Positions 1 to 64,000 of a stretch of 64,000 nt of DNA are shown here, in pieces. Both the position numbers and the translations under genes were made by a program. The notes under the pieces were generated by a model. The model did not search any database, was not told where the DNA came from, and saw nothing but the letters and a program-made list of their open reading frames with translations. This DNA is from Micrasema longulum (lineage: Eukaryota; Arthropoda; Insecta; Trichoptera; Brachycentridae), in contig JAGVSM010002364.1 of the NCBI GenBank assembly GCA_022494885.1, positions 1 through 64,000 on the forward strand, given 5' to 3'. Every line of letters begins with the position of its first letter. The first letter of the stretch is position 1.

Positions 1-481
1 GGTCGTTTGGCTGAATATTAAATAACACGTTGCACAAAAATAATAAATGGGACGTTTAACAACGTTATCTATCCTTTTATTATCCATTAAAAACTATTAA
101 AACTTTTTCGTTATTTTTAAATGGGTACTATTTGAATACGCAACAAAGTCTTGGTTAGACAAACACAATGATAACCTAAAAAATATATTTATTTGCTTGT
201 AAGAACCTTTTAATTATTCTTTATTAAAAAAAAAACGATTGTATTTCTAGGATCTTGAAAAATGTTTTTTTTTTCATTTTTATAAAATTTTTCATATTTG
301 TAAATTGTTTATAACTTCTGTGTTTGTTCAAGTCCTTAAGACGTTAATAAATAACGTCTTATTTTTAACCTCAAGTATTGTTAAACCAAAATGCTTCTTA
401 AATGCTGTTAAGAAATTGGTAATGTGTAGCAAAATTAAAGTTTAGTAAATTAAGTGTTATAACGTTAAAGTCCAAAAACGG
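1..481. other. AT-rich stretch, nothing recognised
   Basis: Only homopolymer-rich AT sequence is visible. I see no coding frame, tRNA-like head or repeat shared with the rest of the window. Confidence 0.6.
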
Positions 482-745
482 ATGCAACAACCTCCTTTAA
501 CGAGCGTTTTGAGAATGTGGCGGTGGACCTGGCTTAAACACGTGTCACCCACGCCTCAAGAGAACCTAAACCCAAGTTGCCCCTTCTTTACACCTGCGGG
601 CTTCCGCCCTCCTGGAAGGCCGTCAATGACGATCTTTAGGCTCTGTTCGGCGGAATTAAGGGATGCGGGTTTGACGTGGGAGGGGGCAAGAGGCTGGCAA
701 TAGAGTCTCCTAGAGGCGTCTAGTAATGTCTCCACTAAGCAGATG
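482..745 (+). pseudogene. LINE-a: C-terminal remnant of a non-LTR retrotransposon
   Basis: A 73-residue frame (482-703) reads as the extreme C-terminus of a LINE polyprotein. Residues 13-20 (WRWTWLKH) match the family's WxWLGHV block, residues 41-47 (FRPPGRP) the basic GxRxxGRP block, and residues 63-69 (GLTWEGA) the GLTWxxA block. The frame then stops where related elements continue with a DRxxWR motif; traces of that continuation follow to about 745. In intact elements this region lies downstream of the reverse transcriptase domain. The segment is distinctly GC-richer than its flanks, as expected for a recent insert in AT-rich DNA. The 5' end is truncated and no reverse transcriptase remains. 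The exact clade is uncertain. Confidence 0.7.
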
Positions 746-785
746 TAGGATGAAAAAATTGGGAATTTTAAAAATGATTTAAATA

Positions 786-980
786 TGTTGCAACAGAGAG
801 GGAAAATACTTTTGACAATGGAATACAGGGCTTATAACCTATCATTAGCTGATATAAGTGGCCAATTTGAACCAATGAATATTACACAGTGTGTTAATTT
901 TGATCTTAATTACTACCTTTGGAGGAAATCCAGCCTGTCTACAAACATTTGAACATACTCAAAACATTGTTGAAAAAAAG
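786..980. repeat. FB repeat copy 1, rearranged
   Basis: Shares blocks with the other FB copies: CAACAGAGAGGGAAAA, ACAGGGCTTATAACCT, ACACAGTGTGTTAA, and a terminal block (about 925-975) in inverted orientation reading CATTTGAACATACTCAAAAC. The arm and the tip point in opposite directions within 190 bp, so an internal segment is missing relative to the copies at 5850 and 63282. Confidence 0.65.
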
Positions 981-1403
981 TAGTTGTTTTTGTTATATTT
1001 GTATTTTTCAAGATTTCTTTTGCAGTCTTTGTCATATGTTAAAATTTCAATTATATTTGTTTGAAAATATCATAAAGGTGTTTGTTTACAAAATTTTGTT
1101 GGCCGGAAAGGTTTACAAATTTTGTTTTTGTTCAAGTATATGAAAAATGAAAACAAAATGGTTTGATTCAAGTAAATGTCATATTTCATGTTGAAAATTA
1201 CGTATGGAAGACAATGTCAGCCAAATGTCCGCTTCTGTTGGCCTGAAAAATGCTGACTCTTTTAAAACATTTTCCATCACATTTTCACTAATTTCCATCG
1301 GTATTTTATCATGAATATTTTGTTCATGTGGCTCTAGTATTTTTGGTTTGTTGACATAAATCTTGCCCTTTAAGTATTCTTACCAAAAGCCTCATGCCGG
1401 CCT
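981..1403. other. AT-rich stretch, nothing recognised
   Basis: Low-complexity T/TG-rich sequence gives a short spurious frame. No repeat or gene could be supported. Confidence 0.5.
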
Positions 1404-1663
1404 TGTTGGTTTCGTGGTGTAATGGTCAGCGCGTTTGCCTACCATGCAAGAGGTCTTGGGTTAGATTTCCGACATGGTTGATATGAAATATTTATTTAAA
1501 AGGGTGTTTCAGACTAGAATATTTCATAGTCCCTGAACTGAAGCGTAAAAACTAATCATCTTACCTTCATGTAACAAAAATGCTATTAAAATACGCTGCA
1601 ACTGGTGTAAGATTAAACTACCCTGTGCACCATAAGTGCGGAAAGGGAATGATGATGAATGTC
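1404..1663 (+). mobile_element. SINE-A, near full-length, tRNA-derived
   Basis: The head folds as a tRNA-like unit. A box A-like TGGTGTAATGG lies at 1415-1425 and a box B-like GGGTTAGATTTCC at 1458-1470. Between them, a five-pair anticodon-type stem (TTTGC/GCAAG) closes a 7-base loop CTACCAT, which puts ACC in the anticodon position and suggests a tRNA-Gly ancestor (inference). A body and conserved tail follow, including ATGTAACAAAAATG and GGAAAGGGAATGATGATG, ending in TGA/ATG triplets. Other copies: 18611, 45967, 47081 and 56737 on the minus strand, with fragments at 24412 and 60525. Transcription would be by RNA polymerase III and mobilisation by a LINE acting in trans (family knowledge). 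Confidence 0.85.
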
Positions 1664-4584
1664 TGGCTTACCACATAGTCTAAGATTGGATTTTTTTAGA
1701 AAACAGCCAGCCAGTTCGGTGATCGTGTACTGGACATATCATTATATATTTTTACTATTGTACTTAATTGTTAAGAATAACTGGATTCATTTGTTGTTTA
1801 AAAATAATATAATCATACTTTAAAGCAATGTTGGCGATTCTTTTAAATATGGCTGACCACAAGGCCAAAAATATGTTCTATGCAGAAAACACCCGAATCT
1901 AATATTGAATAATACCTTATTTTAACCTTGAATGTATGAGCGTTGATTGCAAATTATGTGGGCATGTATTCTTGAAGTACTATCACAACTTCAACATCCT
2001 TCAAACCCACAACCACTGCTTACTTTTAGCCTCAGTATCCTTTGATGACCCGCTACAGTAGGACCTCGTGTCTTGTATCGAACGTTTCTTTTGTTGAACG
2101 TGTGACGCATCATAGACTTTGTTTCCACCAACCACCAGTGTTCAGCTTCAAGTTTAAAGCCTGTTCTAATGTTGGTGCCGCTCGCAAGTGACCAGTTGGA
2201 CCACACCAATTCCATCAAGAATGAACCAGGTTAGTGGCATCCATTCCTTATCTATCTCATTTGTTGGGGTTGTGCTCGATTGACACTACATACCGCATAT
2301 CGAGGATATTCACTTATTTCATTAAAATTAAAATACAGTCCACTCCGCTTAATAATATTGGAGAAGCCTTTGGGCTTCGCCCTTTACTATTTCTCGTCCC
2401 GCATCTGCGTGGGAATTTGTTTTTGTACCAAGCATTATGTATCAATTTTTTTTTTTTTATTACAGCTTTTTTCAAATTAATACATTTTTTAATTGAAAAA
2501 AAAATATTTTTTTTAAGAGAACTCGATTTTTAGAGGCAATAATTTTTCCATCTTTTTCATTTTCGTATTGTTGATGTTTTCTGCAAATCAGTTGACACTT
2601 TTTTCAAGTGATTATTATAGTTTTTTTGTATCCAAGTAGCCTAGCTGTTTAAAAAAATATGGAATTGACATTACTGCACCCGGTAACACCAACATTTTTT
2701 TTTGTAAATTGTAGACTGGGTGTTTTATGCATTTTAACGTTCATATGTACGACGTCGTTAATGGTCCTGTGGAAAAAGCTCTTGTGTAAACGGAATTTTA
2801 AATTGATACAAATGCAAATTGATTGGCCTTAAGAAGAAAGACTCACTAACGGAGAAATGGAGTCAATGGTATAAATCTCAAGTCAAGTCTACAAAAACGA
2901 AAAAATTACATTGACTTCATGTTCTTGTTTAATTTACTAAATGGCTTAATTAAATTTCCATCGTAACTGGTACAAGTGGCATTCAATGTTCTGATTTACC
3001 GGTTGCGAAATAATAATGTGCTGTTTCTTGATTGGCACAGAACAAACTATTGTTTGCATGCATCAATGCCCGATTGGGTCGCATTGTAAACTCGAGACAA
3101 AATCTGATATTTTTTTGGGTTTTCTAGATTTAAACTTTCACTAAGATAGACCAAATCTTGTCTTAAGGTAGATAAATTTTTTTTGTCCTAAATTTAATTT
3201 TATAAAGTTGAATTTCATTTCAATTGCACCTATTTTTACTAAAAAGAAATGTATCGACCATTGTATAATGGACTAAATAAGTTCGTTAATAAATCTTTAT
3301 TCATGATTTCCCACAAAATTGTGGTCTCAAGTCCAATTTCTTGAGCACCGAATCGATATTGATAAATTATTTTTAACACATCCAGAACAACAGCAATATT
3401 TTGAGCTGATCTACTTATAAAGGCTTGTGCTTTTTTGCTAAAAACCTCTTTTATCAAAATCTTTCACTTAACAATAATGCATCTTGATGGCACATTTTTT
3501 TACCCAAAATTACGCATAACTTTCTATTCGTCACAATAATTGATGATTGATTTTGATAAAATACTTTTACCATTAAAACTGGTTTATTAAGTAAATTTAT
3601 ATTATACATTTTTACGCATCTATATTTCATGGCTACCAAACATGAACTGTAAAAACTCATGTTTACCAAAATGGCGGGTGAACAAAATAGTAAAAAAAAC
3701 ATTTTTGAGACGCTGGCGCTGATAGAAAGTTACCAATATTCCCATTGGAGCATTTTAGATAGACACATCAATATCTTAGTTTATGAAATAAATATTCGAA
3801 TATTAAAATACATTCATTTGAACGGTTTGTTCCGGAAATGTGGAAAATCCTCGAGGATTTTCTTATCAGAAAATAAATAACCGAAATAGGCATAAGGATA
3901 ATCCTTTCTAGATTTTACCGAGTGTTGGAAAAACCGTGGAAAAAGAAAAGCTGCTTTCCAGCAGAAATATAACGTTTTTCCGACCGGTAAATCATTATTC
4001 GTACTAGGTAACACGTTGAAAAACTCCCACATTGTTTATATTAAAACGTTTTTTCTGACAGCGAGTTTTATTTCAAAGTTCATTACATTAGTTTTTACAG
4101 TGCCTCGATTCAACACGGATTTTCTAGTAAGTCGGAGCAAGTTCATAAGCATGAATCACTCTTGATTATAGTATGAGCGGTGTTTGTGTTCTATATATAT
4201 ATATATATTTAATAAAGTGGGGTTTGATTTATATTCATTATTAGCATATATTTTTTTCACTCTAGGTCATTTTATTTTTATTTCGACTTCCATATCCACT
4301 TTGAGAAACAACCACATGCTGACGGATAGTGAGGTTTAAATTTACAAAACCTGTGTCCAGCCCATTATGATATGGTATAGAAACAAGTCTCAAATGATAA
4401 ACTCGCGAGAAAGGAAAAGGACTCTTGCACTTATTGTCATCTTTTATTTCGACTTTCATATGCACTTTGGGACTTTATTTTTTTTCTCTATGTTTTGTAA
4501 TTAAAAAAATATTTTTGTTTATTCAAATTTACTCTAAAACTAAAAAATAAATTAACAAAGTTCTTGAAACGTATGTATTTTATG
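1664..4584. other. Unassigned AT-rich DNA
   Basis: No repeat shared elsewhere in the window was found. About 1980-2230 and 2340-2420 are GC-richer and might be old element debris, but I recognise no protein there. At 3670 an ATG in the context ACCAAAATGGCGGG opens a 70-codon frame running to 3880 with no recognisable domain; it is treated as a weak candidate in the findings. A short (AT)n run lies at about 4193-4210. Confidence 0.4.
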
Positions 4585-5058
4585 GTGTTATATGTTTATT
4601 ATATCAAATATGGTTGATTGGTTGAATGCTGTCGAAATGCTATCCCTCAGGCGAATGTGTGGTAAAACGATGTATGATAGGTGCACAAATGTCGAGATCC
4701 GTGAAGTGTGTAAGGCTGAGACCTGCATTATTGACAAAATCAAGAAAGGGGTGCTGCGTTGGTTTGGACATGTAGAGCGAATGGACAGCGAAAGAACGGC
4801 TAAAAGGATCTACGATGCAAATGTTGATGGATGCAGAAAACGAGGAAGACCGAGAAAGACATGGCACAATCAAGTCCATCAAATACTTGAAGATGGACAT
4901 GTCAAAAGTAGGAATAATCGGCGTGCGTGCATAAGAAGATGTATGAATGTAGAGGAAGCGAGGTCTGTATGCCAAGATAGAGTGTTATAGCGTTCTATCC
5001 TCTCTGCCTACCCCTACGGGGAAACGGCGTGATGGTTTGTTGTTGTTGTTGTTGTAAG
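4585..5058 (+). pseudogene. LINE-b copy 1: C-terminal domain, frame open
   Basis: A 132-codon open frame (4592-4990) carries the C-terminal region of a non-LTR retrotransposon. It has LRRMCG at residues 19-24, LRWFGHVERM at 55-64 and RGRPRKTW at 84-91, followed by a DG.....NRRA segment. These blocks are typical of the region after the reverse transcriptase in RTE-like and related insect LINEs; which clade is uncertain. The 3' untranslated part contains TACCCCTACGGGGAAACGG, which can form a small hairpin, and ends in a (TTG)n tail at about 5037-5056. The reverse transcriptase and endonuclease are absent, so this is a 5'-truncated copy. The frame is uninterrupted, unlike its relative at 53330, which suggests a younger insertion. 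Confidence 0.85.
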
Positions 5059-5849
5059 CTAAGTGTATTTGATACTTGCCTTAAATAAATATCATTGAGA
5101 TAAACGAAAAGAATTCACAAAAAAAAACAAGCCAGATATCTTACTAAATTTTTTTGATGTAAGTCAGCTACCAACTAAAGCTGAAAAAATATGCATATTT
5201 AACGATACCGTGGATGCTACTCGTATTCTGAATCTTCTCTTTTCTTCGAAATAAGCATTTGTGTAAAAATTGCAAAAAAATATTTCTAGCAGCTTCGCTC
5301 TATACAAAAGTATCTATGCTCTGAAGCTGCATATATGTAAAATTTATATTATACACTATAACAATTTATCATAATGATTATAATACTACCATGCTGCGAT
5401 AAAAATGAAGATACAAAAATAAAATGCTTGAAACATTTATAATAAAGTTAAAAAATAAAAAAATTAAAGCATAAAACTTTGCTTCGTATGGCCATACTGG
5501 TTATCAAACGTAAAATGGCGTAAAAGAAACAGTTTTTTAAATTTACATTTCATAGTTCAAAATTAGAAAAAAGTTTGTAAAAACGAAGAAAAACGTGTGC
5601 AGTTTTATCAATTCAACCTAATTAAGTATTTCGGGTAATGCTAAAGCTCACAAAAATGTTCTTAATGAAAATTATCATGTTTGGTTAAACGTTTTCGTAT
5701 TTATTTGGCCTTTAATGATCAGTGTGGCCATATATAAAGCAAGGTGTAGTCGCATGCAAAAAAAATATTGTTTCTTCTCTTGTTCTTCAAGAAGATTCAG
5801 AATAGCACCCTCGTAATAAAATAATAAAAAAAACTATAAAATGTTACAA
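5059..5849. other. AT-rich stretch, nothing recognised
   Basis: No coding frame, SINE head or shared repeat seen. Confidence 0.5.
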
Positions 5850-6236
5850 TGTTTGATTATGTCCAAATGCTTGCAGACTAGCTGGATTTCCTCCCTAGGG
5901 AGCTGTTCATATTCAAATTTATTTCAACAGAGAAGGAAAATGTTTTTGAGAAGGGAATATGAAAGTCTAGGCATTTACAGGGCTTATGACCTGTCATTGG
6001 CTGATTTAAGAGGCAACTTTACACACTGTGTAACATTCACCATTCTGCCCATGTTTGAACATCCACATTTCCTCAACTCTTCCATCTGCTGACTTTTGTG
6101 AAGTAAAAGAGCTGAAACCTTTATCACGCGGGTGAGGATCAGCCAATGACAGGTCATAAGCCCTGTAAATGCCTAGACTTCCATATTCCATTCTCAAAAA
6201 CATTTTCCCTCTCTGTTGAAATAAATTTGAATATAA
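5850..6236. repeat. FB repeat copy 2, near-palindromic fold-back element
   Basis: Two arms of about 96 bp (5909-6004 and 6139-6234) are inverted repeats of each other. One 33-base block ending in ATTGGCTGA is identical in the two arms. A spacer of about 134 bp carries the sub-terminal blocks CACACTGTGTAACATTCACC and CATCCACATTTCCTCAACTC. The outer left end begins near ATTATGTCCAAATGCTTGCA, found at the tips of other copies. No transposase is visible. The structure fits a non-autonomous fold-back DNA element; superfamily and target-site duplication could not be determined. Confidence 0.8.
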
Positions 6237-6244
6237 AATGTTAG

Positions 6245-6400
6245 TTTATAATTTATTGAATATAACCACTTACCAGTTTTTCTATATCAACCGGTTTCAG
6301 ACGTACATTAGAACCCTAGTTACGCTACATGCAAAACTCACTAAGCCATAACTTCACCATAACAATATACAATCAGTGTGCTGATTGGATCCATGGTATT
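6245..6400 (-). repeat. HHR repeat copy 1 (hammerhead-bearing, degenerate)
   Basis: The reverse strand contains GAAACCGG (complement of 6291-6298) preceded by TACGTCT and followed by TTGATATAGAAAAACTGGTA. This is the 3' half of the hammerhead found in copies 3 and 4. The CUGAUGA box is reduced to CTAATG and the 5' strand of stem II is mostly deleted, so the ribozyme is dead. Upstream flank GTGAGTTTTGCATGT matches the copy at 33135, so the homology extends well beyond the ribozyme. Confidence 0.65.
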
Positions 6401-8752
6401 AGAAGCCATCACTAACGTGTACTGATTATAATTTGTTTGAAATGTTTATTATATATAATACTTCATTATTTATGTTTAAGAACAATGTATTTTTGGCACA
6501 TATATATACTTTATATTTGTATAATAACGATTTTTAATTTCTTACATTAGATTAAGTAGTTTTATTTTTCTTTTTTGTGTTATTGATTTATAAGTATAGG
6601 ACTACTTATGCTCTAAAGATAGAAAATCTCCTTCTTCGAACAGGCTGTGCCATGTTAGATGGAGACTATCATAAACAGAGAACACTCCGTTTTTATTTGA
6701 CATTAATTGGTTTTATATAGATTCCCTGTTATTAAGTATGTATATTTTTATTTATAAATAAATAAAATAATTTTTGTTTCATTTTCAGAGAGAGAGAACA
6801 AGTTTTGGTTTTGTCTAAGTGAAAAGACCATTGCGGGAGTCTGCAGCGAGATATTGCATAGATTTATATACTATTAGACGTGTTGTCTAGATGTTTATTG
6901 AAATACGTTTTTATTTTAATTTTTGTTATTATTTAATCATATACATGCTTCCATTTTTCATCACGTTGTATCCCGAATCAACACAGGATTCTTGGCCTCA
7001 TAGAGTTTGGGATACGTTATCATTGTTTTTCGTGATATATATGCACAATCAACTTTAAAATTTCAAAAAAAAACTTGACGGAGTATTCAAAACATCATAA
7101 TTAATAAATTAAATTCAACAAATTATCTTAATTCAATATCAACTGAACTCATTCTGAACATTTAGAAATTATTTGATTAAAGAGTTTTATAAGTCCTGTG
7201 TGGTATATTTGAGTATGGTTTTCATAATCCTCCAATTATTTCCAAGAAAACTACTTTAAGTTCTTCCATTTTCATGTTCTTAACAAAATAATCCAGTTGT
7301 TTTTTGTTTCTTTGTTAGCAACTTATCGATATTTGGCTCTATAAAATTTCTACTAAACTTTAAGTAGGATAAGGTTCTTAAAGTTTGTGTATTAACGCAA
7401 ATTCCTTTACAAAAGTAACAGCAGATTATGCAAACATCTGCGTTTAAATTATACTTTTGCTGATAACGAAAATTAATATAATTTTTATCGGTTTTTTTAT
7501 GCTTAAAATATTCATTTTATACAATAGTTGTAATAAACTGATGACGCCACCAGTAATTTCATGTAGGTGACACAAATATTCAGTCTATTTTTTTGTAATT
7601 TCTTCAGCTGTTCTAACGAGTGTCAAAAACTTAATGACAATTACTACAAAAATCTTTGGAATCTAATTGGATGCCAGGAAAACGTAATAAACCACCCTTA
7701 TATTATGACACCATAAACCTACTCGACGAAACTATCTCAACACATTATTAAAACCAATAAGCCCATTTTATTACCGGCACACATCCGAAGTCATTATACC
7801 AATTTATTGACGGCCTTAAATCCATGTATTATTATACGTCACGCCCAGGATTGCAGACGAGGTGAGAGGTATCGATATTCCATTAAACCTATACAGGATC
7901 TTCGTATAGAATATATCCATGTGAAAATAACAAAAAACCAGTTCGAAAGTACTCTTAAACCTTTGTCCGAGACGTTTCTGCCGCCTTAATCACTGGAGTA
8001 TCCTTCAACGGCTTGAGAACATTGGGTGAAAGATACCCACTGCTAACCTTACTTCAGCTTAGTGCTCCACTATTTATAGTTCTGATACTTAAGCACAATT
8101 TCGTAATTTATAAGCGTTGTGTGATTTTTATGACGGATTACAATGACTTCGTTTTTTTGAGCTCAAATGTTTACTAATAATATGGCCAGTATAATAAATT
8201 TCTTCGGTTAGTTTTTGTAATTTAAGTCAAGTACGGTTACAATTTTGGGATATGGTGAACTTTCTAGGGTACTTAAAATAACGACCTTCAAACTAAGAAT
8301 GGCGAAACGTATCACCACAAGTACCCTGAACAGAGATTTGAGGAATTTTACTAACACACTGACTGCGATGTCTAAAAATATTCCTTAATAAAAATTATTA
8401 GGTATCTACTAGATATTATATACATAAAATTTTGCTCAGATCGTTACATTTAAAAATCTTAATATTCAAATCAAACACTGATTTCAGTCTACGAAATTCA
8501 TTTGTGTTTTTTTTAAACCAAATAAACGAAATCAGTAGACACAAACCAGTGTTTAATTTTAGTTTAGAAAGTAAAATATAGAGTACTGCAAAATAAACGC
8601 TAACTTAATAAACGCAAAACATTTTATTTATTACTTTTTTATATCACATTATAACCACACAAAAATCACTAGAATATAACTGTTTTGTAAAGCAAAAACA
8701 GTTTAAATGTAAATCAGAATTAAAAAAGCTAGTACAATAGTAGATATGTGAA
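6401..8752. other. Unassigned AT-rich DNA
   Basis: No shared repeat or recognisable protein. A slightly GC-richer patch at about 7780-8070 gives a 60-codon frame without a domain I know. Confidence 0.4.
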
Positions 8753-9835
8753 AACCTATAAAATACTTGATTTTTTTTTTACAAATTAGATACTTTACTT
8801 TGGATCAGTTGCTTAGTTACAAGTGGTCTCAAAATTTTATTTTATGTATAGATTTGTGCAATAAAATAAGCTTTTTAATAAATAAAACGATTTTTCATTT
8901 TTTTTTTTCAATTAATTTGGAAGATGTGGATATAAATTTTATTTTGATTTTTAAAAATTCAATTTGAAAGATGCATTTAAAATATTGAAACTTCACAATG
9001 TAGACACTATTAATAAAATGAACTATATTTTACAGATTTACAAGGAGGAAAAAATAAACGAATTTTAGATTGATAAGTCTCTCAGATACCAGATACCAAA
9101 ATTAAAATTCCTTAATTTAACACAAATCATGGTCAAAACAGTTTTGTTTTTAAAGCGATAAAAATTTTTAATAATCTCCCTTACGAACAACCTATAAAAT
9201 ACTTGAATTTTTTTTACAAATTAGATTAGCTCAATTACAAGTGGTCTCAAAATTTTATTTTATGTATTGATTTGTGCAATAAAATGAGCTTTTTAATGAA
9301 TAAAACGATTATTACATTTTTTTATTTTTTAATTAATTTGGAAAATGTGGATATAAATTTTATTTTGATTTTTAAAAATTCAATTCGAAAGATGCATTTA
9401 AAATATTGAAACTTCACACTGTAGACACTATTAATAAAATGAATTATATTTTACAGATTTACAAGGAGGAAAAAATAAACGAATTTTAGATTGATAAGTC
9501 TCTCAGATACCAGATACCAAAATTAAAATTCCTTAATTTAACACAAATCATGGTCAAAACAGTTTTGTTTTTAAAGCGATAAAAAATTATAATAATCTTC
9601 CTTACGAACCAAAAACTAAACAAGTAAATTTAAAGGATTTTTTAAACCCGAGTAAAAACGACATTTTATTTAATTGGTATTACTGTATTATAATTTTTTA
9701 TTTTTTTATTTTGCATTTTTTTTTCTCATGTTAATTTGAAATGATATAACTTCACACTACTTAATAACTATAACAGTGTAAGGTCACTCTCCAAGCACAC
9801 GAGCTAGTGGTTTTTAAAGTTACAGTTATAACATT
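8753..9835 (+). pseudogene. LINE-c copy 1: C-terminus and 3' UTR with internal tandem duplication
   Basis: Two frames (about 9119-9187 and 9540-9606) encode the same peptide: NSFVFKAIKIFNNLPYE in unit 1, with the second unit slightly diverged. This matches the end of LINE reverse transcriptases, where a (F/Y)xGxKxxNxLP block precedes the final helix. The second copy continues into a K-rich tail and then a 3' untranslated region with GTGTAAGGTCACTCTCCAAG (about 9777-9796), found inverted in LINE-c copy 2 at 27915. Upstream stops and AT erosion make it a pseudogene. The reverse transcriptase core is missing. Confidence 0.7.
9189..9609 (+). repeat. Second unit of a 436-bp tandem duplication
   Basis: 8753-9188 and 9189-9609 are direct copies, both starting AACCTATAAAATACTTGA and ending near CTTACGAAC. 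They differ by small indels and scattered substitutions and appear more than 90% identical by eye. The duplicated block lies wholly inside LINE-c, so it happened after insertion or at a replicative step. Confidence 0.85.
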
Positions 9836-10559
9836 AACTTAATAAACGTATTAAAGTTGATTGTCATAGAAAAACAAAACAAATGTCATTTACGTAGCTG
9901 TGTTAAGTAATTAAAAAAATATTTGAAAAAACTTTTTATTTATTATATTACGGTATCTTTAACGCGAGCAAGGGGAAAGTGTAGAATTCTGGTTGGAATT
10001 TGAGTACAACCACCCACTAGTGGTATTCTAACGAAATATTTTGGGTAAACCCAACATTAGTTACAACCCGGAGTATCCGGCGCTCAAATAAACCTTTTTG
10101 TATGTCATTTTGAAAATTCTATGGTTAGGCTTTACCATAACGACCTGTTGCTAAGATCTACCATGGATTATCATTCTAAAATTAGAATAAAAGATTAGTG
10201 TCTTTTTTATTTATGAAGAGCGTGGAACATAAAAGTGTCACATTTTAATGAAAATACAATGAAATGTAAAAATATAATGAAAATACAATATAATGAAAAT
10301 ACAATCGTATCCAAGTTTTCTTGATATTTCACCGCGAATGATATGTTTGCTGCTGATATTCTATCACACTGGAATATCTACTTAAAACATCATAAAAGAG
10401 CAAATTAATTATTTAAAATTTTAAAATCATTGCTAAGTCAAACTTGTTGCAGCACTGGAGAAAGATATTATTTTAGAAATATTAAGGTATACATACTATT
10501 TTGAAATGCCTATTATTCACCTGTATATCGTTTTTATTCATGTTGTTATAATTGACAGT
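9836..10559. other. AT-rich stretch, nothing recognised
   Basis: No coding frame or shared repeat. A short internal direct repeat (AATGAAAATACAA and variants) lies at about 10245-10305. Confidence 0.4.
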
Positions 10560-11200
10560 TATATTTTATTTAAACGTGGGTCTTACAGGAAACATGGAAG
10601 ACGTCAAAAGTAACTTCTATACATAAGAGTGGATCTAAGTCATCCATAGAAAATTACAAACCTGTCGCTGTTCTTTCTGCACCAGCAAAGGTATTTGAAA
10701 TTATAATTAGTAGAATCGTCACTTCCCAAATATAACTATTTATTATTGATGAACAACATTGGCTAAAAAAAATCCGCTTGGTTGAGATCAATCTTATGTT
10801 TTTCACAAACTGCATCACGGAATCTCTAGACGCAGGACATCAGGTAGACTGTTCATATAATAACTTTGCCAAGGCCTTTGATACTGTCGACCATGATGTC
10901 TTGTGATCGGTGAAATGCTGTATGAGATCGGTTTCTCGGATGATTTATTGAAATTAATAGCGAGCTTCCTCCAAAATAGAAACCAATACGTATTCTACGA
11001 TTTTTCCCGTAAGATTGTTTCTATACTTTCTCCGGTGTCCCGCAAGGCTCTAATCTGGGTCCATTATTGTTCTCAATTTTCAAAAATAATATTTAAAATG
11101 TAATTTTGAACTCGCGTTTTCTGTAGTTAACAGATGATTTAAATTTGTTTTTAAAGATGACGATTTCTGAGGATTATTGTCTTCTCCAAGCAGATATATC
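10560..11200 (+). pseudogene. LINE-d: reverse transcriptase core, degraded
   Basis: This is the only fragment that covers the reverse transcriptase palm. Reading across frameshifts gives HKSG...ENYKPVAVLSAPAKVFE (RT block 1-2), then Y.NFAKAFDTVDHDVL (block A, catalytic Asp in AFDTVDH), then SFLQNRNQYV, then SGVPQGSNLGPLLF (block B) and TDDLNLF (block C; the family has A/YADD). The order and spacing match Jockey-like non-LTR elements. The catalytic YADD is changed to TDD and several stops and frameshifts intervene, so it is dead. A C-terminal remnant may follow at 11340. Confidence 0.85.
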
Positions 11201-11339
11201 TAGTATTTATGTTGTGTGTATTGCAACTGTAATTGTCTCAAACGAATACAAGATTTGAGAGTACAGAGTGGTGTCCACATACTACAAATTAGTATGATTT
11301 GGAAATAAACAAATATTTGTTAGGTAAATTCAGCACGTA

Positions 11340-11520
11340 AAACCGTACACTAAAGTACATTTTATATAAAAACCCCTACATATTCATACTCAAGGCAGAT
11401 CTGTGAAGGCATGGAACAAAAAGCTCTTAAGGAGTTCAACATGTCACTATTACCTTTTATTACATTTAAAACAAAAACTAAACACTTAAATATTATGTTA
11501 ACAGGCTAAATAAGAAATAA
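11340..11520 (+). pseudogene. Possible LINE C-terminal remnant
   Basis: A frame near 11390-11490 reads VKAWNKKLLRSS... with a leucine- and lysine-rich continuation, resembling the A(R/K)xWNxLP block at LINE ends. It could be the tail of LINE-d, but the sequence between them is too decayed to join. Confidence 0.3.
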
Positions 11521-14149
11521 GAAAATATTATTTTTTTGTGATAAAAAAATCATTTTATATGCATAAAACATATTTGTACAAATAAAAATAATAAAACACT
11601 TCAATCATTTCTCGAGAATGCAATTTTAAGTTACTAAGCCATTTATATTCGTCACAAAACTAATTAAATACCAAATCAAAGTAGTCAAAGGCCTTAATCT
11701 TGACATCAAAGAACCCTCTGCAAAACTTACTTCTAACAAAGACACACATATTTCTTTGCCTTAAACATGAGAAGTTTAACCCCTAATGAGTAAAAGTTAT
11801 GCACAAAAGTGGGTCATGGAAATAAATGAGGCTCAATTATTAAACGAACGCATTGTTCAATGGAAAACCATTGAGAAAACAAGTGTTTATGAAGTACATT
11901 ACGAACCAACAAAAGCTTTGATCTTAGTATAAATAAATAAAAAAATAAATATTGAAAAGCAAACAACGCGGCACTGATATTGTATGTTTTTTTTTCTGAT
12001 TTATTAAAAACGTAATTGCAAAGTAAAAAAAATTGTTATAATTAGGTGCATGTAAAAGAGTATTTAATTTCCTTTTTTCTCTTTTTTATTCACTTGCTTT
12101 GCTTTCCTTTTCGAATATTTTATTTTTTTTGTTATTTTTTGTCCTTTAAACTACGTGTTTTAAAAACGTTCAGAAAAAAGCAAAACCTCCTAAATATGAA
12201 CTTTAATTCGTAAATTTGAACAAATTTACTATAATATTATGACAAGTAAAATAAATTACTATTAAATCTTTTATGCAGTTTGTTAAAAAATAAGATTTGA
12301 AATGAACAATAAAATATTATTATACAAAATACTGTTTACGACCGCTGAAGCGTTTCTTTCAAATGCTTATCACACGCGCGATGCGTAATCCATGAGTTAC
12401 GCTGTGGGTTGGACACGGAGATAATGTATCGGAAAGGTTATGGTGCGTTCGGATGTTTGAATTATTTAACAAAATCATTAAAAATCTTAGATTTTTTTAC
12501 AAATGTCTTTTTATTGATTAAAAAAATATCTTTTCGGTTATTTTTTTGTATTCTTTATTCGGATAACCAACAGCTTTATTTATATTACATATAAAACAAA
12601 ATAAATATCAAATAAGCCAATTACAGGTTTTCACAAGTAGCATCACAGTAAGTAAAAAAAGATTGTTGAACATAAAATGAACAGAAATCTAATGTAAATT
12701 TTTAAAAAATGAAAAAATACAACGAATTATTTACAAACCAAAATTCATTATCGCAAATAAATATGTGTTTAATGATTTTGTTGTTACATTAAAATTATTA
12801 AAAATTCGCCATAAATATGAATTTCACCTATATACGAAACAATAGAAATATGAAGAAGAGTGTTATTCCTTAGAACTTTGGAAGGAACAGTAATAGAGAC
12901 TTTGAATAATAGTTCAGGACAATCTAAAAAACTAGAGGCAATTTTTAATAGATCAAATATATCAGCTATTTCACAACGTTTTTGCAGAGGTAATGTGGTG
13001 ACGTTTTTTACATATTTGAATATATTGATCGAATATAAACTAAATTTCCAACCGGAAACACATGTTCTTTACGAATTTCTTTTGAATATTTTCAATGCGA
13101 TAAGATAAGTAAACGGCGACTTATAAAAGCGAGTCTAATCTGACCCACCTCAGTTACTAATTGATTTAATTTTATATATTTATTGGTAAAAAACTGTATC
13201 TGGATGCATGTACTGTCTTTTCAAAAAAATATTTTTATTTACCCATATTCTTTCAATGAATAGAAAGATTTTTTTTTTATTTGAATTTAACACTATTTTC
13301 CTTTATGCATTTGGTAAAGCTAACAATCTTAATTTGTAAGCATTCATAAAAGACTTTATTTTTTTTTCCTAAAACTTATTTTTAATGATACCGTTTACTG
13401 AATACGCTGGAATGTTTGGATCCTAGTGTTTATTTTATTGAATTATTAAATTATCAAAAAATACGCTTTTAAGCATCTTACATGTCATCAGATCCCTGAA
13501 TCTGACAGGTGAATGCAAATGAAATTCCTATTATTTATTTCAATAGAACGAAGATCTCAGCCTCCCTAGCTTTAAAGTTAACTGGAGCGATATGGTTTAA
13601 TGAAGACCTTTGAAGAGAAATTTTGTTCTCTGTTTTGTGCTAATACAAACAACTCGCTGACTCTTGCGTTGAGATGCTTTGACTTCATGAAACTTTATTT
13701 GATAATTGATGAAAAGATAATTAAATTTTAAAGTAGAAGTTTTCTTTTATAGAACGTTGTTCAACATCATCAACGTAATAATTTTTAATAAGATATTTTT
13801 TGTTAATTTTCAAAAAGTAATATAAATAATTATTCAGTGCGCAGCGCATATGAAAGTCTTGTTACAGGTTTTCCCGTAGAATCGTTCATAATTAAAAACC
13901 AATTTTCGGAAACTGATTGAAGCACAATATTTTATATTTATTTTGCCTGATTGCTCAATGACGTATATTCAAATAGTCGTGTTACAAGCATTAAAAAAAT
14001 CCATTTCAATTTGTAGGTAATTGCTTTCCAAGTCTTAATTCTCTTACGTTGTTTCATTACGCCGTCGTGTGTGACAAAGAATGCGTTCATTGTACTCAAA
14101 AATAAAAAAACAGAGGAAATATAAGTATTTGTAAATAACCCATCGCAAT
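11521..14149. other. Unassigned AT-rich DNA
   Basis: No shared repeat or convincing protein. A frame at 12860-13108 has no domain I recognise. Confidence 0.4.
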
Positions 14150-14570
14150 CCTTACTTACTTATCATGTCCGGACTTCAGACCTTGCCACTCGAGTGTGCA
14201 GCGACAGATATTGCCTTGTCAGTGGCTATCCTCAAATTAATACCATCACAACTTAACTGCATTTGTGGATACTGCAGCAGATGAAGATCATCCTGCACCT
14301 CTCTACAATCGCAGTTTATGTCATCTCCCTCCAGAAAATCCCACCTTTGATGATTGTTTTTTCACCTAGACACCCCTATCTTAAGTCTATTGAAAACTTT
14401 CCACGTAGGAAAGTCCAATTTGTGGGCAGTGTTTGTGCTTTTGGATGGCATTATCTAGAGCCTATCACCGAGTTCCTCTCTCCAAAAATCCTCTCTGCGT
14501 TTACCCGTGGCAATGAACCAGGCCCTGGAACACCCGGTACATTTTTAAATGCTCATTTCCTATAGAATCG
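14150..14570. other. GC-richer unassigned block
   Basis: This block is clearly richer in C and G than its flanks and holds a 100-codon plus-strand frame (14263-14565). I recognise no domain in any frame. The composition suggests old mobile-element coding sequence rather than a host exon. Confidence 0.3.
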
Positions 14571-14697
14571 ACAATATCGCATCGCTTTTCATTCAGTAGC
14601 TGGATCAAAAAGACACGTATTATTTATGGAAATAAAAAAGGATAAATAATGTATTCTTATAAATTTTATATTGGAAGCACTAACTTTGTGGTTATTT

Positions 14698-14814
14698 ATT
14701 GTAATAAAATAAATAAAACAACTTTTTTTTAGCCCCATTTTTTTTTCTTATCAACCGATCGGTGGAAAAAAAAAATGGTTTAAAACAAAGTTGTTTTATT
14801 TATTTTATTATAAT
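14698..14814. repeat. 117-bp nested hairpin
   Basis: Arms 14698-14725 and 14787-14814 are 28-bp inverted repeats with one mismatch. Inside them, CCATTTTTTTTT and AAAAAAAAAATGG form a second inverted pair. At the centre is the perfect palindrome ACCGATCGGT (14754-14763). The whole segment would fold into one long cruciform or hairpin. It could be a very short fold-back element. Confidence 0.8.
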
Positions 14815-15399
14815 ATAATTTAAATTGTTGGTGTCTCACACCCGGTTCATTCACCGCGTAGTAAGTTTATTGACACCTGGTATCAAATAAATAGTAAATA
14901 CGTTATGCTTTTAACACTTTTAAATTTCATAGCACGTTAAGAATAACATTAATAGCCAGTGCGGTAACCTTGGCAATAAGTTACATAGAAGTATGTTCAT
15001 ATGTTTTTCACCTATATGTATATGTTTATCGGGATTTTCTGTATCTTCTTTTAAAGTTGTGATGGTAACGGAATATTGACTCAATATAGACATGCAATTA
15101 GTCATTAACGAAATGATACATAGACATTCATTCCCTGAGCCCTCAAAAATGATGACACTCGGTGTGACGTTTGTAATTTTAAAAAAGATTGTGTCACTTT
15201 TCATTTGGTACATATTTATTCATGACTGATCAACAAAGCTTAAAACAATTAATGTTCAGATATAAATATTATTTTTGCTAACGTCAAATAAACAAATCAA
15301 TTGCGCAGGTATTTTTAGTTACAATGATTCATTGATAGGAATGCATTTTTAAAATAAAATAATGTTAGTAATGTTAGTATGTTAGTAAGAGTTTATGTT
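14815..15399. other. AT-rich stretch, nothing recognised
   Basis: A 97-codon minus-strand frame at 14920-15213 has no family I recognise; no shared repeat seen. Confidence 0.4.
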
Positions 15400-15600
15400 T
15401 TCTTTGCATTCCTAAAAATCCAATGAAAATAAATAAATGGGTCTTAATTATAAAGAATTTAAGGAAAAAACCTGATTGAGATCCACCAAAAACGAATGTT
15501 GATTGAAAACGTTAAAATGCATTTTTATGAGTATCCTTCAATTATGAGTAGCATGTGCATAATCGTTAAATGCAGCCCTGGTGTAAATAAACAAACTTAA
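15400..15600 (+). repeat. K repeat copy 1
   Basis: Shares GAATTTAAGGAAA, CTGATTGAGATCCACCAAAA and TGCAGCCCTGGTG with the copies at 19825-20455 and 31025-31205. It is probably an internal piece of the same non-autonomous element. Confidence 0.65.
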
Positions 15601-16824
15601 TAACTATGGGTACGCTTCCGTGTCACAATTTTTTTTTATATTTTACTGTATAAGGCATGATTATGACAATGCAATTCGGAAATATTAACTTGTTTATTTA
15701 TTGTATTAGTGCAATCATAGCTTCGTAATATTTTTTTTTTTTTTTACAAAGACAATTCCTCTTTTTTATTAAATACCGCCTTTCATGGTCGTCCATGTTC
15801 TACGTTACCATTCAATTTCGACATGTATATTTATTTATTTATTTACTTTTTTTCCGTTGATATTTCATTCATTTTTATTAACATGTTACATTTAATCACT
15901 TTATTTATTTTAAAAACAAAAAAAAACACATTGGCATAGCCTATTGGTGGGTATACTAAATCTAGAATTCGTTTTATCATTTTTGCGTCATAATTCCTTC
16001 AACAAGACCAAACCTGCTATGTGGTATTTTCTTAATTTTTTCCTCACTGAGCATCCAAAAATAACACATGATCTGAACGGGGGAACCAAACGACCCCGGT
16101 TCTTCCTTGTAAGTAGCAAATGTTTATGACCGTGCAATAATTTATTCATGTTTTTGCATACTTACACATATTTTACTCATTCATTAATTCATTGTATTTT
16201 ATTCATTTTGGTTAGTTTGCCGAATGCTTTTGTCAATAAAGTGAAATCAACCATTGTATTATTTACATTTTTTTTGTTTTAATATTTAACGATTTGAAAA
16301 TTTCAAAACAAATGCTTCTTTCTCTTATTTTCACGATTACAAAAAATAAAGGGCAAATGGCTTAAATCGAGTTATCAAATTGAAGTCAGCCTACAGGGGA
16401 TTCGAATCCTCTCCTTTCGGTTCGATAAGTATGATTTATAAGATAACGCCAGGTTAATCTTATCAATCATGTTTGTCTCAGATTCACGCTCTCGTTTGAT
16501 TTAATTATTAGTAAACTTATCATGCATTGATTTTCTTTATATGCGTCTAAAAAAAAAATTCCAAAGACATTCCTTCCTCTGTTATTTCCATGATTTACTT
16601 CTTTTTATCAGCGTAAAAACTTCGCCGTACACTTCTAACCTAGCTTTTTGTCTTTTTAATTTTCTTGAAAAACATTATTTGTGGCTGTTATGTTATATCA
16701 ACGCATTATTTTTCCCGTCAAGAGCTTAATTTCAAGACATATTTTGAAAGATAAAAAAATAATTCAGAGCACGTCGCAAATGGAAACCTTTACAAATATA
16801 ATTTATTGTATATCTAATATATTT
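15601..16824. other. Unassigned AT-rich DNA
   Basis: Poly-T runs and ATTT-rich sequence. A short T-arm-like palindrome (GGATTCGAATCC, about 16398-16409) was considered as a tRNA remnant and rejected. Confidence 0.4.
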
Positions 16825-17040
16825 TTAATCGATTTGAAGGACAATTGGGTTTTTTGTCACGTTCGTTGCTATGGTAGCAAACAGAATAGCTTCCGGCGGA
16901 AATTCATTGTTTTGGCGGCAAAATTTGGCGCGCTCTTCTAATAACACCTGAACAAAGGATTTACCGCCATTATTTCGAGAGGGATTCCCGTCAAACACAG
17001 GAGTTCTTTGCTCTTTATGAAATTGCTTCATTTTTTCAGG
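16825..17040 (-). promoter_or_regulatory. Promoter-like GC patch with E2F- and ETS-like sites over a 68-codon frame
   Basis: In an AT-rich neighbourhood this patch holds TTCCGGCGGAA (about 16891-16901, paired ETS-like cores), TTTTGGCGGCAAAA (16910-16923) and TTTGGCGCGC (16924-16933), the last two resembling E2F/DP sites. The minus strand carries an uninterrupted frame from ATG at 17031 to 16825. Its sequence starts MKQFHKEQRT and is unlike the LINE remnants elsewhere. I recognise no domain. It could be a promoter with a first exon, an old element, or chance; motif matches of this length occur by chance. Confidence 0.25.
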
Positions 17041-18610
17041 ATAAAATTATAAATAATTGAATCCTTTGAAACACAAAATGCTCTATTGTGAGCGTAGTTG
17101 GATCAAACAATTTTGTAAAGTATTAGACGTTATAAAAAAGTAGAATTCGTTAAAAAATGAACTGAACTTATTTAAAATTAATTTAAATGAAAAATATTCA
17201 ATATCTTGGGCTTATCGATAAATTACCCTTTTTTTCTTAAACTTTGTTTTTCTAAGACGGACGGTTAAGCTGCCATTGGAGCTTTGGCCTTAAGAGCGCT
17301 AAAAGAAAAAAAAAGAGTTTAAAAAAATGGGTCTAACAATAAAATAAAAAAAATGATTAAGAACTTCCGCCATCGTATCGTGCTTTCGAGTTATAAAAAT
17401 ATTCAAAGATTTGATTTTATTAATATGCATGAAATTTGTTTGCCGAATTTTCAGGCATCGGCATGCCTAGCAATTTTTGTTTCAGGTTTATGGCTAAAAA
17501 GTACTCCTAACTCATTTTCAGTGTATAAATTTGAAAAATTTCCACCCGTTTATTTGAAATACGACCGACACACTTCCTTCAAAACAGTATGAAGTGGGCT
17601 GTTTATCATAATACTCCCTTATTAGCACTTAACTTTCTTTTGTTTCAGATATTACTTATCGCTTATTCCGGGGGGAAGAATGGGTCCTATTAAGACCAAA
17701 ATTAATGGGTGTACCGTCTATTTGATAACGGGTGCTCACCCTCTCCCTCCTAGAGTAATTAGAGACACGACTGAAATATGAACTGTACAGTATAAGGGTG
17801 ACCAAACTGAGATACATTTTAGATATATTTACAAAAAAATGTATATTTTTTGTAAAATATACATTTGTTAATTAAACATTTTCGACGAAAGCTTTAATAT
17901 TTTAACACATCATAAACTCGTTGTTTTTTCGGTACGAAATATTAAAAATATTTATCTTATTACGTTATCGTCATAACTCTTGCTATCCAAACCTAAATTT
18001 TTTTTTTATCCAACATGTAAAAAAATAAATATAATTGTTTTTTTTTTTTTTTAGTAAAAGATAAGTTATGCTTAGAATTTGAATTAAATATCTTTGCTGT
18101 GTTTATACTTTGAACAAATAATAAAGATATCCGTCACAAGCATTTCACGAAAGCGATGAAACCGGCCATTGTGGATAACAGAATTTATGGTTTATAAGTA
18201 AAACTCATTCTTTGTTTTTGTAAATGTATATTTTTATCAAAAAATTTTTTTTTACACAAATACATGTTATAGTTTATGTTTAACATTTCTACTTCTCTAA
18301 AATATAATCAATATATTTTTTTTATTAAATATCTAAACAATACGTCGTTTTCTTCTATCATATCCAACTGCTGCAGAAGTTCCTCATATTTTATTTTATT
18401 TTATTTAATTGACATAAACGGCAAATTTGCCTTTTACAAACATATAAAATACAAACTTGGCTTCATATGTTTTTTAAATACATAAATTTCATTTAACCCA
18501 AGATTTAAAAAAAAAATAAAGCTCAAAATTATACAACATATACATTAGAATATTTAAACAATTCAAGATTAAACGTAAAAAACAAATAAAATAATAAAAA
18601 AAACAACATA
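17041..18610. other. Unassigned AT-rich DNA
   Basis: About 17640-17780 is GC-richer but unrecognised. A short TTTTA run near 18387-18404, followed by ACATAAACGGCAAATTTGCC, looks like a minus-strand LINE 3' end with an AAAAT tail, but it is too short to classify. Confidence 0.35.
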
Positions 18611-18858
18611 CCATCATCATTCCCTTTCCGCACCGAATGGTGCATGGGGCACTGCATCGACACAACAATCACAGCGGATCTTGATCATTTTTGTTACATG
18701 AAGGTTAGATGGCCTCACGTTTCATGTACCAGTCAGAAATATTTTTAGTATAAAAACACACTTTCAAATAAATATTTCATATCAAGCATGTTGGAAATCT
18801 AACCCAAAATCTCTTGCATGGCAGGCACATGCGCTGATCATTACACCACGAGTCAGAC
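18611..18858 (-). mobile_element. SINE-A copy, minus strand
   Basis: The tail end (CATCATCATTCCC) lies at the left and the tRNA-like head at the right, with the box A complement CATTACACCACGAG at 18839-18852. Box B is mutated (GGAAATCTAACCC on the plus strand). Full length with scattered substitutions. Confidence 0.85.
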
Positions 18859-19824
18859 AAAATTTTACTATCCTACAAAATTCCACAATTAGATGTGCAT
18901 CGTTTCTCGATTATCTGTTTCGTAAAGGTAAGGTGGTCATACGTTTCGGATGCAAGTCTATTGATAATAAAATATTGAACTGTGGTAAAACACCTTATAA
19001 AATAATATTTTACATCCATCCTATCAGTTGTTACCCGGGATCTTAAGAATAATAAGTAAACTCGCAAATCAAATGCACTTTGAGACGGACTAATTTTAGT
19101 GAAAATACGAAAGTTTTAAAATTGTAAAAATGTATATTTATATTGATTCAATAAATAAAAATAAAAAAACTTGGAAGCACTTGAGATTTTAATTCTATTT
19201 TGCATATATAACAATATTTTCTATCCGCCTAGACCTATAATAGTTGATTGAAAACAGGCCTAAAAGCTCGAAATCGCTTTTCGAAAAAAAAAAATAATCA
19301 ATAAGCGTCTATGAAATACGATCTAGTAAAAAAAAATGTACTCCTCATAGCATATAATATATTTTTAAATTTATGATTTAAAATTCTCGCGAAAACAGAC
19401 TTTTTTTTCAGTAAAAGATACCATCCAGTACCAACTTGGTCACAAAATCTCAAAATTTGACATTGTCACTTTTTGCTGTGAGCTCATGATCTCACTGGAA
19501 ATCGTACCTGGAACCTTTGCACTTGAGCTATAAACATTTTAATTTTACACCACAAATTTTCCATATTTTTATAATTTAAAAATAAAAAACTTCGCCACGA
19601 GAAAAAGCGGTCACCCCAGAAAACGAAACATACAAACCGAAGCCCATATTGGATCTGAACTTAGAAACGTCTCATTGAAGCCTTGAAATTGCGGTTAACT
19701 TCAACTATTGATTAATAATCCTGAACCGTTCGTTTTGGAATAATCCAAAAGTACTCAATAAATCAAAAGAGTAACAAGAAATATATTCATTCTGATTTTC
19801 GAAAACTTTCGGTTTTATTAAGTA
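18859..19824. other. AT-rich stretch, nothing recognised
   Basis: No coding frame or repeat could be supported. Confidence 0.4.
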
Positions 19825-20455
19825 CTAGCGGACCTGACGGATGTTTTCCTGCCCGAACGTTGGCTTGCCTACTATTATCTTGGAAAAATTCTTTTCACCC
19901 AGGTACTTGTTTGTGATTAAATTCCAAAACTAAAAATTGTTGATATTCAAAAATTATTGAATTTAAGTAGGTACTTGTTTATGGTTGAGTTCAAAAACAT
20001 AAAATAAATATTTTTTCAAATATGGCATTCTTTTTGTAAATTGTCTCTCTGTCTCTCACCAACAAAGGGGTGTATTTATGTAGGAATACGTTATAAGGAA
20101 TTTAAGGAAAGAATCTGATTGAGATCCACTAAAAACAAATGCGTTTTTTAAACATTCAAAAACAAACTTTTATAATACACAAAAAAATAACATTTTTCCA
20201 TTTGCAAATGCATTCTTCTCGAATGCAACCCTAGTAGATCGAAAAATAAAACATTTATGCTTCTAATTTATTTTTTACATATTAGATTGAAAATGTTAAT
20301 ATCTACGAACATGCACAGCGCTCTATCTATATTTCTCTGATATATCTATATTTCTCTGAAAACCATCCGTAAATCGGTTAAGCCGTTTAGGAGGAGTACG
20401 GTGACATCACACGTACAGAGCAATTACGTACAAGTAAAATAATATAATAATGTTT
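19825..20455 (+). repeat. Non-autonomous element containing K repeat copy 2
   Basis: Starts near ACTAGCGGACCTGACGGATG and ends near TTACGTACAAG. The right part has the phrase AAATCGGTTAAGCCGTTTAG, a block common in short insect interspersed repeats. An imperfect internal direct repeat (AGGTACTTGTTT...) lies at about 19901 and 19971. The K core (GGAATTTAAGGAAAGAATCT, about 20098) is shared with 15400 and 31025. No protein is visible. Superfamily unknown. Confidence 0.55.
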
Positions 20456-20514
20456 TTTAAGAGTTTCCATGTTAAATATTTTAACTATTTGACATCAAAG
20501 CCCTTTATCTCGGG

Positions 20515-21090
20515 CGATGGTTTGTGGGCATATATTTTCCATGACTAAACGAGACCATCAACCCGGCTCCTGGAGGACTTAGTCTCCTTTTCAGTTCTCA
20601 CCGGAGTGATTCTCATTCAGCTCGTCCACGTCGCAGGGGTGGGCACTTTTCGCTTCAGGAGACTGGAGTGTTTAGGTGGCTAAGTTTGGGTGAAAAACCA
20701 GTATTGTGGGGTATAACGCGATCCCTAGCACGGGGCTACGGATGCAGACCTCAACGGCTGTGATGGCGGAGATGAAGTGAATCAGTACGGCGGAACAGGC
20801 GTCATGGATACAAATATTCTCTCAGGTTACTCGGACGTACATTGGACTATGGGCTGTTGGAAGAGCGGCGTCGGGAAGGATGTTGAGTTGTGGATGGCAG
20901 CGGAGGAACAATAGTCAACGAAGGCATCCTCAGCCTCAGTTAGCTGAAGGGTTTCTGTTTTGACGTCACGTCAGGTGGCAAGCGGCCGTAAAACAGAAAC
21001 TAAATTACAAATCTCCTACTATGACGTGTAGACTGAAGACTAGGAGGACTGACCCTAAGTAAATGGGACGTACAGCCAGGAGAAAAAAGA
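20515..21090. other. GC-rich island, probable element 5' region
   Basis: This is one of the most GC-rich stretches in the window, with abrupt edges and no long open frame. It sits directly before the LINE-e tail in the same orientation. That could be coincidence, or it could be the 5' part of an internally deleted LINE. I cannot assign it from sequence alone. Confidence 0.35.
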
Positions 21091-21124
21091 AAACATCAAA
21101 TCACAAAATTCAATATATTTTGCA

Positions 21125-21660
21125 AATTGGATTTACAACAGGCTAAGGAGCTTAAAATTTCTGCGTTATCTGTATCTCAGGGAGTATGGATTTTACCCGT
21201 GGTTTTTCCCGACTGACTTCTTACCAGGAATGCTGGGCTACCAATCATTGTTGTAGAGAAGGAATATTCATTTGTATGTTAACTTTTTTCAACTCATTGG
21301 TGGTCGCATTCATAATTCTGATATTCTAAATGAATTCAGTATATTTGTCCCTGATAATTATCTTCGACAAAAGCAACACAGGTTGTTCTACCAACCACGA
21401 TGCATAACCAACCTGCCAATGATTGTTTTTTAATCGTATCGCCTCGGATGTCGATATATTTCATGGTAGTGGGATTACTCTTTGGAGGGCAATTTCAAAA
21501 TTCTAATATATATGTCAATTATACATAACAATTTATATTTTTTTTCGCATATCTTTTTAATTAGTCTGATATGTATATTTTGTAATGTGTTGAGAATTTT
21601 TTGGAAACTCTGTGATGTTCTCAATGTAACTTAAAATAAATAAATTCAATATAATAAATA
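21125..21660 (+). pseudogene. LINE-e copy 1: reverse transcriptase C-terminus and 3' end
   Basis: One frame reads LPGMLGYQSLL, a stop, then RRNIHLYVNFF, then a segment with ILNEFSIFVPDNYLRQKQH and RCITNLPMI. This follows the LINE C-terminal order: a L(x)SLxxRR block, a helix, then VPxxYxR and the following arginine-rich strand. A 3' untranslated region follows, ending in AAATAAATAAATTC and further AATAAATA units. At least two in-frame stops are present. It shares the NLPMI block and the PGML region with the copy at 33725. Confidence 0.7.
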
Positions 21661-22144
21661 AATACAGTAACTGAGTTGCCGCACATAAGATGCAGACTTG
21701 AGAAATAGAACATTGTTTTTGTGATATCACCAGAAATCAAGCCCGGAATTCTCCATGTATGAGGCAAGAATCTTAGTCGAGAAGTGACAGGAGCCTCTTT
21801 GTAATATTATTTTAGTATCCAAAAAAATTTACTGCGATTTCGCAAATTAGTTAATTGTTTCTGTTATTTGATCGTCCGTTTCATCCGTGAATGGGTGATT
21901 TGAAAATACATTTATGTGTGTGAATTTCCACCCATATCCAGGGTAAGTATTTTGACTCGATTGCTACTCTGAGCATATTTCTGATGATTAAAATCAAGAG
22001 GAGAATAGTTTGCCTCGTAGTATATTACTAATTTTTACGTTAAAGCACTTTGTTTGTGATTTCAAGTTTGATTCCTGTCAAGATATACATGAAATTTGAT
22101 GAAAAAAATATTTTACGCAAGTAGGATGACCGTATTAACAATAT
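21661..22144. other. AT-rich stretch, nothing recognised
   Basis: No coding frame or repeat could be supported. Confidence 0.4.
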
Positions 22145-22430
22145 TTTCAAAAGTAATCTAAATTTGATGTTTTCTTTAGCTAGATGTGCTATAAAAATCC
22201 CCAAACTACTAAATAAAATGCCCTACAAATTTAGATTGAAAGCTCTGGGACTTACATAGTTTAAAAGTCAACGGAAAAGAGGAGTTTTGATAAAAACTTA
22301 TAAGATGCTGAATGATTAACCTTGCTGCCCTTTGCATGAGATGTATCACTTAAATCCTAACACCAACATATTAAATCATGACTGAAACCATAGAATTAAG
22401 AATAGTCCAGAAGAAGCGTTGAATTATATT
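22145..22430 (+). pseudogene. LINE-f: reverse transcriptase C-terminal remnant
   Basis: A frame reads LLNKMPYKFRLKALGLT, a stop, FKSQRKRGVLIKTYKMLND. This fits the Y(x)xRLxxLgLxxLxxRRxRGDLIxTYKil motif at the start of the C-terminal region in Jockey- and RTE-like LINEs. The rest is decayed. Confidence 0.65.
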
Positions 22431-24099
22431 TGAATACATCGGACGGTGTCGAAAAATCCCCCCACTATACCCCACTTTCATTCGCATTCGCGAGGTCACA
22501 GCGTAATGTGGCACGATGTGAAAAAATATAATCATTGAACAAATGTAAGGTAAAAAAAATCAATAAATTCATTTCTCTAAAATTTTATTGTGCACGCGAA
22601 AATATTGATTGACACAACAGAGTAGATAAGTAAAGGGTTATTTAATAAAAGTAATTGAATTAATAAACTTTAAATTTAAAATAAGAAATTAATTTTATTA
22701 TACATAAAACAATTATTTTTATATTTTGTAAAATAATATTTGATATTTTAAAGAGAATATCGGTCAAATGTCCACCACAGAGTTGTTTAATCCGAGGTCA
22801 AACTTTCATAAGTTCTTCTCATTAGATGAGCAAAGTAGAGTATAAACAAATTTACTACCCTGGTAACACTAACGAAATTTCCATTTTCTGACAGATGGAA
22901 AAATAATTCAATTTTTAAGTAATGCATTTGCTACTTACACATTTATTTGCTGATAACACATGACATGTGATCCCATCCTGTTTTTTTAAGATCCTAGCAG
23001 TATTTATACACTTTAAAAGGACACAACACGGAATAGTTGAATTCAAATCATGGGCTGCGTACTGAGCGTCGTCTTCAAAGAAACTAATGGGTCAAAACGT
23101 AAACCTACTTATTTATGAGTAGTTTAGTCGCTTTCTGTTTGATGTGCGTATGCGGTTTCTGGAATATTCCACATTTTATGAATAAAACTTTTATCATTCA
23201 TAATTATATCTCACTCACAAGAAAAAAATAGCATTTACTAGCAGGGTATTTTCAGGTTGGAATAAATTGCCAAGCATAGTTGTTCATTCCATTTTGATCA
23301 CCAAATCCAAAACCATTTACATGGTTTTTTTTAAGGAAAAAAAACGCAGATAAAAAGCAGTACATGAGATAAAGGCGCACAGACAAAAGCCTGCCAATGT
23401 GCCAATAACAGATTAGAATAGTAGACGTATTTTTAAGGCCCACAAAAGTTCAAGTTCTAACACAAATAATAAAATAATAGAGGCTTCAAATTATCCGTGT
23501 TTGATAAAATCTAATCAAATAGTTACGTTGTTTAATTTCATAATATTAATGCCAAATACAAGTTGAGATATTTATAAAATTACAAATATTTGTAAACGCG
23601 ATTCAAGAAACTTTTTACAGAATTAAATAATATAATATTCTGTTGTTATATATGAATGTTTATTCCCAACTTATCTCGATTTGCTAATGGCCGAAACGTT
23701 AGCAAACACTTGGAAAGAAAGTTTAACCCGTTATTCAATTGAAATCAAGTTAAAAGATTTGCATTCTTCGTTGACTTCGGGCAAAGTATTTCTTCAGATA
23801 AACTCAAAGTTGAAATTCGTTTTTGATCTTTGAACTACGCGGGGTTGGCCATTAGCTACATTTATCAGAATTATACTTAACGTTTTAGCAAAAAAATCAT
23901 GAATAATTATTTTAACCCGTTTTTATTCAGGAATGTGAAAAAATATTCGCCATGATTTTATTTTCTTCGTATTTACATATGTAATATTAAAAATAACAAT
24001 ACATTATTTATGAATAGGTATTTATATAAAATTCACTTAACATATTTACTTTGAGTTTACAGAGGGAGTTTCTTTATCAATAATAAATATATCAACAAA
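22431..24099. other. Unassigned DNA
   Basis: A short C-rich patch (about 22460-22520) and a GC-richer patch (about 23660-23870, with CTTTGATCTTTGAA-like words) are the only departures from AT-rich sequence. No gene recognised. Confidence 0.35.
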
Positions 24100-24395
24100 G
24101 TTTAAGTATGTCCAAATGCTTGCAGACTGGCTGGATTTTTTCCCTTAGGAGTTATTCATATTTAAATTTATTTCAACAGAGAGAGAAAACATTTTTGAGA
24201 AGACAATATGGAAGTCCTTCACAAATGTCAACAGATGGAAGAGATGAGAAAATGTGGATGTTCAAACATGGGCAGAATAGTAAAGTGGCCACTTAAACCA
24301 GCCAATGACGGGTTATAAGCCATTTGAATGCCTAGACTTCCATATTCCCTTCTCAAAAATGTTTTCCTTCTCTGTTGAAATAAATTTAAAAATAA
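24100..24395. repeat. FB repeat copy 3
   Basis: Begins at the tip block TATGTCCAAATGCTTGCAGA, then an arm fragment (ATTTATTTCAACAGAGAGAG), then sub-terminal sequence with GTCAACAGATGGAAGAG and CAAACATGGGCAGAAT, and ends with the opposite arm (AATGCCTAGACTTCCATATT through GTTGAAATAAATTT). Shorter in the middle than copy 2. Confidence 0.75.
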
Positions 24396-24411
24396 ATATA
24401 ACACTTAATAA

Positions 24412-24500
24412 TTGCAGCGTATTTTACCCTTTTTTGTTATATGAAGGTTAGACGACCAGTCTTGCGCCTCAAGTGCCAGTTCAGGGAATATAGAATATCT
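24412..24500 (-). mobile_element. SINE-A tail fragment
   Basis: Contains TGCAGCGTATTTTACC, GTTATATGAAGGTTAGA and AGTGCCAGTTCAGGGA, all from the SINE-A tail in minus orientation. It lacks the head and lies between two FB pieces. Confidence 0.65.
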
Positions 24501-24527
24501 TAACTAATGGCAACAAAGTGGGGCAAA

Positions 24528-24735
24528 CATGTTCAAGAAGGGAATATGGTAGTATAGGCATTTACAATGCTTATGACTTGCCACTGGCAGGTTTCAGTGG
24601 CCATTTTACATACTGTGCAACATTGACCAATCTATATATGTTTGAACATCCACGTTTCCTTAACTCTTTCAACTGTTAAATTTTGTGCATTAACAGGGCT
24701 GAAAACTTAATAAATATGGGTGAGATTTATTTGCC
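24528..24735. repeat. FB repeat copy 4, partial
   Basis: Holds AAGAAGGGAATATGG, GGCATTTACAATGCTTATGA, GTGGCCATTTTACATACTGT and TTGAACATCCACGTTTCC in FB order, without the second arm. Confidence 0.7.
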
Positions 24736-25864
24736 TGAATTATTTTATCTATTAGGCATTTGAAAATACATTTAAATTTTCAAAATTCTTATTTTTTAAT
24801 ATTTTATCCAGGAAACATACAGTACAATTACAAAGTTTTATAGTATGCAAAATTTTTATGGATCAGACCTTTCATATTATTTATTTATATTATTCATTTA
24901 TTAATTATATTTCATATTAATATTATAAGGGAAAAAAACGTCACAGAAAGTGGTTTAAAAATTGAAATTAAAGTAAAAAAGATATGTTAAAAGTATCTAG
25001 TCAGTAGGTATTTACGTTACTGGATATGAAATAAAAAATGAATACACTTTCCAAAAGCAATTAATAAATAGGAATAAAAAAAATAAAATTTTTAAAAAAT
25101 TAGAATAAAAACATGCTCAAATGCAGAAAAACCCTAAAAACATATAAGCAGATATTTTTTAAGAAATTGAAAAAAAAACAGATCAGAAGCAACATTGAAA
25201 AAAATGAAAAACAATTTATTTCAGTTAGTTTCAAAAACAACTAAAAAAATAATAACATATTACTGTAAAAGAGTGAATATATTATTTTTTAAAGTTATTT
25301 TAAGAGTAATTAAAAGTAATTTAAAAATAAAACATGTCCAGAGTAATAGAAGAAAAAATTAATGTAATATAATGTTTAAATTTTAAACACATTTAAATAA
25401 ATTATAAATCTTACACCTGTTGGTCTAATTAAAAATATTTTGAGCATGTCCAAATGTTTGTAGACAGTCTGTGTTTTAGTCTTTAGGTAGTTATTATGAT
25501 GTTTATTTACTAAGCAAAAATGTAAATTGGCAAACAAATAGACGGAGGATAAAAGGCTCATGATGTCATGATTTGTAAAAATATCAGTCATGAGCATCGT
25601 CGCAATATAAGAACGGATAAAATAAATCCCATCAACTCTGACATTCAAATCACCCCTCAATGTACGTAGCTACAACCCTGAAAAGGACTGCTTAGCAAAA
25701 AGCTTACATAGGATTAAAAAAGCAGATCTTAAAAGCATTTGTGTGTAAGCATAATCATATTTATTTATCATAATACTATTTATTAAAAATAAAACCTTTT
25801 CTGAAAAAAACAATATTTCTTAACTGAAATAAAAACATCGAATAGTTTTAAATACTATACAATA
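24736..25864. other. AT-rich DNA with an isolated FB tip
   Basis: At about 25432-25480 the FB tip block appears (TTTTGAGCATGTCCAAATG, then TGTAGACAGTCTG). The rest is A/T-rich with short spurious frames. Confidence 0.45.
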
Positions 25865-26035
25865 CGTCACTAAATGTTAGTAAATATTTGTATTTAACTA
25901 CTTATCGACCTTTCCATGTTTACCAGTTTTGAGACATAACCGTTACTCGGTCAATACATTAAAGACACCAACATGCAGATCCCACAGTACAGCTTCGCTA
26001 TGGTAAGTGCATAAAAATATAAAACAAAAGTCCTG
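25865..26035 (-). repeat. HHR repeat copy 2 (hammerhead-bearing, degenerate)
   Basis: On the reverse strand the order is ACCATAGCGAAGCTGTACTG, GATCTGCATGTTGGTG, then a decayed CUGAUGA region, TATGTCTC (3' strand of stem II), AAAACTGGTA in place of GAAACCGGTA, AACATGG, and a 3' flank GTCGATAAGTAGTTAAATAC. Flanks match copy 4 over about 160 bp. The ribozyme core has several substitutions and should be inactive. Confidence 0.65.
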
Positions 26036-26097
26036 GTAGGACTCAGCTATCTGAAGCCTGTGTACACTTATTAAAATAAAATAATGATATTTTTTTT

Positions 26098-26395
26098 AGT
26101 ACGTCCAAATCTTTGTAGAAAGGCAGAATTTAAAGAACTGTTTTTAAGCGATGCCTAGTAGGTGAAATAATTAAATAATAATAAATAAATAAATGAGGTG
26201 AATCTCACCTATATCAATAAAAGTTTTGGGTCTTTTACTTTACAAATGTCAACAGATGGAAGAGTTGAGGAAATATGAAAATGATAGGTCATAATTCTTG
26301 TAAATGTCCAGACTTTTATACTCTCATCTCAAAAATGATTTTTGTTTTCGGTTGTAACAAATTTAAATCATTATACAAAATGTTTAATCTTATAA
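26098..26395. repeat. FB repeat copy 5
   Basis: Starts with the tip-like TACGTCCAAATCTTTGTAG, contains GCGATGCCTAGTAGGTGAA, AATGTCAACAGATGGAAGAG and GTCATAATTCTTGTAAATG, and ends near GGTTGTAACAAATTTAAAT. It shows that the block with CCTAGTAGGTGAA belongs to the family centre, as in copy 10. Confidence 0.7.
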
Positions 26396-26589
26396 GAATA
26401 AACATAAAAAAAGGTAAAGGACTTAAAATATTTCAAACAATAATAAAAAAAAAATTGTATGAATATATTTCACACTGGAAAGGCTTTAAAAAATAATATT
26501 CCATTAATTAATAATCAAATAGCCTTTCCGTTCACATGAATATATTTTTTAAATAAATATTTTATTTTTTTTAATAACCTCATCTGTAT

Positions 26590-26723
26590 TTAAATTTCAT
26601 CGCAATTTTCAACGAGTTGTAAACAACTCACCATGTAAATCTATTTGGGGTAGAGTGGGGTTCGAACCTCGGACCTCTGATACGTGAGTCCGGATCACTA
26701 GCCACAGGACCACAACCCGATTC
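26590..26723 (-). mobile_element. SINE-B copy 1
   Basis: On the reverse strand: a box A-like GTGGTCCTGTGGCTAGTG and a box B-like GAGGTTCGAACCCC, followed by a body that ends with GAGTTGTTTACAACTCGTTG (a self-complementary block) and an A/T tail. It is a second tRNA-headed SINE family, distinct from SINE-A in head and tail. Other copies: 35335, 42107, 42963 (tail only) and 62848, all on the minus strand. Confidence 0.8.
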
Positions 26724-26829
26724 TTAATGATTTATAAATTAATACTCATCCACTTTTTCAAACTTTTGTTACTAAAAGATTAAGTATTTATTTATCCTCA
26801 TCAATACGTCATATTGGTGTTAGCTTATA

Positions 26830-26995
26830 ATAGCATTTGTCATATCAGTACGTTGATTGAATATTTTTGTACAGCTGGAATTTTCATGTTAGTACAATTT
26901 GTGTTCTGACGAAAAAACGTGTACGTCTCGAAACCGGTAAATATAAAAATGTCGTCTAACGAGTTACAATAAATTATTTTCACTATGTAATATAT
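26830..26995 (+). ncRNA. HHR repeat copy 3: hammerhead ribozyme-like motif, best-preserved core
   Basis: Stem I pairs 26898-26905 (TTTGTGTT) with 26940-26947 (AATATAAA), eight pairs counting G-U. The core CTGACGA is at 26906-26912 (CUGANGA, with the variable position C). Stem II has loop TGTA (26920-26923) and a three-pair inner stem (ACG/CGT), eroded further out by A-C mismatches. GAAA is at 26930-26933. Stem III is the minimal CC/GG (26934-26937), and the cleavage triplet GUA is at 26937-26939. All conserved core bases are present; the weak point is stem II. A two-pair stem III is known from hammerheads of Penelope-like elements and some satellites, which can act as dimers. No reverse transcriptase of the Penelope type is visible beside it. 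Confidence 0.65.
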
Positions 26996-27914
26996 ATTTC
27001 AGAGGAAAAATATACGGTGTTTCAGGGCCAGACCATGAAACTTCAGAGGAACATTCCTCATGCTAACTTTTTTTTAAATCCTATTTTTTTTTCCAAAAAG
27101 ACAGACTGGCTCTTAAGGACCTTATTGCCAATAAAAAATGTTTTGCTTCTTCCTCTGTCAGTTCCGCATCCCGTAGAAATATTGTCACCGACTACCTTCC
27201 TTAAAGGCAAGAGTCCTTAGATTTGAAGATGAGGTAACTTGAGTAAGACTCTTATAAAGCATCTGCAGTACGCGGTCATGCCATGCCTGCGTATTAAAAA
27301 TGATTTATCGCTGCACTTTTAATATAATTGTAATAAAAGATTGCCGCGTTCATTTTCAATAATGTTATCTAATGTAAACCATTATTTTAACTGTTATTTA
27401 TCCTTGAAGAGTAAATTTCAATGAGTATTTAGTACTGATGATCATTAAATGTGTTGTTTTAGTTTGTAAATGTAGAGTTTTGAGCAGAGCAGGTTATTCT
27501 TGAGTCATTCATAAGAAAACCACAGTTTTGAGTTATTCGCTAAGCCGAGTTTCAACCCGTCTGCGGTCACCCCATACGAGTATTCTGAGTTAAACAGGGG
27601 TTGATGTTTACATTTTGTTGGTTATTATACTACGTTTATGAGTAAACGGACCGTTAAAAAGTTGAGAACTCGCGTCCACGGAAAGGTTGATTAGGAACGA
27701 CTTTTTGAGAGTTAAATGTGTTTTTTATTCACGTGCAATTGAACTAGAAATTAAATTTCATACCAGGGTGTATCCAGCTCTGTACAAATATGTGACTTTT
27801 TAAAAGTGAAAAATGTTTTAAAAGCTACATTTGAAAAAAAAAATTTTTTTGATAAATTTCATTAAAAGTACATGTTTTTGTGAGATTCTTAACATATTTA
27901 CTTTTACACATCTA
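26996..27914. other. Unassigned DNA
   Basis: Contains a 67-codon frame at 27017-27220 and moderately GC-richer sequence at 27530-27720, neither recognised. Confidence 0.35.
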
Positions 27915-28240
27915 GTATATGTTATCACTGTAACTCTCCAAAAAAAAAGACTAACTATTGTGCTTGGAGAGTGACTTACACTGTTTTAGATGTTTATTAA
28001 TAGGAGTTTATATAATTTTAAATACGAGTACATAAAAAAGAAAAATAAAAACATAGAATTTATAAAAAAAAACATTAAACAATAATGAATTCCTACTAAT
28101 TAAAATAATATTGTTTTTACACGTGTTCAGAATTTTTTTTACACCTTTGAAGACAAAGCTATTTTGATCATGACTTGTCTGGTGTTCTGACTTATAACAA
28201 TAGTATAAGCAAAAAAAACTTTTGTAAACCATCATCTTTG
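27915..28240 (-). pseudogene. LINE-c copy 2: C-terminus and 3' UTR
   Basis: The minus-strand frame (28008-28235) includes QNSFVFKGVKKIL, matching QNSFVFKAIKIFNNLP of LINE-c copy 1. Downstream on the same strand, 3' UTR words such as GTAAGTCACTCTCCAAGCAC (complement near 27960-27980) also match copy 1. The LP residues after the motif are lost by a frame change. Confidence 0.7.
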
Positions 28241-28599
28241 GTTCGCCTAAATGTCTTTTTTAAACAAATCAGTAATTGCTCTGAATAAAAAAATAATAAC
28301 GTCAAATATGTCAAATAATGGTGTTTTTTTAATGAACTTTAAAAAATGAAAACAAATTAAAAATAAAAAAATTACGTATATCCTGCCCTTATTTAGTGTC
28401 AGCACAGCAGAAAATCAGTTTTTTATGTATTAAAGTTTAATGTATAAAATTGTTAATAAATACCACGATTTTTATTTTGGAATACATTGTGTTATGCGGC
28501 ATTTGAAAGTTTTGTCATTTATGGGACTTATGATCTGCTATCAACTGGTTTAATATTCAATCTTTATAAAATTGAATAAACGTATTGTATTGTATGTGG

Positions 28600-28790
28600 T
28601 AATATTTTGAAATTTTGTCATTTTCTCTCTGTGTATTACGTTTTCTATGTGCATTATCACATGCATTAAAAGTATATTGTTAATTGTCCTTGGCACGGGT
28701 TACCCCAGTAAGGACACATTATTTCAATATTTTATATTCTATAGTCAAAATGTAAAAAAATCATTTAATAAATAAATGAATACTGCAATT
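28600..28790 (+). repeat. LINE-g 3' end, copy 1
   Basis: Contains TGTTAATTGTCCTTGGCACG, GGTTACCCCAGTAAGGACAC and a tail TTTAATAAATAAATG. The same block appears inverted at 59095-59165. The GTCCTTGG...AAGGAC arms can form the hairpin usual at LINE 3' ends. No coding part remains. Confidence 0.5.
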
Positions 28791-31024
28791 ATTGTTGAAT
28801 ATATAATTATTTGAGAAGTATTGTTAATAATTTATACTGCCTAGTTTTGATGTGAACATCAGCCAGGAAAACATATTTGACCTAGTTGATCAATTACGAA
28901 TTCTAAACTAGGAGAATCTACACACATGTATTATATAAGAGACAGATGATGCCATAGAAATTCTGTAGATTTACTGCTGGTTTGCGGTCAGACGTTACAT
29001 TGAATTAACTGTCCTGAACCTCTTGTATGTTCATATTCCCCTGGTACTTTCATAATTTATTATATAATGCTATTTCAATGGCAGTTCCATTATTTTGTGG
29101 TTATGAAGCGTAGACAAGTATAATTTTTATCACCTTTTTTTGAAGAGAAATAGTGTAAACTTATTAATGTAATTCTTTTTTACCTTGAAACGATCTGTGA
29201 TTTTAATGTAGATTCCAGTTTATTTTTTTAATTTAAAAAAAACACAAATAAATGATCCACAATGAGGAAGTTCAGTGGTTTTTTTAAATATTTTTTTTGT
29301 TTATAACTAAGCTTAAGTATTTTTATTCATTTTTTTTTTGCATAGCATTGTCAGCGCTATCATTTTTTAAAGTTATTTATTTCTAAAATAACTCCGCGTG
29401 TGCCGTCAGAGGTTCTCTCTTGCTTATTCTCGATTGGTTTTGCCCATTGGTCCATTCACGGTAAGCGAACCGAAAATCTTTCATTATCCGTTTTTCATTG
29501 ATTGATTCATATAAACCAGTGACGTCGTTCAAAGTAATTTATTTTTATAAAAATATTTTTATGATTTTTTGTGTACATTGTCAGGAAACTTTGCCGTACA
29601 ATGTCAATGTTCCAATTTTTACTGCACGCAAGAAAACATTCATTGTTTACAATTTCCCGTAGAGCTGAAGTTCCTCATTGATTATATTTGTTCATTACGT
29701 ATATCCTAATCATTTTGTTATTTTGTATTTATTTTGTCAAGATTTTTTTCAATCAATATATTTAAATAAAGAAATATTATGCCAACACAATTTACAAACT
29801 TAATGACTAGTATTACAGAAAAATATTATTGTTGTAAAACGACAGAATTTATGGATTCGTCACTTAGGTATTAACGGCCTATATCAACCTTTGTCGGTAA
29901 CCTGTATTTGAACATGTTTCGAAAAAAAAAAACAAAACATATTCAGTTTTTCATACAGAAAACTTAATTTTACTTTGTAGATAAAATTAAAGACAAATTT
30001 TAACTTCCCAGTAGAATACGGACCCAGGTGTTATTTCAAAAAAAATAATTTTTTTTCTATAAATTCGTTTTATTTTTTAAAAAGAGTTTAACTAGGTATT
30101 TGAAAATTATTTGAGTATCAAGTAAACAATTTGGCAAAATACGTTTGCGGTTAAAGACAGAAATAATCACCACCAGCTAAAGGGCTTAGAATCTACCCCC
30201 AAATCTTGCAAGGGGTGACTTTAACAAGATAAAGGGCTCCGGATAGGGGTGAAATGTGTTATAATAACACAGAGGAGCAGTTCGCTGAGTAATTTGATAG
30301 CAAATGCGTCAGTTAGGAAGTTTTCTTGGTACATGTCGCCATGTGTTGGGTATTGGGGGAAGGTGCATTATACGGTGGTAGTATGATCTTAATAAAAATT
30401 AATTCGGCAGTAAGGGTGGTTAGCCGTTTTAGGTATAGGGGATATTTAAGATAAAAATGTGTTTCACTCGTCGACAATGATGCCATTATTATAATGTATT
30501 TTTCTATCCTCTTTTAAAATATAATATTTCTAGAAAAAATGTTTTAAACATTTTTGTTTTTCTAAAAAGAAATTGTTAATTTCACAATTTGAAACCTCTG
30601 TTCGTAATCTAATTGCATTGTTTCTTAGTAATTGTATACACGGAGGTAAAATATTATATTACGTACTTTTTATCTATGAAACCTAACAACTAAACCAAAT
30701 TTTGAATTGAATTTTTGAAAAATGCGACTGATGTTGAACATCAATTATCTCAGTTTGAAGTTAGTGTGGTCTTACACATTTTTGCATAACTCCATACAAT
30801 TATACCCCGATGAAAGAGCACGTTGTAGCACAGAAACCAGTTGATAATTTAATATTTATAAATATTAAAATCAATGTTCGTATGTGTGTCCTCTATAGAC
30901 TGCATAGTGCATTACTACTGTACCAATTTACGTGCGGTTTTTAGCGAAATGTTGATCTTTTTTACGACCGTATTTATAGCTCTTTAAATTTTCAGTTTAT
31001 TAAGTAGAAAAAATGTTTTTTTAT
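28791..31024. other. Unassigned DNA
   Basis: At about 29430-29455 two inverted CCAAT boxes (GATTGGTTTTGCCCATTGGT) lie in a GC-richer patch. About 30160-30440 is another GC-richer patch with no recognised protein. The remainder is AT-rich. Confidence 0.35.
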
Positions 31025-31205
31025 CTTTCACCAGGGCTACATTTGCCTAGAATGAATGTCCAAAAAAATTGTAAGGACGTTATTTTTTTGTGCATAAAAA
31101 AAGTTTGTTTTTGAATGTCGACTAACAACAATATTTTTTTATGGATCCTAATCAGATTATTTCCTAAAATTCTTCATAATTTCTACCCGTTTATTTCTTT
31201 TAACT
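31025..31205 (-). repeat. K repeat copy 3
   Basis: Reverse strand shows GAATTTTAGGAAATAATCTG, GGATCCATAAAAAAATATTG and TTCAAAAACAAACTTTTT, ending near TGTAGCCCTGG, in the same order as 15400-15600 and 20095-20240. Confidence 0.65.
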
Positions 31206-31519
31206 GGATTTTTGATAATACTAAAATAATGTCAACTGCCGTTCAATACACTTTTGAAAATCACATTTCTTAATACTGTGCACCCATGTCGATGAGAAGA
31301 GCAGAGTTTGAGATTTGCAAAAATAATTCTACATTAGAAAATGAATTATTTAAAGTTTTACAATTCAATCATACACAAAAACCATAGTACCTACATAAAT
31401 TAAATATAAGAAAATGAATTACATTAAGTTCTGAAATTCAATATTTAACAAGTATCTAGAAACCTACATACCAATGAAAAGTTACACCGTCTTTTTTTCA
31501 ATGACAACCAAACGTCGGT

Positions 31520-31700
31520 TTCGTCTATTTTAGTTAGGAATGAAAGGTTCGGAAGAGCACAAGACCGTTCCAGATGGAGGGAGACTGTCCACAGACGAGC
31601 CATGCCTGGAGTCGGGCATAATCACCATCCTCAGACATGAGGTACGGATTAAAGAGAAAAAGGTCCGAAATGCAGTTATCTTTTTTGCATAACATCGGGG
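31520..31700 (+). pseudogene. LINE-i: extreme C-terminal remnant
   Basis: One frame reads NERFGRAQDRSRWRETVHRR, matching the A(Q/D)NRxxWRxxV motif near the end of many insect LINE polyproteins, then HHHPQT, a stop, and a purine-rich end (ATTAAAGAGAAAAAGG). No other part of the element is present. Confidence 0.55.
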
Positions 31701-32099
31701 AGGCATCTTCAAGACAGTTACAGAAAAAACAATGTTCGAATACCTTTTTATCGAAATTGCCTGTTACGGCTTATCCTCACAATTTATGTAATCCGAAACA
31801 CAAAAATAATAATGTTTTGTAAATATCTAGTTTTAACCAAATACAATAATGGATATAGAACTTTTAATTGTGTTTGTTTATTTTAATATATACTAACAAG
31901 TATCTACTCAAATCTAGCAATAACAAAGCATTTCCGGGTTCAGTTCGTAAATAATAAGTGGTTGGTAACTATGTGTTTTAACTTTCATTTGAATTATGAT
32001 AAAACTTTCATTTAAATGTTCCTAATATTTTCTTATCGAGGATTCTAAATAGTTGGACTACGATTATTCGTGGCTTTATTTGAAACTTTTAAAAATGCA
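31701..32099. other. AT-rich stretch, nothing recognised
   Basis: No feature supported. Confidence 0.4.
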
Positions 32100-32420
32100 C
32101 CACCGGTTTTAAAAAAAACTTTCTGAACGTGGCTTCCGTCGGTAGAACCTTTTTTTCACTCCCGCCAAATTTCCCGCGTAAAGCGGCTAGTCTTAGAACA
32201 TAACTTTTTCTTCTTCGGCTCAAAATGGCCTCCTTCACCCCATCCCATCGGCTCGGCCAACTATTATTGGCTTCAAGTTTATGTAAGCTCGACCATTAAA
32301 AGTTACGGCCATTTTGTTTCCAATGCTCACGGCGCAATTTCTATGGAATATCTGAATACTTTTTTCATTCGGAAGGAACTTCGTTACGAACGAAGTTGTA
32401 CATGGAAATGTTATTAAATA
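32100..32420. promoter_or_regulatory. GC-richer promoter-like patch
   Basis: CCCGCCAAATTTCCCGCG (32161-32178) contains two back-to-back E2F-like sites. CAAAATGGCC (32221-32230) and TACGGCCATTTTG (about 32304-32316) are opposed Pho/YY1-like sites, and TATTGG is an inverted CCAAT. The patch is not shared with any repeat in the window. A 101-codon minus-strand frame (32235-32540) overlaps it; no domain recognised. This is a candidate regulatory region, not a demonstrated one. Confidence 0.25.
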
Positions 32421-32814
32421 GGGGAGTTTTTTATCATCATCATTATCATTTTTTTTCTGCTCATAGTGGTGCATAAAGCTCTTCATTGCGATTAAATGTT
32501 CGGAATATGAAAGTGTACTACAACAATGGTTAAAGGCCACGTGGGACTCATTTCGCTGCCCTATTCTTGTATGCTCAATACACCATTTTTAGAAATTTCG
32601 TTATCAATGCCAATATGTCCATTATCATATTACGGGTTTATTTAGGTAATTTTTTTTCTGTTGTTTCATAGTATTTTCAGCATTTTTTGAGTGTCAATCT
32701 CCACTTACTGATTTGACTTTAGAAACAAATTAAATGTCCTTTGTAAAATTTGCAAAATAGTCTATTGTACATACAAGAACTAGGACAGCGATTTGGATAT
32801 CGTTTCCCACTGAA

Positions 32815-32935
32815 GTGTTTTCGACTCGATAGCTTCTCTCAGGTGAAAATCCTGGCGCATTCGCCAACCATACTAAATGCCCTGGGTTCGAGTTCTGAGA
32901 AAGTTGACATGCAAAACTAGTGTTTTAACTCTTGA
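32815..32935 (+). mobile_element. SINE-AL fragment 1
   Basis: Contains the 5'-extension block AAGTGTTTTCGACTCGATAG, CTCTCAGGTGAAAAT, a short deletion, then the tRNA-like part with box B GGGTTCGAGTTC. The tail is missing. Confidence 0.6.
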
Positions 32936-33134
32936 ATGAATGACCGAACAAAAAAAGATTTTTAGCTGAAACCAAAACTTATTTAAATAAGTTAAGTCAC
33001 TTCTAAATGCTCGAAATAAGGCGTTTTAATTGCTAAGCCTTACGATTTCACTTGAAAAAAATATGGAGACTAAAATAAAAGGCATAATATTTATCCTAAT
33101 CAGTGCATGTGCTTATTAAATGGCATGTCATGTT

Positions 33135-33295
33135 GGTTTTATATTTATGCGCAACAACCATAGTGAAGGTGTATAGTGGGTTTTGCATGTTGGATTAATT
33201 TGTGTCCTGATGAAGAGACGGGTACGTCTCTAAGCCAGTAGACATAAAAAAGTCGGTAAGTGGTTTTATACAAACATTTAATAACATTTAGTAAA
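33135..33295 (+). ncRNA. HHR repeat copy 4: hammerhead ribozyme-like motif, best-preserved stems
   Basis: Stem I pairs 33199-33206 (TTTGTGTC) with 33241-33248 (GACATAAA), eight pairs. CTGATGA is at 33207-33213. Stem II is a perfect seven-pair helix, AGAGACG (33214-33220) with CGTCTCT (33225-33231), closed by GGTA. The conserved GAAA is changed to TAAG when aligned to copy 3 (33231-33234), and stem III CCGG reads CCAG, so this copy is probably inactive. Copies 3 and 4 lose different positions. Flanks (GGTTTTATATTTATGC upstream, TACAAACATTTAATAACATT downstream) match copy 2. Confidence 0.7.
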
Positions 33296-33324
33296 AGGCA
33301 TAAATTTACCGTGATAATTGACAA

Positions 33325-33550
33325 TCCTCATCGGCCGAAAGCTGAAACATACCTCTGGTTTAAGGTCAAAGGTCACGCAGTCGAGTCATCAGTCATAAGA
33401 TGCACCCGAACGTAATCTGACACATTCCGACTACAGATTACGGCTAAGCCGAAGTTTCGGCCAATTTTCGGCTGAAACTAAAAACACAGACGAAACTTGT
33501 TTAATTGACCGAAAATGGCCAAAACCGAAACCAAACCGTCGGTCGGTCAA
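33325..33550. repeat. GGCCGAA/TTCGGCC-rich segment, possible MITE
   Basis: Several copies of CGGCCGAAA, TTTCGGCC, TTTCGGCTGAAAC and ACCGAAAATGGCC occur in both orientations within about 220 bp. Such motif clusters occur in some arthropod non-autonomous DNA elements. No terminal repeats or target duplication could be fixed. Confidence 0.35.
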
Positions 33551-33724
33551 TATTAGCATTTCGTTGTCCTTGGACCGATACATGAAGCGTTGGACTCATC
33601 AATTTACCTTCCTGTATCGTGTGATAAATGACTAGAATCAGCTACGAACATTGAATGTTAAGGCGTTAGATTTGTGAGTACCCTGACATTTTATGATCAC
33701 ATATAAAAAGTCAGTGGTAAAGCT

Positions 33725-34165
33725 TTGAAGATGTATGGATATTGGATATGTTCTGCGTACTGCCAGTTTTTTTCAAAAATACCCGCGTACTGAGAACTCT
33801 TTACAACTTCTTGGTACGAAGTTGACTCGAAAGCGGTTGGATGACTTGAAGGCCACATGAAACAAAGTACTCTTTTATGATATAAAAATCCAAAAGAAGT
33901 TTCTTAGATATCCCAACAAGAGATAGTGCGGTATTATCCTTGGCTCTACCCGAACAAATTTTTCCAGGGTATGCTTTGCTTAAACAGTTTAGAGGCTAGA
34001 AAGAATGTGTACTTGACTACACATTACGATACACAAGACCAACCTACCGATGATTATGCCAGTTAGAAGGGCTATTGCTATGCTGAACAACATTGCTCTG
34101 AATCTTGATCTGTTCCATGTATCCGAGGGGATTTACGTCGCAGGATTTCCCTAGTGTAAATTAAT
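33725..34165 (+). pseudogene. LINE-e copy 2: reverse transcriptase C-terminus
   Basis: The last frame reads HKTNLPMIMPVRRAIAMLNNIALNLDLFHVSE and ends at a stop at about 34153. The PxxRAxxxLNxxxxxxDLF pattern is the usual end of a LINE polyprotein. NLPMI and the upstream CAGGGTATGCTTTGCTTAAA match LINE-e copy 1. Upstream frames are broken. Confidence 0.7.
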
Positions 34166-34329
34166 TTAATTTCGATATTCTGTATTTTATTTATATTGCA
34201 TTACTTACCAAACCATCAAGTGCAAATAATAACTCAACTAACTATTTGTATCTTTTAAACACAAAAAAATACATTTGCACATTAATAAATTAATGAGGTT
34301 ATATATTATGGTAAAGTACTAGCATCGAC

Positions 34330-34712
34330 TAATAAAGCGACCACCCTACAAGATAAAATGAAGAACTGACACCAACACGACAAAAAACTTTCTCAAAGTA
34401 GCAAAAACGAGAGCTGTTTGCTCCATTGCAGACATAACCCTCCTGCAATTAGATCAGATATGAGACAATAAGATATGTCTGTGGTGTTGAAGACATAGTG
34501 AGGTGGGAAAAAAGCAGAAGGCGCTTTTGGGGGAGCCATGCGGACCGCATGGAAGATACGCGGCCAGCGAAAATGACTAAGTCTGCAAAACCTAGCACCA
34601 GAAGACTACCTAGACTAGAAAAAATGGAAAAACAGGTGGACATCATCATCTCAGGACAACCCACTATCACAAATAGGTCGTACAGCCTAGACCAAGAGGA
34701 AGAAGATGAATA
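34330..34712 (+). pseudogene. LINE-j: C-terminal remnant
   Basis: An open frame (34498-34710) reads RWEKSRRRFWGSHADRMEDTR, matching the (W)xxxRRxxWxxHxxRM block after the reverse transcriptase in RTE-like insect LINEs. It then has a proline/arginine region, a SLDQEEEDE end and a stop. The upstream sequence reads RYVCGVEDI. The acidic codon run at the end (GAGGAAGAAGATGAA) is typical of these 3' ends. Confidence 0.65.
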
Positions 34713-35334
34713 AAAAAATGTTAAAAATGATTTTTAGGCAAATTATTTTAAATTACGTCCGAAGAAACATTTTCTACCTCGTTTATAAAAAACTATTATC
34801 TTTTCAGTACATTTTATTATTATTTTCCTTTTAAAAACTTGAACAAATATGAATTTAATTATAACACATATTGCTAGTTTTTTTGGTGTCTAAAAGAGTT
34901 ATTTTTCCACATACGCATTGAAACAAGAAAAAATTGTTGCAAATATCAATGTACAAAAAGTCAAACAAATTTATTATAATTTTTAAGTTTCTTAATGAAA
35001 TGCTTTAAAACTTTATTATCTGGCGCTAAGCGTCGAACTGTGATTTCTCAATTAAATTCAGGATTCAAACCATTTTCACGTGAATATTCGGAACGGTATG
35101 CAGCCAATCAGAACTTTCGGTCTGCGTGATAGCCAATCGGCGCGCTGTCCATGCATGAAATCGAATTGCGTAAAATTGCAAGTTTCGCTCTAAAACCAAC
35201 GGTTAACCTTTAGAGAAAAATTAAATTGACTATTCTACGAAACGTTTTAGAATGAATGAGAATGAAGAGACAAAAAAATCAACATATTAAAATATCAATA
35301 ATTTTGTATTTTTTTAAATAAATATTTGTGTTTT
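34713..35334. other. AT-rich DNA with a CCAAT-box pair
   Basis: CAGCCAATCAGAAC (about 35101) and TAGCCAATCGGCGCG (about 35132) are same-strand CCAAT boxes about 30 bases apart in a GC-richer patch (35060-35180). The rest is unassigned. Confidence 0.35.
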
Positions 35335-35462
35335 AATAATGTACCCAAACATTTCATTTTGGGGACCATTTTCAACGAGTGTTAAATAACTCACTACTAG
35401 AAAATGGGAATCGAGTTGGGGTTAGAGTGGGATTCACTAGCTACAGGACCACAACCCAATTT
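35335..35462 (-). mobile_element. SINE-B copy 2, box B deleted
   Basis: Tail and body match copy 1 (TTTTCAACGAGTGTTAAATA; AATCGAGTTGGGGT), and the box A end matches (CTACAGGACCACAACCC). About 34 bp containing box B is missing between GGGATTC and ACTAGC. Without box B the internal promoter would not work. Confidence 0.75.
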
Positions 35463-35537
35463 TATTATATTATATTAAAATTTTGATTTTTTCTAAATTC
35501 CTGCAGGCAAGAAACGAATTCCACCCCCTGGGGAGTC

Positions 35538-35672
35538 ATAAAGATGAATTGATTACAACAGAAGTGAAGAACATTTAAGACAAAGGATTATAGGAGTCTA
35601 GTCATTTACAGGAATTATGACCAGTGATTGATTGGTTTAAATAGCCACTTAACACACTGTGTAACATTCACC
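35538..35672. repeat. FB repeat copy 6, truncated at a LINE junction
   Basis: Contains GATTACAACAGAAGTGAAGA, GTCTAGTCATTTACAGGAAT and CACTGTGTAACATTCACC, then changes abruptly to LINE-r 3' sequence (GTCACTGCAACCTGT). Confidence 0.7.
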
Positions 35673-35835
35673 GTCACTGCAACCTGTGTGGATATATTGT
35701 GACAGGTCCCCGTCAATTAATTCTCAGGTCTTTGAAGGACCACTTAACACACTGTGTAACATTCACCGTCACTGCAACCTGTATGGATATATTGTGACAG
35801 GTCCCTATCAATTAATTCTCAGGTCTTTGAAGGAC
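35645..35835. repeat. 95-bp tandem duplication of a chimeric junction
   Basis: Units 35645-35739 and 35740-35834 are nearly identical. Each begins in FB sequence (CCACTTAACACACTGTG) and continues into LINE-r 3' sequence (TCACTGCAACCTGT...GGTCTTTGAAGGA). The duplication therefore postdates the FB/LINE-r junction. Confidence 0.9.
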
Positions 35836-36180
35836 CAACTACTGAGTAGAACGAGAGTATTTTCATATTTCTAAATCTTGCCGTCCAAGCTTAGAACTTT
35901 AAAGTATCGGACTATTAGATAAAGGGCGTGCACTCTTACATCCTCAAGTTTAACCAATGATCCCCCGAGGATGCGGCAGAGATGTGAAGCATCACATTTA
36001 CAAATAATGTGAATTGGTGTTTCATAATCTGCCCTGAAGAGGCTTTTTCTAGAAGTTTTAGAAATGTTTATTTCACCAAGGTATTTATTTAGTCTGCAGT
36101 GTCTTGTAACTTGTGGGGTTAGAACCGTTAGTAGGATTGCAGTGAGTCACATTTTGCTGGAGGGTGTGATTCTATAAAAC
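35672..36180 (-). pseudogene. LINE-r copy 1: RNase H-like C-terminus and 3' UTR
   Basis: On the minus strand a frame reads TRHCRLNKYLGEINISKTSR, then FRADYETPIHIICKCDAS, then HLCRILGGSLVKLEDVR and YFKVLSLDGKI before a stop. This is the end of an RNase H domain-bearing LINE (TGHxxLxxHL, zinc-like CxxC...ETxxHIxCxC, LG, then L(S/G)L.G). Such domains occur in Jockey-, R1- and I-related elements. The 3' UTR continues leftwards into the 95-bp duplication. The copy is 5'-truncated at about 36180. Confidence 0.8.
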
Positions 36181-36184
36181 GCTG

Positions 36185-36540
36185 TGAACGCCCATTGCAA
36201 TCCACCGGCAACACTACTGACTAGTCCAACTCGTTGGCATCCACGTCACGAATCCTGGGCAATGGGATTACACTTATAGCGATGTGATTACAACAGATAA
36301 CGAGGGGATGAACAGCAAGTTTCTGGCGCCTCCAAACCGGAACCAATCAGCTAAGAGAAGGTAACCCCGACAAAAAATCTACCAGAAAAGGCAACGGAAA
36401 ATCACTCCGGTCATCTTTTCTCTAAAATCACTATGTAGAGTACATCCAATAAGGTGTTATCCTGGCTGCGGAGTAGAGCAAGACCGAGATGCTTTCGCTA
36501 TGGTGATCGACGACGTTGGGGGAACCTGATAAGGCACCAC
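36185..36540. other. GC-richer insert between two LINE-r pieces
   Basis: It separates two minus-strand LINE-r fragments. Words such as GGCAACGGAAAATCACTCCG resemble conserved leader sequence of insect LINEs, but I cannot assign the family. No long frame. Confidence 0.35.
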
Positions 36541-36715
36541 AAGAAGAAGTGGCCTGTAAGGGCTGTAGTGATGACCCTCATTTGGTTTCAACTATGTTTC
36601 ATTAGGTCGGAAGCAAACTTTTGCGAGTATACATTAGGCAGTTTCTTCGCATGCTGCTGTCCAGGTTTTTTTTGCCATTGCTCTGTGCTCTGTTTCAGGT
36701 CCACGACCTAAGTTT
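36540..36715 (-). pseudogene. LINE-r copy 2: RNase H internal fragment
   Basis: The minus strand reads AMAKKTWTAACEETA, a stop, CILAKVCFRPNE, then VITTALTGH in another frame. The VIT(R/T)A(I/L)TGH block is also present in LINE-r copy 3 (VITRAITGHCKLNKH). It ends where the GC-richer insert begins. Copy 1 repeats the TxH block, so this may be a separate insertion rather than its 5' continuation. Confidence 0.55.
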
Positions 36716-37249
36716 ATACAAAGAGTAAATTCGGGCAACCCAAACCGCTTTGGGCGTTATTTGGGTGTCCAATTAACCAAATTAATGTTATGAACAATTT
36801 AAACTAAAACACAGTTTATTAGCGAAAGATAATTGAGGAACTTTATAATTAACAATGTTCATTTCTTTGAAATAAATATATAATATTAGGCTGTAATACT
36901 TTATACCAACACTGAAACCACGTTTTACACGGTTTCAAAATAACACGATTAAAAAATGAAACAATGTATTTCTTTAAACATTAACTTAACAATGCGTAAA
37001 AGTAACATAATAATTATTATAAAAATGCCATTTGTTTTTAAATTTTTCCACAAAGCTCTTTTACTTATTAGATGTGGAGGGGAATGCGCAAAGAAAAGGG
37101 TGATAGTAATTATTATTTTTTGTATAGTTTTTAGATTGAAAGTACTTTTTTGTTACGTTGTTTTTTTTTTGTTGTTATAACTACGTGGAAAAAATCTCAT
37201 GTGAAATTGTTAATGAATGCACCTGGTCCGAAAACAAGTATTTGAAATG
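36716..37249. other. AT-rich stretch, nothing recognised
   Basis: A 74-codon frame at 36956-37180 is hydrophobic because of T-rich DNA; not supported as a gene. Confidence 0.4.
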
Positions 37250-38045
37250 AAAAATGTTTTTAAGCGTTGCTTTGTATGTAGGCGAAATAGTTCAATCATA
37301 TGAATTTCACTACAAAAATAAAGGTTTCAGCTCTTGAACTTCACAAACGTCAACAGATACACAGTATGTAAAGTAGCCACTTAAACCAGCCAATGTTTTA
37401 TTAATGTACATTTTGTACATTGGCGGGCCTATTGTCAAATGGCATTTTTTTCCGATCAACCAATAAAATAATAGTTTTATTTTTATAATTCAAGTTACAA
37501 AACATATTCAGTAGAAAAAAGAAATCAAAAAGTCAAAAATATATGAAAAAAAGAAATGAATTTATTTGTTTTAAAATAATCTTAAATCAATACTATTACT
37601 TAATGGGAAAATGTAGAAAAGAGTAAAAAGGAAAAGAAGAGAGATTAAAGAAGAGAAAGGAGATGTTTCTTCAGACGTGATTTAAACAGATTGTGGTAAT
37701 ATCTTTGATTATGGATCGTAGATGATTTTACAGTCAAGCGTCATGGACACTATATGAGTTAGAGAAGAAAGAGGAATTGTGGGTGGGTATTAAGAAAGTA
37801 CTTTGAGAATGAGAACGAAGAGATAAACCATGAACTGATAAGCGTTGAAATTTTTCACGCAGGTATATAGGAGCGTTAGGATTATGAAATACATTGAACA
37901 AGTGAGAGGGAGTTATAGTATTTCCGCTGTATAATTTTGAGCCATTTTAGTTGCCTACGTAATCAGAAATGTAGTTAATGACGGGTCATATCTTTATTCC
38001 CTTCTCTAAAATGTTTTTTATCTCTATTGTATTATTTTTAAACGA
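37250..38045. repeat. FB repeat copy 7, split by a LINE insertion
   Basis: Left part 37250-37395 carries AAGCGTTGCTTTGTATGTAG, ATAAAGGTTTCAGCTCTTGA and ACTTAAACCAGCCAATG. Right part 37977-38045 resumes with AATGACGGGTCATAT and TTCCCTTCTCTAAAATG. Removing 37396-37976 restores FB order, with AATG on both sides as a probable target duplication. Confidence 0.85.
37396..37976 (-). pseudogene. LINE-h copy 2: 3' end inserted in FB
   Basis: Aligns along its whole length with LINE-h copy 1 (61318-61930): GTACATTGGCGGGCCTATTG, CTTCAGACGTGATTTAAACA, GGACACTATATGAGTTAGAG, ACCATGAACTGATAAGCGTT. It covers the final coding part and the 3' UTR on the minus strand, is 5'-truncated, and is flanked by AATG. 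Confidence 0.85.
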
Positions 38046-39427
38046 TATATTTTCATAATATTGACAAATTTATATTTAATATAGAACACTAACTAAATTT
38101 TTAATTCAATGATACAGAAGTGTAAATGTTAGTTAAAATATACATTTTTATATTTGAAAGTGTATTATAGAATATTAACGTATAATAAAACATGTTTATA
38201 CATGGAACGCAAGAGTGCTAATTTTTTTTTTATTAATGTAATAAATTTAAATACAACTTTTGTATGTATGAGTACATAGGTTAAGGCGGAAGATTTCCTT
38301 TCCATTATTTTACGGTACGCAGTGTACGCATTTAGATATAGTGCTTTATTTAACTTTAATGAAACCACTTAAAGTTTACTTTTCATCTCAAACAACTGGA
38401 CCTTCATCAAGAAATAAAGTTTTGTAACAAAGTTAATTTTCAATCTAGTTTATAACGTCTGACTACAAAGTGCTTAAAATGTTTCAAATAAAATTATTCA
38501 TCATTAGAGTAACTCAAAACTCTACTTAAATTTACCCGAAACAAAGCCTAGAATAATTTGATATAAGAGACAAATTTATTGTAATCAAAGTAAACTTAAC
38601 GGAGTCAAATTATACAACAGAAATGTGATAATCACAATTAAATGAGTTTGTTTTTTTCACAATAAAACTTAAGCAGTGTTTTTAATGAAACTCTTTTTCC
38701 ATTTAAAATTTGTGAAGTCAAATACTTTAATCCTATTATTCAAGGAATAATATATATCCTTATAGTTCGTTTTAGACTTACAAAATAAAAATATCTCACC
38801 AACAATGGCTTCATTCGGCTTTTCACTTTTTTTTATTTGCACTTACCTGTAAATAAAAACATTGAATTAACAAATTGTATTAAAACATTTGAGTGTATTT
38901 TATAACTGCCTAATTGAGTCAGATAAAAAAAATATTATCATTATTAATCACATCTTAAAAGAAAACGTTAACAAAATTTTTAAGAAAAAAATAAGTAAAT
39001 GACCAATATGTAACGAGGCTTTCAATTGATTATTATTTAATGTAAAACAGTCATCTATTCAAGTTTTCGAAAGAATATTTTGTGTAAAAAATACCTTTAC
39101 TTTTAGTTCTTAATAATGTTTATATTACTTTCCTAATTTGTATAATTTTTCTAATTTTGTAAAAAAAAATTAAAAACCTGCTGACAAGCCGGTTTCGCGG
39201 TTTAGTGGGCTTCATTATTTTTCCTTTAATATTTTCTGTTCATGTTAACCTTCTTAAAAAAAAAAATGTTAAAATGTTAAACACAATTTCATTTGTGGCA
39301 TGATCTTAGTGATGATTTTAATATATATTTAAAATCAAACCAGAGTAATTTATTTTTAAAAAAATAAGGTGCATAATGTTATAAAGAATTGCATCAACAT
39401 AACATCTAATCATCAGTTTTTCACCGA
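38046..39427. other. Unassigned AT-rich DNA
   Basis: No shared repeat or gene. GCCGGTTTCGCGGTTTAGTG at about 39188 was checked as a tRNA or hammerhead remnant and not supported. Confidence 0.4.
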
Positions 39428-39612
39428 GTAAAAGGTAAGATAGAGATTGACGGTATAGGGCGTAAAAGAACATCATATCTCCGGCAGTGGTTTAGAATAC
39501 CGGATGCAGAAATGCTAATCAGGATGGCCCAGTATTGAGAAAAGCTTCAAATTATGGTCGCCAACCTCAGGTAAGAACGGTACGAGTAGAGAAAAAAGAA
39601 TTAGAAGAATGT
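39428..39612 (+). pseudogene. LINE-k: extreme C-terminal remnant
   Basis: One frame reads GKIEIDGIGRKRTSYLRQWF, then RIPDAEMLIRMAQY, a stop, EKLQIMVANLR and a stop. It matches the G(x)GRKxxSWLxNxRxW...A(K/Q)DRExFxxMVANL motif of a common arthropod LINE C-terminus. It ends in a purine run (GAGAAAAAAGAATTAGAAG), the usual acidic/GAA-rich 3' end. Confidence 0.7.
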
Positions 39613-40299
39613 AGACTATCGATTTCATACCGATAATCATAGTATATAAGTGATTTTAAATATTTTTATCACTCTGCGACAAGCGTAATATTGTAGACAT
39701 ATAAATAGCAGCCTATTTCATAAATCGTCGCCGGAGTAAAATTGTTCGATTAAATTTAATAATAAAATGAGTGTAATTTAGTGTAATTTAGCGAATGTTC
39801 TAATTGTGATTTCTTTGTATTTTTGTAAAATTCTTATGGCCTGTTGTCTCAAAAAAATATGTGCGTGGCGGTATTGGGTCAAATTAGTCCCAGTTTTTAA
39901 TGCCACCTTTTTAAACATTTTAATGGGTTAATATTATTATTTTATCACAATATGCTCTGAATCATAAAAAGACGAGTGGTTAAGTTTTTTGTACACTTTA
40001 ATACGATTCAATTAAGAAAGATAATGTATAAAAAATACTTTTCACACGGTCAATCATTTACAATGGGTCTAATCGAACCCATCTCCGGTAGGTATACAAA
40101 CGATTGTTGTAAATATTTCCGCAACTTTCATTATTAGATAAAAAGATGTTCATAAAAAATGTTTTTTCTTATTTTCCCTATATTCCTGTATGTTTTTTAC
40201 CTCATATGCCAAATGTGGCATATTGTTTACATACCGAAAAAAACAAAAAAAAATATTTTTCCAAAGAGTATTTTCATAAAAAAAACACACACAAACATA
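39613..40299. other. AT-rich stretch, nothing recognised
   Basis: No feature supported. Confidence 0.4.
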
Positions 40300-40915
40300 T
40301 ATTTTTAGTTGGAGTTAATAATGAAAATGATCTTCTCGATATATTCCAGGGCCCCTTACTTAACATACCCGTCAGAACAATTGTTCCAATACATGAAAGT
40401 GCTGGATATGAGACAACTGTACCTAAAAGAAGCACTTACACACGTCTGGTCCAAAAATAAGGAGAGATCTCAGCAAAATCTTCATACGAGGTTTTTACCC
40501 AGAACACACATTCTGTCAGACCCAAAACCCGTACGACTTTTACTCATAGACATCTCTCCTTTATCGCACCTAGAGTGTTCAATATTTTGGAAGAGAGTAT
40601 TAAGCTCTCGAGGACAAAAACTATTTTCAAGAGAGGAGTTAAGGATTGGATTTTCCTTAGTGGGAGGGATTTGAGTGGGAAACTCCTTGAAGATTTTCTG
40701 AATGTTTAAGTTTACTGTTTATCATATTGATGTGCCATATTTTTGTTTTTATTTTATTGTTAATATTATGTTTGTGTTTTTGATCCAATGTAATATGTGT
40801 GATGATATACTCTTGTCTCTGTGTCAACTTATTGTTTGTCCCAATTTGACATGTGACTTTTAGTCCCATAGAGTTCGAATTTATGTCTCAAATAATGTAT
40901 AATAAACTGCCTTAA
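40300..40915 (+). pseudogene. LINE-l: C-terminal domain and 3' UTR
   Basis: A 121-codon frame (40309-40671) contains PSEQLFQYMKVLDMRQLYLK, matching the LF..L.vL.(i/v)rqLYl block that follows the reverse transcriptase. R-P-R and SHLEC-like segments follow in the position of the family's TR..P...R..P...N. Stops are absent but the end is altered. The 3' UTR runs to about 40915 with a TAAATAAATAAATAAA tail. Confidence 0.6.
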
Positions 40916-41184
40916 ATTAAATAAATAAATAAAATCATAAGTAAATAAACAAGTTTATTTTAAGTTCGAATTAAGAATGAAAATAATCTCATTGATCTCA
41001 AAAATGTACTCTATTTAATTTATACAGTAAATGAGAATGAACAAAATCCTACTTAACTTTTAAAAATATCAAGCCAAGAAGAATATTTTAACATAATTAA
41101 CTGAATCCCTGGATTATCTGTCTGGATCATAACGAAAAAAAATAGCTACGGAAACTCACATATTAACTAATCCATTTTAATCAC

Positions 41185-41575
41185 AACTTTGTTATTATGT
41201 GTCCGGGCGATTAAATAATACCGTTCTGAGTGAGAAACCGAACCAGAAACCTGGACGAGCATTTTTGGCTCGATGGCCACTCTCAGGTAAAAATATTGAA
41301 AAAGAACATGGAGGTGAGATAAGTCCACCACATTAAGTAAGTAAGCGCATTTGCCTAACACATAAGAGGGCCCAGGTTTGATTTCCGGGAAGTTCGAAAT
41401 GAAATATTGATTATAAGGGATGTTCTTCACTTCTAAATTTCATGTTTCTGAATTGGCACCTGAAGGGTTAGGCTGATTATTTTGCCTTCACATTATATTT
41501 GATTGATTAACGCTACATTTGGTGTTCCAATAACTGTCTTATGCACCATCGAATACGGACATGATGATGATATGA
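41185..41575 (+). mobile_element. SINE-AL copy 2, near full-length
   Basis: A 5' extension of about 150 bp (GTGTCCGGGCGATTAAATAA; CTCGATGGCCACTCTCAGGT; GAGATAAGTCCACCAC) precedes a tRNA-like part with box B CAGGTTTGATTTCCGG. The body GAAATATTGATTATAAGG and the SINE-A tail (CTGAATTGGCACCTGAAG; CTTATGCACCATCG; GATGATGATATGATGAT) follow. LINE-n sequence starts directly after the triplet tail. Confidence 0.75.
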
Positions 41576-42085
41576 TGATAAAGCTGCTCGTCAAACAATT
41601 ATTGACAATTCAATTCCATAAATTAAAAAAAATATTACTTGTTTATTTTTATAACCTTATACTTGTTTTTTTATTTTTTACTATTATATCAAACTGCACT
41701 GTAGTATTGAAAAATACGCATTTCATATATACATATATTTATTTCTTCTTTTTTCGCGATAATGTATGCTTGCTTGTTTATTAATTTAACTTAAATTTGT
41801 CTTTCTTGCTTACCGTAACACTTTATTTACTGTGTTTGCTTTACAGAATTTATTTCATACGCTTGTATCTTTGCATTTTTTGTTTTTGTGCTTACTGTTT
41901 TTTCTTGCATACATTTGTTTGTTATTACTGTTTTTTTTTTTACTTTGTCAAACTTTTTATTTTGTCCTTTCTAACTCATTTCACATATTTTTTTCTGTAT
42001 ATTCTGTGTTTATTATTAAGTATGTTAGCGTGTATTTTATTTTTATTTTTTGTGTGGAGATAAGTTTTTTTTTTTTTTAAATAAA
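41576..42085 (+). pseudogene. LINE-n copy 2: last codons and 3' UTR
   Basis: Begins inside the coding end: AARQTIIDNSIP and a stop, identical to the final residues of LINE-n copy 1 at 57816. The T-rich 3' UTR then matches copy 1 over about 480 bp (CAAACTGCACTGTAGTATTG; ACTAACTCATTTCACAT-like words). The hydrophobic open frames here are artefacts of T-rich UTR. Confidence 0.85.
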
Positions 42086-42106
42086 ATAAATATTTGCGTT
42101 CTTATA

Positions 42107-42261
42107 ATTGACCCAAATATTTCATTCTGACGACCATTTTCAACGAGTTGTAAATAACTCACTATTAGAAAATGGAATCGAGTTGTGGTAGAGAGAGATT
42201 CGAACCACAGACCTTTGGTTCGTGAGTCCGAGACACTAGCCACAGGACCACAACCCGAGTT
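42107..42261 (-). mobile_element. SINE-B copy 3, near full-length
   Basis: On the reverse strand: box A GTGGTCCTGTGGCTAGTG, box B TGGTTCGAATCTC, body CAACTCGATTCCATTTTC, the self-complementary block near GAGTTATTTACAACTC, and a tail ending AATGAAATATTTGGGTC. The best reference copy of this family in the window. Confidence 0.85.
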
Positions 42262-42274
42262 TGACGCATTGTTC

Positions 42275-42485
42275 AGTGTTTAGAATGTTTTTCTACCATT
42301 TTTGAGGTCCTTGGTTTTAATTTTGGAAGGGTAGACGTGGACGTGTAGTATTGGTTCGAAATTGATTCCGTCTGACTGATCCTCAACTTATGTGTAACAA
42401 AAATGATCAAAATATACTGCAGTTAGAATGTCGATGCAGTATCTTATGCACCACTCCGTTTAGAAAGGATTTGATGATGATGAGA
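42275..42485 (+). mobile_element. SINE-AL copy 3, 5'-truncated
   Basis: Starts in the tRNA-like part (GAGGTCCTTGGTTTTAATTT), then the body and the SINE-A tail (GTGTAACAAAAATGATCAAA; CTTATGCACCACTC; GATTTGATGATGATGAG). Confidence 0.7.
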
Positions 42486-42962
42486 TAGTGAACCGCTGAC
42501 TTGGAATGCAAAAGTTTCTTTTAAACTCGCAGATCTTAAAAAAACAAGTCTCCTTGTCAGTGCAAATTACGTGGAGTTACAAATGGTGTGCCCGAATATT
42601 ATATCCAGAACCAGTGAACTTATGGTAATTAGCATCGTGGCTAATAAATCAAATAGAGTTTGTACATTTCCTTAACACTCTCAAAACAGGGATACATAAT
42701 TAACATCTAACTTAGAAAGAACTATTATTTACATGATCTTTTTACTGATTCATCAGCATTCATTTTGCAACACCTGATGATGAATTATTGTAAAATTAAA
42801 ATAAACTTTATCGACCACTGACAAAGAATAAGTAACTACATTATTTTTATACTAGCTGCACTAAAGATTTCAATTCAAAATAAAACGGATAAGACAACAA
42901 TTAAAAAGCACAAGGATAGAAAATCAGCGTACTTAAAAATATAAGCAATTATTAATTATGAT
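42486..42962. other. AT-rich stretch, nothing recognised
   Basis: No feature supported. Confidence 0.4.
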
Positions 42963-43000
42963 TTACCCAAATATTTCAACTTTGGGAGCCATTTTCAATT
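42963..43000 (-). mobile_element. SINE-B tail fragment
   Basis: TTACCCAAATATTTCAACTT followed by GGGAGCCATTTTCAA matches the SINE-B tail; the head is missing and LINE-r sequence follows. Confidence 0.6.
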
Positions 43001-43445
43001 ATGTTTTTTATTTGGTGTTGGAGGTCAGTGCTATGCAAGCTCTTTACGTTACTGCGATCTGTGAAGATCTTTTACGACGGGTCTTTGTGAATAGTTTTCG
43101 TCCTTCCAAGCCCATGTTTATAGTGAGCCTGGCTACTGTGTGGAAGACTAAAGCTTACATTTTGCTAAATCTTCCCCGCCAAGCCCAGATCCGTCAAATA
43201 TAGGGCTATTAGGTAGGAGGCGAGCTCTTTAATATTCTCAGGTTTGACCAGTGGTACCCCGAGGATGAAGCTCCTATTGTGATGTAAAGCATCACATTAA
43301 CATATAATTTGTGTAGGTGTTTCCTCATCTGCACTGCAGAACCTATATCTAAAAGTTTTGGAAAGGTTCATTCTAGCATGGTGTTTGTTCAATTTGCAGT
43401 GCCCTGTAATGGCCCTAGTGATAACCCTCACTCACTTGATTTTGG
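43001..43445 (-). pseudogene. LINE-r copy 3: RNase H-like C-terminus, best preserved
   Basis: The minus strand reads VITRAITGHCKLNKHHARMN, then FCSADEETPTQIIC, a one-base irregularity, CDALHHNRSFILGVPLVKPE, then YLTDLGLAGKI and a stop. This shows the TGH...H, C..(D)EETP..IIC.CDAL and final LGL.GKI blocks of LINE RNase H domains. The 3' UTR continues to about 43001. It is cut at the right by the LINE-s tail. Confidence 0.8.
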
Positions 43446-43960
43446 CTGAGCTTTATTTATTTTATTTTATTAATTTTATTTTATTTATTTATTCATTCAA
43501 AATTACAAAATTAAATATTTATGAACTTATTAAGGCTTTTTAGGCTATGCCCGTGTCAAGCCACAATAAATAACAATAAAAATACATAGTAAAATTTATT
43601 AAATCAATTTATAATGACATAGAATCACAATCTAGAAAAAAAGATAAATGTAATAAATAATCAAATTCCAAAGAATACAAAGCAAAAAAGATATTCAGAA
43701 ATAATTTTTAAAATATAAATTTATTTATTAGGTCAAAAGCAAAACTTTTCCAGACTTTGCCCTTTTTTAATGATGTTAGTATATATTGAATGTTCCGAAC
43801 ATTTTTAGAGTCGGTGGTGTTGGTATTCTCCTATAACTTCACTCTGCAAGTAATTTATGTATTTTTTCGATAATACCAAGTATATTACGGTGCAAGAAAA
43901 GGTGAATTTTAGTATTTGCATGCTAGTGAAGCGAGTGTTTTCAAGAAGAGACATATATGT
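43446..43960 (-). pseudogene. LINE-s: 3' end with AAAAT tail, inserted next to LINE-r
   Basis: A (TTTTA)n run at about 43452-43500 is its A-rich tail on the minus strand. Its 3' UTR includes GGCTTGACACGGGCATAGCC and AAAAAGCCTTAATAAG (complement near 43520-43560), a LINE-type 3' hairpin. Upstream, SLKKGKVWKSFAFDLINKF resembles a worn polyprotein end. Family assignment is weak; orientation is well supported by the tail. Confidence 0.5.
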
Positions 43961-43980
43961 ACGTTTCAAAACGGAAGTAA

Positions 43981-44120
43981 TTATCTACCATTTATCGACT
44001 TTTCTATGTCTACCTGTTTCGAGATAAACTCGTCTCTGTGTTAGGATACTTATTACACTAACATGTAAATCCCACATAACTCACAGCATGACAACGCTCA
44101 GCCACATGTTTCAAGACTGA
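43981..44120 (-). repeat. HHR repeat copy 5 (hammerhead-bearing, degenerate)
   Basis: The reverse strand contains AGAGACG, then TATCTCGAAACAGGTAGACA (complement of about 44007-44026). This preserves GAAA, the GUA triplet and part of stem II, with one stem III mismatch (CA/GG). The CUGAUGA box reads CTAACAC, so the copy is inactive. Spacing from CATGTTAGTG to AGAGACG equals that in copy 4. Confidence 0.7.
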
Positions 44121-44805
44121 CAAAACATACTTGAAAACCCTCAAATGGGAAGTCCTATTCCACCCACCGTATTAAATGGATATAGTTCCTTCCGATTACC
44201 CCTTGTTCTTATCGATGACTCATGGCCTGCCTGAGTAGTACTTCAATTGTACGAAGATTTCAAAAAATGGGTTTATTCCTCGATAACCTTAAAAGATGAG
44301 TCCGTATTTAGAATTATTCATATGCTGCCAAAAAGATGGAAAAAATCGTTAGCAACAAACAATACTTTTAGTAATATATTACATACTTTAAAAAAAAAGC
44401 ATTAATTTTCAAGAAAAACAGCAACTTATTTAAGTCCCAATATACAGATTTGAAAAAAAAAACATTTTTCAACGATTAACCTTATCGAATATTTTATCCT
44501 CGGCTGACCACTTTTCTTCTCGAGATGGCGCATTTTAAATCCACCTCACGCCGGTTGAACAATGAAATGGCCCGCGGTCTCGAGACGTTGGTCCATTTTT
44601 CACTTTAATAACAGCGGTCGGCGTTGAAAAACGGACCTAGCCTCGCCCGAGACGTCAGAATATATTACGACGACAGACGAAGGATATGAATTGGTCGAAA
44701 CGCCTCATTCCTCAAAACTGTATGAAAACGGAAAGTCCGAATTGCACAACAAACCGCGATAAAAACAATAAAGAGTGAACTGCGGCCGGATAAACATTCC
44801 GTTTT
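44121..44805. other. Unassigned DNA with a CpG-richer patch
   Basis: About 44500-44790 is rich in CG dinucleotides (CGAGATGGCGC, CCCGCGGTCTCGAGACG, CTGCGGCCGG) and is not shared with the repeats here. It has no recognised frame. It could be a conserved regulatory or untranslated region. Confidence 0.3.
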
Positions 44806-45150
44806 CATTATTTTATTTTATTTTATTTGGGATTTTTACAGCTATTACATAAACAAAATAATCAGAAAAATCTTAACAATACTAAAACCAATTAAAAAAA
44901 TCCACTGTAAATATAATGACACATAATATATAAGAAAAGAAGTTTTGTAATTGTATTTGTGTGACGTTTGTATTCATGTGTATGTGAATGTGTGTATGCG
45001 TGAATGAATGAGGGAGAGCATACATGTGCGTGTGGGAATGAATGAGGGAGAGGGTGCGTGTGTATGGGTGCGTAAATATGAAAATAATATATTTGCTCAA
45101 AACTTGTAAATTGTATTAAAAACGGTACAATAAATTATTATCACTATTTT
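44806..45150 (-). repeat. Minus-strand LINE 3' end with AAAAT tail and a two-copy minisatellite
   Basis: TTTATTTTATTTTATTTGGGATTTTTACAG at the left resembles the LINE-o tail junction at 50820 (each read in two overlapping parts). Inside, a 40-odd-bp unit with GTGAATGAATGAGGGAGAG... occurs twice (about 44998-45025 and 45030-45058). Confidence 0.45.
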
Positions 45151-45591
45151 ATTAATTATTATTATTTTTATTATCTTTAACAAACGTTAATAGTAATTTG
45201 CGAGTAGGATGTTCTTTGTGAAATTCTTTTATTTTGTGTCTAACAAACTGCGAAAAAAAACATTAATAGTGTAACTACGGTCAAACTGTTCTTCTTGATA
45301 CAAATATTGTATTTTTTTGTCTTTAAAAAACCGTGAAAAAAACAGATTACGGTTGACTCTGTATGCAATGTTTTTCTTATTTTAAAAGTAATAACTAAAC
45401 TACGGATACAATGATCTTTTTGATTAAACTACTATTCCGCCTGTTATCTAAGATATGTACTCACACTTTCTTTTATTGTATTTTACAAACCACTAAAAAT
45501 ATGTACAAACATAAAAATTCTGTAAACGGTGTTCTTCCATATACATATGTATTTTTTTAAACTGTTTTAATTCTTATTTTTATTCTTAGAG

Positions 45592-45775
45592 ATGGATGTC
45601 AGTGCTATGCCAGCTCCTGACGTCACTGCGACCTGTGAAGATCTATTGTGACGGGTCCCCGTTAATAGTTCTCGCCCTCCAAGACCAGGTCAATAAAGAA
45701 CCTGGCTACTGAGTGGAAGGCAAGAGTTTACATTTCACGTAATCTTTCCCTCCAAGCCAGAACTCATAGTGAAAT
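45592..45775 (-). repeat. LINE-r copy 4: 3' UTR only
   Basis: Matches copies 1 and 3: GATGTCAGTGCTATGCCAGC, GACGTCACTGCGACCTGTGA, GTGACGGGTCCCCGTTAATA, AACCTGGCTACTGAGTGGAA, and ends at the final codons (TCCCTCCAAGCCAGA). Confidence 0.75.
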
Positions 45776-45966
45776 AACTATTGCATTATTTTATACCCTT
45801 AAACAAATAACGATTGTGTGCTATGTGTTCTAAATATAAACAATGTTTTTACTGTCTTCGATTGATTGACAAAAAATTTTTATAGAAATCTGTTGGAAAG
45901 ATAAAAAAAAACTGTCTGTTACAAACCGCTATAAAAACAAAATAATAATAAACCGCGGGTGTGATA

Positions 45967-46228
45967 TTATCATCACTATTCCCTTTCCGCACCTAATGGT
46001 GCACAGAGCACTGCATTAGTACACCAATTGCAGCGTATCTTGATCATTTTTGTTACATGAAGGTAATGTGATCAGTCTTACACTTCAGGTACAGGTCTAG
46101 GGACTATGGAATATTCCAGTTTAAAAACACCCTTTTGAATAATATTTCATATCTGCCATGCTTTGAATCGAAACCTAGACCTCTTGCATGTTTGGCAAAT
46201 GCGCTGACCATTACACCACGAGGCCGAC
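45967..46228 (-). mobile_element. SINE-A copy, near full-length
   Basis: Tail AATGGTGCACAGAGCACTGC and GTATCTTGATCATTTTTGTT, body, and head with the box A complement CATTACACCACGAGGCC. Box B is slightly altered. Confidence 0.9.
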
Positions 46229-46349
46229 TATTATTGGACGACATTATACGTTATTGAAATATTTTAATGTACCAAGTCATGGTTCTGACTAAACAGAAAA
46301 AATCTAGCCTGCTAAAACCACACATGTAATTTATATATATTTGAATATT

Positions 46350-46505
46350 ATGTCCGTGTCCAGGTGGATACAGAATACAGTTGTGTGTAAAACAGAATCA
46401 GAGTCCTGAACAAGTGTTTTTGACTCAATGACTACCCTCGAAATCGAGTAGAGGTAAGTCCGCATCTTAGTGTCATAAATTGCGCATTAGCCAACATTGT
46501 CCAAA
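46350..46505 (+). mobile_element. SINE-AL copy 4: 5' extension only
   Basis: GTGTCCAGGTGGATACAGAA, GTTTTTGACTCAATGACTAC and GAGGTAAGTCCGCATC are the extension; the element breaks off in the tRNA-like part (GCGCATTAGCCAACAT). Confidence 0.65.
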
Positions 46506-47080
46506 TGCTTTTCTTCTTGTAAAATATCCGTTTCTGAATCATATTCACGACACTTTTCTTTACCCCTTGATAAAATCGCGCATTTGTTTGAAAAAATCCA
46601 AACATTTTCAAAACATAAAAATGAAATCATCGATGCTCTTGACAATGTTCTCGTAGGTCATTTCCCTTGATTATGTTTTCGTTATGGTCATGTAACTTTC
46701 TTCGAATAACCCCGTCTCTCCTTTTATTTCTTTACTCCTGGTAAATTCTAACCTCCATAAAATTAACCCTTTCTTTTACGCAGTACCGTTGGCGTGCGTA
46801 AAAGTAAATTGTTTTCCGACATAATGTTTTATTATGTCAAATAACACAACGATTTTGATCAAATATTGATGAAGATACATGTGGATTTAACGAGTTCGCC
46901 TACAGTGGGGGAGTTATACTGGAAATAAAGAAAGAAAACATTAGTTTAATTGAATTGTCTATGAAGCCGCTTTTTCATTACTTTATTTTCAAAGCTAGAC
47001 TTGTGATTTGTGATGTTGCGCTAATAATTATCATTTTTCAACTCTTGTGTAGCTGTGGTGAAACGCGAGTCTACATAGAA
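46506..47080. other. AT-rich stretch, nothing recognised
   Basis: No feature supported. Confidence 0.4.
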
Positions 47081-47342
47081 TCATCGTCGTCATCATTCCC
47101 TTTCCACACCTAATGGTGCATTGGGCACTGGATTGGCGCACCAATCGCAGCGTATCTTGATCATTTTTGTTACATGAAGGTAAGATGATCAGCCTCACGC
47201 TTCAGGTACCAGTCCAGGGACTATAAAATATTTTAGTGTACAAACACCCATTTAAATAAATATTTTATTTCACCCATGTCGGGAATCGAACCCGAGACCT
47301 CTTGCATTGTAGGCAAACGCACTTACCATTACAGCACAAGTA
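47081..47342 (-). mobile_element. SINE-A copy, best preserved
   Basis: On the reverse strand box B is GGGTTCGATTCCC, a perfect match to the tRNA T-loop consensus, and the tail ends GGGAATGATGACGACGATGA. A good reference for the family. Confidence 0.92.
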
Positions 47343-48354
47343 TAACTTTTATTTTTTATATATTACTCTTATTTATTTCAAATGATGAAGTAGAATTTTT
47401 TCTAATCTTCAAATAGACATTTTTCCATCGAATTTGGAAAATAAGTATTTGCAATAATGTGCTGAGTTTTAATGAAAAAATATTTATCTTTACTTGATTT
47501 TATTACTTTTTATCTAAATATACGAATGAAAGTGATGCTAATACTTTCATGAATATTTTTAACTGTATGAGCTAGAGCACGAAAATAGAACTTAAAACAA
47601 GAAATACAGAAACCCTGTTCTATGGATGGTTTTCGTGTGAAAGAGACAAAAACAAAAGGTAAATATTGGCAGTCAGCTAGTCATATGACCGGCGTAGATT
47701 TTAAATATTTTTTTCCAAAACAAGCCTAAATAATATTTAAACTATTATAAGTTATGGAAAAAAATATTCATAAGTTTATTTATCTTTTTGTTTTTTTTTT
47801 TAACTCAAAATTTGCCATTTGTTCAATTTTCTAAGAGCGACTTTTGTTTTAATGTCCCAATGTCCAGAATATGTAGATAAGTCAATTCGTCACACAACTT
47901 CTCTTTTCCACTAAAACAGTGTGGGGTGAAGATGCATTAGCATGTTTTAGATCAAAATGTTTATCATGGTTTTGAAAATATTATATATCATTATGTTATT
48001 GCCCTTGTTTGTCTTTGATTCATAGTTTTATGTTCTTTTTGTTCAGTTTCTTTTATATATTTTTCTTTTTCAATTTGTTGAAATTGGCTTAGACCATATA
48101 TATAATAAAAAAATAATAAAAATAAAATACCGATTTTAGCCTACGACCTATTTTTTTATGGAATCTGATAATTGTTTTGCCTTGCTCGGGCAATTTCGAT
48201 TGAATGGGTAAATTACGTAGAATAAAATTCTTTATTTACAGCTTTACACGTCTTAATGATTAAATAATTATTAAACGCATCATGCATGGCGCCTACATAG
48301 ATTATAAAAATTCCTACATTATCATTATATTATTATTTTTATCCTCGATATACA
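47343..48354. other. AT-rich stretch, nothing recognised
   Basis: No feature supported. Confidence 0.4.
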
Positions 48355-49085
48355 ATTTATATATCACAAACAGATAGAATACAGAAAAGATTCCTTAAAC
48401 TTCTGGATCATAAATCTCTTACATATTTTGACTCGTATAAAGACTCTTCTTCCTTTCATAGTTTAACTTCCCTTACTAAACGTAGAAGCATTTCTGAACT
48501 GTCTTTCCTCTTCAAAATTTTAAACAATTTTATCAATAGTCTATATCTCTTGGAGCGTTTTTCAATCAATTGTCCCGTAAAGTCAACACGACAAGTTAAT
48601 TTTTTTATAATTCATTGCCCAAAAAAATTATGTTCAAAACTCGTTTATTTATCGTAGCTGCTCCAAATTTAATTTACTCTGTCCCCATTTAGATATTTTT
48701 AATACAAAGTTTTTTGATTTCGAAAACTAAATTTTTAAAACACTGTAAAATGAAACATTTGTCAGTGTGTAATAAGTTTATGTTCATTTAAATATGTTTA
48801 ATTTATTTTGATATCAAAATTTTTAATTGGTCAACTTTATTATGAAAGTCCCTCTCCTCCACTCCTCCACTCTATTTCCTCATCCTTTAAACCTTCTTAC
48901 GAGCTCATTTTTTTTTCTCATGTCTTATATAATTTATTATTTTTCTCTTTACTGTGTAACATGTTCTCTCATTATATTTGTGAAAAACTTTAACTGGATG
49001 TACGAACTATTTTTTATATTTTGTATTCTTATATAACAACTGTTGTTTTTCCTTAATAAATAAAAATAAAAATAAAAACAAAATA
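48355..49085 (+). pseudogene. LINE-p: C-terminal region and 3' UTR
   Basis: The frame from 48375 reads RIQKRFLKLLDHKSL, then SLTSLTKRRSISELSFLFKI and LNNFINSLYLLERFSINCPV. It follows the RxQkRFlrll...L.SLxxRRxxxxlxFLxKilnnxixs..LL....l.vP order of CR1- and Jockey-like LINEs. Stops appear after about 48600. The 3' UTR ends in AATAAATAAAAATAAAAATA. Confidence 0.8.
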
Positions 49086-49169
49086 AAATAATGAAATAGA
49101 AATAAAGATAATATTTACTAAAAAATAACAAAATGCAATTCATATTAAAACCAATTCATGACTAGAGTT

Positions 49170-49330
49170 GACTTTTTTATTTATTTATTTGACATTTTAT
49201 ATACATATACAATATATGTATATATATATATATGTATAAGGGCGGGGATATTGCCTTAAGGCAATTTCTTCCTACCTACCCAAACCGTTCAGTTTGAGAA
49301 AAATATAAATACATGCATTGCCATTGAAAC
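49170..49330 (-). repeat. LINE-m 3' end, inverted copy
   Basis: Contains the complement of the LINE-m 3' block: GGGCGGGGATATTGCC, TTAAGGCAATTTCTTCC and ACCCAAACCGTTCAGTTTGA. ATTGCCTTAAGGCAAT is a perfect 16-bp palindrome. With the plus-strand copy at 49845-49920 it forms an inverted repeat. Confidence 0.75.
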
Positions 49331-49389
49331 CGTCATATTCAGTTGTCTTGTGACAATAATCACGCAGTTTATAAATATTCATTGTCTTA

Positions 49390-49945
49390 GTGCATGTTTA
49401 TAGACGTTCAAATTTAGTTTTTGTCAATTTATCCATGTGTGACGATGTGAGCAGAGTTGTAATCTCCACTTCGCCTGTTTATCTGAGAGAGCTCATCCAA
49501 CCTCTTTCACAACACGGACTATCTCTCCGTTCTAGTAACGAGAGAACCCTTTTGATACCCTGTCATCGCTCTAATTTTTTTGCCTCCTCTTTCACAAGAG
49601 TAGCCGCTCGATTGTGGAATAATCTACGCACTAATGTTAGAGACGCCCCTTCTTTATTTACATTTACGTCAAGATTGAAATGTCACTATCTAAATATTTA
49701 AATTGTTCCCTTTTTATTCTTCTTTCCTTCCCATCCTCTCTCCTCTCTTCATAGCAAAGTGTTTTTATATAAATTTATTTTTGTTAATTTTTGTTTTCAA
49801 TTTTTGTATAAAATTGTAAGATTCAATATGTCCATGTATTCATAATTTCCTCAAACTGAACGGTTTGGGTAGGTAGGAAGAAATTGCCTTAAGTTAATAT
49901 GCCCTCCTTTATATGTATATTTACTGCATATGTATATAAAGCGTC
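49390..49945 (+). pseudogene. LINE-m copy 1: C-terminus and 3' UTR
   Basis: A 103-codon frame (49390-49698) contains SPVYLRELIQPLSQHGLSLR, then RTLLIPCHRSNFFASSFTRV and AARLWNNLRTNVR. This is the classic LINE ending (sp.Y......lR......l.vP..r......f...aarlWN.Lp..ir...s...Fk..l). The 3' UTR contains CAAACTGAACGGTTTGGGTA and ATTGCCTTAAGTTAATATGC. 5'-truncated; the frame is open, so this is a fairly young copy. Confidence 0.85.
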
Positions 49946-50458
49946 AAATAAAATAAATAATCTCAGTGTAGAAAATAATGTAATTTTTTTTTACAAAATG
50001 TACAAACGAAGCAGGTTAGGAAACCATAAATCCTTATTATTTCATGAAGAACATGAAAACTACCAACCATTAAAAGTAATAAATTTGAAACAGCAAAATT
50101 AGTGACTAGAGCCGAGAGTTCTATATAAACAACATGCTGGTGTTACAATTACACTGCTTTAGGTTCTGTCGTGGGTGCCAAAGTGGCGGAGGAAAGTTAT
50201 GACACGTCACAAAACAGCACAAGAATGCGTTTCTATAAACTTCCTCTCCTACTCCTTAACGCATTGAGTCACTGTTCACAGCTACGCCAGCACGTTAAGC
50301 AAGCTAAAGAAACATGATGAATGATCAATAATAATTACCGAAGAGTCCTCAGCAAACCTTACCACTGCACAACACGACACAATAATGTAATTGTACCTTG
50401 ACTTGCCATCACGACAGACCAGACCTTAACAAAATACACGGGAACAGTGTAATTCTAA
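49946..50458. other. Unassigned DNA
   Basis: About 50150-50400 is balanced in base composition and not shared with other repeats here. No frame or motif recognised. Confidence 0.4.
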
Positions 50459-50828
50459 CTTTATTTTATTTTATTTTATTTTATTTTATTTTATTTTGTT
50501 TTATTTTATTTTATTTCATTTCATTTTATTTTATTTTATTTTATTTTATTTTATTTTATTTTATTTTATTTTATTTTATTTTATTTTATTTTATTTTATT
50601 TTATTTTATTTTATTTTATTTTATTTTATTTTATTTTTATTTTTATTTTATTTTATTTTATTTTATTTTATTTTATTTTATTTTATTTTATTTTATTTTA
50701 TTTTATTTTATTTTATTTTATTTTATTTTATTTTATTTTATTTTTATTTTATTTTATTTTATTTTATTTTATTTTATTTTATTTTATTTTATTTTATTTT
50801 ATTTTATTTTATTTTATTTTATTTTATT
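50459..50828. repeat. (TTTTA)n array, about 370 bp
   Basis: Nearly pure pentanucleotide repeat with a few interruptions (TTTTG, TTTCA and one-base expansions near 50636 and 50742). It adjoins the 3' end of the minus-strand LINE-o, so it reads as an (AAAAT)n tail. The long open frames across it are artefacts. Confidence 0.95.
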
Positions 50829-51480
50829 GGGGAAATCAACAGTTCTACATACATATTTTTAGTAAACAAACAGATATAGTGTATAAACTCAGAACTAATA
50901 ACAGATTTCCATATAGTATACAAAGTTAGTAAAGAAAATATATTACATATCAAATAAATACATACAATTTATACATATAAAAATGTTATTTTCAAGTACT
51001 CAATAATCAAAGGTTTTTTTTAATATTAATTTTAAGAACATTAAGTTACTGTAAATTGGGCGGGATAAGGACAAAAATGCTTGAAGAGAGGATAAGGAGG
51101 GGAGGGGAGATGTACATATTTATTATTATAATGTCTACTAAGTTACATAATACATTTTTAGTGTAAATTTTAAATCTGACAGAGTGATGTTTGTATAATC
51201 TATATTTTTAAATTTTGTATTGTACATTGAAAAAGTCCTACGAAAAAAAGCATTTTTAACATACGATGTTTTACTTATTGGTACATGAAACAGGTGGTAC
51301 CGTCTACAAATCCTGGCTGGCACATGTATTTTTATTAAACCAAGCAGCTCTGTACAGTCAACCATTCCTGTCACAATTTTGTAAAGCAGTAGTTGGTCCG
51401 CACACACTCTGCGGTATTGTAGAGAAATGATTCCATGGAAGGTGGAGGCAGTGAGAGTAGATACATAAGAATTACCGGTT
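50829..51480 (-). pseudogene. LINE-o: C-terminus and 3' UTR
   Basis: The minus-strand frame (51407-51138) reads ADQLLLYKIVTGMVDCTELL, then IHVPARICRRYHLFHVPISK and YVKNAFFRRTFSMYN. This fits the (D)LxlLYKixxGxxDcpxLL...i.vP.r..R....F.......y......r....yN pattern of the LINE C-terminus. Upstream codons continue in another frame to about 51480. The 3' UTR runs into the (AAAAT)n tail. Confidence 0.8.
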
Positions 51481-51926
51481 TATCTCTCTCATTAAAATAA
51501 ATAAAAGGGACAAATCAAGTCATTTATTCTATGAAAACGCATGTCATCATGATTACAAAAAGGGTTATATTGTAAATGGTTATTAAGTATTTTACTAACT
51601 CATTAACTTACTCAGTTTGTAAATAGTACAAGTATTAACTGGTCAAATAACTTGTTTTAAGTTTCTTTTGACTACATGTCCTAAAAGAAAGAACGTTGAA
51701 TACTCTTTTCAATATATTACGAACTTCTAATCCGTCTTTTCAAGAAAACTCTTTTAGTTTAACACGGTCCACATAAATATATAGTACATGAGATGTAATT
51801 TGCTAAACTAGAATATTCTAAAGAGATTTGTTTCATAATGTAATAAAAATTCTTTACCATAAAATCGGTGAAATTAATGATAATATGCTTAAAAAAGACT
51901 TTTACAACGGTTGGTACAGGCATTTA
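51481..51926. other. AT-rich stretch, nothing recognised
   Basis: No feature supported. Confidence 0.4.
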
Positions 51927-52215
51927 GGATTGTCTCTTCTCCTTCTTCAGCCTTCTGTCCTCCACTGCTGGATATGGGCCTCTTCCATATCTTTCCATTT
52001 CTTTCCGTCGGTTGCTGCTTGCAGCCAATTTTTACCCTCCACATCAGCGGCCATATCGTCGGACCATCTTTTTTGAAGACTTCCGATGCCTCTCTTATTC
52101 TCCGAAGGTCTTCATCTTAAAATTTTTGCCGTCCATCTTGTGGGGTCTTGTCTCGCAACATGTCCTGCCCATTGCTACTTCAGCCTGGCTACGCGATCCA
52201 TGAAATCCGCTTTTT
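51927..52215 (-). pseudogene. LINE-q copy 1: extreme C-terminus
   Basis: The minus strand reads QWAGHVARQDPTRWTAKIL, then LQKRWSDDMAADVEGKNW, then LQAATDGKKWKDMEEAHIQQ and WRTEG before a stop. This is the W.GHvaR..D.RW..k.l.W.P...R..GrP..RW.Ddi....g..W...A.DR..W..meEAy.qqW pattern of RTE-like insect LINEs. One stop and a small deletion break it. Confidence 0.8.
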
Positions 52216-52224
52216 TGGTTTTGT

Positions 52225-52505
52225 TACTAATTCAGGATTAACAATTATGATCGGACTACGAAATTTACAATTATGATCGGAAAAAGAATACAATTCTGTC
52301 TGTGAAATATAACCTTAAACTTTGGACGAGAGCTTTCGACTCGTTGACCGGTCTCAGATAATAATTCTGAACTAGAAAATAGAGTGGAAATAAGTCAACC
52401 TTGTTGTGTAGTGGTTAACGTGATTGCCATATATTCAATCAACATAAATAATTAAAGCGAAAAATCTGATGTAATTGAATACACTAATCTTCTTATGCAC
52501 TATGG
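52225..52505 (+). mobile_element. SINE-AL copy 5, degenerate
   Basis: 5' extension (GGACGAGAGCTTTCGACTCG; CGGTCTCAGATAATAATTCT; AGTGGAAATAAGTCAACC), then box A GTTGTGTAGTGGTTAACGTG. The rest is decayed, with only TCTTATGCACTATGG of the tail visible. TTTACAATTATGATCGGA-type words repeat at 52236 and 52261. Confidence 0.6.
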
Positions 52506-53079
52506 ATTAATATCATTTTTTATGCACCAACAAGACGGACACATGAGAAAGAAACGTGTATCGGCCACATTTTTGCTGAAACAATTAACCCCACTGTATC
52601 TGCTGTGCTTTGTACCTCTATTACTGATCACGCCACTGCCGTTGCTATTGAAACTACAGTTCACCACCCAAATAAGTCGATAATTCATCAAACTACATTT
52701 TTTTTAGTTCCATATTTTTTAAAGATTTTCGTATTTTCATAGTTATTTTCTTTAGACATTTTTAGTAAAAAATATTATGCTGTTATTTGTTTTCAATAAA
52801 AAAGAAATGCTGTCTACCTCAGATCAGGTATTTACACCTTTTGAGAATGTACAGTGTTTATTGTGTTTGCTTATATTTTAATTCAGCTTATTTGTATATT
52901 TTTTTACCCTCTTCACTGTTTTGCAAACATAATATATTAATACTATGCTAATAAAAAACCCCAATTTTCGGCACTGAACTGGACTGGATTGAAATAATAC
53001 ATAAACATATATATATATATATGTGTATATATAAAAAATAGGTCGACGACATTGCCTCAATTGCCGGTAAAACGAAGAT
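52506..53079. other. AT-rich DNA with an (AT)n run
   Basis: A TA dinucleotide run lies at about 53009-53033. No gene or shared repeat recognised. Confidence 0.45.
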
Positions 53080-53165
53080 GATGAAAGCGGGTGATAGGAA
53101 GGAATGGAGAAGTTTGGAAGAGGCCTTTATCCAGCAGTGGAGAGAATAAGGCTAAAGAAGAAGAA
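53080..53165 (+). pseudogene. LINE-q copy 2: last codons
   Basis: GDRKEWRSLEEAFIQQWRE matches the end of LINE-q copy 1 (GKKWKDMEEAHIQQWRTEG). It is followed by an AAGAAGAAGAATAAGAAGA 3' end like those of LINE-k and LINE-j. Confidence 0.7.
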
Positions 53166-53329
53166 TAAGAAGACGTAACAAATGTGTAAAACGAACTTCC
53201 TTTTCTAAAAACGAGTTTTTACTTTATTAGAGACGTAGAAACGTTATATTTAACTATGTATGTACAAAACACTAATATTTTATACTTACTGTGCCAAAAA
53301 ATAATTTTCAAAAAACAAAAAGAAAGTGC

Positions 53330-53850
53330 GCCACGGAGTTTTAGTTCCGACACTTATGTTTGGAAGTGAAATTAGGAAACAGCAGAGAAATTATAAAAGC
53401 AGAGTGAACGCGGTCATAATGCGATCGCTTATACGAATGTGTAGGAAATCAATGTATGACAGGGTAATCAATGTATGAATGGGAAATAATTGTATAGAAA
53501 CGATGAAATCAGGTGAAAACGTAAATCTGAGTCAGGTTTAATTGATAAGATTAATACGGGGTATCTGAGATGCTTCGATCATTTAGAACAAATGGGTGAC
53601 GAAAGAATGGTAAAACAAGTATACATGACGAGAATTAACGTGGGACGAGGATGACCAAGGAAGACGTGGCATGATTAGATAAATTAAAATCTTAAGTCTG
53701 GTCATGTCAGAAGCAGTCAGAACCGAAGGGCATGTGTGGCACATGTGGAATTTTATGCCAGGATACACGTGTGAAGCGGTCGATCCTCTCTGCCTATCCC
53801 TACGGGGAAATGGCGTGAGTGTTGTTGTAGTTGTAGTGTAACAGAATAAC
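53330..53850 (+). pseudogene. LINE-b copy 2: C-terminal domain, decayed
   Basis: Matches LINE-b copy 1 in order. It reads VLVPTLMFGSEI, SLIRMCRKSMYDR, LRCFDHLEQMGDERMVKQVY, PRKTWHD and the NRRA region, then the shared 3' UTR (GATCCTCTCTGCCTATCCCT, GGGGAAATGGCGTGAG) with a TTGTTGTAGTTG tail. Several stops and indels. It extends about 150 bp further upstream than copy 1. Confidence 0.85.
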
Positions 53851-54597
53851 CTTGGATTTTTGAAAACAAAAAATACGTAAATAAAAAAAAGTTAACTTAA
53901 ATTCAATTTTAACACTCAAGCATTCAAGTTTGTAAATAAAAATTATTTTTGAAGTTCATTGTAATTTGTTTAAGAAATCAAATACAAATTAAACTTTAAT
54001 CCACAAATTTGGGTTTCGTGAATTAAAGTTTCACTGATCTTTCATTTCCATAATAATTTTTTACACTGTTTTCATGTTTATATGTTTTAGCAAATGGGTA
54101 TTTTTTTTTCCTAAAGCCAACAGTTTTAACTCAATGTCTTCAAATTATGTCACACGGTGTTCATAATATGTTTCCTTTTCCCTCTGCTGTATTTATTTGT
54201 CGTTTCGGGTCCTGACTGAGTCCTCCCCGATTTGGGCGGAGTAAATAAAACCAAATGGATTTTTTGTCGGCAGTTTGTTTGCGAATGACAAAAGTTTCGG
54301 GCGGAAATGGGAAAGGGGACGATTGTCTCTTTATTTCAACAAATCAGGCAGACTTTCAATCCAACATCCCGATACAGGAACATAATGAAGTCGAGAACTA
54401 AATTCCAAACACATGCTTTTTGGATAAACATACATCTCAAGAGAGACAAATAAATTCTTAGAAAATGAATATGTTTATTGATACATTTATTTTTTATATT
54501 TTTTTTCGGAATTAATTTTCTTCAACAATGATTCCAATTTGTCCGAATTTTCGCAAACAAGGACAGGATTCAACACCTTACAAAACTGTTAATATTT
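53851..54597. other. Unassigned DNA with a GC-richer patch
   Basis: About 54195-54370 (GTCGTTTCGGGTCCTGACTG; CCGATTTGGGCGGAGT; TTCGGGCGGAAATGGG) is GC-richer and not shared with the repeats here. No frame recognised; a regulatory role is possible but unproven. Confidence 0.3.
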
Positions 54598-54735
54598 ACA
54601 TATTACAACAGATATAAAGAGCTCTTTAAAAAGAGAATGGTGAAGAAAGGGAATATAAGCAGAACGGTAAATATAACACAGTCAATGACAGGTCATTGGA
54701 TGATAAATATATGCCTAAAAATCATCTCAGTTGTA
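54598..54735. repeat. FB repeat copy 8, rearranged
   Basis: Contains ATTACAACAGATATAAAGA, GAAGAAAGGGAATATAAGCA, AGCAGAACGGTAAATATAAC and GTCAATGACAGGTCATTGG. Blocks from both arms are joined without the centre. Confidence 0.55.
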
Positions 54736-56736
54736 ATATGTTAATGCGTATCCTTTTTCTTCTTCCTGTCAATGAGTTTCGTTTACTTGGGGCCATGCTT
54801 TTTTGTTCTCACCCATAAGTCGGACTAGAAAAAAAATATTATTTTTAAATAGCACCTTACCATTGCCTAATTTTCAATTTGACAAGAAGCCCGGCAATTT
54901 GCAAAAATAATAAGTGTACAAAATGTCGAGAAAATATAAAAAAACTTATGGCTTAAATACTTTGTTTGATAATACCCTTTCCACGTAGTGTAACATTGGA
55001 TAAAAAAATCTTATGCTTCGTTTTAAAACTCAAATAATAAAAAAAACTCATTTTGAAAATTGCCATCGGGCAAGAAGCCCGCAAAAGCAAACGTATATAT
55101 GTTCAAGGAGTTAAATAAAAAATCATTGACCTTGATCATGATTGACCTATTTACACTTAATGGTACAAAAGGCATTATATTGGTAATCCTGAAAGAGTCA
55201 TCCGGAAATCAATTTTTAGTGTCTGCTAACCTACTATTGCATTAAGGACAATGCAAAAATTGAATCAAACATTTCCTGAATATGAACTATAAGTTATCGA
55301 AACATTCAATTGACTTCTATCAAACTGTTTATATGAGCGCATATAAAATCGCTTAGAAACACGTAAGTAGTACACGACCTCAAAATCTCATCAGGAATTA
55401 AAATGGACACTTGACAATATATAAATGATATCATGTAAGTAACAATATGCAGTTACAACATGTAATTTGGACAACTCATATAGTTATAACATGTAGTTCA
55501 ATTCAGTGTTTAGTGATTCTAAATAAAACGTCGACGCAGTAACTCTTACTTTTACCCTATTTATTTGCTATGTTATAAATGCACTTTGACTCCCAACATC
55601 GTTTCTTCTGTCAACCTACAACTGAGTAGTAACTCCCGTACATCCACATGTATTTATTTGTACACTCCCATTGCAGCATATTTGGATAATTTTGTCACAA
55701 AGAAGGTAAGGTGTGCAAGAAACAATTAATTAATATTGCATTATAAAGGCACCCTTCCAAAAAATATTTCACGCTTTCAGTGCCAGGAATCAAACTATTA
55801 AGAAGATAAGAGTGATTGATACATATTATAATTTAATTTAAGTATCAAGTAGTGTATATTATATTTAATATAAATAACATATGAGTTAAATTTGTCATTT
55901 GTATTCCGTTACCAGGAAGACATAATATTAACAAAGATGGACAGCAAATCCCCCTGTTATTTTATCTATTATCCGTCCTGTAGCACTGACCATAAGATCC
56001 CACAAATCCGATTTAAAACACCCGGTCGCTGGTAACCTAATAAAATATTCATAGCAAATACAAGACAAACTGAAGCTTATCGTCGTGATACCAGGAAAAC
56101 AGACGATCGAAGGTAAATCCGGGCTCAAATATTTTGTCCATGTTTTGAATACAATATTCGAGTATTTACTTATTTTTTGGTTCTTCTGAAGTTGTCGTGA
56201 CAAAGGTTTACATAAAAATAAATATAAATCTTACGAAGAAATCCATTTTGTTTTGTTTATTTAATATCAAATTAACCATTTTGAAATAAAAAAAACAATA
56301 CATGTCACCGACGGAAATGTGAATTGCTTAAAGAGACAAAGTGTAAATTGTTCAAGGAAGGAAAAAGAAATTGAAATGTTTCTTTTGTTTATTGATATAT
56401 TAATATTTACCGGTTAGGTGCCATAACGCGCAGAGACGCAAGTCTTTTTACGCGCTTTACGCGTCAAGGTCAAGTATTAAGTTACGTAAGGAACGATTTT
56501 AGATTTCGAACAATCGTAGACATCTTTTAAAAGCTTGATAAGACACTAGGACACGAGAAATTATTAAAATTATCGACACGACAGCGATTTTATAGAGAAT
56601 TGCAATGAATTCTGAGTTTCAATAATTACTCTTAAAACTGTCCAAAATCTCGCAATCTGCTGGAAACTGCCATTACTGCTTACCTAGCGGACCAAAAAAA
56701 GGTAAACTCACTAACTAATAGAGAAAGGTACAAAAC
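54736..56736. other. Unassigned AT-rich DNA
   Basis: A partial match to the SINE-A body and tail, too decayed to annotate firmly, lies at about 55650-55800 (GCATATTTGGATAATTTTGT, AGAAGGTAAGGTG, GGCACCCTTCC, AAATATTTCACGC). The rest is unassigned. Confidence 0.35.
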
Positions 56737-56990
56737 ATCGTCATCATCACCATCATTCTCCTTTCCGTACCTGGTGGTGCATACCGCAATGCATTAGTGA
56801 ACCAAATGCAGCTTATTTAACTTATCTGGTACCTGAAGGTAACGTGATCAGTCCCACGCTTATGAAGGCAGTCCAAGAACAACAAAATATTGTAATTTAA
56901 ACAATATTTCACATCCACACTGGTAAAAATTGAACCCCGAACGTGAAAAATGGTAGGCCAACACTTTAACCACTATTTAATGAGTCGGAC
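56737..56990 (-). mobile_element. SINE-A copy, diverged
   Basis: Tail TGGTGGTGCATACCGCAATG, GGTACCTGAAGGTAACGTGA, body AACAATATTTCACATCCAC, and head with box B complement AAAATTGAACCCCGA. More substitutions than the other full-length copies. Confidence 0.8.
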
Positions 56991-57346
56991 TCATCGTCAC
57001 TCAATTTAATTATTCAGGATTTTTACCCCGTAGCAACTATTGAGTCGATGGCGCTCCTCCAGGGTTCTTGTTTTATTGCACAGATTGAACTGCTTTTTTC
57101 GTCCTCATGAACACCGAGAAAGTTACTACTCTTACTTAATAATATGTAAAACTGTTCATATGAGTAAACCTTAGAATTATAAACATTAGTCTCACAGACA
57201 GCGCAAAACATGTAGGTGAACGCTCATAACTTTTATATGGCCAACAAGATCAAATGTTCAGTAAAAAAATACGTTTAATATACATTTTTCTCGGTTTTTT
57301 TTCATTTACTTAACAATAAACAATCATCATTAAAGTTTGAGAATGT
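56991..57346. other. AT-rich stretch, nothing recognised
   Basis: No feature supported. Confidence 0.4.
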
Positions 57347-58175
57347 GTTTTATTTATTAATTTTCTTCTTTAACGCCCAAAAGGCATTTACAAAAAAATA
57401 AAATAAAATACATGCTAACATACTAAATAATAAACACAAAATAAACAGAAAAAATATGTGAAATTAGTTAGAAAGGATATAATAAAAAGTTTTACAAAGT
57501 AAAAAAAAACAATAAAAACAAAGGTATCGAAAAAAAACATTAAGCATATAAACAAAAAAAGCAAAGATATAAGCTTATGGAATAAGTTCTGTCAAGCAAA
57601 CGCGGTAAATAAATTGTTACTGTAAGCAAAAAAGACAAATTAAAATAAATTAATAAACAAGCAAGAATATATAATTTCGCAAAAAAAGAAGAAATAAAAA
57701 GATTTATATATGAAATGCGTATTTTTCCAATACTACAATGCAATTTGATATAATAGTAAAAAATAAAAAACAAGTATAAGGTAATAAAAATAAACAAGTA
57801 AGTATTTTTTTTAATTTATGGAATTGAATTGTCAATAATAGTTTGACGAGCAGCTACAAATAAACTTGATATTGTGGACTTATAAGATAATAAAGAATTG
57901 GACAGAATGTCTGCAGCCGTTCCATAAGTGTTACCTAACCTATGCAGTCTCGGTATCAATGAATGGTTTTGTTGGTTGGAAGAAGTACCGGAGCAATGAA
58001 ACAATAAAGTACTCCTAGTGTTGACAGCAGGTACTCTAAAATTAATCAATTCAAGTATTTTTGGTACGTCAAAAAGAGAGTTTACAATTTTATACAGTTC
58101 AATGAGATCATTAATAGTTCTTCTTCCAGAAAGTGTTGTTAGGTTGAGCAGTTTTAATAAATAGTCATAATTCAC
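57347..58175 (-). pseudogene. LINE-n copy 1: C-terminal domain and 3' UTR, open frame
   Basis: The minus-strand frame (58175-57816, 119 residues) shows LLNLTTLSGRR at 9-19, DLIELYKI at 23-30, INFRVPAVNTRS at 44-55 and LIPRLHRLGN at 73-82, and ends VAARQTIIDNSIP. This is the standard LINE C-terminal order (L.L.sL..RR...Dl..lYKi.n...d.p.lL..i.frvP....R). The 3' UTR continues to about 57347 with CCTTTTGGGCGTTAAAGAAG near its end, a LINE 3' hairpin. 5'-truncated, but the frame is intact. Confidence 0.88.
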
Positions 58176-59094
58176 CTTTATTGTACTTTATATTCTAAAA
58201 TATCAAGAATCATTAATATAATATGTTCATTTAAAAGACAAATGTTTATGAATACTGCAATTTTCTAGTATGCATCTTTATGGATCTAGGGTTTAGGTTT
58301 CAATAAAGATGCATCATTTTACAAAGAAGACAAAATTGTATAACCGTTTCGTTGCATCATAAAATACAGATTATCATTTTGTGACTGGGTTTAAAGTTAC
58401 CAAGAAACTTTTTTTGCATATCCGGTACATCTTTTATTTCTTCCGGTAGCATGTCGTGCTAGAAACTTTTAAAAAGTTTCTTTATTCCCTTAGCTTGTAA
58501 AGCTTTATATCTGCTGAATATCTTGAAAATAAGCTATATCAAAAATATAAAATCTCTACTTCTGCACGTTAATGTATGGACGCTTACGTGCGTTGTAAAA
58601 CTGTATAGTCATGGGGGTGAAATTTCCCATATTCCCCTAGTACAAAATCAAACTGTCGGAAACCGAATATTTGTTCTTTTGTTTTTTATTAGATCGTAGT
58701 TTTGGCATCATCAGATACTAGAATATCATAATAATTTTGCAGCCCTTGAACGTTTGTATTGAATTATAAGCTTTATTATCATTTTCTAAAACAATAATAC
58801 TATCGTTCAGAGACTCAATGGCCGTAATTCACATTTTGTAGTTTTGAGTTATTTATTGATTCGTAATCACCATTCAATGAGTGTATTCAACTTTTGTTTC
58901 GCTACAACCAGAAGGTTGTAAATGAAATATTTACCCATGCAGTAAATTCAAGATTTTAGCCAATAAATTATTAAAATGCGTTTTAAAAAAATGTTTTTAA
59001 TTGGATTAAAACATAAAATAAAAATTATAAAATAACATTAAAATATTTTTTTAATGTTATATTTAGCACCACGCGTTTAATTTTTTTTTTCACT
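58176..59094. other. AT-rich DNA with small inverted repeats
   Basis: AATTTTCTAGTATGCATCTTTATG and nearby AATAAAGATGCATCATTTTAC form short inverted words (about 58270 and 58303). ATAACATTAAA...TTTAATGTTAT at 59033-59060 is a small hairpin. No gene recognised. Confidence 0.35.
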
Positions 59095-59165
59095 AATTAT
59101 AAAAATGGGACTTCACTGGTTTCCCTTGCCGAGGACACTTAACAATGTTTTTTTTCTGAAGAATT
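59095..59165 (-). repeat. LINE-g 3' end, copy 2
   Basis: The reverse strand shows CATTGTTAAGTGTCCTCGGC, AAGGGAAACCAGTGAAGTCC, aligning with 28680-28725. Confidence 0.5.
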
Positions 59166-59994
59166 TTATTTATTAATTTTGAAAAATATGTATTATTCGA
59201 TAAGTAAATTTTATTTTCATTATTCATGACTGTGTTTCAATTCAAACTGCATATACTCAAAAGAAGTATATGCAATTATTTTTCTACGAAAATCAACTAA
59301 AGTGCAGTAAACCTTATGAAATACTGTATTTAAAGCTGTTATAATTACTCAGATTAACTAAAAAAATCGTATTTGCAGAATTAAGTATTATTTATTATTG
59401 CATTTTAAATAGTTTTGGGTCGTTATTTTGCCAGCAGTAACTAATGTGAATTTGAAAAACTTTCTTTTTCTTTTTTTAAAATGATTTAGGTATTTGACAT
59501 GCTTTTTTTATACAATTAATCATTGTCATCATAACTTAAGAATACAATTATAAAAAAAGATTTTTTTTGTCTTTGTCAAGGCGATTTACTTTTTTTTAAA
59601 ATTTTTGAATTTTTCTCGAAAGTGGATTTTTCGAGTAACGTTGGTTTAGAGTTTAAATATTGCACGGCAGTTTATACCACCAACTAGAATTATCCCCAAA
59701 ATAAATGAGTAAATTTTGTTTTTTTTTTTCAAATAATGCCATTTTAATTGTACAGTTTTTTTTAAGAGCTTTTGCTTGCAACAGTCCATGGTTTTAGGAC
59801 TTAATCACTAGGGTAGTTAATTCAGTAGCCATTTACCCGCATAGACCGTGGAACAGAATCAAATATTTACCAGAACAATTACGTTATACCAGTGTAATTT
59901 ATCTCTATGACCAGGCAAATAAGTACACTATTAAATTATATGATTAAAAAATATTTGCACTCCCAGAAAAATACGAAATTTGAAAAATTTAATT
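59166..59994. other. AT-rich stretch, nothing recognised
   Basis: No feature supported. Confidence 0.4.
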
Positions 59995-60375
59995 CCATGT
60001 TATTTGATCATCACTTTGCCCAGGTGGATGAATAATACAGTACTGTGTCTGAATTAGAACTTGTAGCGAGTGCTTTCGACTGGATGGCTGTTTTCTATTG
60101 AAAGTCCTCACTGTGAAAATTGAGTGGAAATAAATCCGTCTGATTTTGTATTTGATGTGTTTTGTTACCATTTTCGTGGTCCTGGGTTTGATTCCTGGCA
60201 GTAGACGTGAAATATTGATTTCAAAGATTTTTTGAACTGTAATATTTCTTTGTTCCTGGACTGGCACCTGAAGTGTAAAACTGATCACTTTAGTTTGCTT
60301 TATCACATGCTCGAGATGCACACCATGTATTCTTTCAATGCAGTGTCCTATGCATCAGGTGTGGACTAGAGTTTG
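59995..60375 (+). mobile_element. SINE-AL copy 6, near full-length
   Basis: 5' extension CCCAGGTGGATGAATAATAC, GAGTGCTTTCGACTGGATGG and GAGTGGAAATAAATCCGTCT. The tRNA-like part has box B CTGGGTTTGATTCCTGG; box A is weak. The SINE-A tail follows (TTCCTGGACTGGCACCTGAA; CAATGCAGTGTCCTATGCAT). Best copy of the long form. Confidence 0.75.
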
Positions 60376-60524
60376 AAGAAGTTGACGATTATTTGCTTTG
60401 TTAGAAAAATATAAGATTTTAAAATAAAATTGAATGGTTTTTGATCATTACAGTACTTTTATTTTAGAAAATTGTTCTAACTAGAATTTTAAAATAGGTT
60501 TGTGATCAAACCCTTCACTGCTAT

Positions 60525-60615
60525 CATACCCTGTCAGCACATAATGACGCAAAGGACACTGCGTCGGTACACCAAACGCAGCGTATCTTGATCATCTATA
60601 TTATGAAGGTAAATT
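60525..60615 (-). mobile_element. SINE-A tail fragment
   Basis: AGGACACTGCGTCGGTACAC and ACGCAGCGTATCTTGATCAT match the SINE-A tail; the head is absent. Confidence 0.7.
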
Positions 60616-60704
60616 TGGTAATGAAATACTTGAGTATTATAACTAAAAAGCAGTATTTTACTCTAAACTTACCTTCACGTAATAAATGATAAAGATTAAT
60701 TGTA

Positions 60705-60935
60705 TTCGGTATACATTCTTCTCATCCCCTCTCCCTCTTTGTAGTAAAGTGTAGATTTTTACTTAAATTCGGGATAAAATTATAAGATTTGTATAATTAC
60801 GTAGAATATGTCCATGTACTTGTAATTTTCTCAAACTGAGCGGTTTTGAGAAAATGCCTAAAGGCAATATGCCCGCCCTTATTTATATATAAATTGTTTT
60901 TTTTATATTATATAGTTTATAATAAATCAAATAAA
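60705..60935 (+). repeat. LINE-m copy 2: 3' UTR only
   Basis: Matches 49735-49920: TCTTTGTAGTAAAGTG, GTCCATGTACTTGTAATTTT, CTCAAACTGAGCGGTTTTGA and AAAGGCAATATGCCCGCCCT. About 20 bp with GTAGGTAGGAAG is deleted. Confidence 0.75.
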
Positions 60936-61317
60936 TACATACATTAATACGAACTGTCAACGTGAGTGCATGTGAGAGTGGGTCGTCACGCAATCACTTA
61001 AAATATATTTATATTTAAATACATTACTCGATCGATCGCCATGGTAATTTTGGATATTTGTATCGTACAGTAATAGTTTATTCTGCAAGTTATTATACTA
61101 GAAACTATTATTCCCTACTTTTTGCATATTAAAAAGAACGGTTAATAATCATTAGTAAAAATACAGTATGTCATTCGTTCCGAAAACACAAAACCTACAT
61201 ATGTATGTAATATTTAAACTGGGTTTTTGCTTATGGATTTCTAGATGTTATGTCATCGCTTACAAAACATATCATTACCGCTCATTGCTATAAATCAAAT
61301 GTTTAAAAATATGTCCC
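60936..61317. other. AT-rich stretch, nothing recognised
   Basis: No feature supported. Confidence 0.4.
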
Positions 61318-62105
61318 ATAACATTTATTTATTTATTAAACTTTTTGTACATAATGTTATTTGTACATTGGCGGGCTTATTGCCAAACAGAAATTTCTTC
61401 CAACCAACCAATAAAATAAAAGTTTTGAATTTAAATTTCAAGTTACAAAACATATCCAATAGAAAATAACGATTAAAAAGCTAAAGATATATAAAAATAG
61501 AAATTTACGTATTTATTATAAAAAAACATTAAATCAAAACTATTACTTAATGGGAAAAGGAAAAAAGAGGGAAAAGAAAAGGAGGAGAGATTAAGGAAGA
61601 GAAAAAAGATTTTCCTTCAGACGTGATTTAAACAGATATAATGAAATAACATCTTTTATGGTGGATGGGAGATGATTCCACAGTCGAGCCGCATGGACAC
61701 TATATGAGTACGAGAGGAAAGGGGAATTGTGGATGGGTATTAAGAGAGTGCCTTGAGTATAAAAACGAAGAGGTAAACCATGAACTGATAAGCTTTGAAA
61801 TTTTTCACGCGGGTATATAGGAGCGTTAGGACTATGAAGTACATTAAGGTGAAGTGAGAAGGAGTAATAGTTTCTCCGCTGACCACTGTGATTTTGAGCC
61901 ATTTCACTTGCCAACGATAATCATAAATGTGGTCATATTTCCTAAGACCAAAAATATACCTTACGCATGTATTCTGAAGTCGTTCAAGTTTATCGAGTTG
62001 CTCACAGCTTAAATCAGTCATGGAAACATCAGCGTAATCTAGAATGGGTAGTAGTAATGCTTGTACAAGGGTGCATTTAGTATTAATGGGTAAAAAAAAT
62101 TGCAA
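61318..62105 (-). pseudogene. LINE-h copy 1: reverse transcriptase C-terminus and 3' UTR
   Basis: Two overlapping minus-strand frames join by one frameshift near 61900. The first (62105-61740) reads ALLLPILDYADVSM and LDKLERLQNTCVRYIFGLRK, then YDHIYDYR.QVKWLK. The second (61914-61591) reads NAPIYPREKFQSLSVHGLPL, then AARLWNHLPSTIKDV and LFKSRLKENLF. Together they give the thumb and C-terminal order of a CR1/Jockey-like LINE. The 3' UTR includes ACAAATAACATTATGTAC and GGCAATAAGCCCGCCAATG on the minus strand. 5'-truncated at about 62105. Confidence 0.88.
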
Positions 62106-62847
62106 CCTTCTAAGTGAGTTGAAACATTACCTCATATTAAACTCGTTTTGTGATTTCTGCCAAAAAACTGCCTTTTTCGTTACGATGGGAGTATAAGCAT
62201 TTATTTATCTTTAATAAAATTCAAAATTACGTCATTTGGTTCAACAAACAAAACGTTTACACATTAATCGATTGGACCCATACACAATGGCCTTTAATCG
62301 AAAACATTTCTTCCAGCCTATACAATACTGTCAATACTTGAATTTGTTTGCTTCCATAAGTGAGGAGTTCATTGCCAAACTACCCTTTGTCATAAATTTT
62401 TACGTCATAGGGATGAATAAATTTGGTGCGGGATTATTGGTAGCGTGGTTTATGTCGAAATACCCATGATAATGTATTCCACATCTGTCCTACAACGGTA
62501 TATTATGGCATATCACTCAACTTAATGTATTGACAAATGTTGTTTACGCGCTATGCGATTTCACATGGGTAAGTTAATAATACACCTTATAATTATTACA
62601 CAGTACTATAAACAAGATTATTATTTACAACAAGATTAAAAGTCCGTGTCTGGGAGCTTATATAATAAATAAGCATATTCCAACAAAAATGAACAGCATT
62701 TATTCTAAATCATGTAATAGTCTACACAAAAACATATGTTTATGTGTACTCTCATAATAAAATTAATTGTACTATTTATAAATTATTAAACACATATGAT
62801 TTTTTTAACTAAAAAGAGAAATACTTGAATTTTTGTTATTTTCTAAA
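62106..62847. other. Unassigned DNA
   Basis: Two overlapping short frames (62150-62341, 62236-62469) have no domain I recognise and are probably chance. Confidence 0.4.
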
Positions 62848-62960
62848 ATATTGAAATTTTCAGACCATTTCCTAAAAGTCATAAATAACTTGTGCTAGAA
62901 AAATGGAAATCGATTTGAATCGGTATAGCGGAATTTTAACCTCGGACCTTCGGTCCGTGT
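62848..62960 (-). mobile_element. SINE-B copy, head missing
   Basis: Body and tail (TTTCAGACCATTTCC; AAATGGAAATCGATTTGAAT) and the box B region (ATTTTAACCTCGGACCTTCG, reverse orientation). The box A half is replaced at about 62958 by a LINE 3' end. Confidence 0.65.
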
Positions 62961-63050
62961 TTATTTATTTATTATTACCCAAAAGGCTTTTACATATACA
63001 GAGGTTACAAACTATTTTCATAACTAAAAATGTAATGATTTTTTTTTTTA
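62958..63050 (-). repeat. Short LINE 3' end
   Basis: GTTTATTTATTTATTATTAC, CCAAAAGGCTTTTACATATA: the reverse strand gives a GCCTTTTGGG-type 3' block and an AATAAATAAAT tail, like the end of LINE-n (GCCTTTTGGGCG). It interrupts SINE-B. Confidence 0.5.
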
Positions 63051-63061
63051 TATAATGTTAA

Positions 63062-63200
63062 ATATAGGCAGAATGGTGAATGTTACCCAGTGTGTAAAAT
63101 GGCCACTTAAACCAGCCATTGACAGGTCATTAGCCCTGTAGATGCCTAGACTTCTATATTACCTTCTCTTAAATGTTTTTCATATCTGTTGTGGTGTGTT
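63062..63200. repeat. FB repeat copy 9, one arm
   Basis: GGCAGAATGGTGAATGTTAC, ACTTAAACCAGCCATTGACA and AGATGCCTAGACTTCTATAT match the right arm of FB. Confidence 0.75.
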
Positions 63201-63281
63201 AATAAAAATGTAATTTAAAATAAACAAAACAAATAAAAACACCAGGTGCTTAATTAATATTTAAACATTTAAAGAATACAA

Positions 63282-63838
63282 CAATATTTTGAGTATCTCC
63301 AAACTTTTGCAGACTGGCTGGGTTTCCTTTCTAAGGAGTTGCTCTTATTCAAATTTGTTACAACAGAGAGAACAAACATTTTTTAGAAGGGAAAATGAAA
63401 GTCTCGGCATTTAGAGAGCTAATGACTTGTTATTGGCTGGTTTAAGTCGTCACTTTACACACTGGAAATCTAGTCAGTCTGAAAGCATTTGGACATACTC
63501 AAAACATTGCTGAATTAACTACCCAGTAGACGAAGAAGTATAAAAATTGTAAAATTGTTTTCAGGCGTTGCCTAGTAGGTGAATTGGTTCAGCCGGATAA
63601 ATCTCACCCACATGATAAAGGTTTCAGTTTTTTTACATAGTAAAACTCAACAGATGGAAGAGTTGAGGAAATGTGGATGTTTAAACGTGGGCAGAATTCG
63701 TGAATGTGAAACAGTGTTTAAAATGGCCACTTAAACCAGCCAATGACATGTCATAAGCCCCGTTAATACTTAGAATACCGTATTCCCTTCTCAAAAATGT
63801 TTTCCGTCTCTTTTGCGTCAAATTGAAATATAAATGTA
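63282..63838. repeat. FB repeat copy 10, longest fold-back copy
   Basis: The left arm starts at TATTTTGAGTATCTCCAAAC and runs through CAACAGAGAGAAC, GGCATTTAGAGAGCTAATGA and CACTTTACACACTGG. The centre holds an inverted tip (AGCATTTGGACATACTCAAA) and CAGGCGTTGCCTAGTAGGTG. The right arm contains CAACAGATGGAAGAGTTGAG, GGCCACTTAAACCAGCCAAT and CCCTTCTCAAAAATG, complementary to the left arm. No open frame. This copy gives the fullest map of the family. Confidence 0.8.
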
Positions 63839-64000
63839 TCTAAAATAAATATGACGCTCCATTGGCCCATTGGGAACATTAATTGTTGGTAAATCGCTTG
63901 TTCCCTTTCGGACCTTAATTAATTCCTCTGAATACAAAAAATATTTTTTATTCCATGAGTATTAAAGGAATTTTTCGAAAAAAAACGTTATCTTTAATGT
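63839..64000. other. AT-rich edge of window
   Basis: No feature supported. Confidence 0.5.

Follow-up and report, generated by a model that had tools for sequence, protein, structure and literature searches.

Organization of the motif and its copies in the window

The window, a stretch of 64,000 nucleotides from a contig of Micrasema longulum, carries a hammerhead ribozyme motif (copy A) within one copy of a dispersed repeat. The elements of copy A are:

26898-26947, forward strand: copy A of the hammerhead, read directly from the letters and from the family alignment
26898-26905 (UUUGUGUU) with 26940-26947 (AAUAUAAA), forward strand: stem I, eight pairs, two of them G-U, by direct reading
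26906-26912, forward strand: CTGACGA core, by direct reading
26913, forward strand: unpaired extra A between CUGACGA and stem II, by direct reading
26914-26929, forward strand: stem II, AAAACG-TGTA-CGTCTC, by direct reading and family alignment
26930-26932, forward strand: GAA, by direct reading
26933-26938, forward strand: palindrome ACCGGT, one half of stem III, by direct reading
26939, forward strand: A17, with the cut predicted between 26939 and 26940 from the dimer fold of the family core

All core elements, with an eight-pair stem I, were found by direct reading in the order and at the place given in the initial annotation, although two details of its layout need revision. The CUGANGA box and stem II are both present but do not join directly, one unpaired A (26913) lying between them; similarly, the CC/GG letters of the two-pair stem III are there but do not close as a hairpin, because ACCGGU lacks a loop and can pair only between two motifs.

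The weakening of stem II that had been described is confirmed by the alignment, where copy A has two A-C mismatches relative to the family's GAGACG/CGTCTC. In the run measure that we also used for chance matches, copy A has eight pairs in stem I and none in stem II, since the stem II pair adjoining the core is broken. Folding copy A as a single strand gave nothing above its shuffles and a structure less stable than most of them, and folding it as a dimer gave no full double hammerhead. Given this predicted dimer fold and the two broken stem II pairs, copy A, which had been called slow or dead, is probably dead, an old and decayed copy.

The repeat was said to be dispersed, and a profile search recovered a further five window copies, of which one is weak. 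This 245-position profile, derived from the initial 30 pattern loci, puts CTGA at position 103 and the predicted cut after position 136. The six copies, here called arms, are:

26803-26954, forward strand: arm A, putative pseudo-LTR (pLTR) piece with the ribozyme described above (profile match of 62.1 bits)
33106-33310, forward strand: arm B, with a hammerhead copy (169.8 bits)
43987-44079, reverse strand: arm C, a decayed hammerhead copy (60.8 bits)
25857-26027, reverse strand: arm D, inverted, putatively the inverted 5' pLTR of the insertion that holds arm A (87.5 bits)
6214-6365, reverse strand: arm E, partial, most of the 5' core deleted according to the alignment (41.0 bits)
43839-43972, forward strand: arm F, a weak partial copy adjoining arm C in the opposite orientation (18.2 bits)

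Abundance and structure of the ribozyme family

The pattern CTGANGAN{8,36}GAAACCGGTA has a single match in the window, and none of 100 dinucleotide shuffles contains it. Across the genome of the same species (584 Mb scanned in 5184 contigs), it has 1451 + 1383 = 2834 exact matches, 100 of which were listed by place, and the reversed pattern used as a control has 2 + 1 = 3. The consensus of this family (family 1) reads GUGUC/GACAU, CUGACGA, GAGACG-GGUA-CGUCUC, GAAA, CCGG and GUA, and thus contains the hammerhead core (CUGANGA...GAAA, stems I and II, and NUH before the cut) with a perfect 6-bp stem II and a 5-bp stem I, neither of which was demanded by the search pattern. The expectation of a full hammerhead in the consensus is borne out in that the core, both stems, GAAA, CCGG and GUA are all present; its cleavage is a prediction.

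When two family 1 cores are folded together (ViennaRNA), the predicted minimum is a double hammerhead in which the stem I strands are exchanged, ACCGGU pairs with ACCGGU and stem II forms within each strand, at -36.1 kcal/mol versus 2 x -16.3 kcal/mol for the monomers. The monomer hammerhead without stem III, at -13.8 kcal/mol, is not the monomer minimum. Among 80 arms judged (from 85 taken), the dimer minimum is the full double hammerhead in 19 and not in the other 61, these folds being predicted secondary structures and not activity.

We considered whether the resemblance is a coincidence fixed by copy number, the repeat being a mobile sequence that looks like a hammerhead and does not cut. 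Copy number by itself would preserve any sequence, and the decay of family 1 looks neutral, with paired double changes no commoner than independent decay predicts. At profile pair 102-137, both sides are changed in 4 of 82 arms, three of which pair, the per-side change being 18% and 20%; at pair 100-139, both sides are changed in 3 of 83 arms, two of which pair; and the six pairs of stem II hold three double changes in total, one of them paired. Such a lack of excess covariation is expected of dead copies of one source. A candidate outer stem I helix (GUUGGU/GUCGGU) was dropped, five of its six consensus pairs being G-U with no covariation.

The coincidence is nevertheless very improbable, given that the core, two complete stems and a palindromic stem III occur together in one consensus. 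In a second control, comprising 243 listed matches of the core pattern in viral and prokaryote contigs (duplicates not removed), the longest stem I run is five pairs, reached by 1 of the 243, and none has at least three pairs in both stems; by the same run measure, the family consensus has five pairs in stem I and six in stem II. A second subfamily (family 2) also argues against coincidence: relative to family 1, both partners differ in two pairs of stem II and one of stem I while still pairing, and the core letters are kept; this is, however, one comparison between lineages and not many events.

The family 2 pattern was taken from locus L293 and itself fixed four stem II pairs; it has 339 + 368 = 707 matches in the same genome and 0 in the control. 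Most rows listed have GAGGU-AGUA-ACCUC as stem II, the sixth pair being lost, and stem I is UUC/GAA in L293 and L321, with one mismatch in L322. In addition to the core letters, family 2 shares with family 1 ACCGG and the extra nucleotide after CUGANGA, which is A in family 1 and T in family 2, and the triplet is GUC in L321, L322 and one arm of L293. In the predicted dimer minimum for the L293 core, stems II and III are retained but stem I is not. Family 2 is better evidence for the structure than covariation within family 1. The initial annotation had named a loss of core bases and pairings as its refutation; core and stems are conserved in the family 1 arms aligned, and family 2 keeps the core. 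The hammerhead of chrysanthemum chlorotic mottle viroid likewise has one additional nucleotide between A9 and stem II.

The covariance search that had been proposed as a check came out negative, Rfam models giving no hammerhead at E <= 10 in the window, the locus and 15 other loci. Since the literature treats minimal forms as atypical, we attribute this to the models' limits and do not take recognition by them as a defining feature. A weak Rfam match to Twister-P5 at L297:541-605 (23 bits versus a cut-off of 37.6) is most likely chance.

Association with a Penelope-like element

Judged from its coding context, the repeat is the pLTR of a Penelope-like element (PLE). The frame between the arms of several loci is the end of a Penelope-like protein, and a 77-residue C-terminal peptide searched against the same genome gave 6711 first-look candidates, with all 150 of the 150 scored matching at E <= 3.4e-28. 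The Pfam scan and homologue search were of no use with the short C-terminal peptide and informative with longer frames, two of which (L319 and L320) show the SGVY...YIG...EH arrangement of GIY-YIG nucleases. Pfam GIY-YIG scores are 20.5 bits (E 6e-4) for L320, 16.5 bits (E 0.01) for L319 and 20.4 bits for a third locus, L321, all below the cut-off of 22.6. The best homologue, a PLE protein (P0001) carrying PF01541, is 44% identical to L320 and 40% to L319, and as a query has 117 matches in the same genome.

When places were compared by eye, two family 2 ribozymes among the 100 listed were seen to adjoin a P0001 match in the same orientation, one in contig C359 and the other in C113. In L321, on contig C359, a frame of 645 amino acids combines RVT_1 (35.7 bits, cut-off 29.6) with the GIY-YIG match, and the CTGA of the ribozyme begins 106 nt past its stop codon; L322 has an equal 106-nt spacing behind a frame broken by stops. 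The spacing in these two loci places the ribozyme downstream of a Penelope-type ORF, a reading made in family 2, while the link for family 1 consists of the C-terminal pieces between or beside the arms together with L319 and L320. The reverse transcriptase is classed as PLE type on account of its fusion to GIY-YIG and not by a tree. An assignment to Penelope-like elements had been made from the motif, and it agrees with this fused frame upstream of the ribozyme and with a frame remnant in the window.

No intact element in which two direct pLTRs carry the ribozyme was found in L321-L324, and the core pattern is absent from L323 and L324, which hold other PLE frames. L323 (contig C3634) represents another PLE lineage with a 70-bp direct repeat (1110-1179 and 3973-4042); near the 3' repeat, at about 3930-3985, it has a hairpin, then GAA and a palindrome of 8 nt (ACTATAGT), with no CTGANGA before them, which could be a decayed or divergent hammerhead-like motif or chance.

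Within the window, three features lie between arms D and A:

26453-26545, forward strand: decayed end of a Penelope-like frame (tblastn E 8e-7 with L319, 1e-5 and 2e-5 with two related queries)
26201-26367: another repeat, resembling repeats near 24 and 63 kb
26605-26720: a tRNA-like repeat

The frame remnant sits in the sense of arm A, and we infer that about 25857-26954 is one old insertion made up of an inverted 5' pLTR, a truncated ORF end and a pLTR with the ribozyme, the two other repeats having presumably arrived later. The repeat at 26201-26367 is a member of an inverted-repeat, MITE-like family in the window, with further members at 5835-6237, 24093-24790 and 63055-63850. Other tRNA-like repeats, about 250 bp long and probably SINEs, occur at 1408-1480, 18790-18849 and 47271-47341. 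The window also holds a 421-bp tandem duplication (8817-9609, 96%) and, at 50460-50828, a long array in which TTTAT is repeated 73 times.

Among 119 arms, we counted 43 neighbouring pairs within 1 kb, comprising 37 in head-to-head order (-+), three ++, two +- and one --; nine loci chosen for being head-to-head pairs supply 8 of the 37. Pairing played no part in the choice of the 29 distinct pattern loci, which follow list order and gave 12 -+, one +- and one ++. This arrangement bears on the possibility that the repeat is an animal non-LTR retrozyme, that is, a small non-autonomous tandem repeat with a circular RNA and type I hammerheads. Size and AT-richness are similar, and, in the sections of PMC7229834 on retrozymes and newt satellite 2, those elements likewise have a type I hammerhead whose stem III is weak and which can function as a dimer. 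A few arms here do lie in direct order about 300-360 bp apart. However, the same sections describe tandem, non-coding repeats with circular RNA, whereas the copies here are mostly inverted and tied to a coding element, which the repeat ends. Direct order, at the 150-450 bp expected of retrozyme-type tandem repeats, is not the rule, occurring in only 4 of the 43 neighbouring pairs. Stem III is loopless here, while PMC7761336, in its part on invertebrate retrozyme motifs, gives most of them a stable helix III. A retrozyme is thus highly improbable. The rare direct-order arms (L265, L301 and C442:36067-36434) could form a double hammerhead within one RNA.

A palindromic MITE, a DNA transposon that had acquired a ribozyme, would explain the head-to-head arms, and tight palindromes with arms of about 235 bp do occur (e.g., L258 and L294). 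Against it, many loci have the end of a PLE coding frame between their arms, the inner ends of the 119 arms are unequal, and head-to-head pLTRs are known from Penelope: the portions of PMC3846280 on the element of the rotifer Adineta vaga describe a direct pLTR with an adjacent inverted pLTR, head-to-head, and truncated copies, as seen here, although its copy number is low and the family here has thousands of copies. We therefore regard a MITE origin as extremely improbable and retain the PLE assignment.

Inner arm ends fall at profile positions 134-139 in 3 of 119 arms and at 132-144 in 6, versus 28 of 119 at 67-94, where a 12-bp unit of varying number blurs their alignment; they show no clear trace of in vivo cleavage and do not speak in its favour. 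This unit, TTTGCATGTTGG, lies directly 5' of the ribozyme and varies in number in L252, L255, L258, L294 and L300. Of 116 outer ends, which are spread, 23 fall at 186-200 and 58 at 217-241. Target-site duplications were not clear in any of five loci, four of which have matches of 6-8 bp, seen without a control. Just 3' of the ribozyme (profile about 143-158), the arm consensus AAAAGTCGGTAAGTGG resembles an intron donor site and, among the window copies, is kept clearly only in copy B (near 33255-33265). Introns occur in PLE.

Proposed mechanism and comparison with known systems

Collectively, the evidence makes it very probable that copy A is a decayed minimal type I hammerhead in the pLTR of a Penelope-like retrotransposon; its family is predicted to cut as a dimer. 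The RNA of an active source element would have carried the motif just downstream of its ORF. Two such motifs, located on two RNAs or in two pLTRs of one RNA, would pair their ACCGGU palindromes and, according to the predicted folds, exchange stem I strands to give a double hammerhead, which would cut after GGUA, or after GGUC in most of the family 2 copies read.

Minimal PLE hammerheads, described by Cervera and de la Pena (2014) and Lunse, Weinberg and Breaker (2017) and summarized in parts of PMC7761336 and PMC6466107, likewise have a type I core without a proper, usable helix III, are mostly dispersed or found in PLE pLTRs, and have been proposed to cut as dimers; PMC7761336, in its part on these motifs, calls them widespread and gives their role as unknown. 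Both subfamilies here carry the extra nucleotide between CUGANGA and stem II, which may set them apart from the published PLE motifs. A parallel in coding context is PAc, a Poseidon element of Anolis carolinensis, for which sections of PMC11167929 describe a hammerhead at the pLTR and an RT/GIY-YIG protein, as here. The PAc ORF begins at stem II, whereas in L321 and L322 the ribozyme lies downstream of the ORF, with no 5' copy seen. The same sections report that the PAc ribozyme cut in vitro only when protein was added and that no RNA-seq reads started or ended at its cut site.

A more speculative and rather doubtful extension is that the family acts as an obligate two-motif switch, in which the loopless ACCGGU, and perhaps the extra nucleotide, would keep a single PLE RNA uncut, so that cleavage would follow only when two element RNAs or pLTRs meet. 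Were this the case, the switch would serve the retrotransposon as a sensor of concentration or packaging, and head-to-head genomic copies would blunt it through pairing of sense and antisense RNA.

The kind of ribozyme is already known, while the family, which numbers thousands of copies in this genome, is new. It is large and clear, and standard RNA searches miss it; otherwise it is an ordinary example. Its two subfamilies, which differ in stem II and triplet and have the palindrome in common, provide a natural set in which to test the need for dimerization and the role of the cut for the element.
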